A stretch of 64,000 nt of DNA. It comes from Snodgrassella alvi. GTDB taxonomy: Bacteria; Pseudomonadota; Gammaproteobacteria; Burkholderiales; Neisseriaceae. Positions 1 through 64,000 of the stretch are shown in pieces (position 1 is the stretch's first letter; every line of letters starts with the position of its first letter). The translations under genes and the position numbers were made by a program. The notes under the pieces are model-generated. The model ran no database searches and had not been told where the DNA came from. It saw nothing but the letters and a program-made list of their open reading frames with translations. The stretch spans positions 620,001-684,000 of the forward strand of contig NZ_CP160328.2 in NCBI RefSeq assembly GCF_040741455.2. The letters are read 5' to 3'.

Positions 1-442
1 AGAACGTCTTGGTGCTGAATATGTCACCGAAGAAAACGGCCGCGCCCGACCAGTAATGCTACATCGAGCCATTTTAGGTTCATTAGAACGTTTTATTGGT
101 ATTCTGATTGAACATCATGCCGGCGCATTTCCGCTTTGGTTAGCACCGGTACAAATGGTGATTATGAATATCACTGAAGCACAGACAGAATATTGTCAAC
201 AACTTGCCACGCGATTAACCGCAGAAGGCTTCCGCGTGCATTTAGACTTGCGTAATGAGAAAATTGGATACAAAATCCGAGATAACAGTACGCAACGCCT
301 TCCCTATCAACTGGTTATAGGCGAGAAAGAAAAACAGGACAACAAGGTTGCCGTACGCAAACGCGGCGGCGAAGATTTGGGTCAGATGGATATTGAAACA
401 TTCATTAGCCAGCTGAAACAAGAAGCCTTGTCTCTTCATTAA
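1..442 (+). CDS. thrS: threonyl-tRNA synthetase, 3' end (partial)
   Basis: This is the C-terminal part of threonyl-tRNA synthetase, which charges tRNA-Thr in the cytoplasm. The open frame enters from the left edge (codons begin at base 2) and stops with TAA at 440-442. It contains the end of the class II catalytic core (motif 3 region, [11 protein letters not shown], then the [12 protein letters not shown] stretch) followed by the anticodon-binding domain (from about VQMVIMNIT to the end, with GYKIRD and the [12 protein letters not shown] strand). The order thrS-infC-rpmI-rplT-pheST is the classical bacterial translation cluster, which supports the call. The first ATG in the window (56) is internal, not the start. 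Confidence 0.95.
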
Positions 443-463
443 ACGTGAATAAGGAGTACGACC

Positions 464-982
464 ATCGCTCAAGAACGCGAAGCACGCATCAACGGTGAAA
501 TCACCATTAAAGAAGTGCGTTTGATTGGTCCAACTGGCGAACAGTTGGGTGTAGTATCTACTCAGCAGGCCATGAAATTGGCTGAAGAGAACGATGTGGA
601 TCTGGTGGAAATTGCCCCTACCGCCAAACCACCCGTCTGCAAATTAATGGATTTTGGTAAATACAAATACGAACAATCCAAAAAACGCGACGAACAGCGC
701 AAAAAGCAAAAACAGGTGCAGGTAAAAGAAATCAAATTCCGCCCTGGTACTGATGAAGGTGACTATCAGATTAAAATGCGCAACATTGTTCGCTTTTTAA
801 CAGATGGCGATAAAGTAAAAGTCACGCTGCGCTTTCGTGGACGTGAAATGGCTCATCAACATTTAGGAGCAGAACTACTCAAACGCATTCAAGCTGATTT
901 GATTGAAATCGGCACTGTTGAGCAGTTTCCAAAAATGGAAGGTCGCCAAATGGTGATGATAATCGCACCGAAAAAGAAATAA
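464..982 (+). CDS. infC: translation initiation factor IF-3 (ATC start)
   Basis: IF-3 binds the 30S subunit, prevents premature 50S joining and proofreads the start codon. I place the start at the non-canonical ATC at 464, not at the in-frame GTG at 515, because the peptide from 464 ([22 protein letters not shown]) matches the conserved IF-3 N terminus and a strong Shine-Dalgarno AAGGAG lies at 451-456, seven bases upstream. The GTG start would delete the first 17 residues of the N-domain. The protein is 172 aa, the usual length, with the linker ([19 protein letters not shown]) and C-domain ([14 protein letters not shown]) intact. Non-AUG starts in infC are known to allow IF-3 to repress its own translation. 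The gene lies 21 bases after thrS. Confidence 0.95.
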
Positions 983-1005
983 TTATTAAACTCAGCCTGT
1001 CTTAT

Positions 1006-1041
1006 AAAAACCTCATTTTACTCACCTGAAATGAGGTTTTT
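1006..1041 (+). terminator. stem-loop terminator after infC
   Basis: A perfect 13-bp inverted repeat (AAAAACCTCATTT at 1006-1018 and AAATGAGGTTTTT at 1029-1041) with a 10-base loop ends in a T run, as in a rho-independent terminator. It lies 23 bases after infC and would separate infC from the downstream rpmI-rplT unit, which has its own promoter at 1111-1139. Confidence 0.75.
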
Positions 1042-1110
1042 CATATATTGACTCAAGCAACCTAAATAATCACAACAGGACTGTGTCAGCAGAAGCATAC
1101 CACAGCGATA

Positions 1111-1139
1111 TTGTCTTAACGACGCAGATATATTATAAT
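1111..1139 (+). promoter_or_regulatory. sigma-70 promoter and leader for rpmI-rplT
   Basis: TTGTCT at 1111-1116 and a perfect TATAAT at 1134-1139 are separated by 17 bases. Transcription would start near 1146, leaving a leader of about 115 bases before the rpmI ATG. In many bacteria ribosomal protein L20 represses rpmI-rplT by binding such a leader. Here that mechanism is inferred from position only; I did not fold the leader. Confidence 0.6.
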
Positions 1140-1261
1140 CCTCGTCCTTGTGCATCGCCGCTGTGCGCAAAGAATATTCAGGCGGCAAAAACCGTGGTGT
1201 GCGGGTCAAAGTGCTGTATACAGCCACCCCTCGCCTGATCAAACAACAATGGAGTTTTCCC

Positions 1262-1459
1262 ATGCCGAAAATGAAATCCAAATCTAGCGCAAAAAAACGC
1301 TTTAAAGTATTGGGTAACGGTGGTGTAAAACGCGCTCATGCGTTCAAACGTCACATCCTGACGAAAAAAACCACTAAAAACAAACGCCAATTGCGTGGCA
1401 CCTCTTTGGTGAATGAACGCGATATGGCTTCTATCCACAAAATGTTACCCTACGCTTAA
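1262..1459 (+). CDS. rpmI: 50S ribosomal protein L35
   Basis: L35 is a small basic protein of the large ribosomal subunit. The 65-aa product ([16 protein letters not shown]..., ending [11 protein letters not shown]) has the normal length and the typical run of lysines and arginines. The start is set by the MPKMK N terminus and by GGAG at 1251-1254, seven bases upstream. The frame stays open back to 1148, but that extension has no ribosome binding site and does not belong to the family. rplT follows after 12 bases, so the two genes are co-transcribed. Confidence 0.96.
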
Positions 1460-1471
1460 GGAGTTTGAACT

Positions 1472-1828
1472 ATGCCTCGCGTAAAACGTGGTGTTACCGC
1501 TCGTGCACGTCATAAAAAAGTTTTAGCGCTAGCCAAAGGCTACCGCGGCCGTCGTAAAAACGTCTATCGTATTGCCAAACAGGCAGTAATGAAAGCCGGT
1601 CAATACGCCTATCGTGACCGTCGTCAACGCAAACGTCAATTCCGCCAGTTATGGATTGTACGTATCAATGCCGCTGCACGTCAGAACGGTTTGTCTTACA
1701 GCAAATTCATGAATGGCCTGAAAAAGGCGGCTATTGTTATCGACCGCAAAGTACTGGCTGATCTGGCTGTATTTGATCAAGCTGCGTTTGCTCAGCTGGC
1801 CGCACAGGCAAAAGCTGCTTTAGCCTGA
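1472..1828 (+). CDS. rplT: 50S ribosomal protein L20
   Basis: L20 binds 23S rRNA early in 50S assembly and in several bacteria also represses its own operon. The 118-aa protein begins [18 protein letters not shown] and has the long basic N-terminal helix and the conserved C-terminal globular domain ([15 protein letters not shown]). Length is standard. AAGGAG at 1459-1464 serves as its ribosome binding site. It is the last gene of its unit: a strong terminator follows 14 bases after the stop. Confidence 0.97.
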
Positions 1829-1842
1829 TAAGCAGATTCTGG

Positions 1843-1872
1843 AAAAAAGGAAACTTCGGTTTCCTTTTTTTT
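1843..1872 (+). terminator. rho-independent terminator after rplT
   Basis: A 12-bp perfect stem (AAAAAAGGAAAC at 1843-1854, GTTTCCTTTTTT at 1859-1870) closed by a stable TTCG tetraloop and followed by further Ts. It ends the rpmI-rplT transcript. Confidence 0.9.
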
Positions 1873-1923
1873 CATTCCTGTTTTATCAAACTTTTTAATT
1901 ATATTTAAACTGATGGCTTAACA

Positions 1924-1953
1924 TTGTTTATCGCATGAATTTCGCGTTAAAAT
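1924..1953 (+). promoter_or_regulatory. candidate promoter for pheS
   Basis: TTGTTT at 1924-1929 and TAAAAT at 1948-1953 are 18 bases apart, between the rplT terminator and pheS. The resulting leader would be about 140 bases. I see no Phe-rich leader peptide in it. Confidence 0.4.
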
Positions 1954-2086
1954 AAGCTTTTAGCAAAAAATATATTATAGCGTGTTATATACCTCGTTTT
2001 GTCCGCTTCAGATTCGGTATTATTTACAATTCCAGCATTTTTAAAAGCAAGACAAAGCATTACACATCTCTTCGGTTTATATTTAA

Positions 2087-3091
<1,005 letters not shown>

Positions 3092-3420
3092 CTACAAAGT
3101 GTCTGTTAAAAGTAATGAACTTGTTTTAAGCCAATCCCTGAATTATCCAATTCAGGCATAGCCGAAACAAAACAACATTCATTACCACTGATATAAGATT
3201 AACATCAAAGCGTAATCATCTCACTAGTGAACGACTGATGAATTTTTATGGTTAAAAAATTATTCACCCTATAACAAACTAGAATAATTCATCTTAACCT
3301 AATACGAATTCCAAAAGCGAAGTTACATAATTTACAGATTAAACAATCCTGTAACAACTGCAGACCAGCAAACCCAACACTTTTGGATGAAACTGCAACA
3401 GAATACATACTGGAAGCATT
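3092..3420 (+). other. 329-base pheS-pheT spacer
   Basis: No coding frame or RNA gene is visible here. It contains a small perfect hairpin (CCTGAATT at 3137-3144, AATTCAGG at 3149-3156) without a T run, and is otherwise AT-rich. It could hold a second promoter for pheT, but I see no clear -35/-10 pair. Confidence 0.5.
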
Positions 3421-5778
3421 ATGCAATTTTCTCAACAATGGTTATATTCATGGGTCAATCCAGACCTGTCAGCAGACCAGCTGGCACATTTACTCACCAT
3501 GGCCGGACTTGAAGTAGAAGAAACCAGACTGGCTGCTCCCACCTTCACAGGTGTAGTAATTGCTGAAGTAAAATCAGTCATTAAACATCCTGATGCTGAC
3601 CGGCTCAATATCACACAAGTAGATGCCGGCACAGGCGAACTGATACAAATTGTATGTGGTGCTCCCAATGTACAGCCAGGAATCAAAGTACCTTGCGCGT
3701 TACCAGGCGCCATTTTGCCAGGCGATTTTAAAATCAAACCCACCAAAATGCGCGGTCAAGTATCCAATGGAATGCTGTGCTCAGCAAAAGAATTAGGTCT
3801 GCCAGATGAAGTTAATGGTCTGCTGATTCTGCCTGCAGATGCACCTATCGGTGAAAACATCCGCAACTATCTGGAATTAGATGATCATCTGCTCACCCTC
3901 AAAATCACACCTAACCGTGCAGACTGCCTCAGTATAAAAGGAATAGCACGTGAAGTAGGTGCATTAACTCAGTCTAAGTTACATCCGATTGAAATTGTGC
4001 CTGTCCAAGCAAACATCGAAGCTAGCCAACCAGCCAGCATCGAAGCACCACAAGACTGTGGCCGCTTTCTTACCCGAGTTATCCGTGGCGTTAATTCACA
4101 ATCAGCTACACCGGCATGGCTAAAACAACGACTGGAACGCAGTGGATTGCGGAGTATCAATGCTTTAGTTGATATCGGCAACTATGTCATGCTAGAGCTT
4201 GGGCAGCCAATGCACATGTTTGATGCTGATAAAATTACCGGTAAGCTGAATATTCGTCGTGCTCATGATGGTGAAACTATTACCTGTCTTAATGACAAAA
4301 CTGTCACCCTCTGCAGCAATACACTTGTAGTAGCTGATGAAAAACAGGTATTGAGCATTGCTGGGCTGATGGGTGGTATAGAAAGCTCAGTTACTAACGA
4401 TACCCATAATGTAGTCATCGAAAGTGCATGGTTTACTCCAGACATCATTGCCGGCAAAGCTCGACAGTATGGTTTTGGTTCAGACTCATCATTTCGTTTT
4501 GAGCGAGGTGTGGATTTCAATTTACAGCAACAAGCCATCGAACGTGCCACAGCCCTGATACAAGAAATCTGCGGAGGTGATATCGGTAATATCACTGAAG
4601 CAACAGGAAACCTGCCTGACACCAAAAAAGTCCGAGTACGCACCAACAGAGTAGCCAAAGTACTGGGAGTAAATATTTCTGCAGAGAATATAGGAATTAT
4701 TCTGCAACATCTAGGCCTGAATCCACAAATATGCGAAGACGGTTTCACGGTTACATCACCCAGCTTTCGCTTTGATATTGAAATTGAAGCAGATCTTATT
4801 GAAGAAATCGGCCGCGTTTTCGGATATGACAATATTCCAGACAACCATACCAATGGCAAACTGAACATGGTAGCCCTGCCGGAAACACAGAAACCATTAT
4901 TCAGTGTCTACCACCAGCTTGCCAATAACGGCTATCAGGAAGTTGTCAGCTACGCCTTTGTAGAAGAAGCATGGGAACAAGATTTAGCCGGCAATACTAA
5001 TCCGATTCGCCTGCAAAACCCGATTGCCAGTCAGCTAAGTGTCATGCGCTCTACCTTGTTTGGTGGCTTGATAGAAATTCTGCACAATAATCTAAACCGT
5101 AAACAAAACCGGGTAAGATTATTCGAAGTGGCACGCGTGTTTCACAAACAGAATGAAGCATATGTCCAGACCAAAAAAATTGCTGGTCTTGCTTATGGTT
5201 CTGCCCTGCCAGAACAATGGGCCGCAACCACACGTAATGTGGATTTCTATGATGTCAAAAACGATATTGCCGGTTTAATCAGTGCTGATACTGTTGAATA
5301 TCGCGCAGCAGAACATCCGGCACTGCATCCGGGCAGAACGGCAAAAATCATCATTGCTGATAAAGTAGTCGGTGTTATCGGAGAACTGCATCCACGCTGG
5401 ACACAAAAATACGATTTACCTCAATCACCGATTCTATTTGAGCTAAATCTAAGTGCTGTATTATCGCAAGACAGAATTACTTACCAACCAGTATCCAAAT
5501 TTCAGCCCGTACGACGTGATCTGGCTTTTATCCTCCCAGAGCAAATAACTGCTGAACACTTACTTAACACTCTGACCAGTGTTAAACATTCTTCCATACA
5601 GGAAATCGCTATTTTTGACGTTTATAGAGGTAAAGGTGTCCCTGAAAACATGAAAAGTCTGGCTGTAAAAATTATTCTGCAAAGCCCTGAGCAAACACTG
5701 ACCGATGAAGAAGTAGACTCAGTAATAACAAAACTCATAGATACAGCAGGTACAATTGACGCAAAATTACGCGTTTAG
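3421..5778 (+). CDS. pheT: phenylalanyl-tRNA synthetase beta subunit
   Basis: PheT is the large, non-catalytic subunit of phenylalanyl-tRNA synthetase; it binds tRNA and edits mischarged Tyr-tRNA-Phe. The 785-aa protein has the expected order: N-terminal OB-fold tRNA-binding domain (about 40-150, [18 protein letters not shown]), B3/B4 editing domain (about 200-370, with [15 protein letters not shown]), B5 domain (about 400-475), the inactive synthetase-like core, and the C-terminal anticodon-binding FDX-ACB domain (from about [13 protein letters not shown]). Length is typical. ihfA starts 100 bases after the stop, the usual neighbour in proteobacteria. Confidence 0.97.
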
Positions 5779-5878
5779 AATTTTACCCAGACATCCTAAA
5801 CGATTAAAATTTTACTTACTTGATAACACAAATCAATTTGTGGATAATATCGCCCTCTTTAATGAAAGAAACTTTAAT

Positions 5879-6181
5879 ATGACGCTGACAAAAGCTGAAC
5901 TTGCAGATATTTTGGTAGAAAAAGTAGCCGGCATGAGCAAACACGATGCCAAAGAAATAGTAGAATTGTTTTTTGAAGAAATTCGCAGTACCCTAGAACA
6001 AGGAGAACAAATCAAAATCTCTGGTTTTGGTAACTTCCAGCTGCGCGATAAACCGCAGCGCCCTGGCCGTAATCCCAAAACCGGCGAAGAAGTCCCTATT
6101 TCTGCTAGACGCGTGGTAACATTCCATGCATCACAAAAATTGAAAGGCATGGTTGATCACTATAATGGAAAACAAGCCTAA
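5879..6181 (+). CDS. ihfA: integration host factor subunit alpha
   Basis: IHF is a DNA-bending heterodimer used in recombination, replication and transcription control. The 100-aa product ([15 protein letters not shown]... [20 protein letters not shown]...) is a full-length alpha subunit, with the DNA-contacting beta arm around the conserved [11 protein letters not shown]. The ATG at 5879 is chosen because it gives the standard N terminus; the open frame extends upstream into the end of pheT but without family similarity. The next gene overlaps its 3' end by 17 bases, suggesting translational coupling. Confidence 0.95.
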
Positions 6182-6491
6182 GCAACTGTTACCCATTCCA
6201 GCACAGCGGTACTTTACCCTAGAAGAGCTGTGCCAGCTTGCTGACATTAGTAAGGAGCAGTTTACTGCATGGCAGCAGATTCACGGCGTAGTGATTGGCT
6301 ATGGCGGCCAGCATTATACCCGTGCTGATGTAATTAAAATTCGACAATTGCGCGATAGCTTTACTCCCTATATCGATCCATTTACACGTAATCAGGTGGA
6401 TGCTGAAGGTAATCCGGCCATTGATGCTCTAGAAACACGGCAGCACATTGAGAAGATAATGGACAACCTGAATAGCGTACTTGCCAAGTAA
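6165..6491 (+). CDS. small MerR-like DNA-binding protein
   Basis: A 108-aa protein that begins [19 protein letters not shown] and has a MerR-type winged helix-turn-helix (about residues 17-75: [19 protein letters not shown], then [14 protein letters not shown]). There is no C-terminal effector domain and no metal-binding cysteine, so it is not a classical metal sensor. Its ATG lies inside the end of ihfA, so translation is probably coupled. A MerR-like gene directly after ihfA is common in gamma- and betaproteobacteria; its target is not known to me. The last codons carry the -35 box of the tRNA-Pro promoter. Confidence 0.8.
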
Positions 6492-6509
6492 AACGATTAC
6501 TTTTATAAT
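6481..6509 (+). promoter_or_regulatory. promoter of tRNA-Pro
   Basis: TTGCCA (6481-6486), 17 bases, TATAAT (6504-6509). The -35 box is formed by the last codons of the upstream MerR-like gene. The tRNA begins 18 bases after the -10 box. Confidence 0.7.
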
Positions 6510-6526
6510 CGCCTCCTTTACAGAGT

Positions 6527-6603
6527 CGGAGTGTGGCGCAGTCTGGTAGCGCACTTGCATGGGGTGCAAGGGGTCGAAGGTTCGAATCCTTTCACTCCGA
6601 CCA
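6527..6603 (+). tRNA. tRNA-Pro (GGG anticodon)
   Basis: A full cloverleaf of 77 bases with the CCA end encoded. Acceptor stem CGGAGTG pairs with CACTCCG, the anticodon arm is CTTGC-ATGGGGT-GCAAG, and the T loop is TTCGAAT. The loop gives anticodon GGG, which reads CCC and CCU proline codons. It has its own promoter and is followed at once by a terminator, so it is a single-gene unit. Confidence 0.96.
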
Positions 6604-6610
6604 AAATTAA

Positions 6611-6640
6611 AAATACAGCCTAGAAGGGCTGTATTTTTTT
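6611..6640 (+). terminator. terminator after tRNA-Pro
   Basis: Stem AAATACAGCC (6611-6620) and GGCTGTATTT (6627-6636) with a 6-base loop and a following T run, eight bases after the tRNA end. Confidence 0.85.
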
Positions 6641-6852
6641 ATACAAATAGAGTAAATATCAGTATCAGATTCTCACAGTATCAAAATAAAAATTCAGATA
6701 ATATGCTTTCGAATCAATAAAGATGTTAAAAAAGAAAATCCAATTCTTTGCTTATTAAAATTCTAGCAATTCATTCCAAATTCTCAAAGGCCCGTTACTA
6801 GTCCAATAAACTGCAATAATTTATTCAATCAGATGCTTAAATAATAAGATTA

Positions 6853-7587
6853 TTAACCTGTTAATTGCTGCAGCTGTTTCAATATCTGTCTACTGAGGAT
6901 ACCGTCTGGTAGACGGAAATCAAGTAGCATGCGAGTCAGCCGAAGAGCTTCCTGATGCCATTCAGGTTGTGATGCCAGAGACTGGTTGGTTAGCGCATTA
7001 AGAGTATGTCCATGGACCACAATGCCTTTCTCTTGAGCAGATAGCTGCTGTGCCTGCATCAATAATACCGGTGCGTGCTCAGCACGCAACCAGTAACGTT
7101 CATGACAGACAATTGCTTGTTCTAGATTGTCCTGCGAGATATCCGGAGCCACACCTAAAGTATGCAGAAGGCTCCACTCAAAATAACGTAAAGCTGCCAG
7201 ATGCTCACCACCGCAGATACTTTGCAAAACGGCGTACATGGCATGATAGATAGATGGTAAAGAATCCTCGCGTGCTGTAAGTTTCAAAACTAACTCATTC
7301 ACATACATTGCACTGAACAAAGCTTGATTTTGTGGCTGAGGCCACCCACCTACCCATTCTGCACGATGAAGAGTTTTCAGTTCATTATTGCCATACCAAG
7401 AAATCTGCAAAGGTACAAATGGTACCAACACGCCGCGCAGTTCACTTTGGCGCCGTCGTGCACTGCGAGCCAACATCACCACTCTGCCATAGTCTCGTGA
7501 AAATATTTCTATTTGAAGACTGCTTTCACTCCACGGACGTGATGAAAGCAAAAAAGCTGGTTGATGATTGATACGATTATCAGACAT
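6853..7587 (-). CDS. recO: DNA repair protein RecO
   Basis: RecO works with RecF and RecR to load RecA on SSB-coated gaps. The 244-aa protein shows the N-terminal OB fold (about 10-85: AFLLSSRPWSESSLQIEIFSR, with the conserved GRVVMLARSARR) and the helical C-terminal half (LKLTAREDSLPSIY..., ALRYFEWSLLHTLG). The zinc-binding cysteines found in some RecO proteins are not evident, as in other Neisseriaceae and enterics. It is divergent from trhP; the 181-base spacer holds an uptake-sequence-like hairpin. Confidence 0.9.
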   Translation of the reverse strand: MSDNRINHQPAFLLSSRPWSESSLQIEIFSRDYGRVVMLARSARRRQSELRGVLVPFVPLQISWYGNNELKTLHRAEWVGGWPQPQNQALFSAMYVNELVLKLTAREDSLPSIYHAMYAVLQSICGGEHLAALRYFEWSLLHTLGVAPDISQDNLEQAIVCHERYWLRAEHAPVLLMQAQQLSAQEKGIVVHGHTLNALTNQSLASQPEWHQEALRLTRMLLDFRLPDGILSRQILKQLQQLTG

Positions 7588-7696
7588 GAGTAGTTGTTAC
7601 ATCGGATAGATTTGCTGATTATTATAGCCCGATATGGCATGACAATTGACCATATTCGCCAAAAAGCGGATAATTCCTTTAAAAATAGATATTTTA

Positions 7697-7736
7697 CTTT
7701 CAGGCAGCCGGTTTTTTTCAGCCGGCTGCCTGAAAG
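7697..7736. repeat. 15-bp inverted repeat resembling a Neisseriaceae uptake sequence
   Basis: CTTTCAGGCAGCCGG (7697-7711) is repeated perfectly in inverse at 7722-7736 around a T-rich 10-base loop. Each arm contains GGCTGCCTGAA on one strand, which matches 11 of 12 bases of the DNA uptake sequence variant AGGCTGCCTGAA known in Neisseriaceae. It sits between the divergent 5' ends of recO and trhP, so it cannot be an ordinary 3' terminator for either. Confidence 0.7.
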
Positions 7737-7768
7737 CATTCAAAACTATCAGGAAAGTTTGCACACTC

Positions 7769-9136
7769 ATGAAAGCACCGGAATTATTATTACCTGCTGG
7801 CGGTCTGGAACGGATGCGTGCTGCGTTTGATTACGGCGCAGATGCAGTCTATGCGGGTACGCCACGCTATTCTCTACGTGCACGCAATAATGAATTTGCC
7901 CATCTTCCAGTACTGGAGCAGGGAATTTCTGAAGCACACGCTCGTGGCAAGAAATTTTTTCTGGCCAGTAATATTCTGCCACACAATGCCAAACTGAAAA
8001 CGTATCTGGCTGATATGGAACCAATTATTGCCATGCAGCCAGACGCACTGATTATGGCCGACCCTGGGCTGATTATGAAAGTGCGCGAAAAATGGCCGGA
8101 AATACCGGTGCATCTGTCCGTACAGGCCAATACGACTAATGCTTGGGGTGTACAGTTTTGGCAAAGCATCGGTATTGAACGTATTATTTTATCACGTGAG
8201 CTAAGTATCAATGAGATTGCTGAAATCCGGCAGCAATGTCCAGATATTGAGCTAGAAGTATTTGTGCACGGTGCTTTGTGCATCGCCTATTCCGGCCGCT
8301 GTCTGCTATCCGGATACTTTAACCATCGTGATCCCAATCAGGGTACCTGCACTAATGCCTGCCGCTGGGATTATAAAGTACATAATACGTCGGATAGTGA
8401 CAGCGGTGACGCCCAGTTATTACGCGATTTTGATTTCAATCAAGCTCAATCTCTGGCAGATGAGAGCCTGTTGGGCCCGAATGAGCAGCAACGCCACCCC
8501 TTAGCTAATAAAGTATATTTAATCGAAGAGGCTAATCGACCCGGTGATATGATGCCGATTATGGAAGATGAGCACGGTACCTATATCATGAATTCCAAAG
8601 ATTTACGCGCAGTGGAACAAGTTGCGAAACTAGCTGAGATCGGTGTAGATTCACTGAAAGTAGAAGGCCGCACCAAATCGGTTTATTATGTAGCCCGTGC
8701 TGCACAAGTATATCGGCGTGCCATTGATGATGCAGTTGCTGGAAAACCTTTTGATTACTCACTGCTGGCCGAACTTGAAGGGCTGGCAAATCGTGGTTAT
8801 ACCACTGGATTTTTGGAACGTCATCAGACTCAGGAATATCAGAATTATTTATCCGGCCACTCTTTATCCAAACAAAGCCAATATGTTGGCAAGGTAACGG
8901 CTATTGACGCTGATGGGTGGGCAACGATTGAGGTAAAAAATAAATTCAGTGTAGGTGATCAGTTGGAAATTATTCACCCCAGCGGTAATCAAATTATTCG
9001 GCTAGAACAAATGACACGTAAAGGGTATCCGATAGAAGTGGCTGCTGGAAATGGTTTCGAAGTGAAAATTCCACAAATGCATGGTAAAGACAAGGCTTTG
9101 ATCGCACGAATTATGATGCAGAACGAAGCAGTTTAA
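7769..9136 (+). CDS. trhP: U32-family tRNA hydroxylation protein TrhP
   Basis: This peptidase-U32-family protein (YegQ/TrhP, often mislabelled protease or collagenase) takes part in prephenate-dependent hydroxylation of uridine 34 in tRNA. The 455-aa product starts MKAPELLLPAGGLERMRAAF with AGGAAAG at 7751-7757; the open frame upstream to 7646 runs through the hairpin and is not coding. The family signature (ELEVFVHGALCIAYSGRC, then CTNACRW) supplies cysteines expected for an iron-sulfur cluster. The C-terminal domain (about 370-455, GKVTAIDADGWATIEVKNKF) is a beta barrel. It converges on hemH. Confidence 0.9.
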   Translation: MKAPELLLPAGGLERMRAAFDYGADAVYAGTPRYSLRARNNEFAHLPVLEQGISEAHARGKKFFLASNILPHNAKLKTYLADMEPIIAMQPDALIMADPGLIMKVREKWPEIPVHLSVQANTTNAWGVQFWQSIGIERIILSRELSINEIAEIRQQCPDIELEVFVHGALCIAYSGRCLLSGYFNHRDPNQGTCTNACRWDYKVHNTSDSDSGDAQLLRDFDFNQAQSLADESLLGPNEQQRHPLANKVYLIEEANRPGDMMPIMEDEHGTYIMNSKDLRAVEQVAKLAEIGVDSLKVEGRTKSVYYVARAAQVYRRAIDDAVAGKPFDYSLLAELEGLANRGYTTGFLERHQTQEYQNYLSGHSLSKQSQYVGKVTAIDADGWATIEVKNKFSVGDQLEIIHPSGNQIIRLEQMTRKGYPIEVAAGNGFEVKIPQMHGKDKALIARIMMQNEAV

Positions 9137-9146
9137 ACAAATAAAC

Positions 9147-9179
9147 AAAAAGCCATAGACTCAAATTCTATGGCTTTTT
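9147..9179. terminator. bidirectional terminator trhP/hemH
   Basis: A 13-bp perfect stem (AAAAAGCCATAGA, TCTATGGCTTTTT) with a 7-base loop, flanked by A and T runs on either side, lies between the convergent trhP and hemH genes and can stop transcription from both. Confidence 0.88.
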
Positions 9180-9195
9180 ATTGGATACCTGAAAC

Positions 9196-10203
9196 TTACA
9201 GCCAGCCTTGCAGATTCTGATTGATTAAAGGTATCAGTATTTTTACCCATTCATCTTCACTGCTCATACATGGAATATAATGAAATTGTTCACCCCCATG
9301 AGCCAGAAAATCAGCTTTACCCCTAATATTAATCTCTTCTAGTGTTTCCAGACAATCTGTAACAAATCCAGGACATACTACATCAAGTTTTTTTATTCCA
9401 GCCTGTGGTAGCTGGTTGAATAAATCCTGAGTACTGGGACCAACCCATGGCGCATAACCAAACCGGCTCTGAAATGCCAGTCGGTATTCATTATCTTTCA
9501 ATCCGAGCTCACTAACCAGATGCTGGGTAGTGGTGTGGCAATGCTCAACATAAATATCACCTGCCTGTTGCTGAGCTAATGGAATACCATGAAAACTCAA
9601 CAACAAACATTCCCCGCGTCCATACTGTTTCCAGTGCGTATGGATATGAGCTGCCAAGGTCTTTATATAATTGGTATCTGCACAAAAACTAGTGATACTT
9701 CGTACCGCCATCTGCACACGCTGTTTAAGTAAAACACGCCATAGCTGATCAAGTGCCGCACCACTACTTGAACTTGCATATTGTGGATACAAGGGTACTA
9801 CCAGCAGATTTGCTACACCTTGCTTCTTCATTTCCTGCACCACATCCACCACACATGGCTGACCATAAGTCATTGCAAAACGGGTGATCACACTTTCAGG
9901 TAAAGCTTTAGACAATGCTTGAGTGAGCGACTGTGTACCAATTAGAAGCGGAGAACCATTGTCTTGCCAAATGGTTTGATAAGCATGAGCACTTTTCCTT
10001 GACCTTAAAGGCAGGATAATGCCACGTAATAGCAGCTGCCATAAAAAACGTGGCAACTCAACCACACGCTGATCTGATAAAAACTCACGCAGATAGGGAC
10101 GTACAGCCTGAGGTGTTGGTGCTTCGGGCGTACCAAGATTCAGTAGTAATACACCTGTTTCTGTGATAGATGTTTCAGGTTCGCTAAGAAATGGTTTTGA
10201 CAT
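9196..10203 (-). CDS. hemH: ferrochelatase
   Basis: Ferrochelatase inserts Fe2+ into protoporphyrin IX, the last step of protoheme synthesis. The 335-aa protein has the N-terminal signature (GVLLLNLGTPEAP), the VPLYPQYASSSSG segment and the active-site histidine in LLSFHGIP (His205). The C-terminal half carries CPGFVTDCLETLEEI. Length and motifs are complete. The product would feed the catalase encoded later in the window. It is transcribed as a single gene; no clear ribosome binding site is seen before the ATG at 10203. Confidence 0.95.
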   Translation of the reverse strand: MSKPFLSEPETSITETGVLLLNLGTPEAPTPQAVRPYLREFLSDQRVVELPRFLWQLLLRGIILPLRSRKSAHAYQTIWQDNGSPLLIGTQSLTQALSKALPESVITRFAMTYGQPCVVDVVQEMKKQGVANLLVVPLYPQYASSSSGAALDQLWRVLLKQRVQMAVRSITSFCADTNYIKTLAAHIHTHWKQYGRGECLLLSFHGIPLAQQQAGDIYVEHCHTTTQHLVSELGLKDNEYRLAFQSRFGYAPWVGPSTQDLFNQLPQAGIKKLDVVCPGFVTDCLETLEEINIRGKADFLAHGGEQFHYIPCMSSEDEWVKILIPLINQNLQGWL

Positions 10204-10356
10204 AATAAGAGCGCCGGCAAAGGATAAGCAGGTTTATGATTGAGCTTCACAAGTATAGCTGATTACGTTATCACTACTTATGCTGCTTCATAATCAATTT
10301 ATTCATAATAATCTTTCTCTTCAATTGGGTAAGACTGACAAAAATTGTACCGCTCT

Positions 10357-10983
10357 TTATTCTTTCCAAAGAGCCTGAAAAGCTTTTACCACCTTTTCTG
10401 GTTCAACCGCATCTGTTACTGCTCGCACTACTGCCAGAGAACTAACACCTGTGGCCAGAACATCAGGCGCATTACTCAGATCGATGCCACCAATGGCTAC
10501 CGTCGGAGTACTTCCGGCTTGAAGCACGTATTGTCTAAGTTTATCTAATCCCTGAGGCTGTGTAGGCATTGTCTTAGTTTTGGTAGGAAATATTGCCCCA
10601 CAAGCTACATAGCTTGGCTTTACTGAAAGTGCAAGAGCAAGCTCTTCAGAAGAATGAGTGCTTACTCCTAACCGTAAACCGGCACTCTGTATCATCACCA
10701 AATCAGCACTTTCCAAATCTTCCTGTCCAAGATGTACACCGTAGGCACCACAATCTACCGCCTCCCACCAATAATCGTTGATAAATAATTGTGTAGGTGA
10801 ATCCTTTGCATAGGCCACACTTCGTTCAATATCACGGTACAATGACGAACCTATCTGGCTTTTATTGCGTAGCTGCACGGTATTAGCGCCTGCATCCACC
10901 ATTCGGGCTACCCAGTCTGCAGAAGGAACAACTGCATAAAATTTAAGCGGAGCGGCAATGGGTAAAAACGGATTCGTAAACAT
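10357..10983 (-). CDS. thiE: thiamine-phosphate synthase
   Basis: ThiE joins HMP pyrophosphate and the thiazole phosphate to give thiamine monophosphate. The 208-aa TIM-barrel protein has the pyrophosphate-binding VQLRNK segment near residue 37, FINDYWWEAVDCGAYGVHLGQEDL (normal N-D-x-x-x-A and VHLGQ motifs), VSTHSSEE and the phosphate-binding VAIGGID. A strong GGAG precedes the ATG by seven bases. I see no TPP riboswitch motif upstream and no other thi gene nearby, so thiamine control is not evident here. Confidence 0.92.
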   Translation of the reverse strand: MFTNPFLPIAAPLKFYAVVPSADWVARMVDAGANTVQLRNKSQIGSSLYRDIERSVAYAKDSPTQLFINDYWWEAVDCGAYGVHLGQEDLESADLVMIQSAGLRLGVSTHSSEELALALSVKPSYVACGAIFPTKTKTMPTQPQGLDKLRQYVLQAGSTPTVAIGGIDLSNAPDVLATGVSSLAVVRAVTDAVEPEKVVKAFQALWKE

Positions 10984-11097
10984 AATTTACTCCTTTTGAA
11001 ACAAAAATCTTTATAATGGCACTTTTTTACGTAGCATGGCACACGTCGGATAGCTTGTTTACGTGCCGGCTCTGAATTTTCCACTTTAAAATACATT

Positions 11098-12693
11098 ATG
11101 GCCGCAGACACATCTTTTGCACGTTCGCCCTTGATTACACGGGTTAATTACGCTTTTGCTGCATTGCTACTTGGCACCATTGCCTATTTCATTTACTGGG
11201 GACTAGGCTATACCAATCATCATGCACCGCTATTATTCATTGTAGCTACCCTCTTTGGTGCATTTATGGCTTTCAATATCGGTGGCAATGATGTAGCCAA
11301 TTCTTTTGGCACCAGCGTAGGTGCCGGTACGCTTACAATACCACAAGCTCTGGGTATAGCTGCAGTGTTTGAAGTTTCTGGTGCCGTCATTGCCGGTGGC
11401 GAAGTAACTAAAACCATCAGACACGGTATTATAGACCTTGGTGCCATGCATTTGACACCGTCACAATGTATAAATGTAATGCTAGCTGCATTGCTGGCAG
11501 CAGCCATCTGGTTACTGATTGCTTCGAAAAAAGGACTTCCGGTTTCAACTACCCACTCTCTAATTGGCGGTCTGGTTGGTGCCGGACTGTGTCTGGGCTA
11601 TCTGGTCACCGGTAACAGCAGTGCACTAGATTTAATCCAGTGGAACAAAATGGGCGAAATCGGTCTATCATGGGTGATTTCTCCTGTACTTGGCGGAGCA
11701 TTGTCATTCATTCTTTTCAACCAAATTAAAAAGCATGTACTTGATTACAATGAGCGTATGAACATAGCTCTGAAAGAAATCAAACAAGAAAAAAAAGCGT
11801 ACAAGGAAAAGCACAAAGCGTGGTTTGAACAACTGAGTGAGACAGAAAAAATCAAAATTTCTTCTGCCATTGCACGCGATGCGGAAAATTATAGTGATCC
11901 AGACTACAGCGTAGATGAACTAGAATCGGATTATTATAAAAAGCTAGCTGATATAGAAAGCCGTAAAAACAGTATAGATGCGTTTAAAGCTCTACATAGC
12001 TGGGTGCCTCTGATTTCTGCCTGCGGTGGCATGATGATTACAGCTATGCTGTTATTCAAGGGATTAACCAATCTGCATCTGGGCTTGTCCGTAGTAACCA
12101 ATTTTTTGCTAATCATCATGATTGGTGCCCTGATCTGGATGGCAACATTTATTTATGCCAAAACACTGAAGCGTAAAGATTTAAGCAAATCCACTTTTTT
12201 AATGTTTAGTTGGATGCAAGTATTTACAGCTGCTGGTTTTGCTTTCAGCCATGGAGCCAATGATATATCCAATGCAGTAGGCCCGTTTGCAGCCATTATG
12301 GACATAATTAGAACTGGTGATATTGCTATGGATGCCAATGCCATGATTCCAGCACCTGTGATGATTACTTTTGGTGTTGCCCTGATTGTCGGCCTGTGGT
12401 TTATCGGTAAAGAAGTGATTCAAACTGTGGGCACCAATCTTGCTAAAATGCATCCGGCTTCAGGATTTACCGCCGAACTATCTTCAGCAGCCATTGTAAT
12501 GCTGGCTACGCTAATGGGCTTACCGGTATCCAGTACACATATTTTAGTCGGTGCTGTACTTGGAATTGGACTGGTTAACCATAATGCCAACTGGAAGCTG
12601 ATGAAACCAATAGCACTTGCCTGGGTTATTACCCTTCCTTCTGCAGCAATTCTGTCGGTTTTGATTTTTCTCGGACTGAATTCTTTTTTCTGA
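11098..12693 (+). CDS. PiT-family inorganic phosphate transporter
   Basis: A 531-aa inner-membrane carrier of the PiT family (PF01384), which imports phosphate with protons or sodium. Both duplicated family signatures are present: GGNDVANSFGTSVGAG near residue 61 and SHGANDISNAVGPF near residue 382. About ten to twelve hydrophobic segments are visible, split by a long charged cytoplasmic loop (about residues 215-300, lysine- and glutamate-rich) as in PitA-type proteins. No phoU-like gene is next to it. The ribosome binding site before 11098 is weak. A terminator follows the stop by about 20 bases. Confidence 0.9.
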   Translation: MAADTSFARSPLITRVNYAFAALLLGTIAYFIYWGLGYTNHHAPLLFIVATLFGAFMAFNIGGNDVANSFGTSVGAGTLTIPQALGIAAVFEVSGAVIAGGEVTKTIRHGIIDLGAMHLTPSQCINVMLAALLAAAIWLLIASKKGLPVSTTHSLIGGLVGAGLCLGYLVTGNSSALDLIQWNKMGEIGLSWVISPVLGGALSFILFNQIKKHVLDYNERMNIALKEIKQEKKAYKEKHKAWFEQLSETEKIKISSAIARDAENYSDPDYSVDELESDYYKKLADIESRKNSIDAFKALHSWVPLISACGGMMITAMLLFKGLTNLHLGLSVVTNFLLIIMIGALIWMATFIYAKTLKRKDLSKSTFLMFSWMQVFTAAGFAFSHGANDISNAVGPFAAIMDIIRTGDIAMDANAMIPAPVMITFGVALIVGLWFIGKEVIQTVGTNLAKMHPASGFTAELSSAAIVMLATLMGLPVSSTHILVGAVLGIGLVNHNANWKLMKPIALAWVITLPSAAILSVLIFLGLNSFF

Positions 12694-12710
12694 CCTCAGC
12701 AATAATATAG

Positions 12711-12742
12711 CGCGCCAGTCAAATACAGGCTGGCGTTTTTGT
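12711..12742 (+). terminator. terminator after the phosphate transporter
   Basis: Stem CGCCAG (12713-12718) with CTGGCG (12730-12735) followed by TTTTTG. Confidence 0.7.
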
Positions 12743-12987
12743 TCATCCACATCAAAATTAAACCATTGTTGAAAATTTATTTATTTCATCAATTATCTTG
12801 TCTATCATAAGTTTTAAATCTATTTCTAAATTGGTTGCCTTGAACATTTGGTGATTATCTTAAAGGTAATTAAAAGCAATTATGTAATCGGATTAATGCT
12901 TTTTAACTCAGCTAGCAGCTGTATGTGATAGTGACTTTTCGTTAAAATATTGCCTTTTGTAATTACGAACGCAAACGCTGAGCTGCC

Positions 12988-13968
12988 ATGAACAATTTGC
13001 TTAAAAAATTTTATATAGACCCGTTTTTACTGGCTATGCTATTGGTTGTCGGTACTGCTACTATTCTTCCGTGTCAGGGCAGCGTCAAAACTTTTTTTAG
13101 CTATCTAACTACCATCGCTATTGCACTACTTTTTTTTATGCATGGTGCCAAGCTGTCTCGACAGGCTGTTACTGAAGGAATCAAACATTGGCGGTTGCAT
13201 CTATTGGTCTTTTGCAGCACATTTATCCTGTTTCCGCTAATTGGTCTATGTCTAAGAATACTGGTACCAAACTGGCTTTCTCCCGAGCTTTATCTTGGCT
13301 TTCTATATTTATGCGCCCTACCCGCCACTGTGCAATCCGCCATTGCCTTTACCTCCGTTGCTGGCGGAAATGTGGCTGCTGCTGTTTGCAGTGCTTCTGC
13401 CTCAAGTATCCTCGGTGTTTTTCTATCACCTGTTCTGGTTGGACTGATGATGCCAACCAGTGGCAACAGCGTTGATACCGCAGCAGCGATAGAATCCATT
13501 TTGATGCAGTTAATGCTACCTTTTGTAATCGGACACCTTGCACGCCCTTTATTAGCCAATTGGATTCATCAGCACAAAGTATGGATTAACCGTACAGACC
13601 GTAGTTCCATTCTGCTGGTGGTGTATGTGGCTTTCAGTGATGCAGTGGTTGAAGGCTTATGGCACAAAGTAAATCTGGGTTCAATTGGTATGATTGTGAT
13701 GCTGAGCCTAGTGATTCTATTTCTGGTGATTACGATCAATACACTGGTAGCACGGTTATTAGGTTTTAAACGAGCCGACGAAATTACAATTGTGTTTTGC
13801 GGCTCCAAAAAAAGCTTGGCCAATGGCGTACCTATGGCCAATGTTCTGTTTCCTGCCAATATGGTAGGTATAATGCTCTTACCATTGATGATTTTTCACC
13901 AGCTACAATTGATGATTTGCGCTGTACTGGCGCAACGCTATGCTCGCACAAATAAACCAATTTCATAA
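12988..13968 (+). CDS. SBF-like (bile acid:sodium symporter family) transporter
   Basis: A 326-aa membrane protein with about ten hydrophobic segments, of the SBF-like family (PF13593; E. coli YfeH, animal SLC10A7). Landmarks include the N-terminal DPFLLAML stretch, LLFFMHGAKLSR, the ALPATVQSAIAFTSVAGGN segment and the C-terminal CGSKKSLANGVPMA. These glycine/alanine-broken helices form the ion and substrate site in the family. The substrate in bacteria is not established. It stands alone: 294 bases after the phosphate transporter and 340 before tRNA-Thr on the other strand. Confidence 0.85.
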   Translation: MNNLLKKFYIDPFLLAMLLVVGTATILPCQGSVKTFFSYLTTIAIALLFFMHGAKLSRQAVTEGIKHWRLHLLVFCSTFILFPLIGLCLRILVPNWLSPELYLGFLYLCALPATVQSAIAFTSVAGGNVAAAVCSASASSILGVFLSPVLVGLMMPTSGNSVDTAAAIESILMQLMLPFVIGHLARPLLANWIHQHKVWINRTDRSSILLVVYVAFSDAVVEGLWHKVNLGSIGMIVMLSLVILFLVITINTLVARLLGFKRADEITIVFCGSKKSLANGVPMANVLFPANMVGIMLLPLMIFHQLQLMICAVLAQRYARTNKPIS

Positions 13969-14309
13969 CTGTTACCCAGTACTATTGCGACAGATTATAA
14001 TTGGTTTAAATATTTTTCATTTTAGAAAAACTGAGCCAAATGAGTAATAGTTTTTCAGATGCATTCAAATACAACTTTTAGGTTTAATAGTCAGCTTACC
14101 ATTAGCACAAATTTCTGTTTTAATAAGAAATATTTGTGGTTTCTTTGCATGTAATTAGAACACATTCAGTATATTTATCATCACGTTGATGGTTGCGATA
14201 AATATAAAATGCTTAATTCAAAGAATGACGATACAATTAAGGGAATTTAAGTTGAAATTGGAATAAGTGACGCAGAATTGTCACAAATAATTGATCTAAT
14301 GAATTTTTG
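13969..14309. other. intergenic stretch without visible gene
   Basis: AT-rich, with stops in all frames at short intervals. No RNA gene, repeat or clear terminator seen. Confidence 0.5.
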
Positions 14310-14385
14310 TGGTGCCAGTAATAGGAATCGAACCTACGACCTTCGCGTTACGAGTGCGCTGCTCTACCAACTGAGCTATACTGGC
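14310..14385 (-). tRNA. tRNA-Thr (CGT anticodon)
   Basis: On the minus strand a 76-base tRNA with encoded CCA. Acceptor GCCAGTA pairs with TACTGGC (3' side), the D arm contains AGTTGGTA, the anticodon loop is CTCGTAA and the T loop is TTCGATT. Anticodon CGT reads ACG threonine codons. The anticodon stem has an A31-C39 mismatch as well as G27-A43; the E. coli CGT isoacceptor, from memory, also has a non-paired 27-43 position. The rest of the fold is regular. Confidence 0.93.
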
Positions 14386-14736
14386 TGACTAATAAATTTT
14401 TTCAGAATGGCGCGCAGTATAACACACCTACTTTTGATTCACCATCTTTAACAAAACATGCCTGAAATCTTAAAATCTTAAGAATTTATACTTAATCATA
14501 CATATATAAATTATTTAGTAGCCGTACATTTTATGCGTTACTATCTCATTAAATTTTATGCTTCTGTTAATTAAAAATAATCGCAATAAGCATAATTTTA
14601 TTCAAAACACAATTTTTTTCTACTATGCTATGTTAGAAAAATTCTTTATTTCTAATAATCAATAGATATGTTAGCAACTTCAGCTACTACTCTTTTACAG
14701 AAGCAAATAGCAAAGCTAAAATACTGACATTAAATT
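14386..14736. other. AT-rich spacer upstream of tRNA-Thr
   Basis: Holds the tRNA-Thr promoter region (a TATACT box on the minus strand just outside the tRNA gene) and the 3' flank of the next minus-strand gene. No gene is visible. Confidence 0.4.
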
Positions 14737-15672
14737 TTAACGTTGTCTTTTCTTAAAATTGTTCATAACTTGTGTCAAGTTATATTTCAGCACGTCATCC
14801 ACTGCCGAAGGCACTTCCGCCAATAGCTCACGCTGTAGCGTTGTTACCAGCCCAGCAGTATGTTTCTGTACCGCTACCCTGACCATACCAGATAATACAT
14901 CGGCTAGATGAGGGCGTAATTTTTCACTAAGCTGCTGCAATAGAGCCTGTTCTGAAATGCAGGTAACAGCACGATTTGCTGTACCTCGCGGCTCGATTAC
15001 ATGCATATGTACATGAATTACTGGCTGGCCATTTTCACTAAAGTCTGTATTGACATCAGTAACATCAGACTCAGAAGTCTCAGCCTGCACAATCGTTGCC
15101 TGATTTCCTTTTAGTTGAACAGTACAGCCAGATGGCAAAGTTTCATCAATCGGAGCACTTTGCAAACAGCTTTGGGCAGCCAGCCAGTCTTCCTGAATCA
15201 GTAATGCTGTATCATTCAAAGCAGATTCTTGTTGCTGAGCCTCCAACGTACTCTGCTGCTGCCATTGCTGCAGGTAGGCACGATAAACACGTTCTCGCTG
15301 TATCGGATCCAATACCACCTCATCAGTCTGATTATACTGGGAAGGATTAGGTTTTTTTGGTTTAGCTGCAGCAGGCTGCCGGTTGTGAGGTACTGTACCT
15401 GTTACTACAGCAGAAGTATTAAAAGCGTGCTCGTGTCTTCTGGTTTGATGTACAACCACTGTCGGTTTAATACTCTTGTTCACATCATGATGAACAGCAT
15501 GATTATCATGCTTCTTTTTATTATGGCGCAGTTGTTCAAGATTACGTACCCAATCAGGTTTGGCTTCAGCCGACTCACTATCTGTATTAGTCATAGATTG
15601 CTGTGCAGGCGGATTATCTTCACTCAAAGTAAAAACAAATTGATTTTGTTGTTCATACTGGTTTTTCACCAT
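14737..15672 (-). CDS. uncharacterised glutamine-rich protein
   Basis: I do not recognise this 311-aa protein. The N-terminal two thirds are hydrophilic and rich in Q, N, H and T (linkers such as QPAAAKPKKPNPSQYNQ), probably disordered, with no signal peptide or membrane segment. The last 80 residues look folded and helical (ALLQQLSEKLRPHLADVLSG, then RVAVQKHTAGL and EVPSAVDDVLKYNLTQV), with regularly spaced leucines and valines. This arrangement resembles conserved betaproteobacterial proteins of unknown function. I chose the ATG at 15672; a GTG at 15726 in frame would add 18 residues and is also possible. Confidence 0.6.
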   Translation of the reverse strand: MVKNQYEQQNQFVFTLSEDNPPAQQSMTNTDSESAEAKPDWVRNLEQLRHNKKKHDNHAVHHDVNKSIKPTVVVHQTRRHEHAFNTSAVVTGTVPHNRQPAAAKPKKPNPSQYNQTDEVVLDPIQRERVYRAYLQQWQQQSTLEAQQQESALNDTALLIQEDWLAAQSCLQSAPIDETLPSGCTVQLKGNQATIVQAETSESDVTDVNTDFSENGQPVIHVHMHVIEPRGTANRAVTCISEQALLQQLSEKLRPHLADVLSGMVRVAVQKHTAGLVTTLQRELLAEVPSAVDDVLKYNLTQVMNNFKKRQR

Positions 15673-15815
15673 GCCCTCACTTCTTATCGTCTGATGTATT
15701 CTGGCTCGCTTCACATGAATTTTCACTGTGCCATATATAGGTAATTATAACAACTTTTGTAGGTTAAAATGCTAAAATAATGTATATTTTGTCCAATTTA
15801 ATTAGGAATCAAATA

Positions 15816-16067
15816 ATGAGTACCTTAGAACAACGAATTGAATTTCTCGAAGAAAATAACGAAGCCCTACTCATGCAAAACCGTGTGCTAGCCACTGCAC
15901 TGAAAGGTTTATTGAGAGCCTTGCCCGCAGATTTAGCAGAACTAGCTACAGAATCTATTCGAACAGCTTTTGATAACGAAATTGCTGAATTGCAGTATGA
16001 AGAAAATCCGCAAGTAGAATTATTTCATGATGCCACTTACGCGTTTTTTCATGAACGCGAACATTAA
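15816..16067 (+). CDS. small coiled-coil protein of unknown function
   Basis: An 83-aa acidic protein, not recognised. Residues 1-30 (STLEQRIEFLEENNEALLMQ) form a heptad-like coiled coil, followed by a helix LKGLLRALPADLAELA and an acidic tail ending FFHEREH. No signal peptide. The start at 15816 is preferred because AGGA lies eight bases upstream; an in-frame ATG at 15780 would add 12 residues. It is divergent from the glutamine-rich gene and convergent with the ETF oxidoreductase; a hairpin at 16077-16102 separates the latter pair. Confidence 0.7.
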   Translation: MSTLEQRIEFLEENNEALLMQNRVLATALKGLLRALPADLAELATESIRTAFDNEIAELQYEENPQVELFHDATYAFFHEREH

Positions 16068-16076
16068 ATCATAAAA

Positions 16077-16102
16077 CAGACCAGCAGCAGATGGCTGGTC
16101 TG
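16077..16102. terminator. stem-loop between convergent genes
   Basis: CAGACCAGC and GCTGGTCTG form a perfect 9-bp stem with an 8-base loop, between two convergent stops. There is no strong T run, so termination is only probable. Confidence 0.5.
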
Positions 16103-16137
16103 TATATGCTCAACTCTGATGTTTTTCATGCCGGCAG

Positions 16138-17790
16138 TCACATATCGGCATAATTTGGTCCGCTACCGCCTTCGGGACACACCCAGTCAATATTCTGCTC
16201 AGGATCTTTAATATCGCAGGTTTTACAGTGTACACAATTCTGCGCATTAATCTGCAATTGTGGTTCTCCTGCTTCTTCTATAATTTCATACACCCCAGCA
16301 GGACAATAACGCGTTTCTGGACTAGCAAATTTTTGATAATTAACACTAATGGCCAATTCTGGATTGTGTAGCCTAAGATGTACAGGTTGGTTTTCAGCAT
16401 GGCTGATACCAGCCAAAAATACACTACTCATACGATCAAATGTGAGTTTGCCATCCGGTTTAGGATAATCAATCTTCTGGCAATCTTGTGCTGGTCGTAA
16501 AGACGCATAATCCGCCCGCTGATGCCTTAGAGTCCATGGTGCCTTACCCTTGAACACATATTCTTCTAGTGCACCATAAACTAGGCCTCCCAACAGACCC
16601 CATTTAAATGCAGGACGTACATTGCGGACTTTATTCAACTCACTAAATAACCAACTGTTTCTGAATAAACTTGTATAATTTACTGCCTCTGCATTACTGC
16701 TTTCGCTAGCTTCCTCGCTTAATACCTCAGCAACGGCCTCTGCTGCGAGCATACCGGATTTCATAGCGGCATGAATACCTTTAATTCGCGGCACATTCAG
16801 AAAACCAGCAGTATCACCAACCAGAACACCACCAGGAAACGTTAGTTTGGGCAAACTTTGCAAGCCACCTTCACTCAGCGCTCTTGCACCATAAGCAATA
16901 CGTTTACCACCCTCTAATGTAGCTCGAATGGCCGGATGAGTTTTGTAGCGCTGCATTTCTGCATACGGAGACAGATAAGGGTTCTGATAATCCAGACCAA
17001 TCACAAAACCAACTGCTACTTTATTATCATTCAAATGATACAAAAAAGAACCGCCATAGGTTTTCTGATCCAATGGCCAGCCTATAGTATGAATCACAGT
17101 TCCGGGTTTGGATTTTTCCGGTGCGATTTCCCATAATTCTTTAATTCCGATTCCATAAGTTTGATGCTGGCAGTCTCTTCTTAAATCAAATTGCTGCATC
17201 AGTACTTTAGTAAGCGAACCGCGGCAACCTTCAGCAAAAATAGTCTGTTGTGCCAACAATGCCATACCCTGCTGATATTGGTCACCAGGAGTACCATCGC
17301 GTTGAACGCCCATATCGCCGGTGGCAATTCCCCGTACCGAACCATCAGCATGATAAAGTATTTCTGTAGCGGCAAAACCAGGATATATTTCTACGCCCAA
17401 TTCTTCCGCCTGCTGCGCCAGCCAACGACAAAACACGCCCAGACTAATGATGTAATTGCCTTGATTATTAAAACTGGCTGGCGTTGGCAGACGGTAAGCT
17501 TTTTTTTCGGTTAAAAACAGCAAACTGTCTTGTTTCACCGCACACGATAACGGAGCGTCTTTATCCTGCCAATTTTCAATCAGCTCCGATAATGAATGAG
17601 GGTCAATTACAGCACCGGAAATAATATGCGCTCCAACTTCAGAACCTTTATCAACAACGCATACACTAATCTCGCGCTGTTGTTTAGCGGCCAATTGTTT
17701 TAAACGTATGGCAGCAGATAAACCTGACGGACCGGCCCCCACAATAACAACATCATATTGCATGCTCTCGCGTTCAAGGGTATCTGTCAT
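16138..17790 (-). CDS. electron transfer flavoprotein-ubiquinone oxidoreductase
   Basis: ETF-QO takes electrons from electron transfer flavoprotein and passes them to ubiquinone at the inner membrane. The 550-aa protein has the FAD-binding GAGPSG near residues 18-23, the quinone/FAD region (YGIGIKELWEI, GWPLDQKTYGGSF), a second FAD segment (GDTAGFLNVPRIKGIHAA) and the C-terminal ferredoxin-like domain with cysteines in CVHCKTCDIKDP and VCPEGGSG for the 4Fe-4S cluster. Length is normal. AGGAAAA precedes the ATG. The ETF alpha/beta genes are not in this window. Confidence 0.93.
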   Translation of the reverse strand: MTDTLERESMQYDVVIVGAGPSGLSAAIRLKQLAAKQQREISVCVVDKGSEVGAHIISGAVIDPHSLSELIENWQDKDAPLSCAVKQDSLLFLTEKKAYRLPTPASFNNQGNYIISLGVFCRWLAQQAEELGVEIYPGFAATEILYHADGSVRGIATGDMGVQRDGTPGDQYQQGMALLAQQTIFAEGCRGSLTKVLMQQFDLRRDCQHQTYGIGIKELWEIAPEKSKPGTVIHTIGWPLDQKTYGGSFLYHLNDNKVAVGFVIGLDYQNPYLSPYAEMQRYKTHPAIRATLEGGKRIAYGARALSEGGLQSLPKLTFPGGVLVGDTAGFLNVPRIKGIHAAMKSGMLAAEAVAEVLSEEASESSNAEAVNYTSLFRNSWLFSELNKVRNVRPAFKWGLLGGLVYGALEEYVFKGKAPWTLRHQRADYASLRPAQDCQKIDYPKPDGKLTFDRMSSVFLAGISHAENQPVHLRLHNPELAISVNYQKFASPETRYCPAGVYEIIEEAGEPQLQINAQNCVHCKTCDIKDPEQNIDWVCPEGGSGPNYADM

Positions 17791-18859
17791 GATAAGTTTT
17801 CCTGCTTAGAAACAAAATTACTCAAAATTCAGTAGCCATGCCTGATAAATGCATGCTGAATACTCAAAACTTGTCATTATATCGAACAATGGCTTCAGAC
17901 AGTGACTAAGGGACTAAGCCTGTTCTGATTTCCATTTCACACTAGCCAAACCAAGAAATAAACCATTACTTAAAATATTTGAATATAAGCTGAAAAATTA
18001 CTTCTTAAAATACAATAAACTGTATTTCAATAAATGTACAATATCTATCCCAAACAGGTTTTATCAACATTAACTTTTCAACGGCTTTGTTTCAATAGAA
18101 TAACCGTAGTAATAGTCTATATTCTGCGCACATCATTTCAAAGCAAGGGTTCATGCTGAGAATCGCTTTGATTTTCTCAAACTAAAAAATTGGCTACACA
18201 ACCAATACTAAAAAACCAAACAACAATCTTTGTTGATTTCTGAATATGAAAATTAACACATTTTCATTGCGATTAATTGGTATTACTTCATTGTTAATAG
18301 ACTCAGAAATTGATAATCAGATTGAAGACTGTAATTAGGATAAACCTAAAGTACGTCAGCTGCTCTATACAACATTCCCTATTAACTTAATTGTGGCAAG
18401 ATTGCATGAAAATCATCCACAGTGTCATCAGCTAAACCAAGCAGAATCCAAGGTATATAAACCATAAATATGTAAATTTGTTGTAAAAAAACAACTTCTC
18501 TAATTTGCAGTAATTTTGTTGGGTAATCATTAAACTGTAACATTATTGCTGAATATTATTTACTTTTATTAAATTTTATCAATATCTTATAACTATACCC
18601 ATACCTTAATCTTATTGCTTATCTAGTAAGTATATCCTGCACTAGACTAGATTCTAACGCGCCATTCTCAACAAGCTTCTGTAGCTGTTTAACAAAAATA
18701 CACCTTTGGCAGATTGCATTAGTTTGCAAGGCGGGGCATAATTCGATTTGCACAAGTTATGCGCACTGTAGCTATTTATTGAAGAAATGATATAGTGTGC
18801 AAAAACTGGACTTCCATCACTAAAGTAATACTTTTTGATACAGATTAAGGTACATAATC
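17791..18859. other. 1.07-kb region without an intact gene
   Basis: The largest gene-poor stretch in the first half of the window. It is AT-rich with frequent stops. A possible transposase remnant lies at 18261-18467. Just before the lipoprotein gene are TTGCAC (18748-18753) and TATAGT (18791-18796), but they are not correctly spaced as a pair, so I do not call a promoter. No RNA gene is recognised. Confidence 0.5.
18261..18467 (+). pseudogene. possible IS110-like transposase remnant
   Basis: Reading one frame gives RLIGITSLLIDSEIDNQIED, a TAG stop at 18336, then KPKVRQLLYTTFPINLIV and ARLHENHPQ until TAA at 18465. The I-x-x-Q-I-E helix and the VRxxLY segment recall the middle and C-terminal parts of IS110-family transposases, with the section between them missing. 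No terminal repeats or intact copy are seen. The similarity is short and by eye only, so this is tentative. Confidence 0.2.
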
Positions 18860-19072
18860 ATGAAAAAATCTCTGTTAGCTGCTGCTGCCCTGATGTCTTT
18901 GTTCTTGGCTGCTTGTAATAAAGATGAATCAGCTCCTGCTGCTTCTGCTGCATCAGAAGTTTCAGCTCCTGTAGCTTCTGAACCAGCTCCGGCTTCTGAA
19001 CCAGCTCCAGCTTCTGAAGTTTCAGCTCCTGCTGTTGCTTCTGGCGCTTCTGCTGAAGCTGCTTCTCACTAA
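18860..19072 (+). CDS. small lipoprotein with Ala/Pro/Ser repeats
   Basis: A 70-aa predicted lipoprotein. Residues 1-19 are a signal peptide (MKKSLLAAAALMSLFLAAC) with a lipobox LAAC, so Cys19 would be lipidated and the protein exported to the outer or inner membrane. The mature part is almost only A, P, S, E and V, with an 18-base tandem unit encoding EPAPAS twice and SEVSAP occurring twice. It is too short and repetitive for a known fold. Small Ala-rich lipoproteins of this kind are common in Neisseriaceae. A strong terminator follows, so it is a single-gene unit. Confidence 0.8.
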   Translation: MKKSLLAAAALMSLFLAACNKDESAPAASAASEVSAPVASEPAPASEPAPASEVSAPAVASGASAEAASH

Positions 19073-19084
19073 GCACATCAAATT

Positions 19085-19116
19085 AAAAAAGCCAGACTTT
19101 CCAGTCTGGCTTTTTT
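19085..19116 (+). terminator. terminator after the small lipoprotein
   Basis: Fourteen paired bases (AAAAAAGCCAGACT and AGTCTGGCTTTTTT) with a TTCC loop; textbook rho-independent terminator. Confidence 0.92.
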
Positions 19117-19180
19117 ATTATCTGATTCTTAAAAAGGGTGCAAAGTTGAGATCTGGCTCAAAAACAATAGCAAACTCCAA

Positions 19181-19735
19181 CTACAATTTTCCTCTAAAAC
19201 TTAACATTAGATATATCAGTTGAGTAAATAAACAAAAGAGCAACAATGTCTGCATGCGCCATACCGTTTTTTGTTTATTTTCTGTACGTGAAAATAGCAT
19301 CAACATCAATAACCATTGAGTTCCAATCCAGTATAAAGGTTGCCAAGTAAGCATCTGTAAAACACTAACCATTAAAGGAACTAATAAAATTGTATTTCTG
19401 ATTAGACATAAAATGAGCGTCAAACAGATAGCCAGCGCTCCAAACTGTAACCAACTACTATAAAGCAGATTAGATAAATAACCGTTGCTTTTGAGTCTAT
19501 TGCGCTGATGAAGCATAAACACCGAACCCAACAGCACATAAACTGGCATCAGAAATAAATTTAACGGTTTAAACAAACCAGCAATACCCGGCAATACCAC
19601 ACTACTCATAGCTGCCAAAATCACCCAAATGGTTAACGCAGCAGCCAGCCAGCCATATAATTGATATTTACAACATTGCCACACAAACAGTACTGCATAA
19701 ATCATTACAACCGCATAAATGATTAATGTAGTCAT
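19181..19735 (-). CDS. polytopic membrane protein of unknown function
   Basis: A 184-aa protein with about six hydrophobic segments and few charges, not recognised. I start it at the ATG at 19735, which overlaps the stop of the DUF484 gene as TGATG, a translational-coupling arrangement; the frame continues upstream to 19801 but only over the DUF484 coding region. In other proteobacteria xerC commonly follows DUF484, so this gene occupies that slot here. Nothing in its sequence suggests a recombinase. Confidence 0.65.
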   Translation of the reverse strand: MTTLIIYAVVMIYAVLFVWQCCKYQLYGWLAAALTIWVILAAMSSVVLPGIAGLFKPLNLFLMPVYVLLGSVFMLHQRNRLKSNGYLSNLLYSSWLQFGALAICLTLILCLIRNTILLVPLMVSVLQMLTWQPLYWIGTQWLLMLMLFSRTENKQKTVWRMQTLLLFCLFTQLIYLMLSFRGKL

Positions 19736-20388
19736 CAGCGTACCAGTTTTAGCAGACGTGCCAGTACCACGGCCATATTTTCTGCCATATAGTTTACCCA
19801 TTCAGTAGCCATATCCGATGTGAAATGAGCTTCATTCTCATGGCCGACTATCAAAATTGCTAGCGTCTGTTCCTGCCAGCGCAATGGCAGTTGTAAAAAG
19901 CTTTCCAGACGAGGCTGTACGGGCAATAATTCCCGTAAAACAACCACAGGTAAGTTACCACATATGGGCTTATTCAGTTTTTTTGCTACAGCTTTAACCT
20001 TATCATCTGCCATTAAAGAAGCAGGTATACGCACACTTTTAGGTGCTTCGGTAACAATTTTCAAGGCGAAATCAGGTAATACAAATTCGTTTTTCAAGCC
20101 ATCGTGAATTGCCCTTTGCCATTGAGCGACTGTATTTACCAAGAGCAGGCGTCGGTCGAAAGCCATGAACTTAGCCATCAAAGTATGATTAGCATCCGCT
20201 TCTCCCAACATCTGTACCAATTGTGAAGCCATTTTTTCCGTTTTACGCTGCATAAACTGCATCCGGCCCTGCTGGAAAGACATTATCTTGCTTTCAATAG
20301 GTCGCAGGTTAAACTCTGCTGCATGTTCGTACAGCCACTCTGGCTGAGCATGTAAAAACGCACGTACATCTGCTTCTTTGATACTCAT
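19735..20388 (-). CDS. DUF484 family protein
   Basis: A 217-aa soluble protein of the DUF484 family (PF04340), which has a GAF-like fold and unknown function. The N terminus shows the family pattern ([19 protein letters not shown], then a coiled helix [13 protein letters not shown]). The gene overlaps dapF by four bases (ATGA) and the next membrane-protein gene by one base, so the three form one operon. The dapF-DUF484 pairing is widely conserved and supports the call. Confidence 0.85.
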
Positions 20389-21242
20389 AAATAATCAATC
20401 TCCCCATCAAAAACACTCTGGGTAGGCCCTGTCATCCATACATGAGCATCAGGTTGCTGCTGCCAACTGATTAATAACTGCCCCCCAGTCAAATTAACTT
20501 CTACCGGTTCATCATCGCCCAGTAATCCCAAACTGATTCCGGCTACAACTGCAGCACAGGCACCCGTACCACAGGCCTGAGTTTCTCCAACACCTCGCTC
20601 AAAAACACGCAGACGAATCCTGCGTGGTGCCACAATCTGCATAAAACCGACATTAACGCGTTGAGGAAACTGTTTGTGGTTTTCAATAGCTGCTCCCAGC
20701 CGGTGTACAGGTGCTTGCTCAATATCTTTCACCACTATCACCGCATGCGGATTGCCCATATTGATACAGGTAACACTAACAGTCTCATTGCCGATTACAA
20801 GCTGATGGCTGATACTACGAGCATCATCCTCATCAATAGCGGTAAACGGAATTTGCTCCGGAGCCAACAACGGCACACCCATGTCTACTGTTACCAAACC
20901 ATCATCGGTTAAACGGGGCACAATCACACCGCCAGCTGTTTCTACGACAATCTGCTTTTTGCTGGTTAACCCTTTATCGTAAACAAAGCGGGCAAAACAC
21001 CGTGCGCCATTTCCACACTGTTCCACTTCAGAACCATCTGCATTGAAAATCCGATAGCGAAAATCAGCTTCTGCTTGTCGTGGTGCCTCAATCAGAAGAA
21101 GCTGGTCAAATCCAACTCCGGTATGCCGTTGTGCCCATGCGGCAATTGGTGCTGTACTCGGGTTAAATTTCTGGTTGATACCATCAATAACCATGAAATC
21201 ATTACCTAAGCCATGCATTTTGGTAAATTTTAACTTTGTCAT
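20385..21242 (-). CDS. dapF: diaminopimelate epimerase
   Basis: DapF interconverts LL- and meso-diaminopimelate for lysine and peptidoglycan synthesis. The 285-aa protein has both catalytic cysteines: Cys76 in [16 protein letters not shown] and Cys224 in [12 protein letters not shown]. The N-terminal MHGLGNDF motif and the NPHAVI segment are also present, so the enzyme should be active. It is the first gene of the dapF-DUF484-membrane protein operon. No clear Shine-Dalgarno sequence is seen before the ATG. Confidence 0.96.
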
Positions 21243-21547
21243 AAGCCGCCCAGTTTATTATTCCAGCAGATAGGCGACTATGATACCGATTTATCTTGAT
21301 AACGATAAGTTCTGAACACCAATAAAATCAAAAATCTTTACATTTATATGATTTGAAAAATAACTTAAACTGTGATTTTATATACTTCATCTTTTGAATC
21401 AGATTCAGTATAAACCGCTAATAATATATATTCTGATATAAGAAATAGTATAAAAAAATAAAAATCATCTGATTATTGAAACACTGAATACTATCAGCCT
21501 AATATTTTTTATAAATATCAGCATATATACTAAATATTTTTGCTTGA
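21243..21547. other. 305-base AT-rich spacer
   Basis: Between dapF and the LysR gene, both on the minus strand. It should contain the dapF promoter, but the many AT boxes make one choice impossible by eye. No gene visible. Confidence 0.4.
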
Positions 21548-22468
21548 TTATTTAATGTTTTCAATGAAGTAATCGATAAAAACTCTAAGTTTTGCTAAAT
21601 TCCTATTTGACTCTGGGTAAAGAAAACAAAATTGCCATGTATGATTATTAGAATATTCAGGTAAGATTTCTACCAATTTATTACTCTGCAACTCATTCTG
21701 CACCGCAAATCTAAATAAATGTACAATTCCACAACCATTCAACGCAAGAACCTTAGTCGCAAGAATGCTGTCAAACACTTTTATCTGGTTCGAATAATGA
21801 AAATCCCTCTTTGAATGATTATCTACAGAATTCCATAAGAATTTTTTGTTATTTTCGCTAATGCTGAAATTGATACACTGATGATTTTTAATATCTGAAG
21901 GCGATTGTATCATGCTGTTGTTAGACAAATATTCAGGACTAGCAAACAGACCGGATGTAGCATCATGCAATTTTTTTTTAATTAAAAAGGGCTCAAGTTT
22001 GGTCTCAGGCTGAATCAACCTCACTGATAAATCATAAGTTTCAGCCACAAAATCAATATTTCGATTAGTTACATGAAAATCTAGCTTCAGATTTGGATAT
22101 AGTTCACAAAATTTATTTAAATATGGCGCCATTTTATAGTTAAAAAAACTTTCTGGAACACTGATTTTTAGTCTTCCAGCTACAGACTCTTTTTGTAGTT
22201 TAAGCTCTCGCTCAACACTGATTAATGATTCTAAAATTTCAGAGCATTTTTTATAATAAATTTTCCCCTCTGGTGTTAATTTGATTTTACGTGTATTTCG
22301 ACTGAATAATTCAATACCAATCCTTTCTTCAAGCCTTTTAATAGAGCGGCTAACAGCAGCAGGTGTAATATTCAAATACTCAGCAGCAGCTGAGAAATTT
22401 TCATTTTCAGCTGCTACTAGAAACAGTTCAAGACTAGCTAAATTCATACCCTGTAAATGGTTTTTCAT
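21548..22468 (-). CDS. LysR-family transcriptional regulator
   Basis: A 306-aa LysR-type regulator. The winged helix-turn-helix occupies about residues 10-70 (FLVAAENENFSAAAEYLNIT, PAAVSRSIKRLEERIG, LFSRNTRKIKLTPEG), followed by a substrate-binding domain resembling the CrgA-like/PBP2 group (RLKISVPESFF..., NGCGIVHLFRF). The effector is unknown. It lies eight bases downstream of an EamA transporter gene on the same strand, so it may be co-transcribed with the carrier rather than divergent from it. The codon usage looks more AT-rich than in neighbouring housekeeping genes. Confidence 0.88.
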   Translation of the reverse strand: MKNHLQGMNLASLELFLVAAENENFSAAAEYLNITPAAVSRSIKRLEERIGIELFSRNTRKIKLTPEGKIYYKKCSEILESLISVERELKLQKESVAGRLKISVPESFFNYKMAPYLNKFCELYPNLKLDFHVTNRNIDFVAETYDLSVRLIQPETKLEPFLIKKKLHDATSGLFASPEYLSNNSMIQSPSDIKNHQCINFSISENNKKFLWNSVDNHSKRDFHYSNQIKVFDSILATKVLALNGCGIVHLFRFAVQNELQSNKLVEILPEYSNNHTWQFCFLYPESNRNLAKLRVFIDYFIENIK

Positions 22469-22476
22469 TTCAACAA

Positions 22477-23406
22477 CTAAATATCTGCTTGATTTTTACG
22501 CATATAGAGATTATTCATTATTAATGCTATAAGCGTAATTACCATTCCCAAAACTTCAATATACGAAACATGATGCCCTTGCAAAAGGCCAATAATGTAC
22601 GATATAACGGGTACCAAATTAACAAATAAAACTCCATTGATTGTGCCAAGCGCTTTAATGCCTGCATTCCAACTGATAATCACTAAAGTAGTTATAACCA
22701 AAATAAAAATATCAAATTTACTGGCTGCCATTGCCTGAAAATTTGGATAACTGGCGTAACCTAATAATGTTGCCGCTATAGTAATGAATATTATACTCAA
22801 TGTTCCTAAAGAAGAGCTTAACGCAGTAACACGTAAAGCACTCCAGCCATATACTGAAATCATAATATTGGCAAAATAGGTATATATTACCCAGCAGATA
22901 GTGGCCGCCAATAGTAGCAAATCGCCGATAAAGCTAGATGAAGCCCTCAAATGACTAAAATTACCATTAGTAATTACCAAAACAATACCAGTAAAAGCTA
23001 ATAGCATGCAGAAACTAGTTTTAGAATCGGGGAAGCTACGATGAATAATGCATGTTAGCGCAAGCGATAATAAAGGCATCAGAGCTAATATAATCGTTGC
23101 ATGTTCTGCTGAAGAATAACCTATTCCAATAAACGTGAGAAAATTTAGACCTGCAAAGCCGATACTTCCAAAAAACCAGAGTAACAAGGTTTTACCTTCA
23201 GTTTGATAACTTTTTTTACCTTCTAGAATGATTAAAATCACACTGACAAGCACTGCCCCCAAAACATAACGAATGAAAGTAAGATAATAGCCATCAATAC
23301 CTGAAGATACGGCATGTTTGGATGCGGGATACATAATTCCCCAACCAATTACCGTAATCAATAGATATATAATACTTTTGCAACTAAATTGTCTGTTAAT
23401 ACCCAT
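22477..23406 (-). CDS. EamA/DMT-family transporter
   Basis: A 309-aa inner-membrane protein of the drug/metabolite transporter superfamily, with two EamA repeats of five helices each (about 10-145 and 160-300). The N-terminal helix pattern IGWGIMYPASKHAVSSGID and the end-of-repeat VITNGN are typical. Substrates of such carriers are amino acids, nucleosides or drugs and cannot be told from sequence. AGGATAAAAGAC precedes the ATG. The LysR gene follows immediately and may regulate it. Confidence 0.87.
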   Translation of the reverse strand: MGINRQFSCKSIIYLLITVIGWGIMYPASKHAVSSGIDGYYLTFIRYVLGAVLVSVILIILEGKKSYQTEGKTLLLWFFGSIGFAGLNFLTFIGIGYSSAEHATIILALMPLLSLALTCIIHRSFPDSKTSFCMLLAFTGIVLVITNGNFSHLRASSSFIGDLLLLAATICWVIYTYFANIMISVYGWSALRVTALSSSLGTLSIIFITIAATLLGYASYPNFQAMAASKFDIFILVITTLVIISWNAGIKALGTINGVLFVNLVPVISYIIGLLQGHHVSYIEVLGMVITLIALIMNNLYMRKNQADI

Positions 23407-23611
23407 GTCTTTTATCCTGAAATAAATTGTATTGCATATTGTTATAATTCATTTCAAGTAAAAGAACATTATAGAGCGAGTAATAAGTCTTGTTACATAA
23501 AGTAACATCAGACAACATTAAGATCCAGAAAACCAACAACAGGTTTGTAATTGATTCTGATAAGCGTATATCGAATATACATTTATTTGCATCTCTCGCT
23601 ACTCAAATTGA

Positions 23612-24538
23612 TTACAGATTCATAACCGGCGGCTGCACCAGCATCAGCACTATCGGCAAGGTAATCAAGCTTAATACCGTACTGAAAAAAGTAGCAGAAG
23701 AAACTAGTTGTGGTTTGGTGTTGAACTGTACAGACATCAATGTGGTATTGGCTGCTGTCGGCATGGCAGCAAGAACAATTAATATTTTTTTCGCCATCAG
23801 GTCTAGCGGCATAGAATACACCAGCAGTACAGCCCACAAAGGCGATACTATCAATCGGAGTATCAACGCAAAGCTTATTTTGGGCAGTTCAATCTGCTTA
23901 ATATGTAATGTAGCCAGCTGCATACCCAAAATAAGCATAATAACAGGAATGGAAGAATCTCCTATCATTCCCACAGCCAGCAGTATTTCTTTACTGAGTG
24001 GAATATGCAGTATCTGAAATGTCAAACCCAACAAAGCACCATATACAATCGGCATGCGTAAGACTTTTTTCAAAACCGTGAGCTGGCTGATGCCTTCAAC
24101 ATCATCGCTGCCTTTTGCTGCAAAATAAGTGCCTAATGTACTCATAACAAACTGTTGCAGTACCATCAGAATCACAGCGATATCAAAACCGGCACTCCCG
24201 AAAAATACCAGAATCACCGGTGTACCGTAGTTTCCATTATTCATAAAACATGATGCCAAAATCAGGGCGCAATTATCCTGATTGCGGTAATGACAAATTT
24301 TCGACCACAGATACACCAGGGCAATCAGTCCGATACACAAAATCAATACATAGAAAGCATAATATGCATAAGCAGAAGTAAGCTGATGGCTGTAAAACGT
24401 TTTGAAGGCCAGAAAGGGAGAAAGAATATACAAAGACATTTTCGATAATCCGGCTATATCGAATTTAAGGATTTTCTGACCGATGAATCCAGTAACAAAA
24501 ATTCCGAAAACCGGTAATAAAATCATCAGAAAATGCAT
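23612..24538 (-). CDS. AEC-family (auxin efflux carrier-like) transporter
   Basis: A 308-aa membrane protein with about ten helices of the AEC family (PF03547), whose bacterial members move malonate, malate or other organic acids. Landmarks are MILLPVFGIFVTGFIG at the N terminus, the NNGNYGTPVILVFFG helix break and the second-half PVIMLILGMQLA. AAGGATAGATT gives a good ribosome binding site. Substrate unknown. A 205-base spacer separates it from the EamA gene on the same strand. Confidence 0.87.
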   Translation of the reverse strand: MHFLMILLPVFGIFVTGFIGQKILKFDIAGLSKMSLYILSPFLAFKTFYSHQLTSAYAYYAFYVLILCIGLIALVYLWSKICHYRNQDNCALILASCFMNNGNYGTPVILVFFGSAGFDIAVILMVLQQFVMSTLGTYFAAKGSDDVEGISQLTVLKKVLRMPIVYGALLGLTFQILHIPLSKEILLAVGMIGDSSIPVIMLILGMQLATLHIKQIELPKISFALILRLIVSPLWAVLLVYSMPLDLMAKKILIVLAAMPTAANTTLMSVQFNTKPQLVSSATFFSTVLSLITLPIVLMLVQPPVMNL

Positions 24539-24648
24539 AATCTATCCTTACCGCTAAACAGATATCGGATTGTCAATATGTCTGAAGAATTTTTAGAAAT
24601 TCTTAATCTGGCAGCGCTCGTATATAATGGCAGCAATGTGACTATGGT

Positions 24649-25056
24649 TTAAAACCAGTTAACCAGATAATCTCGCCACAGCGCCAGCACCCATAAAATT
24701 GCCAGTAGTAACATGGTTAATAATTGAGCAGCCGATGCTGTATCCTTAGCCCGTTTGGCCAGCGGATGTTTTGCCAACGAAGTATGGTCCACAGCTGCTT
24801 CAATAGCCGTATTAAAGAGCTCTACAATCCAGCTTAAAAACGAAGCCATAATTAAAACCATACGCGTCAGGATGCCAAAATCCAATACAAAAACCAGCAC
24901 AATCAAAATTCCATTTAACCACAACAGCTGACGAAAAGCCGATTCGCTGCAAGCCGCTTTCAAACCAGCCAGAGAGTAACCATAGGCGTTGAATATGCGG
25001 CGTATACCGGTTCTACCTTTAATAGTATTGGCATACTGCTTATTATTTTCCGGCAT
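24649..25056 (-). CDS. dgkA: diacylglycerol kinase
   Basis: DgkA phosphorylates diacylglycerol in the inner membrane, recycling lipid released by periplasmic glucan or LPS modification. The 135-aa protein has three membrane helices and the family motif VELFNTAIEAAVD with the catalytic and metal-binding residues, followed by KRAKDTASAAQ. Helix 1 carries the ESAFRQ element. Length is normal. It lies 48 bases after gshB on the same strand and may be transcribed with it. Confidence 0.93.
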   Translation of the reverse strand: MPENNKQYANTIKGRTGIRRIFNAYGYSLAGLKAACSESAFRQLLWLNGILIVLVFVLDFGILTRMVLIMASFLSWIVELFNTAIEAAVDHTSLAKHPLAKRAKDTASAAQLLTMLLLAILWVLALWRDYLVNWF

Positions 25057-25104
25057 GATAATATTATTGTCCTTTTAAAATCGGATATGGCTGCACAAGA
25101 TTTA

Positions 25105-26076
25105 TTAAAGCGGGGAACCATATAAACGTGCAGCTTCTTCAACGGCATCGGCAAATATAGCAGCCACATCACAGTCAGTTTGCTTGCTAATTTCTTGAAA
25201 ACCAGTCGGACTGGTAACATTGATTTCCGTCAGATAATCACCAATCACATCCAGTCCAGCCAGCAGAATACCTCTGCGTACCAGTTCCGGAGCCAACGTT
25301 TCAGCAATTTGCCTATCTCGTTCACTCAATGGCTGCGCCACGCCATGGCCACCTGCAGCCAGATTGCCTCGTGTCTCGCCCTGCTGTGGAATACGTGCCA
25401 ATGCATAGGGAACAACTCGCCCACCAATAATTAATATGCGTTTATCGCCATGAACAATTTCAGGAATATAACGCTGTACCATGATTGTACGGCTGTCTAA
25501 ACGCATCAGCATTTCCAGAATACTGCTGATATTAGGGTCATTCTTCTGCAAGCGGAAAATCCCCATACCCCCCATACCATCCAGCGGCTTAATAATGATA
25601 TCGTGGTACTCATGCAAAAAAGCACGCACATCTGCTGCACGGGTAGTGACCAAAGTCGGAGCAGTAAACTCTGTAAAATCTAAAATAGCTAGTTTTTCAT
25701 TGAAATCGCGCATAGCCTGCCCGCTGTTATAAACACGGGCACCTTGTTTGGCGGCTAAAGTCAGCAGTTGAGTCGCATATAAATACTGCATATCAAACGG
25801 CGGGTCAGTACGCATGATCACTGCATCAAAAATGTTTAGCCGATATTGCTGTTGAGACAAAGGACTAAACCAGCAGTGGTCATGATCATCTCTGGCTTCG
25901 GTAAAGCCAAATTCGCTAGCCTCTGCCACAACATATCCTTGCTGCACACTTAGCTGACTGGCTAATGTGTGAAACAATGTCCAGCCTCGTGCAGCCATTT
26001 CCCTCATCATGGCATAAGTGGTGTCTTTATAAGTTTTGAAGCCAGACATTGGGTCGGCTATAAACAGGATTTTCAT
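25105..26076 (-). CDS. gshB: glutathione synthetase
   Basis: GshB joins glycine to gamma-glutamylcysteine using ATP, completing glutathione. The 323-aa ATP-grasp protein begins MKILFIADPMSGFKTYKD, the normal prokaryotic GshB start, and contains the MRTDPPFD motif, the ATP lid (KPLDGMGGMGIFRL), the KRILIIGG strand and the metal-binding ending DYLTEINVTSPTG. All are intact. The partner gshA lies about 1.2 kb away on the same strand with trpS between, so the whole glutathione pathway is encoded here. Confidence 0.96.
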   Translation of the reverse strand: MKILFIADPMSGFKTYKDTTYAMMREMAARGWTLFHTLASQLSVQQGYVVAEASEFGFTEARDDHDHCWFSPLSQQQYRLNIFDAVIMRTDPPFDMQYLYATQLLTLAAKQGARVYNSGQAMRDFNEKLAILDFTEFTAPTLVTTRAADVRAFLHEYHDIIIKPLDGMGGMGIFRLQKNDPNISSILEMLMRLDSRTIMVQRYIPEIVHGDKRILIIGGRVVPYALARIPQQGETRGNLAAGGHGVAQPLSERDRQIAETLAPELVRRGILLAGLDVIGDYLTEINVTSPTGFQEISKQTDCDVAAIFADAVEEAARLYGSPL

Positions 26077-26095
26077 TATGTTTACCTACAGATAA

Positions 26096-26131
26096 TTTAA
26101 CCGGCTCAAAATTTACTTTCAGCCGGTTAAA
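26096..26131 (-). terminator. stem-loop after trpS
   Basis: An 11-bp perfect inverted repeat (TTTAACCGGCT, AGCCGGTTAAA) with a 14-base loop lies between trpS and gshB. The T run on the minus strand is weak, so it may only reduce read-through into gshB. Confidence 0.55.
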
Positions 26132-26139
26132 CCAGTACT

Positions 26140-27150
26140 TTATTTTAATGAACGAATGCCTACTGCTTCACGTACTTCCTCTAGCAGCGGTTTTGCCTGT
26201 GCACGTGCTTTTACCGCACCTGCCTGCAAAATATCCTCAATCAAAGTGGGCTCTGCCATTAGCTGAGTAAAACGCTCACGCTTTTCAGCCATCTCTTCAT
26301 TGATTTTTGTTGCTAGCATTTTTTTAGCTTCGCCCCAAGCCAGACCTTCAGCAAGCATCTGAGTAAAGCTGCTCGTTTCTGTCGGTGTAGAGAAAGCTTT
26401 ATAAATATCAAACAGGGGGCTTTCATCTGGCTGTTTCGGTTCGCCCGGTTCTTTCAGATTGGTAACAATCTTATTTACCGCTTTCTGCAATTTCTTTTCC
26501 GGTTCAAATAATGGAATGGTATTACCGTAACTTTTGCTCATTTTTCGGCCATCCAGACCAACCAATGTTTCCACATTGTCATCTATTTGAGCTTCGGGCA
26601 AAGTAAACAAAGGCTTGAAACGATGATTGAAACGGCCTGCTATATCACGCGCCATTTCCAGATGCTGAATCTGATCACGCCCTACCGGTACCTTATCGGC
26701 ATTAAATATCAGAATATCTGCACTCATGAGCATCGGATAACAGAAAAGCCCCATTTCAATGCCGTGATCTAGGTCCTCCTGTCCTTTTTCAGCATTTTCC
26801 TGTACGGCTGCTTTATACGCATGGGCACGGTTCATTAGTCCCTTAGCTGTATTGCAGGTCAGAATCCAGTTCAGTTCCATTACTTCGGGAATATCAGTCT
26901 GACGGTAAAAAGTTGTACGCTCAGGATCAAGACCACAGGCCAGCCATGTTGCAGCTACAGCTTTGGTTGATTCGTGAACTTTTTCCGGATCATGACATTT
27001 AATTAAAGCATGATAATCAGATAAAAAAAGGAAAGATTCCACATCTGGATTCTGGCTCGCCTGAATAGCCGGACGAATAGCACCCACATAATTACCCAGA
27101 TGCGGTATGCCGCTGGGTGTAACACCAGTTAAAACGCGCGTTTTTTTCAT
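26140..27150 (-). CDS. trpS: tryptophanyl-tRNA synthetase
   Basis: TrpRS is a class I synthetase that charges tRNA-Trp. The 336-aa protein has the HIGH-type motif as SGIPHLGNY (residues 13-21) and the KMSKS loop at 203-207 ([10 protein letters not shown]), with the helical C-terminal domain complete. Length is normal. It sits between gshA and gshB on the minus strand; the spacer to gshA is 99 bases. Confidence 0.96.
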
Positions 27151-27249
27151 TATGAATCGTACTTTATAAAATTAATATTATTTTGAAACAAAATTTTCTG
27201 CTTACTCTAAATAACGTTGCAGAGAGAAAGTCTGAATGATAGAAGTAAA

Positions 27250-28611
27250 TCAAACTGCTAGCTCAGGCATATTTTCCAGCTCTATAGCTGCAGCCAGCAA
27301 CGATAATCTGGCCAGTACACCATACACATAAAGACGGACACTTTCACAATCACTGGCCTGACTAACATTCTCTGTCTGCACGATACCCAATTGTTCCCAT
27401 GGCTGAAATTCGCGTTTGCTAGCAGCATCTTCTTCCGTAATCTCAGTTTCCGGTGAGACAATATTGCAGTGTAATGGCACAAAATGCATACCCATAGCAT
27501 TCAGATTTTCGTCTGGTCCGCGTCCCTCATGCACACGGTAAAAGCCACCGATTACAAACCGGTCCATCATATAAACCACAGGTTCTGCGGTAGCACCATG
27601 CAGTGTTTCATAAGTATAAATACCTTCCTGCACAATCACTTCACTGACTTCCAGACCTTCTTTGATTTTAGCCATTTTATTGCGTTTTTTGCGATTGAGG
27701 CCACGCACCTCATCTGCCGAATGAACACTCATCACTCCCATACCATAAGTACCGGCGTCGGCTTTAACAATCACAAACGGTTTATCCTGAATGCCCAGTT
27801 CATCATATTTATTCTGAATACGTTGTAAGAGACGTTCCACAGTATCTGCCAGACGGTTTTCACCTTCGTGGCTGGCAAAATCTAAACCACTACATACTTC
27901 ATAATATGGATTAATCGTCCACTCATCTATGCCTGCCAGTTTGGCAAACTCTGCTGCCACCTGATTATATGCATGAAAATGAGTACTTTTTCGCCTCGTG
28001 GTCCAGCCCGCTTTTAATGGTGGCAATAGTTTCTGTTCCAGCCCCTGTAGAATATCTGGTACGCCTCCTGACAAATCATTGTTTAGCAAAATCATACAAG
28101 GAGTGAAACCATCTGCTAGCTGTAATCGATTACCCTGCCGCAATACTGGCTCGAGTGTAATGTGGTCACCAAGCGCCGTTTCTAGTGTGGTAATCTGAGT
28201 GATTTCGGGATTAATTGTACCAATTCGCACATTTAATCCCACATGACGCAATATAGAATAGAGTGCGTAAACATTTTGCAGATAAAAAGTATTGCGCGTA
28301 TGGTTTTCAGGTATCAGCAAAACAGACTGTGCTTCTGCACAGGCACGTTCCACTGCATCCTGTGCCGCTACAGAAGCCAAAGGCAAAAAAACAGGATTCA
28401 GGTTATTAAAACCACCTGGAAACAGATTCATATCAATACTGGCAAGTTTATATCCGCTGTTACGAATATCCACCGAACCGTAAAAAGGAGCGTGGTGATG
28501 TCGCCATTGGGTACGAAACCATGATTCAATCTGCGTCTGTTTGGCTAAAATTGCCCGTTCAAAATTCTGCAATTCCAAGCGATGCGCTGCGGCCACATCA
28601 GGTAAACTCAT
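27250..28611 (-). CDS. gshA: glutamate-cysteine ligase, PF08886 type
   Basis: This 453-aa protein belongs to the GshA family typical of betaproteobacteria and Neisseriaceae (PF08886), unrelated in sequence to the E. coli enzyme. It forms gamma-glutamylcysteine, the first step of glutathione synthesis. Visible landmarks are SVDIRNSGYKLASIDMNLFP near residue 50, LIPENHTRNTFYLQNV, the nucleotide-binding-like VKADAGTYGMGVMSV and YMMDRFVIGGFYRV. AAAGGA precedes the ATG, and TATAAT on the minus strand at 28668-28673 may be its -10 box. It is divergent from leuC. Confidence 0.92.
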   Translation of the reverse strand: MSLPDVAAAHRLELQNFERAILAKQTQIESWFRTQWRHHHAPFYGSVDIRNSGYKLASIDMNLFPGGFNNLNPVFLPLASVAAQDAVERACAEAQSVLLIPENHTRNTFYLQNVYALYSILRHVGLNVRIGTINPEITQITTLETALGDHITLEPVLRQGNRLQLADGFTPCMILLNNDLSGGVPDILQGLEQKLLPPLKAGWTTRRKSTHFHAYNQVAAEFAKLAGIDEWTINPYYEVCSGLDFASHEGENRLADTVERLLQRIQNKYDELGIQDKPFVIVKADAGTYGMGVMSVHSADEVRGLNRKKRNKMAKIKEGLEVSEVIVQEGIYTYETLHGATAEPVVYMMDRFVIGGFYRVHEGRGPDENLNAMGMHFVPLHCNIVSPETEITEEDAASKREFQPWEQLGIVQTENVSQASDCESVRLYVYGVLARLSLLAAAIELENMPELAV

Positions 28612-28826
28612 ATTTCAGTCCTTTCTACATATATATGCTGCATTACTTAGTGCATATAGTGGTCATTATTATAACAACAAACGCCAGATTAACAGAAAAC
28701 AGCAACTATAATCGTTTTCACACAGACATTCAGGTCATCCACACTTATAAAAAATAGACAATAAGTCCAAAAATATTCATTTAATTACATTCAAATCTGA
28801 ATATTTTATATTTTTAGACAAAATGC

Positions 28827-28855
28827 TTGTAAATCCTTCTTAACAGTATTAAGAT
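28827..28855 (+). promoter_or_regulatory. promoter of the leucine operon
   Basis: TTGTAA (28827-28832), 17 bases, TAAGAT (28850-28855), 39 bases before the leuC ATG. The short leader leaves no room for a leucine-rich leader peptide, so classical leu attenuation is not seen. Confidence 0.5.
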
Positions 28856-28893
28856 GCTTCACACATAAAACATAACAAAACAAAGCTAGTACA

Positions 28894-30300
28894 ATGAATG
28901 CACAAACCCTGTATGAAAAACTGTGGAATAGCCATATTGTCCAACAACAGGCTGATGGCACAGTTTTACTCTATATCGACCGCCATCTAGTACATGAAGT
29001 CACCAGCCCGCAAGCTTTTGAAGGACTGAAGCTGGCTCATCGGCCATTGTGGCGCGAGCAAAGTATAGTTGCTACTGCTGATCACAACACCCCTACAGAC
29101 CACTGGGACAAAGGCATCACCGATCCTATTTCCAAGCTTCAGGTCAATACACTGGATAAAAACATACACGACTTTGGTGTAGAAAAATATTATCCATTCA
29201 AAAATATCAATCAGGGTATTGTGCACGTAGTAGGCCCCGAACAAGGCGCCACTTTACCAGGTATGACAGTAGTCTGCGGAGATTCACACACGTCCACCCA
29301 TGGTGCTTTTGGTGCGCTGGCTCATGGCATCGGTACATCAGAAGTAGAACACGTCATGGCCACACAGTGTATTACTGCCAAAAAATCAAAAACCATGCTG
29401 ATTGAAATTACCGGCAGGCTAAAACCTTGTATAACCGCCAAAGATATTGCTTTATATATTATTGGCCAGATAGGTACTGCCGGAGGCACTGGTTATGCAA
29501 TTGAATTCGGCGGTGAAGCAATCCGCAATTTATCAATGGAAGGTCGAATGACCCTTTGCAACATGGCCATCGAAGCAGGAGCCCGTTCAGGCCTTGTAGC
29601 AGTTGACCAAACCACAATCGATTACATCAAAGATCGCCATTTCGCACCTAAACGTGAATTATGGGAGCAGGCTGTTAGTTACTGGAAAACACTGGTCTCA
29701 GATGCAGGAGCCAGCTTTGATAAAACTTATCATTTTAATGCGGAGGACATCGAACCACAGGTTACATGGGGAACCTCACCAGAAATGGTAATTGCAGTAA
29801 ATCAACAAGTGCCCGACCCTGACGCAGAAACGGATCCAGTAAAACGGGAGGGTATGCAGCGGGCACTGCAATATATGGGCTTAACTGCCGGTACACCAGT
29901 CAATGAAATTCCAGTTGATGTTGTATTTATTGGTTCATGCACCAACGGAAGAATTGAAGATTTACGCATTGCTGCCCAAGTAGCGAAAGGACGACATAAG
30001 GCAGATAATGTTAATCGGGTATTAATAGTACCCGGCTCAGGAAGAGTCAAACAACAAGCTGAAGCAGAAGGGCTGGATAAAATTTTTACAGCCGCAGGTT
30101 TTGAGTGGCGTGAACCAGGCTGCTCAATGTGCTTGGCTATGAATGCAGATCGATTACAGCCACATGAACGTTGTGCTTCAACTTCCAATCGTAACTTTGA
30201 GGGCCGTCAAGGCAACGGCGGTCGCACTCATCTGGTCAGCCCTGCCATGGCAGCAGCTGCAGCAGTCACTGGCCATTTTACTGATGTGCGACACATATAA
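28894..30300 (+). CDS. leuC: 3-isopropylmalate dehydratase large subunit
   Basis: LeuC with LeuD isomerises 2-isopropylmalate to 3-isopropylmalate in leucine synthesis. The 468-aa aconitase-like protein contains the substrate and Fe-S motifs [32 protein letters not shown] and the double-cysteine segment [11 protein letters not shown] that binds the 4Fe-4S cluster, then the [10 protein letters not shown] motif. All are complete. Two very short lipoprotein genes lie between it and leuD. Confidence 0.97.
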
Positions 30301-30395
30301 AGTGAATAACTTGCAGTTTTAAGCCAGCAAGTGCATGATAAGCATGTAGTTCTGATTGAATGTGTTAATTATTATCTTTGTTGAAGGAGTAAGGC

Positions 30396-30521
30396 ATGAA
30401 AAAAATGTTGTTAATTGCTGCAATGGTTATGGCTGTACTCTCTGGTTGTCACACAATTCATGGCGTAGGACAAGACGTCCGTGCTGGGGGTCAGCATCTG
30501 TCCAACGCAGCTAGTCGATAA
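30396..30521 (+). CDS. entericidin-like small lipoprotein, copy 1
   Basis: A 41-aa lipoprotein of the entericidin EcnA/EcnB family. It has a signal peptide MKKMLLIAAMVMAVLSG, a lipobox LSGC with Cys18 for lipidation, and the family core HTIHGVGQDVRAGGQHLSNA. An excellent AAGGAG is seven bases before the ATG. Entericidins of E. coli are a toxin/antidote lipoprotein pair linked to programmed lysis in stationary phase; which role this copy has cannot be told. It lies in the leuC-leuD interval, a place where entericidin genes also occur in other betaproteobacteria. Confidence 0.85.
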   Translation: MKKMLLIAAMVMAVLSGCHTIHGVGQDVRAGGQHLSNAASR

Positions 30522-30539
30522 TATTACAAGGATAAAACC

Positions 30540-30680
30540 ATGAAAAAACTGATGCTCTTAAGCGTTGCCATTGTTGGTTTTCTGGCTGGTTGTCATACAG
30601 TTTCCGGCGTTGGTCGTGATATTTCTGCCGGTGGTCAGGCAGTAAGTAATGCTTCAGACAACGTACGCTCAGAAATGTAA
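30540..30680 (+). CDS. entericidin-like small lipoprotein, copy 2
   Basis: A 46-aa paralogue of the preceding gene: signal peptide MKKLMLLSVAIVGFLAG, lipobox LAGC with Cys18, then HTVSGVGRDISAGGQAVSNA and a short charged tail NVRSEM. The core GVGxDxxAGGQ is shared with copy 1 and with EcnB. AAGGA lies about eight bases upstream. The two genes are 18 bases apart and clearly arose by duplication. They are co-directional with leuC and leuD and probably read through from the leu promoter. Confidence 0.87.
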   Translation: MKKLMLLSVAIVGFLAGCHTVSGVGRDISAGGQAVSNASDNVRSEM

Positions 30681-30685
30681 CTGCA

Positions 30686-30707
30686 TGCAAGCCCGACAGG
30701 GCTTGCA
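30686..30707 (+). terminator. hairpin between the entericidins and leuD
   Basis: A 9-bp perfect stem (TGCAAGCCC, GGGCTTGCA) with a GACA loop just after the second entericidin stop. No T run follows, so it may stabilise the upstream mRNA end or weaken transcription into leuD rather than terminate fully. Confidence 0.5.
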
Positions 30708-30748
30708 CTAAATTCAATCATTAACTACACACATACTGAATCACCCGC

Positions 30749-31390
30749 ATGAAATCTTTTACAACTCTTACGGCTCTGGTAGCACCGCTTGACCGCGCTA
30801 ATGTAGACACAGATGCCATTATTCCTAAACAATTTTTAAAATCAATCAAACGCAGTGGTTTCGGCCCAAATGCTTTTGATGAGTGGCGTTATCTTGATCA
30901 CGGTGAACCGGGTATGGACAACAGCAAACGTCCCTTGAATCCGGATTTTGTACTCAATCAGCCACGTTATCAGGGTGCACACATTCTGCTGACCCGTAAG
31001 AATTTTGGTTGTGGTTCAAGCCGCGAACACGCACCATGGGCTCTAGATGATTACGGTTTTCGTGCCATCATTGCACCATCTTTTGCAGATATTTTTTTCA
31101 ACAACTGCTATAAAAACGGTCTATTACCTATAATTTTGCCCGAAGAAGTAGTGGATCAACTTTTTCATGAAGTTACTTCTCATGAAGGCTATCAGCTCAG
31201 CATCAATCTGCCCGAACAAACCGTTACCACACCCAGCGGTCATCATTACTATTTCGATATCACCGAACACCGCAAACATTGTCTCCTCAATGGTCTGGAT
31301 GAAATCGGCCTGACCTTGCAACATGCGGATGCTATAAAAGCTTATGAAAGCAGCCACAAACAACAACAACCATGGCTGTATCAGTCCTGA
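30749..31390 (+). CDS. leuD: 3-isopropylmalate dehydratase small subunit
   Basis: LeuD is the swivel-domain subunit of isopropylmalate isomerase. The 213-aa protein has the normal start ([20 protein letters not shown]), the [16 protein letters not shown] segment, the substrate-binding [15 protein letters not shown] motif and the [17 protein letters not shown] segment. Length is normal for the proteobacterial type. leuB follows after 93 bases. Confidence 0.97.
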
Positions 31391-31483
31391 CTCCATAGAA
31401 ACCTGTTTCGTTTTCATACACTAAAAATAAATTATTACTGAGTGCCAATCAGTGGCAGTCAGACAACATTCAGAAAGAATAAA

Positions 31484-32554
31484 ATGAGTAAACACCTTGC
31501 TATTCTTCCGGGGGATGGAATCGGTCCGGAAATTATTGCTCAGGCCGTCCGTGTTTTAGACAAACTGATTGCAGAAGGACTAGATGCAGATTATCAATAT
31601 GCTCCATTAGGGGGTGCTGCCTATGATGAATACGGCCATCCTTATCCAGAATTTACTCAAAAAATCTGCCGCGCTGCAGACGCAGTGTTGCTTGGTGCAG
31701 TCGGTGGTCCACAGTACGACAGCCTTGAACGCCCACTGCGTCCCGAACGCGGACTACTTGCCATCCGAAAAGATCTCAACTTATTTGGCAATCTACGTCC
31801 AGCCATACTCTATCCTGAGCTGGCCAATGCTTCTACCCTAAAACCAGAAGTAGTATCTGGTCTAAATATTTTGATTGTGCGTGAACTAACCGGCGATATC
31901 TATTTTGGCGAACCACGCGGCATTCATACCTTGCCAAATGGCGAACGCGAAGGTATTAACACCATGCGTTACAGCGAAAGTGAAATTCGCCGTATCGGTA
32001 AAATTGCCTTTGAGGCAGCACAAAAACGCAATAAAAAACTTTGTTCAGTAGATAAGGCCAATGTATTGGAAACCACCGAGTTGTGGCGTGAAATCATGGC
32101 CGATATGAGTAAAGATTACCCTGATGTCAGCCTTAGCCACATGTATGTCGACAATGCAGCCATGCAACTTGTAAAAGCGCCTAAGCAATTTGACGTTATT
32201 GTAACGGGTAACATATTTGGCGACATTCTTTCCGATCAAGCTTCTATGCTGTCCGGTTCCATAGGTATGCTCCCTTCAGCATCGCTCAACGAAACAGGTA
32301 AAGGCATGTATGAACCGTCACATGGTTCTGCACCCGATATTGCTGGCAAAAATTTGGCCAATCCGCTTGCCACCATTCTTTCACTAGCGATGCTGATGCG
32401 TTACAGCCTAAATAATGAGCAAGCCGCATTTAGAATCGAACAAGCAGTAGGCAAAGTATTGGCACAAGGGCTACGTACTGGTGACATCTATGAAGAAGGC
32501 TGCCAGCGTGTTTCATGCAGCCAAATGGGTGATGCTGTACTGGCTGCACTATAA
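31484..32554 (+). CDS. leuB: 3-isopropylmalate dehydrogenase
   Basis: LeuB oxidises and decarboxylates 3-isopropylmalate with NAD+ in leucine synthesis. The 356-aa protein begins [17 protein letters not shown], the family N terminus, so the ATG at 31484 is preferred over an in-frame codon at 31442. It has the substrate-binding arginines in [18 protein letters not shown], the family signature around [15 protein letters not shown] and the NAD-binding [15 protein letters not shown] perfect terminator ends the operon. Confidence 0.97.
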
Positions 32555-32590
32555 GTCAATTGCACAAGCGCTTCAAATTACGTATATTTA

Positions 32591-32630
32591 ACTTAACAGA
32601 GCATGCCAACTCTCTGTTAAGTTATTTTTT
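32591..32630 (+). terminator. terminator of the leucine operon
   Basis: An 11-bp perfect stem (ACTTAACAGAG at 32591-32601, CTCTGTTAAGT at 32612-32622) followed by a T run. Confidence 0.88.
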
Positions 32631-32663
32631 GTACAGCTGTTTTCTTTACTGAAATCGAATATC

Positions 32664-33959
32664 TTGAGCTACCGTTTAATACAACCAGCGCAACATCAAA
32701 CTACAAACCTGCCTGCCGGCAGCTTGCCCGCACATCATGTTGGCTGTCCTTGCTGTGGCTTGTCATTAACCATTCCTGCTCTAATACCTGGCGAATCTGC
32801 CGAATGTCCGCGCTGCCAGCAGCGACTGGTTCGCATAGAAACCCACCCTCTTGATACTCCGATAGCCTTTGCCATCGCCTCACTAATTATCATGACAATT
32901 GTATATACACAACTGTACATGACTATCGACATGCTTGGCATTCATGTTGACCTTACCATTCCCTATATAATGGGTACTTTAGCCCAGCAGGACTATTCAA
33001 TACTGGCAGAAGTAATGTTTTTTCTCACTTTTGGTTCACCAGTTCTGTTTCTACTGCTGTGCCTGTACGTATATACCGGACTACGTTATCAGCAAGTTCT
33101 ACCTGGTATGCTGTACGCCACAAGAACACTAGTACGCCTGCGTCATTGGATTATGATAGACGTGTTTTATATAGCCACACTGGTGTCATACATTAAAATC
33201 AGTGCCATGGCACAAATGCATTTTGGGTTGGCATTCTGGTTTATGATGGTTTTAGCTATTCTACTGATTCGCACTTCTCAAGGCGTACCTGAACATTGGA
33301 TTTTTTATCAGATACAGCGACTTACTGGAAACGATCCTACCAGACAAATCTTCAGCGACCACACCATTAATTGCAATTACTGCTTGTTTGAACAACCAGA
33401 TACCCAAAATGTCTGCGGCGTGTGTGGCTCTTATCTGAGCCGGCGCAAACCTCTCAGCCTCAGTATCAGCATGTCCTTTTTATTGGCTGCCATTATTTTC
33501 TATATACCGGCCAATTTATTACCAATGATGATCACTCGTTCTCCAGGTACCAATCTTGCCAGCACCATTCTTGATGGTATCGAATACATGTGGAGTGACG
33601 GAGATGTATTTATCGCCGTCGTTATATTCAGTGCCAGTATGGCCATTCCTGTGCTTAAAATCATTTCTATGCTGATACTGCTTTATTCAGCAGCCTATCA
33701 CCCGCTGATGTCCCCTCGCCGTTTAACCATTCTATATCGCATTACTGAATCAATTGGACGCTGGTCTATGATTGATATCTTTGTAGTAATCATACTGATG
33801 TCCGCATTCTCTACACCACTTGCCCACGTGGCGCCGGGTTCAGCTACCATATATTTCTGCGGCGTAGTAATCCTGACCATGGTCTCGGCACTTAGTTTCG
33901 ATCCACGCTTAATCTGGGATGATCAAAACAACAAGCCCAGCATCAAAACAGCGCAATAA
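32664..33959 (+). CDS. pqiA: paraquat-inducible protein A (PqiA)
   Basis: PqiA is the polytopic inner-membrane partner of the PqiB MCE protein in lipid transport across the envelope. The 431-aa protein has two PqiA halves, each starting with a four-cysteine zinc-ribbon-like motif (CPCCG...CPRC near residue 30; CNYC...CGVC near 240) and followed by about four membrane helices. It appears to start at TTG (32664): no ATG precedes the first conserved region. The stop is ten bases before pqiB, and pqiC overlaps pqiB, so the three are one operon. Confidence 0.9.
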   Translation: MSYRLIQPAQHQTTNLPAGSLPAHHVGCPCCGLSLTIPALIPGESAECPRCQQRLVRIETHPLDTPIAFAIASLIIMTIVYTQLYMTIDMLGIHVDLTIPYIMGTLAQQDYSILAEVMFFLTFGSPVLFLLLCLYVYTGLRYQQVLPGMLYATRTLVRLRHWIMIDVFYIATLVSYIKISAMAQMHFGLAFWFMMVLAILLIRTSQGVPEHWIFYQIQRLTGNDPTRQIFSDHTINCNYCLFEQPDTQNVCGVCGSYLSRRKPLSLSISMSFLLAAIIFYIPANLLPMMITRSPGTNLASTILDGIEYMWSDGDVFIAVVIFSASMAIPVLKIISMLILLYSAAYHPLMSPRRLTILYRITESIGRWSMIDIFVVIILMSAFSTPLAHVAPGSATIYFCGVVILTMVSALSFDPRLIWDDQNNKPSIKTAQ

Positions 33960-33969
33960 GGCATACATC

Positions 33970-35619
33970 ATGAGCCAAACCGAAAACGAAAACGAAAACG
34001 AAACAACGCAAACTACAGCAATTGTAAAGCATAAACCTCCATTCAATGTACTGGTATGGATTATTCCTGCCCTAGCCTTACTCACTGGCGCATGGCTACT
34101 CATACAACATCTTCGCCATACAGGACCGGAAATTACCTTATATATCAATGATGCTGATGGAATTGCAATCAACTCAACAGAAATTAAAGTATTAAATGTT
34201 ACGGTAGGCAAAGTCACATCAATCAGCATCAGTCCGGATGAAAAAGGTGTACAAATCAAAGCCAAAATGAATGCCGATGTCAAAAATATGCTGCGTAAAG
34301 ATACACAGTTTTGGATAGTCAAACCACGCATCGATCAAAGCGGCATCACCGGACTGAACACGCTGGTATCGGGTTCCTATATTGCCTTTACGCCTGGGCA
34401 CAGCAAAGAAAAAGCTGAAACGTTTACCGTAGCAGATTTACCACCTGTTAGCGCCATTTCTCAGAGCGGAATCCGTCTGCGCCTGAAGGGTCACAGTGAC
34501 AAACTGCTTACCCCCGGCAGCCCTGTTTTATATGGTGATATCAGTGCCGGCCAGATAGAAAAGGCCTATTTTGATCCCAAAGACAACAACGTTCACTACC
34601 AAATATATATCAACAGCCCTTACGACAGCCTTATTGGTGATAAAGTCAAATTTTGGCTCCAAACCGGTGTGCAGGTTACCGCATCTGGCGGCGGCGTCCA
34701 TATCGACTCAGCACCATTACCTGCTCTTTTATCCGGTGCCATCGTATTTAAAACTATGTTTGAAGGCAAAGGTACACCTGTAGGCAATAATACAGAATTT
34801 ACTCTATACAACAGCGAACGAGAACTAGACAACCTGCCTACCAAACGCGCCCAATATTACGTTGTTTTCTTCCAGCAATCCGTACGTGGCTTAAGTGTCG
34901 GGGCTCCAGTAGAGTATCAAGGCATTAATATTGGTTCCGTTGCCGACGTACCCTATTTTGCACTCAATGACAGCCATAAACTCTTTCAGCATGGCTGGGT
35001 ACCCGTCCGGCTGCGTATCGAACCCGGGCGCATGGAAATTAATGCCAGTAAACAAGATGACAAAATCTGGCAGCAGCAAATTCAGCAGGCACTTAATCAC
35101 GGTCTTTCTGCCTCGCTAGAAAAAGACAACTTAATCACTGGTAATCAATACATCAGCCTCACACAGGCTCAACCGGGGGAAACACTGCTCAAACCGCTCA
35201 CACGCTATCAGGGATACACCGTTATCGGCAGCAATCGAACCGGATTAGATATGATTCAGAATCAACTTTCTGCCTTACTGACAAAACTCAATAACCTACC
35301 GATAGAACATTCCATGAAACAGCTGGACAGCACACTAGCACAGCTAAAAACCACACTAGCCACCGCAGACAAACTGCTGGCACAGAATAAAACCCAGCAA
35401 CTACCAGCAGAGCTTACCGCTACCTTGAAAGAATTGCGCACCACTCTGCAAGGTGTTTCCAGCACATCCCCACTTTATGGTGATATTCAGCAAACCCTGA
35501 AAAGTATAGATACAACTCTTAAAGAAGCACAGCCAACCTTGAAAACCCTCAGACAGCAACCAAACGCCCTTATCTTCAACCGTCGCGGTCATGATCCTGA
35601 ACCTAAAGGAGCCAGATAA
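33970..35619 (+). CDS. pqiB: PqiB, MCE-domain lipid transport protein
   Basis: PqiB-type proteins form a periplasm-spanning tube of stacked MCE rings. The 549-aa protein has a short cytoplasmic N terminus with a tandem EN repeat, one membrane helix (about 31-49, FNVLVWIIPALALLTGAWLL), three MCE domains (from about residues 55, 175 and 305, for example GPEITLYINDADGIAINSTE and YYVVFFQQSVRGLSVGAPV) and a C-terminal coiled-coil needle (about 430-530, rich in L-x-x-L heptads). Three MCE domains are as in E. coli PqiB. The start at MSQTE is chosen because upstream codons overlap pqiA. Confidence 0.92.
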   Translation: MSQTENENENETTQTTAIVKHKPPFNVLVWIIPALALLTGAWLLIQHLRHTGPEITLYINDADGIAINSTEIKVLNVTVGKVTSISISPDEKGVQIKAKMNADVKNMLRKDTQFWIVKPRIDQSGITGLNTLVSGSYIAFTPGHSKEKAETFTVADLPPVSAISQSGIRLRLKGHSDKLLTPGSPVLYGDISAGQIEKAYFDPKDNNVHYQIYINSPYDSLIGDKVKFWLQTGVQVTASGGGVHIDSAPLPALLSGAIVFKTMFEGKGTPVGNNTEFTLYNSERELDNLPTKRAQYYVVFFQQSVRGLSVGAPVEYQGINIGSVADVPYFALNDSHKLFQHGWVPVRLRIEPGRMEINASKQDDKIWQQQIQQALNHGLSASLEKDNLITGNQYISLTQAQPGETLLKPLTRYQGYTVIGSNRTGLDMIQNQLSALLTKLNNLPIEHSMKQLDSTLAQLKTTLATADKLLAQNKTQQLPAELTATLKELRTTLQGVSSTSPLYGDIQQTLKSIDTTLKEAQPTLKTLRQQPNALIFNRRGHDPEPKGAR

Positions 35620-36152
35620 TGAAAATCATACTATCACTTGTATGCACTGCTGCTCTGACCCTCACCGCGTGTGCTGGCACACCAGTGACCTATTATCAAC
35701 TACCAGGCAGCAATTATCAGTTGCCCACCACAAGCCAGCGAATACCGGTACAGATAAAAGTTGTTCTGGCAGAACGACTCAATCAAGGTAATCTAGTGTA
35801 TCAAGATACTCCAACCACCCTTCAATTTGCGCAGACACATTTATGGGCAGACGACTTGAGCAACGAAATCAAACTGGTTCTGGCTAATGAACTAAACAAA
35901 AAAAGCGTGCGATATTGGTTTACACCAGAAAACAAAACCAAAGCCACACTCACCGTATATATCCAATCTTTTCAGGGTAGCTATGATGGCTATATAAACA
36001 TCAATGGTTACAGCAGCTGGCAAGGTGTAACTGAAAACAACAAAAATTTCAATATCCATATTCCGCAGCAAGGTAATGGCTACAGCAACATGGTTAATGC
36101 ATTAGCACAGGGACTATCTAACGTAGCACAAACCATCGCCCCTGCTGACTAA
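35619..36152 (+). CDS. pqiC: PqiC-like outer-membrane lipoprotein
   Basis: A 177-aa lipoprotein of the PqiC/ABC-transport-auxiliary family (DUF330). Signal peptide MKIILSLVCTAALTLTAC with a lipobox LTAC places the lipidated cysteine at residue 18. The mature domain starts with the YYQLPGSNYQ segment and ends with the NALAQGLSNVAQTI helix. PqiC is thought to dock the PqiB tube to the outer membrane. Its ATG overlaps the pqiB stop (TAATG). Confidence 0.9.
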   Translation: MKIILSLVCTAALTLTACAGTPVTYYQLPGSNYQLPTTSQRIPVQIKVVLAERLNQGNLVYQDTPTTLQFAQTHLWADDLSNEIKLVLANELNKKSVRYWFTPENKTKATLTVYIQSFQGSYDGYININGYSSWQGVTENNKNFNIHIPQQGNGYSNMVNALAQGLSNVAQTIAPAD

Positions 36153-36180
36153 ATTTATTTTCTCTTATCATCCGCACAAA

Positions 36181-36214
36181 TTCGGCCAGTAAAACTATTG
36201 TTTAACTGGCCGAA
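36181..36214 (+). terminator. stem-loop after pqiC
   Basis: A 10-bp perfect inverted repeat (TTCGGCCAGT, ACTGGCCGAA) with a 14-base loop, 29 bases after the pqiC stop. A T run is lacking, but position fits the end of the operon. Confidence 0.6.
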
Positions 36215-36434
36215 ATGCTTAATCGATTGTTTAAAAACATTGACTACACTAATTCATATTATCTATAACTTCAGTTAGAGCAAACCGCAGAATGTCAACC
36301 GATGGTATAACTGAAAAATTAAATTAAAAAATTCCTGCGAAAGAAAATCAGTCTATTTAAAGCATCAAACATTTTCATCGCCAGACAAAAAGAAAGATTT
36401 ATAATAAAACACTTAATTCTTTTGAAAAAAAGCC

Positions 36435-36680
36435 ATGAAACCTTTTATCGTTTCACAGATAGCCTGCTTCTTACTTTGTGCCTGTAGCATAGGAGTGCCT
36501 TCCAACGTCGCCATAGGTATAGGCGGAGGTAATCATAATTTCGGACTAGGCACTTCAATATATTTTCCTATTAAAACCAAGCCAATACCTGCAGAACCGC
36601 CTGCCATAGCAGGTACCGAAAAAAGCAGCCCTCCTACTCCCACTCCATCTGCTTCAAACAAGAAACATCCAGCAAGATAG
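36435..36680 (+). CDS. small lipoprotein of unknown function
   Basis: An 81-aa predicted lipoprotein, not recognised. It has a signal peptide MKPFIVSQIACFLLCAC with a lipobox-like LCAC (Cys17), a glycine-rich middle (NVAIGIGGGNHNFGLGTSI) and a proline/serine-rich tail that looks disordered. The middle part resembles the glycine-rich membrane-anchor regions of small outer-membrane lipoproteins. It stands alone 282 bases after pqiC and 233 before aroC. The ribosome binding site is not clear, so it is less certain than its neighbours. Confidence 0.6.
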   Translation: MKPFIVSQIACFLLCACSIGVPSNVAIGIGGGNHNFGLGTSIYFPIKTKPIPAEPPAIAGTEKSSPPTPTPSASNKKHPAR

Positions 36681-36913
36681 CCTGTTTGGCTCTACTGGCA
36701 TTGAACTTAACAATCAATAAAACATAAACAAAATACCAAAGAGATAGACACCGCAAACTCAAAAACACTTCCAAATCATGTAAATTCATAACAACATCAA
36801 TACCTATACCACAAAAACAAAATAGCTTTTAGACAAATTATGCCTAAACCGTATAAACCGTGCTAAACTCAACAGCAACTTAAATTAATTACTCAAAAAT
36901 CAGAGTAAAACCT

Positions 36914-38014
36914 ATGGCTGGCAATACTTTCGGGCAAATTTTTACTGTTACCACCTTTGGTGAAAGCCATGGTGCCGCACTTGGTTGCGTGATAGATGGG
37001 TGTCCGCCTGGAATGAACCTAAGTGAATTTGATATTCAGCAAGATCTAGACAGACGCAAACCGGGCACTAGCCGCCATGTCACTCAGCGTCGTGAAGAAG
37101 ATACTGTCGAAATACTTTCTGGTATATTTGAGGGCAAAACCACTGGTACACCAATCGGATTATTAATCAGAAACACCGATCAGCGTAGTAAAGATTATGG
37201 CGCAATTGCCCAAAGCTTTCGCCCCGGACATGCTGACTACACTTACTGGCACAAATACGGTATTCGCGATTTTCGTGGTGGTGGGCGTAGCTCGGCTCGC
37301 GAAACTGCCGCTCGAGTCGCTGCTGGTGCCATTGCAAAAAAATGGCTACGCGAACATTATCAAACTGAAATCGTTGCCTATATTACCCAAATTGGCGAAA
37401 AAAAAATACCATTCGAAAACGAAAGTTTTATAAACAACAATCCCTTTTTCGCTGCCAATCAGAGCCAGATTGAAGAACTGGAACAATACATGGACAGCAT
37501 CCGCAAAGCCTGCGACTCTATCGGAGCTAAACTGCATGTTACTGCCCGTAATGTTCCAGTAGGTTTAGGCGAACCTGTATTTGATCGACTGGATGCCGAT
37601 ATAGCCCATGCCATGATGAGCATCAACGCTGTAAAAGGTGTTGAAATCGGAGCCGGATTTGAAAGTATTTGCCAAAAAGGCAGCGAACATGGAGACGAAC
37701 TGACACCAGAAGGCTTTCTATCCAACAATGCTGGCGGTATACTGGGCGGAATTAGCAGTGGCCAAGATATTCACATTAATCTAGCCATCAAGCCTACCAG
37801 CAGCATCGCCACACCGCGACACTCTATCGACATTCATGGTCAACCAGTTATACTCGCCACCCATGGTCGCCATGATCCGTGTGTAGGTTTACGTGCCGCG
37901 CCGATTGCTGAAGCTATGCTTGCACTGGTATTGATAGATCATGCATTACGCCATCGAGCCCAGAATGCGGATATACAGGTAAATACACCAAATATTGCCC
38001 ATCATAACCGATAG
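36914..38014 (+). CDS. aroC: chorismate synthase
   Basis: AroC converts EPSP to chorismate using reduced FMN, the last shikimate step. The 366-aa protein has the three family signatures: [18 protein letters not shown] near the N terminus, the [20 protein letters not shown] segment, and [17 protein letters not shown] near the C terminus. All are intact and the length is typical. It is followed by proQ after 113 bases. Confidence 0.97.
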
Positions 38015-38127
38015 TCCACCAATATCTAGATGTAATTTTTATAGCCATCCATACATGTAATGAACTGAATCATCAACTGATTAATTCCAATTACTAAAGT
38101 GGCCGTAAACAACAAGGAAGTAACTAT

Positions 38128-38559
38128 ATGAGTCAAGAAACCGCTTTGGGTGCAGCCCTCAAATCAGCTGTACAAACCATGAGCAAGAAAAAACAAACTG
38201 ATATGATTGCCGAACATATCTACCGTAAGTACGACGTATTCAAACATTTCAAACCATTGGCAATTGGTATTGATCAGGACTTAATCACAGCACTGCCACA
38301 ATATGATCCAGCATTGATTGCGCGTGTTCTAGCTAATCACTGTCGCCGGCCACGTTATATCAAATCTTTGGCACGCGGCGGTAAACGCTTTGACCTGAAT
38401 AACCGCTTCAAAGGTGAAGTTTCACCAGAAGAACAAGCCATTGCTAAGCAACATCCCTCGATGCAAACAGCCAAACCAGTTGCCGACAATACTTCAATCA
38501 CTGAAAAAGAAGTTTCAGAACCTGGCCAAAGTATCGATAGCGAACAAGCACAAAACTAA
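38128..38559 (+). CDS. proQ: ProQ/FinO-domain RNA chaperone
   Basis: A 143-aa single-domain ProQ protein, which binds structured small RNAs and mRNA 3' ends. The FinO/ProQ domain covers about residues 12-105, with KHFKPLAIGIDQDL, RRPRYIKSLARGGKRFDLN and a short acidic, disordered C-terminal tail instead of the E. coli linker and Tudor-like domain. This minimal form is the one known in Neisseria. AAGGAAG is well placed before the ATG. Confidence 0.93.
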   Translation: MSQETALGAALKSAVQTMSKKKQTDMIAEHIYRKYDVFKHFKPLAIGIDQDLITALPQYDPALIARVLANHCRRPRYIKSLARGGKRFDLNNRFKGEVSPEEQAIAKQHPSMQTAKPVADNTSITEKEVSEPGQSIDSEQAQN

Positions 38560-38574
38560 TACCTCATATTTAAC

Positions 38575-38599
38575 ACACGAGCTTCATGCTCGTGTTTTT
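38575..38599 (+). terminator. terminator after proQ
   Basis: An 8-bp perfect stem (ACACGAGC, GCTCGTGT) with TTCAT loop and a T run. It ends only seven bases before the tatD ATG. Confidence 0.85.
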
Positions 38600-38605
38600 C
38601 ATATC

Positions 38606-39370
38606 ATGCTCTTCGATAGCCACTGCCACCTTAACCATAGCCCACTTATTGAGAACCTGACTCAAGTGCTGCAGCTGGCTGCCGAAAAAAACATCAGCCA
38701 CTTCCTCGTGCCAGCAACCAATCCTGACGACTGGATACCCTCCCTTAATTTGGCACAATCTCAACCTTACATATACGCAGCAATCGGCATTCATCCATGG
38801 TATTTAGACAGCTTTAGCGATACTGCAATCGACAATCTGGAAAAATTGCTGCTTCAGCATTCACAAGCCTTAATTGGCGAAATTGGACTTGATTATGTCC
38901 ATGCTGAAAATATAAATGATAAAAACCAACAAATTAACTGTTTCGAAGCCCAATTACAATTGGCCAAAACAACTCAGCGACCAACAATCATTCATCATGT
39001 ACATGCTACAGCTGACTGTTTGCGCAGCATTAAACGCTGTGGTTTTACTAATGGAGGTATTGCACATGCATTTTCTGGAAGCATAGAAGAAGCGCAGGCA
39101 TGGATTAAACAGGGTTTTCTAATTGGTGTCGGTTCTCTGCTTTTGCGCCCACAGGCTAAAAAAATACGCCAAATCGCCACATTGCTTCCTTTACAGCATC
39201 TGGTCATCGAAACAGATGCACCCTATATGTCCCCTAACCCTCAACACAGCAACAGTCCTGAGCATTTACTTCAGATAGCTAAAATCATAGCCAACTTGCG
39301 TAACATGCATTGGCAGGATATCGCCGCTATCACCACTCAAAATATGTTTAAATTATTAAATATAAATTAA
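38606..39370 (+). CDS. TatD-family metal-dependent hydrolase
   Basis: A 254-aa TatD-type DNase/hydrolase. The metal ligands are visible: His6 and His8 in LFDSHCHL, the glutamate in LIGEIGLDY, histidines in TIIHHVHA and the aspartate in VIETDAPYM. The TIM barrel is complete and the length fits. I start at 38606 because the HCH motif must be N-terminal; the open frame upstream lies inside proQ. Oddly, a terminator ends just before the ATG and no ribosome binding site is present, so expression may be low or leaderless. Confidence 0.88.
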   Translation: MLFDSHCHLNHSPLIENLTQVLQLAAEKNISHFLVPATNPDDWIPSLNLAQSQPYIYAAIGIHPWYLDSFSDTAIDNLEKLLLQHSQALIGEIGLDYVHAENINDKNQQINCFEAQLQLAKTTQRPTIIHHVHATADCLRSIKRCGFTNGGIAHAFSGSIEEAQAWIKQGFLIGVGSLLLRPQAKKIRQIATLLPLQHLVIETDAPYMSPNPQHSNSPEHLLQIAKIIANLRNMHWQDIAAITTQNMFKLLNIN

Positions 39371-39540
39371 ACTCTTATTTACAAAGATAATGTATTTAAT
39401 CACTCATCTGGTACAGCCAGATCTTACTTAAATGCAATGAATTATAATTTCCAAACATGCTACACCCCGATTCCTCTGTAATTTTATGCATTTATTATTA
39501 AAATAAAGAACCCGCAGATAAACTAAATCATTTAAAATTA

Positions 39541-39566
39541 AACAAGGGGAAAATCTCCCCCTTGTT
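39541..39566 (-). terminator. stem-loop after the TonB-dependent receptor
   Basis: AACAAGGGG (39541-39549) and CCCCTTGTT (39558-39566) form a 9-bp stem, 17 bases after the receptor stop on the minus strand, followed by TTAAATTTTAA-like AT sequence. Confidence 0.7.
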
Positions 39567-39583
39567 TAACTAAAATACTTAGA

Positions 39584-41563
39584 TTAAAAATTGACTTGTG
39601 CACTGATATTATAGCGGCGTCCATCCAAAGTACGGCCATAATCTTGCTGATCAACTCTTTTATCAAAAATATTATAAATCCCACCACTCAGAATCAAATC
39701 TTTCCGAGGTTTATATACCAGTCCAGTATCCACAAAACCATAAGAAGGCTTACCAATCGCCATAGAAGTACGTGACAAATAATCTGAAGTACGACTGCGG
39801 AAATTCCAGCGCGCCCAACTAGAAAATTTTGTATTCGCATTCCAATTCAGCGTGGTATTGAACATATGTTTCGGCATCTCATTTAGCGGTTTACCACTAA
39901 ACTGCCCACTTTTTTGCTCACTCCGAGTAAAAGTATAATTGGCAGACCAATCTACTTTAGGCGTAATTTTCCAGTCAAAAGTTGCCTCAATACCGCGCAA
40001 GAGCGCCTTATCCACATTTTCACGCTGACTGATAAAATCAAAATACTCATTTCGCCATGAGCAAGCATTTGAACCAGCCTTGCCCTGACAAGTACGTACT
40101 TCTGTTATTTTATTTTTAAATTTAGTGTGATAAGCAGTCACCCCGCCGGACAAATTACGGTTATTATCCCAATTAAAACTGATTTCAAAATTATCTGATT
40201 TTTCTGGTTTCAATTTAGAATTACCCACAATCATCCCATTAGAATAACCACCACCAGTTGCCTGTCCCCAGCCATCTGACGCAGCGCGTAACGCCGGCGC
40301 CTTGTAGCCACGGGAATATCCTCCTTTAATCGTCCATTTTTCATTCGGCGTCCATACCCCATACAACTTCGGTGTTAACTCCGAACCATAATTTTCATCA
40401 TGATCAAGACGTGCCGCACCAGTTAAAGCAAAAGTTGGCACAATACGCCACTCATCCTGTCCAAAAACTGCCCAGGAATCACGCTCTAGTTTTGTTAACC
40501 TTCGTCCATTAATAATCAACTGATTACCGGAATCATTAAGCTGCTCTCGCTGCCATCTGCCACCAATACTTAGCGTATGCCGATGCAAGCGAAACTGAGT
40601 TTGCGTATTGAAAATAGTATTTTTTTCATGCATATCACGAGACGGGTTATCATTTTCCTCTCGCTGAACATATGATTGAGTATCAATATTTTCATAATAT
40701 CCACGATGAGTGACACTATATTGATTACGGTCATACAGCGTATAGTCATCAGTTAGTTTAGCTCCGCGTCGCGGAGTCGGATCGATCGTTTTACCGACCT
40801 TACCATTACGATTCTGCAGACTGCGGCTGACTTCAAAATCAACCGTGTTACTATCATCAGGCGTCCAAGACAGCACAAAATCACCATTGCGCATACGCTG
40901 TTCTTTATAGCCACCAATAAACTTATCCTCATCCCGATGAGAATATCCTGCATTGGCTCGAATACCCAGACGCTCTTTAATCAGAGGACCGGAAACATAC
41001 ACACTACTTTGCAATATATTGCCACTATTGCTGTGCTGCTGAATCGTACCATCTGCTTTCACCGATCCTGTCCAGTCAGCAGCCGTTTTTTTCGTAATAA
41101 TATTAATTACACCACCCATCGCATCAGAGCCATATAAAGCCGAAGCCGGTCCCCGAATCACTTCTATTCTCTGAATTGCAGATATGGGCGGCATCCACCC
41201 CTGTTCAATCCCCGGCCCATCAGAATTCGGGCGCACACCACGCGAATTTACACGCTTACCATCTATCAGCAACATCGTATACGCGCCTGACATACCCCTG
41301 ATACTAATGTCCTTAGTACTGCCGCCACCGGTTATCACCACACCCGGAACATCTTGCAAAGCATCAGTCACATCATGGTACTCTTTAGTTTCCAGCTCCT
41401 TAGCATTAATTACTGTAATTGAAGCTGCAGCATTTTTTGCCTGTTGCTTAAAACCAGATGCAGTCACCACTACATCAGCCAAATCCGCCTCCGCGGCATA
41501 TAATGGAGAAACCAAAGTAGGCAGAAGCGCCAGCGAAAAAGAATGATGGACGAGTTTGCGCAT
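39584..41563 (-). CDS. CirA-like TonB-dependent siderophore receptor
   Basis: A 659-aa outer-membrane receptor resembling CirA/FepA catecholate receptors. It has a signal peptide (MRKLVHHSFSLALLPTLVSP ending YAA), a TonB box (DVVVTAS just after cleavage), the plug domain (about 45-165: DALQDVPGVVITGGG, IDGKRVNSRGV, IRGPASALYGSDAMGGVINI) and a 22-strand barrel ending in the aromatic NISAQVNF. One loop has a cysteine pair (CQGKAGSNACSW), as in CirA-type loops. A strong Fur box lies upstream, so it is probably induced under iron limitation. The ligand is unknown. Confidence 0.92.
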   Translation of the reverse strand: MRKLVHHSFSLALLPTLVSPLYAAEADLADVVVTASGFKQQAKNAAASITVINAKELETKEYHDVTDALQDVPGVVITGGGSTKDISIRGMSGAYTMLLIDGKRVNSRGVRPNSDGPGIEQGWMPPISAIQRIEVIRGPASALYGSDAMGGVINIITKKTAADWTGSVKADGTIQQHSNSGNILQSSVYVSGPLIKERLGIRANAGYSHRDEDKFIGGYKEQRMRNGDFVLSWTPDDSNTVDFEVSRSLQNRNGKVGKTIDPTPRRGAKLTDDYTLYDRNQYSVTHRGYYENIDTQSYVQREENDNPSRDMHEKNTIFNTQTQFRLHRHTLSIGGRWQREQLNDSGNQLIINGRRLTKLERDSWAVFGQDEWRIVPTFALTGAARLDHDENYGSELTPKLYGVWTPNEKWTIKGGYSRGYKAPALRAASDGWGQATGGGYSNGMIVGNSKLKPEKSDNFEISFNWDNNRNLSGGVTAYHTKFKNKITEVRTCQGKAGSNACSWRNEYFDFISQRENVDKALLRGIEATFDWKITPKVDWSANYTFTRSEQKSGQFSGKPLNEMPKHMFNTTLNWNANTKFSSWARWNFRSRTSDYLSRTSMAIGKPSYGFVDTGLVYKPRKDLILSGGIYNIFDKRVDQQDYGRTLDGRRYNISAQVNF

Positions 41564-41628
41564 ACAAAAATAGACTCCTGAAAATGATCACGCCAAAAAA
41601 AAACGCTTAAACTAAAGCGTTACATTTA

Positions 41629-41653
41629 CATAATGATAATAATAATCATTATG
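41629..41653 (-). promoter_or_regulatory. Fur box of the TonB-dependent receptor
   Basis: CATAATGAT (41629-41637), seven bases AATAATA, then the inverse ATCATTATG (41645-41653). The perfect palindrome is very close to the Fur consensus and lies about 66 bases before the receptor ATG. Confidence 0.85.
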
Positions 41654-41841
41654 TAATTTAACATAAATAAACAATAAAAGCATTAAATTTATTGACAAAT
41701 CATCAATCAGAGCTACAACAAAGAAAGCAAGAATGACTATTTCAGCCTTAATGAGCGCAATCAGAAAGGCAGCCCAGCCCAGAAGATTCGATATTTTTAT
41801 TTAAAACAAATCAGTTTTATTTATCTAAATGAGAATAAATA

Positions 41842-41870
41842 AAAAATCCCTGAATAAATCAGGGATTTTT
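41842..41870 (-). terminator. terminator after tRNA-Ser
   Basis: A 12-bp perfect stem (AAAAATCCCTGA, TCAGGGATTTTT) with a 5-base loop, six bases after the tRNA 3' end on the minus strand. Confidence 0.85.
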
Positions 41871-41876
41871 CAAAAA

Positions 41877-41969
41877 TGGCGGAGAGTAAGGGATTCGAAC
41901 CCTTGATACAGGTTTTGCCCGTATACTCCCTTAGCAGGGGAGCGCCTTCGACCACTCGGCCAACTCTCC
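41877..41969 (-). tRNA. tRNA-Ser (GCT anticodon)
   Basis: A 93-base class II tRNA on the minus strand with encoded CCA. Acceptor GGAGAG pairs with CTCTCC, discriminator G73 is the serine identity base, the D arm starts GGCCGAGTGG, the anticodon arm is CTCCC-CTGCTAA-GGGAG, and a long variable arm (ATACGGGCAAAACCTGTAT) follows. Anticodon GCT reads AGC and AGU. Confidence 0.96.
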
Positions 41970-43728
<1,759 letters not shown>

Positions 43729-43761
43729 AACGGATGTAGGCTAAACTGATAGGCAAATAAG

Positions 43762-44082
43762 ATGAAGTGGGTAACCTGGGTACTGTTATTGGCACTGGCC
43801 AGTTTGCAATACGACCTGTGGATGGGACATGGCGGCTGGCAAGACATGTGGAAACTGGAAAAAAGTGTTGTTGCGCAAAATTCCAGTAATGAAGCATTGA
43901 TACAACGCAATCGTGCCCTCACTGCTGAAGTTAAAGATCTTGCTGATGGAAAAGATGCAATCAACGAAATGGCTCGCGATAAACTGGGATATATACAAGA
44001 AGGCGAAGTATTTTACCGCTTTGTACCCTCTGGAACACTCACAACCATAACTGATACATCAGCCACCATACCCACAAGGTGA
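43762..44082 (+). CDS. ftsB: cell division protein FtsB
   Basis: FtsB is a small bitopic protein of the divisome that forms a complex with FtsL and FtsQ. The 106-aa product has a short cytoplasmic start, one membrane helix (about residues 3-18, VTWVLLLALASLQYDLW), a periplasmic coiled coil (about 30-65) and the GYIQEGEVFYRFV segment conserved in the family. The eno-ftsB order is conserved among proteobacteria, which supports the call. The last 15 residues (threonine-rich) are a variable tail. Confidence 0.92.
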   Translation: MKWVTWVLLLALASLQYDLWMGHGGWQDMWKLEKSVVAQNSSNEALIQRNRALTAEVKDLADGKDAINEMARDKLGYIQEGEVFYRFVPSGTLTTITDTSATIPTR

Positions 44083-44104
44083 CATACCAATAATTACCCA
44101 GATA

Positions 44105-44133
44105 AACAGCTTTCATTAATGAAAGCTGTTTTT
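44105..44133 (+). terminator. terminator after ftsB
   Basis: An almost continuous palindrome (AACAGCTTTCATT followed by AATGAAAGCTGTT) with a T run, 22 bases after the ftsB stop. Confidence 0.9.
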
Positions 44134-44344
44134 ATTAACAGATATGATATGTCATTTAATTTGTATCAAATCTAAATTTCATATTACCAAATTCAGTTGT
44201 ATACCTACGACAGCTACAGGCCATTTCAGGTCGATATTAAAGCATAAAGCAGTAATATAGATAGCCAGTATATTTAACCATCAGTATGATGATATAGATC
44301 ACAGGCGCACGTTACACATAAGTAGGAAATAAAAAGGCAGATAA

Positions 44345-44725
44345 ATGATATCTATTCAGAAAACAAGTTACGGTCTCAAAGTTGTATTACATAACGACTT
44401 TACACTTAAAGACTTCAATCAACTGGAAGAAGCATTATTATCAGCCATTAATCAAAAACAACAGCCTGATTTATTGCTGGATTTGAGCCAAATGAAAGAC
44501 TTTACCATCGATATGGCTCTAGAACATCTACGATTTTTACGCCAACATGCACATGACTTCGGCCGTACCGCTATCGTTGTTGAAGACATATGGATTCGGC
44601 TTGGTGCACGTTTTGCCAACTTATTGACATTACAACACCCAAAATACTTTAGTGAAATCGAACCAGCACAAAGATGGCTAGAGCAGAATGCTCAACCCAC
44701 AACTGTTATTGGTAACAATCATTAA
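44345..44725 (+). CDS. SpoIIAA/STAS-like protein
   Basis: A 126-aa soluble protein whose pattern fits the SpoIIAA-like family (PF11964) within the STAS superfamily: beta strand KVVLHNDFTL, LLLDLSQMKDFTIDMALEHL, then FGRTAIVVEDIWIRLGARF and a C-terminal helix AQRWLEQ. No partner kinase or phosphatase gene is nearby, and the serine phosphorylated in true anti-anti-sigma factors is not obvious, so it is unlikely to act in sigma-factor control. Function unknown. The assignment is by eye. Confidence 0.65.
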   Translation: MISIQKTSYGLKVVLHNDFTLKDFNQLEEALLSAINQKQQPDLLLDLSQMKDFTIDMALEHLRFLRQHAHDFGRTAIVVEDIWIRLGARFANLLTLQHPKYFSEIEPAQRWLEQNAQPTTVIGNNH

Positions 44726-44805
44726 ATGCATCCATTTAAATTGATATATTCTACTTTTACCAAATAAACCTATTCCAAAAATAATAAAATTTTTAGCATA
44801 ATTAA

Positions 44806-45504
44806 TCACAATAGGTTTATCCAATTAGAAATGGTCTGAGCAAGTACTTCCGGTTGCTCCAAGGGAATCATATGCCCGCTATTGTTAATAACTTTAAGGC
44901 TGGCCTGTGGTATAAATTCCTGCAACTCTTGTGCCTCATTCAAAGAGCGCATCTGATCCTGAGCTGCAGCAATAACCAGAGTTGGACAAGAAATTTTCTG
45001 GTCTGTTGGCGTTGCCCGATTGAGCAGCGACTGTCGTTTTAAAACCTCAAACCCCAAACGTTCACTCATACCACGAATACGAGCAATTAAATCCATATTA
45101 TTCTGATTATCCGGACGCAAAGTCTGCATAATGGCTTTGTTTCCTAATCCTCGAAAATGTAAATGTTGCTGAATCTCTAATGTATTCAGCTTAGCCTTAT
45201 GCTGTTCAGGAGTATCTTCACGTAATGACGATGCAATTAACACCAGAGCGGCAACCCGTTGCGGATATCTTGCAGCTAAAGCCCTTGCAACAAATCCACC
45301 TAGAGAAAAACCGATCAGTACAAACCGTTTCGGTGCAAAAGCAGCTATATTCTCCGCCATAGTTTCAATATTTTCACCCTTGGACAAGGAAGCACAGCAT
45401 ACAGATTGAGAAACAGGTAAACAAGATTTCATCTCATCCCATAATGTTTCATCCAGCATAAAGCCGGGAATACATACCCAGGGTAAAAAGCCTTGGTCGG
45501 ACAT
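44806..45504 (-). CDS. alpha/beta hydrolase
   Basis: A 232-aa alpha/beta-hydrolase. The oxyanion loop region (VCIPGFMLDETLWDE) is N-terminal, the nucleophile elbow is GFSLGG (serine near residue 69), a candidate acid is the aspartate in AAAQDQM and the catalytic histidine is in NNSGHMIPLEQPE. A lid is suggested between them. The substrate is not evident; the fold fits esterases of the BioH type, but no biotin gene is near. The ATG at 45504 (MSDQGF) is preferred; one at 45522 would add six residues. Confidence 0.82.
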   Translation of the reverse strand: MSDQGFLPWVCIPGFMLDETLWDEMKSCLPVSQSVCCASLSKGENIETMAENIAAFAPKRFVLIGFSLGGFVARALAARYPQRVAALVLIASSLREDTPEQHKAKLNTLEIQQHLHFRGLGNKAIMQTLRPDNQNNMDLIARIRGMSERLGFEVLKRQSLLNRATPTDQKISCPTLVIAAAQDQMRSLNEAQELQEFIPQASLKVINNSGHMIPLEQPEVLAQTISNWINLL

Positions 45505-45522
45505 TTTATAATTCACCATCAA

Positions 45523-45997
45523 AAAAATTATTTTTACAAATTAAATATCAGCTTAATTTCTACTCTGCCCACTAACAAATCAAAACAGGTATTTTGTATT
45601 CTGCACATAAATAAAAATACAGTAGGCTTAAGATATCAGTATTCTATATCAACTCAAGCTAAAGCATTTAAAGCAAAAACAGCGAGCCATTTTTCAAGAT
45701 AACAATCATTAATTGTCTCTATTTCCCTAGCAAGCAGAAATACCATTACAAATACTCACTTTAGCAAGTAATTAGTATTTTCAACCAACGCTATCATCAA
45801 TCACCGCGCCCTACACATGCAAAAAATTTCTCAACCACATCCTCTGAATAATAAACATTATGCCTTCCTGCATAAATACAATACATATAAATATATCCGT
45901 AACTTAAACCTCAACATTCACAGCAAAATTGACTTGACGCAGCACATATCGCAAAATTAAACATTCATTAACACTATTAATTGATTGAGAGGAAATC
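45523..45997. other. 475-base spacer upstream of the YbhB-like gene
   Basis: AT-rich, with no gene visible. Its right end holds a good promoter (45929-45957). The rest has no recognised feature. Confidence 0.45.
45929..45957 (+). promoter_or_regulatory. promoter of the YbhB-like gene
   Basis: TTGACT (45929-45934), 17 bases, CAAAAT (45952-45957), 40 bases before the ATG. Confidence 0.5.
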
Positions 45998-46483
45998 ATG
46001 ACCCAAAATTTTATTTTAACCAGTTCCGAATTTAAAAATGGCGATACCGTTGATTCCTCCTATCAAAGTGACCGAGATAATCAGTCGCCAGCATTAGCAT
46101 GGCAGAATGCACCGGCCGGAACCAAAAGTTTTGCAATTCAATGTCATGATCCGGATGCACCAACTGGAGGTGCAGGCTGGTGGCACTGGATGGCAGTCAA
46201 TCTTCCTAAAGACGTAACCGAATTACAACGTAATGCCGGAGCAGCAGATGGGCAAAATCTTCCCTTAGGTGCACAGCAACTACGTAATGACACAGGAACC
46301 CTGGGTTATTCAGGATTCTACCCACCGGAAGGCACTCCGCCCCATCGTTATATTTTTACCGTTTATGCTTTAGATACCAATAAAATTGATTTGCCGACGG
46401 ATGTAACAACCAGCCATGCAGGTTTTATAATCAACAGCCATGCTATTGCTCAAGCTTCGATTACTATTTACTACGGTCGATAA
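45998..46483 (+). CDS. YbhB/YbcL-family (PEBP-like) protein
   Basis: A 161-aa protein of the phosphatidylethanolamine-binding / Raf kinase inhibitor-like family (YbhB/YbcL). Family motifs: SPALAWQNAPAGTKSFAI, the CHDPDAPTGGAGWWHWMAVN strand-loop that lines the ligand pocket, and YSGFYPPEGTPPHRYIFTVY. No signal peptide, so it is cytoplasmic like YbhB. Its physiological ligand in bacteria is unknown. It has its own promoter and terminator. Confidence 0.92.
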   Translation: MTQNFILTSSEFKNGDTVDSSYQSDRDNQSPALAWQNAPAGTKSFAIQCHDPDAPTGGAGWWHWMAVNLPKDVTELQRNAGAADGQNLPLGAQQLRNDTGTLGYSGFYPPEGTPPHRYIFTVYALDTNKIDLPTDVTTSHAGFIINSHAIAQASITIYYGR

Positions 46484-46518
46484 TTAATTCAATAATATTA
46501 ATTTATCACCAAATATAA

Positions 46519-46548
46519 AAAAGGTTGGCCTTCAAAGACCAACCTTTT
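46519..46548. terminator. bidirectional terminator (YbhB-like gene and rbfA)
   Basis: A 10-bp stem (AAAAGGTTGG, CCAACCTTTT) flanked by A and T runs between two convergent genes. Confidence 0.88.
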
Positions 46549-46563
46549 ATTCATAATTTTTCT

Positions 46564-46935
46564 TCAATCTTCTATGGGTTTTTCTTTTGCTACCGTATCT
46601 ATCAGATGCGAAATACTCATACCCCGTTCAAGAGAATCGTCATAAATAAACGTCAATTCAGGTGTTCGGAAAAGAGTAATTCGCCGCGCCAGTTCACTGC
46701 GCAAATAGCCTCTAGCATGTTCTAAAGCTTCTTCAGTAACAGCACGTGTAGCATCATCCAGCACCGTATAATAAATAGTAGCGTGGCTATAATCACGAGT
46801 TACTTCAACTTCATTAATCGTAATAAAACCGGCTCTCGGGTCTTTCAGACCCACACGTACCAAATTGGCCAACTCACGCATAATTTGCTCTTTGACACGA
46901 TCCTGACGTGCATAACCGCGTTGTGGTTTGCGCAT
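46564..46935 (-). CDS. rbfA: ribosome-binding factor A
   Basis: RbfA binds immature 30S subunits and helps 16S rRNA 5'-end maturation. The 123-aa protein starts MRKPQRGYARQDRVKEQIMR, as in Neisseria, with AAGGA six bases upstream; an ATG six bases earlier abuts that site and is not used. The KH-type core contains DPRAGFITINEVEVTRDY and the conserved RSELARRI and PELTFIYDDSLERG. It is the last gene of the rimP-nusA-infB-rbfA operon; a hairpin lies in the gap after infB. Confidence 0.95.
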   Translation of the reverse strand: MRKPQRGYARQDRVKEQIMRELANLVRVGLKDPRAGFITINEVEVTRDYSHATIYYTVLDDATRAVTEEALEHARGYLRSELARRITLFRTPELTFIYDDSLERGMSISHLIDTVAKEKPIED

Positions 46936-46966
46936 AATCATTCCTTTCTGTGAACAGGCAAAGAAT

Positions 46967-47001
46967 ACAGGCAGCCCAAAATATCCTTTTAGGCTGCCTG
47001 T
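46967..47001 (-). terminator. uptake-sequence-like hairpin between infB and rbfA
   Basis: ACAGGCAGCC (46967-46976) and GGCTGCCTGT (46992-47001) form a 10-bp stem, extended by AAAA/TTTT after one mismatch. The right arm contains AGGCTGCCTG, ten bases of the Neisseriaceae uptake variant. It lies within the operon, so it is a partial terminator or RNA-processing element at most. Confidence 0.6.
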
Positions 47002-47016
47002 TACTGCTCATTATCT

Positions 47017-49959
47017 TCAAAGTTTACGGGCAACCTCAACCACTTCAAATGCTTCCAGCTGATCACCTTCCATAATGTCATTATAGTTTTTCAGCATCAA
47101 ACCACATTCAAAGCCCTGCCGTACTTCTTTAACGTCGTCTTTGAAACGTTTCAATGAAGCCAGTTCGCCAGTATGAACAACCACATTATTACGAATCAAG
47201 CGTACATGCGAGTCGCGCTTAATTAAACCATCCGTAACCATACAACCAGCAATATTGCCTACCTTAGATACCGTAATAACCTGACGGATTTCTACCGTAC
47301 CGATTACATTTTCTTTCTGCTCAGGTGCCAACATGCCACTCAAAGCAGCTTTCACATCATCAATAGCATCATAGATAATGTTGTAATAGCGGATTTCAAT
47401 ACCTTCATGCTCAGCCAGCTTGCGTGCAGTAGCATCAGCACGGACATTAAAGCCAATAATCACAGCACCGGATGCAATCGCCAAATTAACATCAGATTCG
47501 CTTACACCACCTACACCACTATGCAATACATCTACACGTACTTCATCAGTAGATAGTTTACGCAAGCTTCCAGCCAAAGCCTCATACGAACCCTGTACAT
47601 CGGCTTTAATGATAATCGGCAGACTTTGTGCCTGATTTTCACCCATGTTATTAAACATGTTTTCCAGTTTGGCTGCCTGTTGCTTGGCTAAGCGTACATC
47701 GCGGTATTTACCCTGACGGAACAATGCAATTTCGCGAGCTCTTTTCTCATCTGCCAGTACGATGAAATCTTCACCTGCATTAGGCACATCAGATAATCCC
47801 AGAATTTCAACTGGAATGGATGGGCCGGCAGCAGCAATAGTTTTGCCATTCTCATCCACCATAGCACGTACACGACCGAAAGTTGTACCGGCCAGCACCA
47901 CATCGCCTTTGTGCAGAGTACCACTTTGTACCAGCAAAGTTGCCACAGCACCACGACCTTTATCCAGCCGTGATTCAACAACAATACCTTTAGCAGCAGC
48001 ATCAACCGGTGCTTTCAGTTCCAGCACATCCGCTTCGAGTAGTACTGCTTCCAGTAAAGCGTCAATATTCGTACCCTGCTTGGCAGAAACATCGATGAAC
48101 TGTACATCACCACCCCATGAATCCGGTACCACCTCATGTGCCGTTAGTTCTTGGCGAATACGTTCCGGATTAGCGCCTTCTTTATCAATCTTGTTTACAG
48201 CCACAACCAAAGGTACTTTGGCTGCTTTAGCATGAGCAATCGCTTCTATCGTCTGCGGCATTACACCGTCATCGGCAGCCACAACTAGAATAACAATATC
48301 AGTAGCCTGAGCACCACGAGCACGCATAGCCGTAAATGCTTCATGCCCCGGAGTATCCAAGAAGGTAATCACACCACGAGGCGTTTCAACATGATATGCA
48401 CCGATGTGCTGAGTAATACCACCGGCCTCACCCTGTACCACACGGGCACGGCGAATATAATCCAATAAAGAAGTTTTACCATGGTCTACGTGACCCATTA
48501 CTGTCACCACCGGTGGACGTGGCAATGCTTCAGCTTCAGTAACAGTCGTATCCTCATCCAGAAATGCTTCAGGATCATCTGCTGCCGCAGCCTTACCGAT
48601 ATGACCCATTTCTTCTACCACAATCAGGGCGGTCTCCTGATCCAATGACTGATTAATGGTCACCATCATACCCATCTTCATCAGGGTCTTAATCACTTCA
48701 GCTGCTTTAACGGCCATTTTATGAGCCAGCTCCGCCGCCGTGATGGTTTCCGGTACCAGCACTTCATGTACTACCGGTTCTGTAGGTGCTTGGAATGCAT
48801 GCTGATTCGGCTCTAGTTTAAGCTGTTTCTTACCACCTTTTTTACCACCACGTCTACGGCTGTCTTCGCCATTACCCATATCTGTTCCGCGACGGTTTTT
48901 ACCTCCGCGAGCAGATTTATTTTTAGGCATATCATCTTCACGCTGATGACGTTGCTCATCTTTTTTGCGCCGTGAACCTGAATCAGTCCCGCTATCCGCA
49001 GCTTTGACAGAAGCACTGCTAACCGATTTCTTCTCAGTCGGTTTGGCTGAACGTACTTCTGCAGATTTCTGCTCGCTGGCGGCTTTACTTTGTTCCATAG
49101 CTTGTTGCTTGGCCGCTTCTCGGCGCGCCTGACGCTCTTGCTTCTGTTTCAGCAGCATTTCACGCTGTTCTCGTAAAGCCTCTGCTCGACGTGCTTCTTC
49201 ATCGCGTTGAGCTTGCTCTTCCGGACTAATAATCGGTTTGGCTGCTTCGGCCACCAAAGCAGCCAAATCCACTTTCTTCGCATTATTACGATTACGATTG
49301 CGTTTGGATTTGTGCTGCTCATTTTTATCTGCTGCTTTTTTATCAGCAGAAACTTCTGCCTTAGGAGCTACCACTTCAACCTGCTGTTGTTTAACTTCTT
49401 GTTGTTTCACTTCCTGTTGTTTCACTTCCTGTTTTACCACTTCTGTCTGCACAGCCTCCGCTTTAGGTTTTTGTTCGGTTTTACTGGCCGTGGCTGCTGC
49501 TTTCAAACGCGCCGCCTCTGCAGCTGCGGCAGCAGCAGATTCTTCTCTGCGTTTTGCTTCAGCCTGCTCTTCAGCGGCTTTTTTCGCCTGTAGCTCAGCT
49601 TCAGTATCTACCTTAACTGGTTCTGTTTCATGTTTAACAGGTGCCTGCTTTTCTTCAGACAAACTGACCTGCTGTTCTTCAGGTGGCACTACAATGCGGC
49701 GGCGACGACGGGTTTCAACCTGTACCCCACCTACCGTACTCTTTTCGGCCTGCTTCTTACGATTCAGTGTGATGGTACTGGCAGACTGACTACCATTAGA
49801 CTGCTTTAAATAAACCAGCAATTGTTTCTTATCTTCAGCAGTCAGTTTATCTGACGCTGTCTGTTTATGTACTCCTGCTTCGGCCAGCTGTGTCAACAGT
49901 CTAGTAGTAGACATATGTAGCTCCGAGGCAAATTGTTCTACAGTTATTTGATTACTCAT
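47017..49959 (-). CDS. infB: translation initiation factor IF-2
   Basis: IF-2 is the GTPase that brings fMet-tRNA to the 30S subunit and promotes subunit joining. The 980-aa protein has an N-terminal IF2-N domain ([16 protein letters not shown]), a long charged low-complexity region (about 80-390) with a QQEVK tandem repeat, a second IF2-N domain, and the G domain (GHVDHGKT near residue 487, [15 protein letters not shown]) followed by domains II-IV. The ATG at 49959 has GAGGG seven bases upstream; one at 49983 lies in the nusA end. It begins ten bases after nusA. Confidence 0.96.
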
Positions 49960-49969
49960 TCGCGTACCC

Positions 49970-51457
49970 TCATACTTCGTCAAACCAGTGGGCGCGTGCA
50001 GCCATCACCACTTTCTTGGCGGTTTCCTCATCAATGCCAGTAATTTCAATCAGTTCGTCAACTGATAGCTCAGCCAGATCATCACGGGTTTTAATTCCCT
50101 CATTAGCCAAATCATGCAGCATCTCCTGATCGACACCCTCAAGATTTTTCAGGTCTTCATCCATGCGTTCCAGCTGCTCTTCAGAGGCAATGGCCAGAGT
50201 CAGAATCGCATCACGAGCACGGTTACGCAACTCTTCAACTGTACTTTCATCAAAACCTTCAATTTCCAGCATTTCCTGAACAGGCACGTAAGCCACTTCT
50301 TCCAGACTAGTAAATCCTTCTTGAACTAGTACTTCGGCCACATTTTCATCAACACCAAGATTGTTTATAAAGAGTTCACGTATAGCCTTATCTTCAGCTT
50401 CGTGGCGTTCCTGCGCCTCTTCCACAGTCATAATATTCAATTGCCAGCCAGTCAGTTCTGCGGCAAGGCGTACATTTTGACCACCACGACCAATCGCCAG
50501 TGCCAACTGGTCTTCAGCCACAATCACATCTACAGAATGGTGATCTTCATCAATCAGAATGCGCGTAACCTCAGCCGGACTTAATGCATTAATCACAAAT
50601 TGAGCGGTTTCAGGTGACCACAACACCACATCTATACGTTCACCAGCCAGCTCCTCAGTAACCGCATTCACACGAGAACCACGAACACCGATACAGGTGC
50701 CTTGCGGATCAATGCGGGCATCATTTGATTTCACCGCTATTTTGGCGCGTAAGCCAGGATCACGAGTGACTTCTTTAATTTCTAGCAGACCGTCCTCAAT
50801 TTCGGGCACTTCCATTTCAAACAGTTTCAGCAAAAATTCACGTGAAATACGCGTCAGGATAACCTGATTGCGATTGCCGATCTGGTCGACACGTAAAAAC
50901 AGAGCTCTTACACGGTCTCCATTTCGAAAATTTTCCCGAGGAATCATCTGATCACGCGGCAGCAATGCTTCCAATCGTCCGATTTCCACAATAGCACCAT
51001 GCCGTTCCATACGTTTAATCGTACCAAGAACCAGATTATCTTTGCGTTGTAAGAATTCATTTAAAATCTGTTCGCGTTCTGCATCACGAATGCGCTGCAG
51101 AATAACCTGCTTAGCGGTCTGGGCACCAATCCGGCCAAATTCAACATTCTCAATTGGCTCTTCATAATATTCACCAATTTGGAGCGTTGTATCCGGAATT
51201 TCTTCCTGTATTTCTTCAATTGTTTTCTGAATATCCGGATACGTATAATCCTCATCTGCCACAATCAGCCAGCGGCGAAAACTGCGGTAATCGCCAGTAT
51301 TGCGATCAATCACTACCCGCACATCCATATTTTCACGCTCGGTTTTTTTCTTAGCTGCACTGGCCAGAGCAAACTCCAGTGCACTAAATACTACTTCTGT
51401 ATCAACGTTTTTCTCACTTGCCAAAGCTTCGGCCAGTAGTAAAATTTCACGACTCAT
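49970..51457 (-). CDS. nusA: transcription termination/antitermination factor NusA
   Basis: NusA binds RNA polymerase and RNA and affects pausing, termination and antitermination. The 495-aa protein has the N-terminal polymerase-binding domain (1-130), the S1 domain (about 135-200, [19 protein letters not shown]), two KH domains (about 230-345, with [20 protein letters not shown] and [18 protein letters not shown]) and two acidic C-terminal repeats ([36 protein letters not shown]), as in E. coli. AAGGAG is well placed before the ATG. It lies between rimP and infB. Confidence 0.97.
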
Positions 51458-51504
51458 TTAATTCTCCTTGCAAGCCTGCGCTTACAACAATATGAAAATT
51501 TAAT

Positions 51505-51987
51505 TTAAAAATCAAACTCTGGCTTTAAACGTGCTTTGTCAACATTCTGCCATTCAATACATACCGTTTTACCGGCTGCAACCGCTGCACGTTTGGCCCT
51601 GCGTATCTCATTCGCCTCTTCCAGCGTAATACTAATCAAACCATTATCATCAATACCATTGATGCGACCGATAAAATTTTTCTGGCCATCAATCGGCAAA
51701 CGGGTTTTAATCTTAGCCAGTTGTCCTGCAAAACGTGCAAAATCAGCAGGCTTAGTCAGCGGACGATCCAAACCAGGACTGGAAATTTCCAGACGCTGAT
51801 AATCAACATCTTCCACCGCCAATACACGACTTAAGTGGTTGCTAATAGCTACACAATCATCCAGAGAAATGCCGCCTTCAGCTTTATCAATAAAGACCCG
51901 TAAATCTCCTTGCGAAGTCAGCTCATAATTCACCAACTCATAGCCCAGACCTGGCAAAGTTTTTTCCAAAATGCCCTGAATATCCAT
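51505..51987 (-). CDS. rimP: ribosome maturation factor RimP
   Basis: RimP assists late 30S subunit assembly. The 160-aa protein starts [19 protein letters not shown] with GGAG upstream; the open frame extends to 52026 through a terminator hairpin and is not coding there. It has the N-terminal alpha/beta domain ([32 protein letters not shown]) and the SH3-like C-terminal domain ([16 protein letters not shown]). First gene of the rimP-nusA-infB-rbfA operon. Confidence 0.95.
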
Positions 51988-52008
51988 CTGTGCTCCGTAA
52001 AAACAAAA

Positions 52009-52028
52009 AAATGGCCTCAGGGCCATTT
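52009..52028 (-). terminator. leader terminator in front of rimP
   Basis: On the minus strand AAATGGCC-CTGA-GGCCATTT is followed at once by a run of Ts (TTTTTGTTTTT) and then ACGGAGCACAG and the rimP ATG. No minus-strand gene lies upstream, so this intrinsic terminator is in the 5' leader of the rimP-nusA-infB operon and is a probable attenuator. Confidence 0.8.
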
Positions 52029-52106
52029 CTCAATAATTCGAAAAATTTCTTTATTTTAACTCATTGTTGAAAAAAAAGAAACCACCTGCCATTATTTTGA
52101 TTGCCC

Positions 52107-52135
52107 ATATAATGCGATAAAACTAGACATATCAA
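52107..52135 (-). promoter_or_regulatory. promoter of the rimP-nusA-infB operon
   Basis: On the minus strand TTGATA (52135-52130), 17 bases, TTATAT (52112-52107). Transcription from here would run about 110 bases, through the leader terminator, to rimP. Confidence 0.5.
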
Positions 52136-52343
52136 TCAATTGTATCGGTTCTTATATTCTTATAACTTCTTAAAAGTCCGATCATAAAAAACTTTTAGCT
52201 TAACCCTTGGTTTTATTACAACAATACTTGCCACTACCTTAACTTAAACTGGCTGAAACCTGCATATTTACCAAAAATAAGCACTCATTGCACACCAAGA
52301 GCACACATCAATGTCTAATAAACAAAAAAATCTATAAAAACCC

Positions 52344-52379
52344 AGTCTTAAGGGATTGGCTAAACCCCATGTTAAGACT
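52344..52379 (+). promoter_or_regulatory. stem-loop in the kup leader
   Basis: AGTCTTAA (52344-52351) and TTAAGACT (52372-52379) pair perfectly, and GGG/CCC inside extend the stem across a bulge. It lies 40 bases before the kup ATG and has no T run. It may control kup mRNA, but no known riboswitch is recognised. Confidence 0.4.
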
Positions 52380-52419
52380 AAACTGCTCCCCCTGTTAAAC
52401 ACATCAATAGGGTAAATAA

Positions 52420-54291
52420 ATGCGTATACAGTTTTCTGCCAATACGACAATGACACTTGCAGCATTGGGTATTGTCTACGGCGATATTGGCACCAGCCCT
52501 CTGTATGCCTTAAAAGAAAGCTTTCGCGCATCTTCCTTAGCGCCCATTGAAGCAAATATATTAGGTTTTGTTTCTCTTATTCTCTGGTCATTGCTGCTAA
52601 TAGTCACCTTGAAATATGTACTTTTTATTTTGCGAGCTGACAACAATGGTGAAGGTGGAGTGGTAGTCCTTATGCAACAGGCTATGCGGCATCTAAAAGG
52701 GAAACCAGTCTGGATTGCCATGATGATGGGGCTTACCGGCACAGCATTATTTTACGGCGATGCCATGATTACGCCTGCTGTTTCTGTACTTTCTGCTGCT
52801 GAAGGCCTGACCGTCATCAATGAAAGCTTTCGGCCGTACGTAATGCCGATAGCACTGGCAATTCTATTCGGATTATTTCTGATACAAAAAAAGGGCACTC
52901 ATAAAATCGGCAAATTGTTTGGCCCTGTTATGCTTGTTTGGTTTAGTGCCATCGGCTTGATAGGTCTCTATCAGATAGTACAGGCACCAAGAGTAATATT
53001 GGCATTCAATCCCTACTATGGCATCAAATTTGCCATTGATCATGGCTGGGATGGCTTTATCGGATTGGGTTGTGTTGTATTAGCTGTAACTGGTGCTGAA
53101 GCTTTATATGCCGACATGGGGCATTTTGGTCGCCAGCCCATTCAAACAGCATGGATTAAAATAGTGTTGCCAAGCCTGATAGTCAATTACCTGGGACAGG
53201 GAGCATTGATTATGCATAACCCAACGGCAATTAACAATCCTTTCTATTTGAGTGCTCCACACTGGTTATTAATCCCATTAATCATACTTGCTACCTTCGC
53301 AACCATTATTGCCAGTCAAGCTGTTATAGCTGGTGCCTATTCTCTCACTCGTCAGGCCATTCAGCTTGGATTCGCACCACGCATGAACATCATCCATACC
53401 AATAATGAAGAAATTGGTCAGATATATCTGCCATTAGTCAACTGGTTATTACTAACCGCCGTTACCTTAGTAGTGTTGGCTTTTCACGATTCTGAACATT
53501 TAGCCTCAGCCTACGGCATCGCCGTTACCGGAACCATGGTCATTACCTCATGCCTGTTTTGTGTTGTCATGATTAAAAACTGGCACTGGCCTATACCCAT
53601 TGCAGTAATGCTTACCTTATTGTTCCTTTGCTTTGATCTGGTTTTTTTCAGCAGCAATCTATTGAAACTTATTCATGGAGGCTGGTTTCCCGTAATGGTA
53701 GCTTTGATTGTCGTTACTCTTTTTTCAACCTGGCGCCGTGGACAATGGCAATTGCATCAGGCACAGCAGAGCAAAGAATTTTCACTTGATAACTTTGTCG
53801 AAAATCTACATGACTACCCACCACAGATAGTTACAGGTAATGCCGTATTTATGGTATCAGATCCATTCAGCGTACCTCGCGCATTACTTCATAACCTTAA
53901 ACATAATAAAGTCTTACATAGCTACAATGTCTTACTCAGTATCAAAACCAAAGAAATACCTTATATCGCCGATAATGAACGCATTGCCATGAAGCAAATA
54001 GGGCCACGTTTTACCCGCGTAATTGCAAATTACGGATTTCAGGAAACCGCCAACATTAGCCACATTCTGTCATTGATGGACGAACAAGGCATCACACTTG
54101 ATACCATGGATACATCGTTTTTTCTTTCTCATGACAGCATCGTCGTAGCTGCTCGAACCAAACATGGCAATATGGGACGCTTACGCGCCCGCATATTTAA
54201 ATGGCTATATAAAAACAGCGCAACAGCTACAAACTACTACCATATCCCTGCTAACCGTGTAGTCGAACTGGGCGCTCAAGTAGTCATTTAA
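52420..54291 (+). CDS. kup: low-affinity potassium uptake protein Kup
   Basis: Kup is a proton-coupled potassium transporter of the inner membrane. The 623-aa protein has the family start LAALGIVYGDIGTSPLYALKE, twelve hydrophobic segments over residues 10-440, the GDAMITPAVSVLSAAEGL helix and the DMGHFGRQPIQTAW segment, then a cytoplasmic C-terminal domain (about 450-623, FMVSDPFSVPRALLHNLKHN). Length is normal. The ribosome binding site (AGGGTAAATAA) is moderate. The upstream spacer is shared with the divergent rimP operon. Confidence 0.95.
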   Translation: MRIQFSANTTMTLAALGIVYGDIGTSPLYALKESFRASSLAPIEANILGFVSLILWSLLLIVTLKYVLFILRADNNGEGGVVVLMQQAMRHLKGKPVWIAMMMGLTGTALFYGDAMITPAVSVLSAAEGLTVINESFRPYVMPIALAILFGLFLIQKKGTHKIGKLFGPVMLVWFSAIGLIGLYQIVQAPRVILAFNPYYGIKFAIDHGWDGFIGLGCVVLAVTGAEALYADMGHFGRQPIQTAWIKIVLPSLIVNYLGQGALIMHNPTAINNPFYLSAPHWLLIPLIILATFATIIASQAVIAGAYSLTRQAIQLGFAPRMNIIHTNNEEIGQIYLPLVNWLLLTAVTLVVLAFHDSEHLASAYGIAVTGTMVITSCLFCVVMIKNWHWPIPIAVMLTLLFLCFDLVFFSSNLLKLIHGGWFPVMVALIVVTLFSTWRRGQWQLHQAQQSKEFSLDNFVENLHDYPPQIVTGNAVFMVSDPFSVPRALLHNLKHNKVLHSYNVLLSIKTKEIPYIADNERIAMKQIGPRFTRVIANYGFQETANISHILSLMDEQGITLDTMDTSFFLSHDSIVVAARTKHGNMGRLRARIFKWLYKNSATATNYYHIPANRVVELGAQVVI

Positions 54292-54324
54292 CCAACATAC
54301 CCGTTACCAAAACAGGAAAAATTT

Positions 54325-55365
54325 ATGAGTATTAAAATTGGTATTGTCGGTGCTACAGGATACACAGGTGTAGAATTACTGCGCCTTCTTGCCCACCACC
54401 CCGAAGCAGAAATCATTGCCGTTACCAGCCGAAGTGAAGCAGGAATAAAATTAAGTGAATACTTTCCCAGTCTGCGTGGGCAGTACGATGATCTGGTGTT
54501 TCAACATCCAGAACAAGCCTGTTTAAAGGATTGTGACGTCGTTTTTTTTGCTACTCCCAATGGCATAGCTATGCAGGAAGCACCACCTTTACTGGCACAA
54601 GGTGTAAAAGTTATTGACCTATCAGCGGATTACCGCATCAAAGATGTTTCTCTGTGGCAACAATGGTATCCATTTACTCATAGTAGCCCAGAATGGGTTG
54701 CGAAAGCTGTATATGGTCTGTGCGAACTAAACCGCAGAACCATCGCCAATGCACAATTAGTAGCGAACCCAGGCTGTTATCCGACCTGCGTCAGCCTGCC
54801 TTTAATCCCATTGCTGCAAAAGCAATGCCTGATTGATAATCAGCCAGTAATAGCAGACTGCAAATCTGGCGTTTCCGGTGCAGGGCGCAAAGCGAGCTCC
54901 AGCAATCTGTATGCTGAATGCAGCGATAATTTTAAGGCTTATGGCATCAGCGGCCATCGTCATTTACCCGAAATTAGACAAACCCTTAATCATCTACACC
55001 CCCAGATGGGAAACAATCTAGTTTTTGTTCCCCACCTCACCCCCTTGATTCGCGGCATGCATGCCACCATATATGTACAGGTAAAAAATGGTTACAATCC
55101 AGCCAAAATGATTGATGAATACTATTGTAACAGTCAGGTAGTAGACGTCATGCCAGTTGGCAGTACGCCGGAAACTCGGTCTGTTCGCGGAGCAAATCTT
55201 TGTAGAATCAGCGTACAACAAGCTCCTGAAAATAACACATGGATAATTCTGTCGGTCATAGACAATCTAGTTAAAGGCGCAGCGGGACAAGCAGTTCAGA
55301 ACATGAATATCATGTATGGGCTGGACGAAAGCTGTGGATTAACATTTGCTCCCCTATTGCCATAA
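54325..55365 (+). CDS. argC: N-acetyl-gamma-glutamyl-phosphate reductase
   Basis: ArgC reduces N-acetylglutamyl phosphate in arginine synthesis. The 346-aa protein has the NADP-binding [14 protein letters not shown], the active-site cysteine in [13 protein letters not shown] and the [15 protein letters not shown] segment, with the GHRHLPEI histidine. Length and motifs are typical of the long-chain type. AGGAAAA precedes the ATG by seven bases. erpA follows after 53 bases; the two may be co-transcribed, an order that is also found in Neisseria. Confidence 0.96.
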
Positions 55366-55418
55366 TAGCCGGCAGGATAGACAATCCAGTATGCACTTAT
55401 CTTTTAAAAGGAATTACC

Positions 55419-55766
55419 ATGTCAGAAACCGATATTGAAACACCCATTGTATTTACCGAAAGCTGCTGTACCAAAGTTAAAGATTTGATTGCTGAAGAAA
55501 ATAACCCCGATCTTAAACTGCGGGTATTTGTAACTGGAGGAGGTTGTTCTGGTTTTCAGTATGGCTTTACGTTTGATGAAATCGTAAATGAAGACGATTT
55601 TGAAATTGAAAAAGACGGATTAACCTTTTTGATTGACCCAATGAGTTACCAATATCTTGTCGGAGCAGAAATTGATTACTCCGAAAGCCTGCATGGTTCG
55701 CAATTTGTCATCCGCAATCCCAATGCTACCACCACATGTGGCTGTGGTTCATCTTTTTCTGTTTAA
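55419..55766 (+). CDS. erpA: iron-sulfur cluster insertion protein ErpA
   Basis: ErpA is an A-type carrier that delivers Fe-S clusters to target enzymes. The 115-aa protein has the three conserved cysteines: Cys43 in [11 protein letters not shown] and Cys107 and Cys109 in TTCGCGSSF. Length is typical. AAGGAATT is a good ribosome binding site. Fe-S clients in this window include LeuC, the ETF oxidoreductase and TrhP. Confidence 0.95.
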
Positions 55767-55830
55767 CCCTAAAACTTTAAAAGCAATTCAATTAAAATAA
55801 ATCAAAATTAACTAAATTTAAAAAAACATC

Positions 55831-55858
55831 AACCAGCCAAAACAGGCTGGTTTATTTT
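55831..55858 (+). terminator. terminator after erpA
   Basis: An 8-bp perfect stem (AACCAGCC, GGCTGGTT) with a 6-base loop and a following T-rich run. Confidence 0.88.
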
Positions 55859-55893
55859 TTAACTAAACAATGAACATTAAAATATAATTAAAT

Positions 55894-55918
55894 TGACAAG
55901 TTTTAAAAAAATTTGTCA
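55894..55918 (+). promoter_or_regulatory. palindrome upstream of katA (1)
   Basis: TGACAA-G-TTTT pairs with AAAA-T-TTGTCA about an AT centre; a 25-base near-perfect palindrome. A possible operator, or a cruciform-prone AT repeat. It also contains a TTGACA that could be a -35 box. Confidence 0.4.
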
Positions 55919-55928
55919 TCTTCAATAA

Positions 55929-55955
55929 AATGTAAAATAACAAGTTATTTACATT
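55929..55955 (+). promoter_or_regulatory. palindrome upstream of katA (2)
   Basis: AATGTAAAATAAC and GTTATTTACATT are inverse copies with one extra base in the left arm and a 2-base centre. It lies about 90 bases before the katA ATG. A TATAAT at 55975-55980 follows. Confidence 0.4.
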
Positions 55956-56044
55956 AGAATTTTTATACCAAGCTTATAATAATCAAGGTGCCAGAGCAGT
56001 AAAGGCCTTTCTTACTTAATAATAAATTAATAAGGAGCTTTACC

Positions 56045-57565
56045 ATGAACCATGATTTAAAAAAATGCCCAGTTACCCACCTGACCACCGATCAGGGTGC
56101 CCCGGTATCTGATAATCAGAACAGTCTCACCGCCGGTCCTCGTGGCCCATTATTGGCACAGGATCTGTGGCTAAATGAAAGACTGGCTAATTTCGTGCGC
56201 GAAGTCATTCCCGAACGACGAATGCATGCCAAAGGTTCTGGCGCATTTGGTACATTTACTGTCACACACGATATTACACAATATACATGTGCCAAATTGT
56301 TTAGTCAGATTGGCAAAAAGACCGAAATGTTTGTTCGCTTTTCAGAAGTAGCAGCTGAACGCGGCGGCGGCGATGCAGAAAGGGATATTCGAGGATTTGC
56401 CATGCGTTTCTACACCGAGCAAGGCAATTGGGACATAGTTGGTAATAACACACCGGTTTTTTTTCTGCGCGATCCCCGCAAATTTCCGGATTTAAACAAA
56501 GCAGTCAAACGTGACCCACGTACCAACCTGCGTAGCCCTACTTATAACTGGGACTATTGGACACTGCTTCCCGAAGCCTTTCATCAAGTCACTATTACTA
56601 TGTCGGACAGAGGCATTCCAGCTAGTTATCGTCATATGCATGGTTTCGGTTCCCACACCTTCAGCTTTATCAATGCCAACAAAGAACGATTTTGGGTTAA
56701 GTTTCACTTCCGTACCCAACAAGGCATTAAAAATCTTACCGATGAAGAAGCTGCCAACATCATGGGACAGGATCGGGATAGTCATCAGAGAGATCTCTAC
56801 AATGCTATAGAGAAAGGAGATTTTCCAAAATGGACTATGTACGTTCAAATCATGCCCGAAACTGATGCAGAAAAAGTACCTTATCACCCATTTGATTTAT
56901 CCAAAGTTTGGCCACATGGCGATTATCCGCTTATCGAAGTAGGCGAATTCGAACTAAACCGTAATCCCGATAATTATTATCTTGATGTTGAACAAGCTGC
57001 TTTCGCCCCCAGCAATTTGGTTCCGGGCATAAGCGTTTCACCCGATAAAGTATTACAGGCTCGTTTATATAACTACGCAGATGCTGCTCGTTATCGCGTT
57101 GGCGTAAATCATCATCAGATACCAGTAAATAAAGCCCGTTGTCCCGTATTCAGCAATCATCGTGATGGCTTAACTCGAGTGGACGATAACTACGGTAGTC
57201 TGCCACATTACGAACCAAATAGTTTTCATCAGTGGCAAGAACAACCGGAATTCAGAGAACCACCATTAAAAATACACGGAGATGCAGACTTCTGGAATTT
57301 TCATGAAGACGATAATGATTATTTCAGTCAGCCGCGAGCTCTTTTTAATCTGATGAGTGATGCTCAAAAACAAGTATTGTTTGAAAATACCGCACGAGCT
57401 ATGGGGGATGCACTTGATTTTATTAAATATCGCCACATCCGCAATTGCCATGCCTGCCATCCTGATTATGGCGCCGGTGTAGCCAAAGCCTTAGGCATGA
57501 CCGTTGAAGATGCGCTGGCTGCGCGCAGCAGCGATCCAGCTCAAGGTTGCGCGGTTTTAATTTAA
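56045..57565 (+). CDS. katA: catalase (monofunctional, haem)
   Basis: A 506-aa clade-3-like haem catalase that breaks down hydrogen peroxide. The catalytic histidine is His61 in [13 protein letters not shown], the distal asparagine is in [11 protein letters not shown], and the proximal haem tyrosine is in [14 protein letters not shown]. The [15 protein letters not shown] and FGSHTFSF segments are typical. No signal peptide, so it is cytoplasmic. AAGGAG is seven bases before the ATG. Two palindromes upstream may bind a regulator. A terminator follows the stop. Confidence 0.95.
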
Positions 57566-57580
57566 TTATTCATGTCTATC

Positions 57581-57614
57581 AGAAATCCTTAAATATTTAA
57601 AACTAAGGATTTCT
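57581..57614 (+). terminator. terminator after katA
   Basis: An 11-bp perfect stem (AGAAATCCTTA, TAAGGATTTCT) with a 12-base loop, 15 bases after katA, followed by T-rich sequence. Confidence 0.8.
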
Positions 57615-58343
57615 GATTTCTATTTTTGTTTTTAAATATTGTTTAAAACTTAAAATAAATCGATAGTCAAAATAACTGATGAAAAGAATAAATAATATCA
57701 GACAATTAAAAAGAAATATTCTAATATTTTATTAGTCTAATTTCCATGTTTTTTTTAGTAAATAGATGGCTGTTAAATAATAAATTATAAAATCTAGAAA
57801 TCTAAATTGCCATAATCTGTATGTATTTATTATTTCAAGATATATCTATTATCATTTTCTTGTTTAGTTTCAATCATAGTGTTTTATTTTTAAACCTAGC
57901 AAGCCAAAAATATGTTATTAACCACATGAAAAATTTAATAATTTAAATTTTCGTTTTCCTTATTCATTATATCTTTTCCGATCTAAGCCTGACTCTGAAT
58001 ATGGCTATAAAGTTATAAATCTTTTAATATAATAATGATAAACTTAATTTTAATATGATTAGAGAGAAACTTGAAATTAATATTAGAGTTTATAATTAGC
58101 AAATTATTTAAATATTATTTCATAGACATTAATTTTGTAAGACAAAAATATATAAAACTCTTTTTTTAATTCATTATATATACTTAAATTTAATTATCCA
58201 ACTCTATACCATTTAAATATTAAAAATTATAACTAACTAATAAATATAATAACCACATAATTTTTAAACTATTCTAGGTGTATTAATTTTTAAGAATTTG
58301 TGTTAAATTATAATAAATTATACTAACTTATTTACTCACACCT
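57615..58343. other. very AT-rich spacer before the type I secretion genes
   Basis: About 730 bases consisting nearly only of A and T, clearly poorer in G+C than neighbouring coding DNA. No gene, tRNA or insertion sequence is recognised. It should hold the promoter of the secretion operon. The extreme composition is like that of sites silenced by H-NS-type proteins or of acquired DNA. Confidence 0.5.
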
Positions 58344-60485
58344 ATGCAGCCATCTTCGGAATCATCTGAAACATCTTCAGCACAAAAAAATAATATTGCT
58401 TTGTCAGCACTCGTTTTACTAGCCCACTATCATGGTATTGCAGTCAATCCGGCAGATATAACGCATAAATACACAGAAAAAGAAGATTTAAATGTTGAGC
58501 AATGGCTTCTTGCTGCAAAAGATTTAGGGCTGAAAGCAAAGCTGGTAAAGCATCGTATAGAGCGGCTTTCATTAGTAGCATTACCAGCAGTAGTCTGGCG
58601 GGAGGATGGACAACATTTTATTTTAGCCAGAGTAGATGGCGACCGGTATCTGATACAGGATATAGCACAGGGCAAACCGGTTATACTCAGCCAAGAAGAA
58701 TTTGCACAGCGTTATTCTGGTCAACTGATTCTGGTTACTTCTAGAGCATCTGTACTTGGGCAATTAGCTAAATTTGATTTCACATGGTTTATTCCTGCTG
58801 TAATTAAATATCGCCGGATTTTTCTGGAAGTATTGGTAGTATCGGTTTTTATTCAGCTTTTCGCTCTGGTGACGCCTATGTTTTTTCAGGTGGTCATGGA
58901 TAAAGTTCTGGTACACCGCAGTTTCTCTACTCTTGATGTTATTACCTTTGCATTACTGGTAATCATTATTTTTGATGTAGTCCTCAGTGGTCTGCGTACT
59001 TATGTCTTCGCCCATACTACCTCACGTATTGATGTCGAATTAGGCGCAAGACTCTTTCGTCATCTTTTAAGCCTGCCTCTGGCTTATTTTGAACATCGCC
59101 GAGTAGGTGATACGGTGGCAAGAGTACGGGAGCTTGAGCAAATCCGTAACTTTTTAACTGGGCAAGCTCTGACCTCTGTTCTGGATTTGTGCTTTTCATT
59201 TATATTTCTGATAGTCATGTGGTTTTATAGTGGTTGGCTTACATTGGTAGTGATTATTTCACTCCCCTGTTATGCCTTCTGGTCCGCCACCATCAGTCCC
59301 ATACTACGTTCTAGACTGAATGAAAAATTTGCGCGCAATGCTGATAATCAGTCTTTTCTTGTTGAATCGGTAACTGCCATTGGTACGATCAAAGCCATGG
59401 CTGTAGAACCTCAGATGACCAGACGCTGGGATCAGCAGCTCGCGGCTTATGTCAGCTCGGGCTTTCGTGTTGCCCGACTGGCTACTATAGGCCAGCAAGG
59501 CGTACAGTTCATCCAAAAAATGGTCACACTTATTACTTTATGGCTTGGCGCGCATCTGGTAATTAAAGGTGAACTCACTGTAGGACAGTTGATCGCTTTT
59601 AACATGCTTGCAGGACAAGTAGCCGCTCCGGTTATCCGTCTGGCTCAGTTGTGGCAGGATTTTCAGCAGGTGGGTATCTCTGTATCCAGACTTGGGGACA
59701 TTTTAAATACCCCAACAGAAAATCCCACTTCACGAATGGCCTTACCCAATATTAAAGGACAAATCGAGTTTGAAAAAATCTCATTTCGCTATCGTCCAGA
59801 TGGTGCAGAAATTCTACGTGATTTGAATTTAAAGATTAAGCCGGGTGAAATACTAGGCATTGTTGGTCGTTCCGGTTCTGGCAAATCTACATTAACCAAA
59901 CTGGTGCAACGATTATATACGCCAGAGCGTGGACGGGTACTGGTTGATGGTAATGATTTAGCACTGGCAGATCCTGCGTGGTTACGTCGTCAGGTAGGCG
60001 TTGTTTTACAGGAAAACGTTCTGCTAAATCAGAGTATCCGCGCTAATATTGCACTTGCAGATCCTGGCATGCCGTTAGAAAAAATAATGTATGCAGCAAA
60101 AATGGCTGGTGCACACGATTTTATTATGGAGTTGCCTGAAGGATACGACACAATTGTTGGTGAGCAAGGTGCAGGATTGTCTGGCGGACAACGACAACGT
60201 GTTGCCATTGCTAGAGCACTGGTTGGAAATCCGCGTATTTTAATACTTGATGAAGCGACAAGTGCGCTAGATTATGAATCTGAACGTGCAATAATGAAAA
60301 ATATGCAGGCTATTTGTAAAGGTCGTACCGTTTTGATTATTGCTCATCGCTTATCTACAGTGCGTATGGCTGATCGCATTATTGCCATGGATAAGGGTAG
60401 CATTGTAGAAGAAGGTACTCATCAAGAATTACTGGCTAAACCAGATGGCTATTATCGCTATTTATATCAGCTGCAAAACAGCTGA
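58344..60485 (+). CDS. type I secretion ABC transporter (HlyB-like)
   Basis: A 713-aa exporter that fuses three parts: an N-terminal C39-peptidase-like domain (about 1-135), a six-helix membrane domain (about 155-440) and an ATPase (about 475-713). The peptidase cysteine is absent: the usual DCGLACL position reads NIALSAL (Ile18), while the later His in [10 protein letters not shown] is kept, as in HlyB-type transporters that bind but do not cleave their substrate. The ATPase has Walker [10 protein letters not shown] (about 507), signature LSGGQRQR and Walker [13 protein letters not shown]. No clear ribosome binding site precedes the ATG. Confidence 0.93.
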
Positions 60486-60511
60486 AACGAATCAGAATAA
60501 GAAATTAATAT

Positions 60512-61945
60512 ATGAGTATTCGCATTCAAGCATTTAAAGATTTCCTGCAACGCTATAGCACAGTATGGAAAAATGTGTGGGCCGTACGGTTTCAGCTCGA
60601 TCCACCTAAACGCGATAAAGATGAACGTGCCTTTTTACCAGCACATCTGGAATTAACCGAAACTCCTCTATCCGCAGCACCAAAGTGGACCGCTCGTCTG
60701 ATTATCCTGTTCGCAGTAATCGCTCTTCTATGGGCTTTAATCGGTAAGCTGGATATTGTTGCAGTGGCCACGGGCAAAACAACACCAGGTGGACGCAGCA
60801 AAGTTATTCAACCATTGGAAACTTCGGTAGTTGATAAAATTGCAGTAAAAAATGGCGACCATGTAAAAAACGGACAAGTACTTGTCGAGTTGAGTGGCAT
60901 TGGCTCTGACAGTGATTATGCACAATCGGAAAAATCTTTACAGGCGGCTCGTTTGAATAAATTGCGTCTGGAGGCTGTAATCCGCGCATTAGATTCTCAT
61001 CAGACTCCTATACTGGATAAGGAGCTTGCTACGCAGTGGCACCTTAATCCCGATCAGATTACAGAAGCACAATCTCTGGCTTTAAATCAGTATCAGACTT
61101 GGTTTACTCAAGATGCACAATTGCAAACGGTGCTGCGTGAACATCAGGCTCAGCTTCAAGGTACTCAGTCTCAGGTAAGCAAGCTGGAGCAAACTACCGC
61201 CATTGAACAAAGCCGTACATCAGACTATAAAGACTTACTGGCCCAAAATTTTGTTTCGAAACACGCTTACTATGAACAGGAAAGCAAATTTATTCAGAAT
61301 AAAAATGATTTAGCCAGTCAGCGCAGTCAGTTACGGCAGATACAGGAAAGTATTCGTGAAGCAGAACAAAATCGTCAATTACAAACCAGTACACTCAAAC
61401 GAGATACGCTAGATCAGCTTCGACAGGCAAACGAACAAATACAGCAACTCACTCAAGCAACAGAAAAGGCTTTACAACGCAAACAGCTAATGACTTTGAA
61501 ATCCCCTGTTGATGGTACAGTACAGCAGCTAGCCACCTATACTGTGGGCGGTGTGGTGACTGCTGCCCAACAGATTATGGTGGTAGTACCTGATCAGGAT
61601 CAGATGGAAATTGAAGCATTGGTATCAAATAAAGATATCGGTTTTGTCAAAGCTGGGCAGAATGCAGTTATTAAAATCGAATCTTTCCCCTACACTCGTT
61701 ATGGTTATCTAACTGGCAAAGTAAAAAATGTTAGCTTTGATGCTATTGAAGATGAAAAACTAGGCTTAGTGTTTGCTGCAACAATTGTTCTAGACAAAAA
61801 TTATTTAGTGATTGATGGTAAAAAAGTTAATTTGACTGCAGGCATGAATGTCACAGCTGAAATTAAAACCGGTAAGCGTCGCGTTATTACTTATTTATTA
61901 AGCCCGCTGCAAACCAAAGTTGATGAAAGTATGCGAGAACGCTGA
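60512..61945 (+). CDS. type I secretion membrane fusion protein (HlyD-like)
   Basis: A 477-aa HlyD-family adaptor that links the ABC transporter to the outer-membrane channel. It has a cytoplasmic N terminus (1-60), one membrane helix (about 61-80, TARLIILFAVIALLWALIG), a lipoyl half (GGRSKVIQPLETSVVDKIAV), a long periplasmic coiled coil (about 135-325, glutamine-rich), the second lipoyl half (LKSPVDGTVQQLATYTVGG) and a beta-barrel domain to the C terminus. It begins 26 bases after the transporter gene and its stop overlaps the next ATG (TGATG). Confidence 0.93.
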   Translation: MSIRIQAFKDFLQRYSTVWKNVWAVRFQLDPPKRDKDERAFLPAHLELTETPLSAAPKWTARLIILFAVIALLWALIGKLDIVAVATGKTTPGGRSKVIQPLETSVVDKIAVKNGDHVKNGQVLVELSGIGSDSDYAQSEKSLQAARLNKLRLEAVIRALDSHQTPILDKELATQWHLNPDQITEAQSLALNQYQTWFTQDAQLQTVLREHQAQLQGTQSQVSKLEQTTAIEQSRTSDYKDLLAQNFVSKHAYYEQESKFIQNKNDLASQRSQLRQIQESIREAEQNRQLQTSTLKRDTLDQLRQANEQIQQLTQATEKALQRKQLMTLKSPVDGTVQQLATYTVGGVVTAAQQIMVVVPDQDQMEIEALVSNKDIGFVKAGQNAVIKIESFPYTRYGYLTGKVKNVSFDAIEDEKLGLVFAATIVLDKNYLVIDGKKVNLTAGMNVTAEIKTGKRRVITYLLSPLQTKVDESMRER

Positions 61946-63267
61946 TGCACAAAAATTACCCCTTTAATTGCAGAAAATTTATATTTGCTTTACTTGGCTT
62001 CGTATTTTTACACTCTAATGCACAGGCATTTGATTTATTCGAAGCCTGGCAGGCCGCAATCAATTACTCTGCAGATTATGCTGCGGCACAAAGCGAGCGG
62101 GATGTACAAAAGGAACAACTGCCACAAACTCGAGCTGCTTTATTGCCGCAGGTAAATACTAACTATATATACCAGAAACAACCTTCCTCTTTATCCAGTA
62201 CGACTCAGACTCACGGATGGAATGTTCAGGCAAGTCAATCATTATTTGATAAGTCCAAATGGGCACAATATCAGCAGGGAAAAATTACGGCCAGCATAGC
62301 TGATTGGCAGCTGGAAAATGTGAAAGAAGATTTACTTTTTAAAGTTGCTAAAGCCTATTTTCAGGTTTTATTGATAGAAGACAAATTGGTTTCAATTGAG
62401 AAAGAAAAAGAAGCTTACGCCATGCAAATCAAACAGGCTAAAGCTTTATTCAATAAGGGTGCAGCCACTATTGTAGACACCAATGAAGCTCAGGCAGGCT
62501 ATGAAGCTGCCCGCGCAAAAAAAGTCAGTAGCATGACGGATTTGTTGGTAGCACAAAATAATCTAGCCAATATTACAGGATTGGATCCCAAACAAATAAA
62601 GCGGTTGAAACACACCGATTTTGGTGATTTACTTGGGAAAACAAGTAAATCAGACTGGCTGATGCTGGCACAAAAAAATAATCCGGAATGGCAGCAGCAA
62701 AAACTGGCTCTGCAAAATGCCAAACAGGCTTATATTGCCGCCAAAGCTGAAAACTGGCCTAAACTAACTCTAAATGGTGGGTATCAGGATAATCATCAGA
62801 TTCAGCAGTTTTATGGCATGGATCATGGCACGCGAAGTAAAGGAGGTATTGTAACCGTTCAACTTTCAATGCCTTTATTTTCAGGAGGAATGATTCACAG
62901 TAAAATCAAGGAAGCAGCAGCAAAAGAACAGCAAAATAAATTTCAACTAATTGCTACTGAACGTAAAATTAAGCTGAACATAGATCAGGCTTATCAAACA
63001 ACTATGGGTAATCTATACCAGATTCAGGCCCAACAACAATTATTGAAAGCCAATGCAGTAAAACTTCAAGCTACGCAATTGGGACGTAAGGTTGGCATAC
63101 GAAGCAATTTGGATGAATTACAGGCTTTGCAGGCCAAAGCTGATGCAGAGCAAAAACTGGCAGAAGCACAGTATAGCTACATTACTACATATATTCAGTT
63201 ACTGCAAAGTGCAGGTATCCTGACACAAATTAACGAACAGAAAAAACTGCATAAATTGCTTTATTAA
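61945..63267 (+). CDS. TolC-like outer-membrane efflux channel
   Basis: A 440-aa outer-membrane factor with a signal peptide (start MHKNYPFNCRKFIFALLGFV, ending NAQA) and two OEP repeats (about 30-230 and 245-435) of long coiled helices. Typical segments are ALFNKGAATIVDTNEAQAGYEA in repeat 1 and VGIRSNLDELQALQAKADAEQ in repeat 2. Its ATG overlaps the hlyD-like stop, so all three parts of the secretion channel are one operon. Having a dedicated TolC in the operon is typical of RTX protein exporters. Confidence 0.93.
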   Translation: MHKNYPFNCRKFIFALLGFVFLHSNAQAFDLFEAWQAAINYSADYAAAQSERDVQKEQLPQTRAALLPQVNTNYIYQKQPSSLSSTTQTHGWNVQASQSLFDKSKWAQYQQGKITASIADWQLENVKEDLLFKVAKAYFQVLLIEDKLVSIEKEKEAYAMQIKQAKALFNKGAATIVDTNEAQAGYEAARAKKVSSMTDLLVAQNNLANITGLDPKQIKRLKHTDFGDLLGKTSKSDWLMLAQKNNPEWQQQKLALQNAKQAYIAAKAENWPKLTLNGGYQDNHQIQQFYGMDHGTRSKGGIVTVQLSMPLFSGGMIHSKIKEAAAKEQQNKFQLIATERKIKLNIDQAYQTTMGNLYQIQAQQQLLKANAVKLQATQLGRKVGIRSNLDELQALQAKADAEQKLAEAQYSYITTYIQLLQSAGILTQINEQKKLHKLLY

Positions 63268-63836
63268 ATATATATATATTATTTGATTTAAGAAAAAATT
63301 AAATAGCTATTAAAATTAACTTTGATAACTCTTTTTAAAAGCTGTTTAAATTATTATTTAATCATCATTAAAAGTTTTGATAAATTAAAATTTAGATTCT
63401 TGAGTGAATTTGCTGACCTATATTTCCCCTTGATGAATCAAGAACTGAAATTATATTAATAAATTAGAATATATTGAATAACAAATATTCACGTACAATG
63501 GAAAGATATTTTTAAAAAGATATTTCCGAAATTCTAATTATTCAGAGTATTTCTTTTGATGTATTTGTTTTTTCTCAGTTGTATTTGATTTAGTTTAAAC
63601 TAGCTAGCTTATCTCTATCATCCTTATTTATATAAAAAAATTATAATAATGATATTGTAAAAAATGATTTTGATTATTCGGAATAGTTGTAACTTAAGCT
63701 AGATTCTATATCAAAATAATATTTCATTTCTGCTGAATTTCATGTGAATTATTTATCATGAACTACTATAGGGGAAAAAAATAATTGATACCCTACTGAT
63801 AAATTTCTTTACCTATAGGGCATCAATATATTCTTA
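63268..63836. other. AT-rich spacer after the secretion operon
   Basis: About 570 bases of very AT-rich sequence starting with an AT-dinucleotide run. No substrate gene, RNA gene or insertion sequence end is seen. It contains the lptG terminator near its right end. Confidence 0.5.
63787..63825 (-). terminator. terminator after lptG
   Basis: On the minus strand TGATGCCCTA pairs with TAGGGTATCA (one mismatch) across a 19-base loop, followed by ATTATTTTTTT. It lies 12 bases after the lptG stop. Confidence 0.65.
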
Positions 63837-64000
63837 CTATCTCTTTTCTTGTCGCCTTATAAGATAGACTGCCAAACTTAAAAATAAAAGTGTCGGCAAA
63901 AAAGCTGCTACCGGTGTTGGCACTCCATATAATTGACTGGTAAAACCAAATAAACGACCCGAGAAATGAAAAAACAAACCCAAACAGATGCCGTAAAATA
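63837..64000 (-). CDS. lptG: LPS export permease LptG, 3' end (partial)
   Basis: The last 53 codons of a minus-strand gene that runs off the right edge, ending with TAG at 63839-63837. The peptide has two hydrophobic helices (GICLGLFFHFSGRLFGF and AFLPTLLFLSLAVYLIRR) with the YGVPTPVAAFLPT link typical of the C terminus of LptG, one of the two membrane subunits of the LptBFG lipopolysaccharide extractor. It is short, so LptF cannot be excluded, but the YGVPxxxAAxLP pattern favours LptG. Confidence 0.75.
   Translation of the reverse strand, partial: FYGICLGLFFHFSGRLFGFTSQLYGVPTPVAAFLPTLLFLSLAVYLIRRQEKR

Follow-up and report, generated by a model that had tools for sequence, protein, structure and literature searches.

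The leader of the rimP-nusA-infB operon of the bee-gut bacterium Snodgrassella alvi, within the 64,000-nucleotide window (the whole stretch of DNA analyzed here), is probably an attenuator of the rimP-leader type, in which termination stimulated by NusA would act as negative feedback on the operon. It contains a terminator hairpin, conserved with paired substitutions, between a conserved promoter and the rimP start codon; from sequence and published work we infer the start site, actual termination at the hairpin, and NusA as the sensor. The central idea has already been published, and what is new is mainly the correct position of the promoter and the family-specific details. The features concerned are:

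52420–54291, plus strand: kup (K_trans), the divergent neighbor (Pfam)
52076–52081, minus strand: -35-like hexamer TTTCTT, opening a T-rich stretch (100% identical in 11 other genomes of the genus)
52053–52058, minus strand: -10 hexamer TAAAAT of the most likely rimP-nusA-infB promoter (100% identical in the genus)
52040–52046, minus strand: predicted transcript start ATTTTTC, with the start A at 52046
52006–52031, minus strand: predicted intrinsic terminator hairpin of rimP-leader type, GAGAAATGGCC-CTGA-GGCCATTTTTT (sequence, folding, conservation, shuffles)
51999–52011, minus strand: U tract TTTTTTTGTTTTT, overlapping the stem foot (sequence; T run conserved in Neisseriaceae)
51993–51996, minus strand: rimP Shine-Dalgarno sequence GGAG, 5 nt before the ATG (sequence)
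51505–51987, minus strand: rimP, ribosome maturation factor, first gene of the operon (Pfam RimP_N and RimP C-terminal domains)
49970–51457, minus strand: nusA, the presumed feedback regulator (Pfam NusA_N, S1, and KH domains)
47017–49983, minus strand: infB (IF2), whose listed ORF overlaps the end of nusA (Pfam IF-2, GTP_EFTU)

The terminator hairpin and its conservation

The leader stem, of 11 pairs with A-U and G-U among them, has a folding energy of -13.1 kcal/mol and is followed by a tail of the form T7-G-T5. Its core, AAATGGCC-N4-GGCCATTTTTT, has a single occurrence in the genome (2.29 Mb). When the 160 bases upstream of rimP were shuffled 2000 times with dinucleotides preserved, a comparable terminator arose just twice. 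The hairpin and T run described in an earlier note on this DNA are borne out (52031–51999, minus strand), as is its statement that the run ends at the rimP Shine-Dalgarno sequence (GGAG at 51996–51993, ATG at 51987). From the end of the stem to the ATG is 18 nt, inside the 4–130 nt criterion of the general rimP-leader. Terminator-like hairpins also follow infB (-24.8 kcal/mol) and rbfA (-16.8 kcal/mol; RbfA was likewise confirmed by Pfam); the leader hairpin is weaker than either, in keeping with a regulatory terminator. It is the only terminator-like site on the minus strand between kup and rimP, where a second, upstream terminator with an antiterminator was not found.

Two other features of the region may be mentioned. 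An ATG at 52026 (minus strand), within the terminator stem and in frame with rimP, would add 13 residues to the protein, but is probably unused: it was rejected as the rimP start because the ATG at 51987 has a Shine-Dalgarno sequence and the open frame varies between species. Between infB and rbfA (47001–46967, minus strand) there is a 15-pair hairpin with a poor T tail, matching in position an internal terminator, t3, reported upstream of rbfA in E. coli.

RimP was located in 58 of 61 relatives and in all 80 of 80 Neisseriaceae genomes, and the sequence upstream was read. Of 98 regions upstream of rimP, 88 contained a terminator with at least eight pairs and a T-rich tail, versus 6 of 1960 shuffles, and variant stems are visible in most of the regions failing this search; a looser search for a six-pair core gave 99 of 100, a few of them imperfect or doubtful (e.g., genera g24 and g25). 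Within the family, nearly all of the 79 sampled Neisseriaceae genomes have the terminator. Snodgrassella and Neisseria have the core ATGGCC..GGCCAT, two genera have ATGACC..GGTCAT, and three Neisseriaceae genera (g5, g6, g9) share ATGGGC..GCCCAT with most other sampled families of the order. Both arms change together: at stem pair 5, 9 genera have C-G and 22 have G-C, and at pair 4 two genera have A-T in place of G-C, these figures being counts of genera rather than of independent events on a tree. Judged from sequence, the hairpin is a real and strongly conserved terminator.

A search of public genomes gave at least 80 loci with the GGCC stem. Among the matches listed, the leader stands upstream of rimP in Snodgrassella alvi, Snodgrassella communis, other Neisseriaceae, and Neisseria; all those adjoining rimP were Neisseriaceae, so that an association of this stem with rimP outside the family was rejected for the matches listed, none being found there, and those not adjoining rimP were unrelated terminators. 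One leader (L013; genome G014, genus g3) appears to have a double terminator, with a tandem second hairpin, GAGAAGCGGC-AGCAAT-GCCGTTTTT, upstream of rimP just before the GGCC hairpin.

Promoter and predicted transcript start

The promoter proposed in the earlier note (52135–52107; TTGATA-17-TTATAT) is probably wrong. Although its -35 is 86% identical in the genus, its -10 is only 47% identical, and for lack of -10 conservation it was rejected as the main promoter. TTTCTT and TAAAAT, separated by a 17-bp spacer, are identical in all 11 other genomes compared, suggesting that the operative promoter lies 50–55 bp nearer the gene and that TTTCTT-17-TAAAAT is most likely the main promoter of rimP-nusA-infB. 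A stretch comparable to that opened by TTTCTT, CTTTTCTTTT, occurs in Neisseria leaders. Strong conservation begins at this promoter: the block from promoter to start codon is 91–100% conserved in the genus (97% for the hairpin, 91–97% for the hairpin plus the stretch up to the start codon), whereas most of the intergenic DNA above has diverged, with most of the stretch between about 52320 and 52141 at 28–46% identity in the same 11 genomes. An exception is a block at 52380–52321 (GCCAATCCCTTAAGACTGGG plus T-rich sequence), 69–74% identical in the genus, which is possibly control DNA of kup. Transcription would start near 52046, 7 nt after the -10; the predicted leader would then measure about 59 nt, and the RNA ending at the terminator about 42–48 nt.

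The gene directly upstream is kup on the plus strand; the earlier note was right that no minus-strand gene precedes the leader there, and its conclusion that the terminator can only regulate rimP-nusA-infB agrees with the anatomy, the deep conservation, and published work. Might the hairpin instead close a separate small RNA at its 3′ end, or act only on translation or stability, with no control of the operon by termination? The E. coli and Salmonella rimP leader RNA is among the small RNAs bound by ProQ (PMC5391140). Here, however, the conserved promoter reads directly into rimP. An RNA of about 45 nt would contain little beyond the terminator, and the hairpin does not take in the Shine-Dalgarno sequence; this reading seems highly improbable.

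The predicted start is directly followed by a T run that is itself a family feature. TATAAT, TAAAAT, TAGAAT, or TACAAT followed by a T run was present in 75 of the 79 Neisseriaceae genomes, in each case as a purine, the run, and a C (five Ts in 71 genomes, four in 3, six in 1). Spacing from -10 to run is 7 nt in 53 genomes, 8 in 20, and 10 in 2, and across the family the distance from run to hairpin varies more than this. Elsewhere in the genome the combination shows no enrichment (15 sites vs. 18 in a reversed control), and it was therefore rejected as a general genome feature or promoter habit; no pyrimidine genes stood out downstream of the genomic sites. In two leaders (L038 and L042) the hairpin core comes only about 7–8 nt after the -10, and the transcript would open directly with the terminator hairpin.

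One speculative role for the run is an antiterminator, the 5′ AUUUUUC pairing with GAGAAAU in the foot of the terminator stem. This 22-nt stretch can form a 9-pair hairpin of -4.1 kcal/mol, which folding predicts for a transcript still lacking the 3′ U residues of the terminator; the terminator, however, is much more stable once transcribed (-13.3 kcal/mol for the whole stretch), and its four G-C pairs are untouched by the alternative pairing. Both arms are nearly invariant, leaving no covariation to judge the pairing by, and it is the spacing to the -10, not that to the hairpin, which the run keeps. We regard an antiterminator here as very unlikely.

A further possibility, compatible with NusA feedback, is a second layer of control besides the terminator: UTP-sensitive slippage at a purine-TTTTT-C start, as in E. 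coli pyrBI and carAB. The sequence fits the criterion for starts of the pyrBI/carAB type (a purine and at least three Ts, about 7–8 bp from the -10) in 73 of 79 genomes, on a predicted start; these are 73 of the 75 genomes having the run, and its nearly constant spacing to the -10 and lack of genomic enrichment also speak for such a role. In E. coli, a run, purine start, and spacing of this sort allow stuttering; the carAB transcript there begins GUUUGC, and A starts and 8-bp spacing raise slippage (PMC6245113). The resemblance to UTP-sensitive promoters is speculative, and the added layer distinctly unlikely: NusA and IF2 offer no obvious pyrimidine logic, the run is absent from genus g9 and from nearly all other families of the order, and it might do no more than help the promoter to melt or the polymerase to escape.

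Relation to known rimP and nusA leaders

The rimP-leader was described by Naville & Gautheret (2010) as the most widespread attenuator in bacteria, 4–130 nt from the gene start, with NusA the preferred effector across bacteria (PMC2965389). The Snodgrassella leader resembles it in having a short hairpin and U tract just upstream of rimP, at a distance in that range, and no aptamer; it differs in its stem, which here, as usually in Neisseriaceae, is GGCC/GGCC instead of the conserved GGGc/gCCC, with one pair swapped on both sides. No Rfam family matched the leader at its gathering score, and high conservation starts only at the promoter, suggesting that there is no larger conserved aptamer upstream. 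The 3′ terminator hairpin of the gammaproteobacterial rimP leader, RF01770, does align here (match 52126–52005), but the match scores 17.4 bits (E 3.4) against a cut-off of 47, and the tandem upstream terminator/antiterminator is missing; membership was rejected on score. None of the 94 sampled genomes of the class reached 47 bits for RF01770, and other low-scoring matches in the leader, to snoRNA and microRNA models, were dismissed as chance. Being below this cut-off and without the exact GGGc..gCCC signature, the leader is best described as a Neisseriaceae variant that would work like the general rimP-leader and, from its position and pairing, is very probably its homolog.

In E. coli, terminators upstream of rimP (t1, t2 of the metY-nusA-infB leader) and NusA-dependent control of the operon have been reported (PMC6511841); the terminators, and the NusA autoregulation proposed here, are points of likeness, whereas the E. 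coli leader has the tRNA gene metY and several promoters upstream and no tRNA gene lies upstream of the rimP leader here. In B. subtilis, nusA is controlled by NusA-stimulated intrinsic termination in its own leader, as stated, with reference to Mondal 2016, in PMC12288461. This resembles the role proposed here; that leader is longer (about 180 nt; PMC2965389), and NusA dependence has been demonstrated there but is only proposed for Snodgrassella. In Streptococcus agalactiae the leader of the same operon (gbs0413–gbs0418) terminates 31 nt after the start (PMC4448216). It too is very short, a likeness in length, though its host is Gram-positive. The earlier note treated a compact form in which the terminator adjoins the start as unknown to it; both the general rimP-leader (PMC2965389) and the S. 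agalactiae case contradict this. The main text of a Neisseria gonorrhoeae transcriptome paper mentions neither nusA nor rimP.

Probable NusA feedback and its implications

The probable mode of action may be outlined as follows. Transcription would start near 52046, and some 42–48 nt into the transcript the moderately stable hairpin and U tract would halt a fraction of RNA polymerases, while the remainder would read through into rimP, nusA, and infB. NusA, the putative sensor, stimulates pausing and termination that depend on a hairpin, so that abundant NusA would lower read-through and scarce NusA would raise it: negative feedback without an aptamer. Such feedback, which the earlier note also held likely, is plausible, and agrees with the anatomy, the deep conservation, and published work on related leaders.

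As a counterpoint, the terminator could be constitutive, only setting a fixed low read-through, and the stem is without the exact GGGc..gCCC signature that is thought to be recognized by the regulator. More broadly, the leader might be a real attenuator answering to a signal other than NusA (NusG, RimP, a cold-shock protein, or transcription speed), or a fixed brake without feedback. The rimP-leader element has no visible aptamer, and in B. subtilis NusG, too, assists terminators whose A-U feet are weak (PMC8060035), a kind of foot that the leader stem has; NusA, however, is published as repressing this operon in both E. coli and B. subtilis, and we consider another signal or a fixed brake unlikely.

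Feedback by NusA remains the best explanation, and the Snodgrassella leader would be a clean and very short natural case of it (a predicted 59 nt), in a family that includes Neisseria. The swap from GGGC/GCCC to GGCC/GGCC between genera amounts to a ready-made experiment: does NusA read the sequence of the stem, or just the shape it takes? The T-run start offers a further point for testing. It is a long shot that the Neisseriaceae operon passes two serial checkpoints in its first 50 nt, UTP-sensitive slippage and then a NusA-stimulated terminator; if true, the production of a core transcription factor and of IF2 would be linked to nucleotide supply as well as to the level of NusA.
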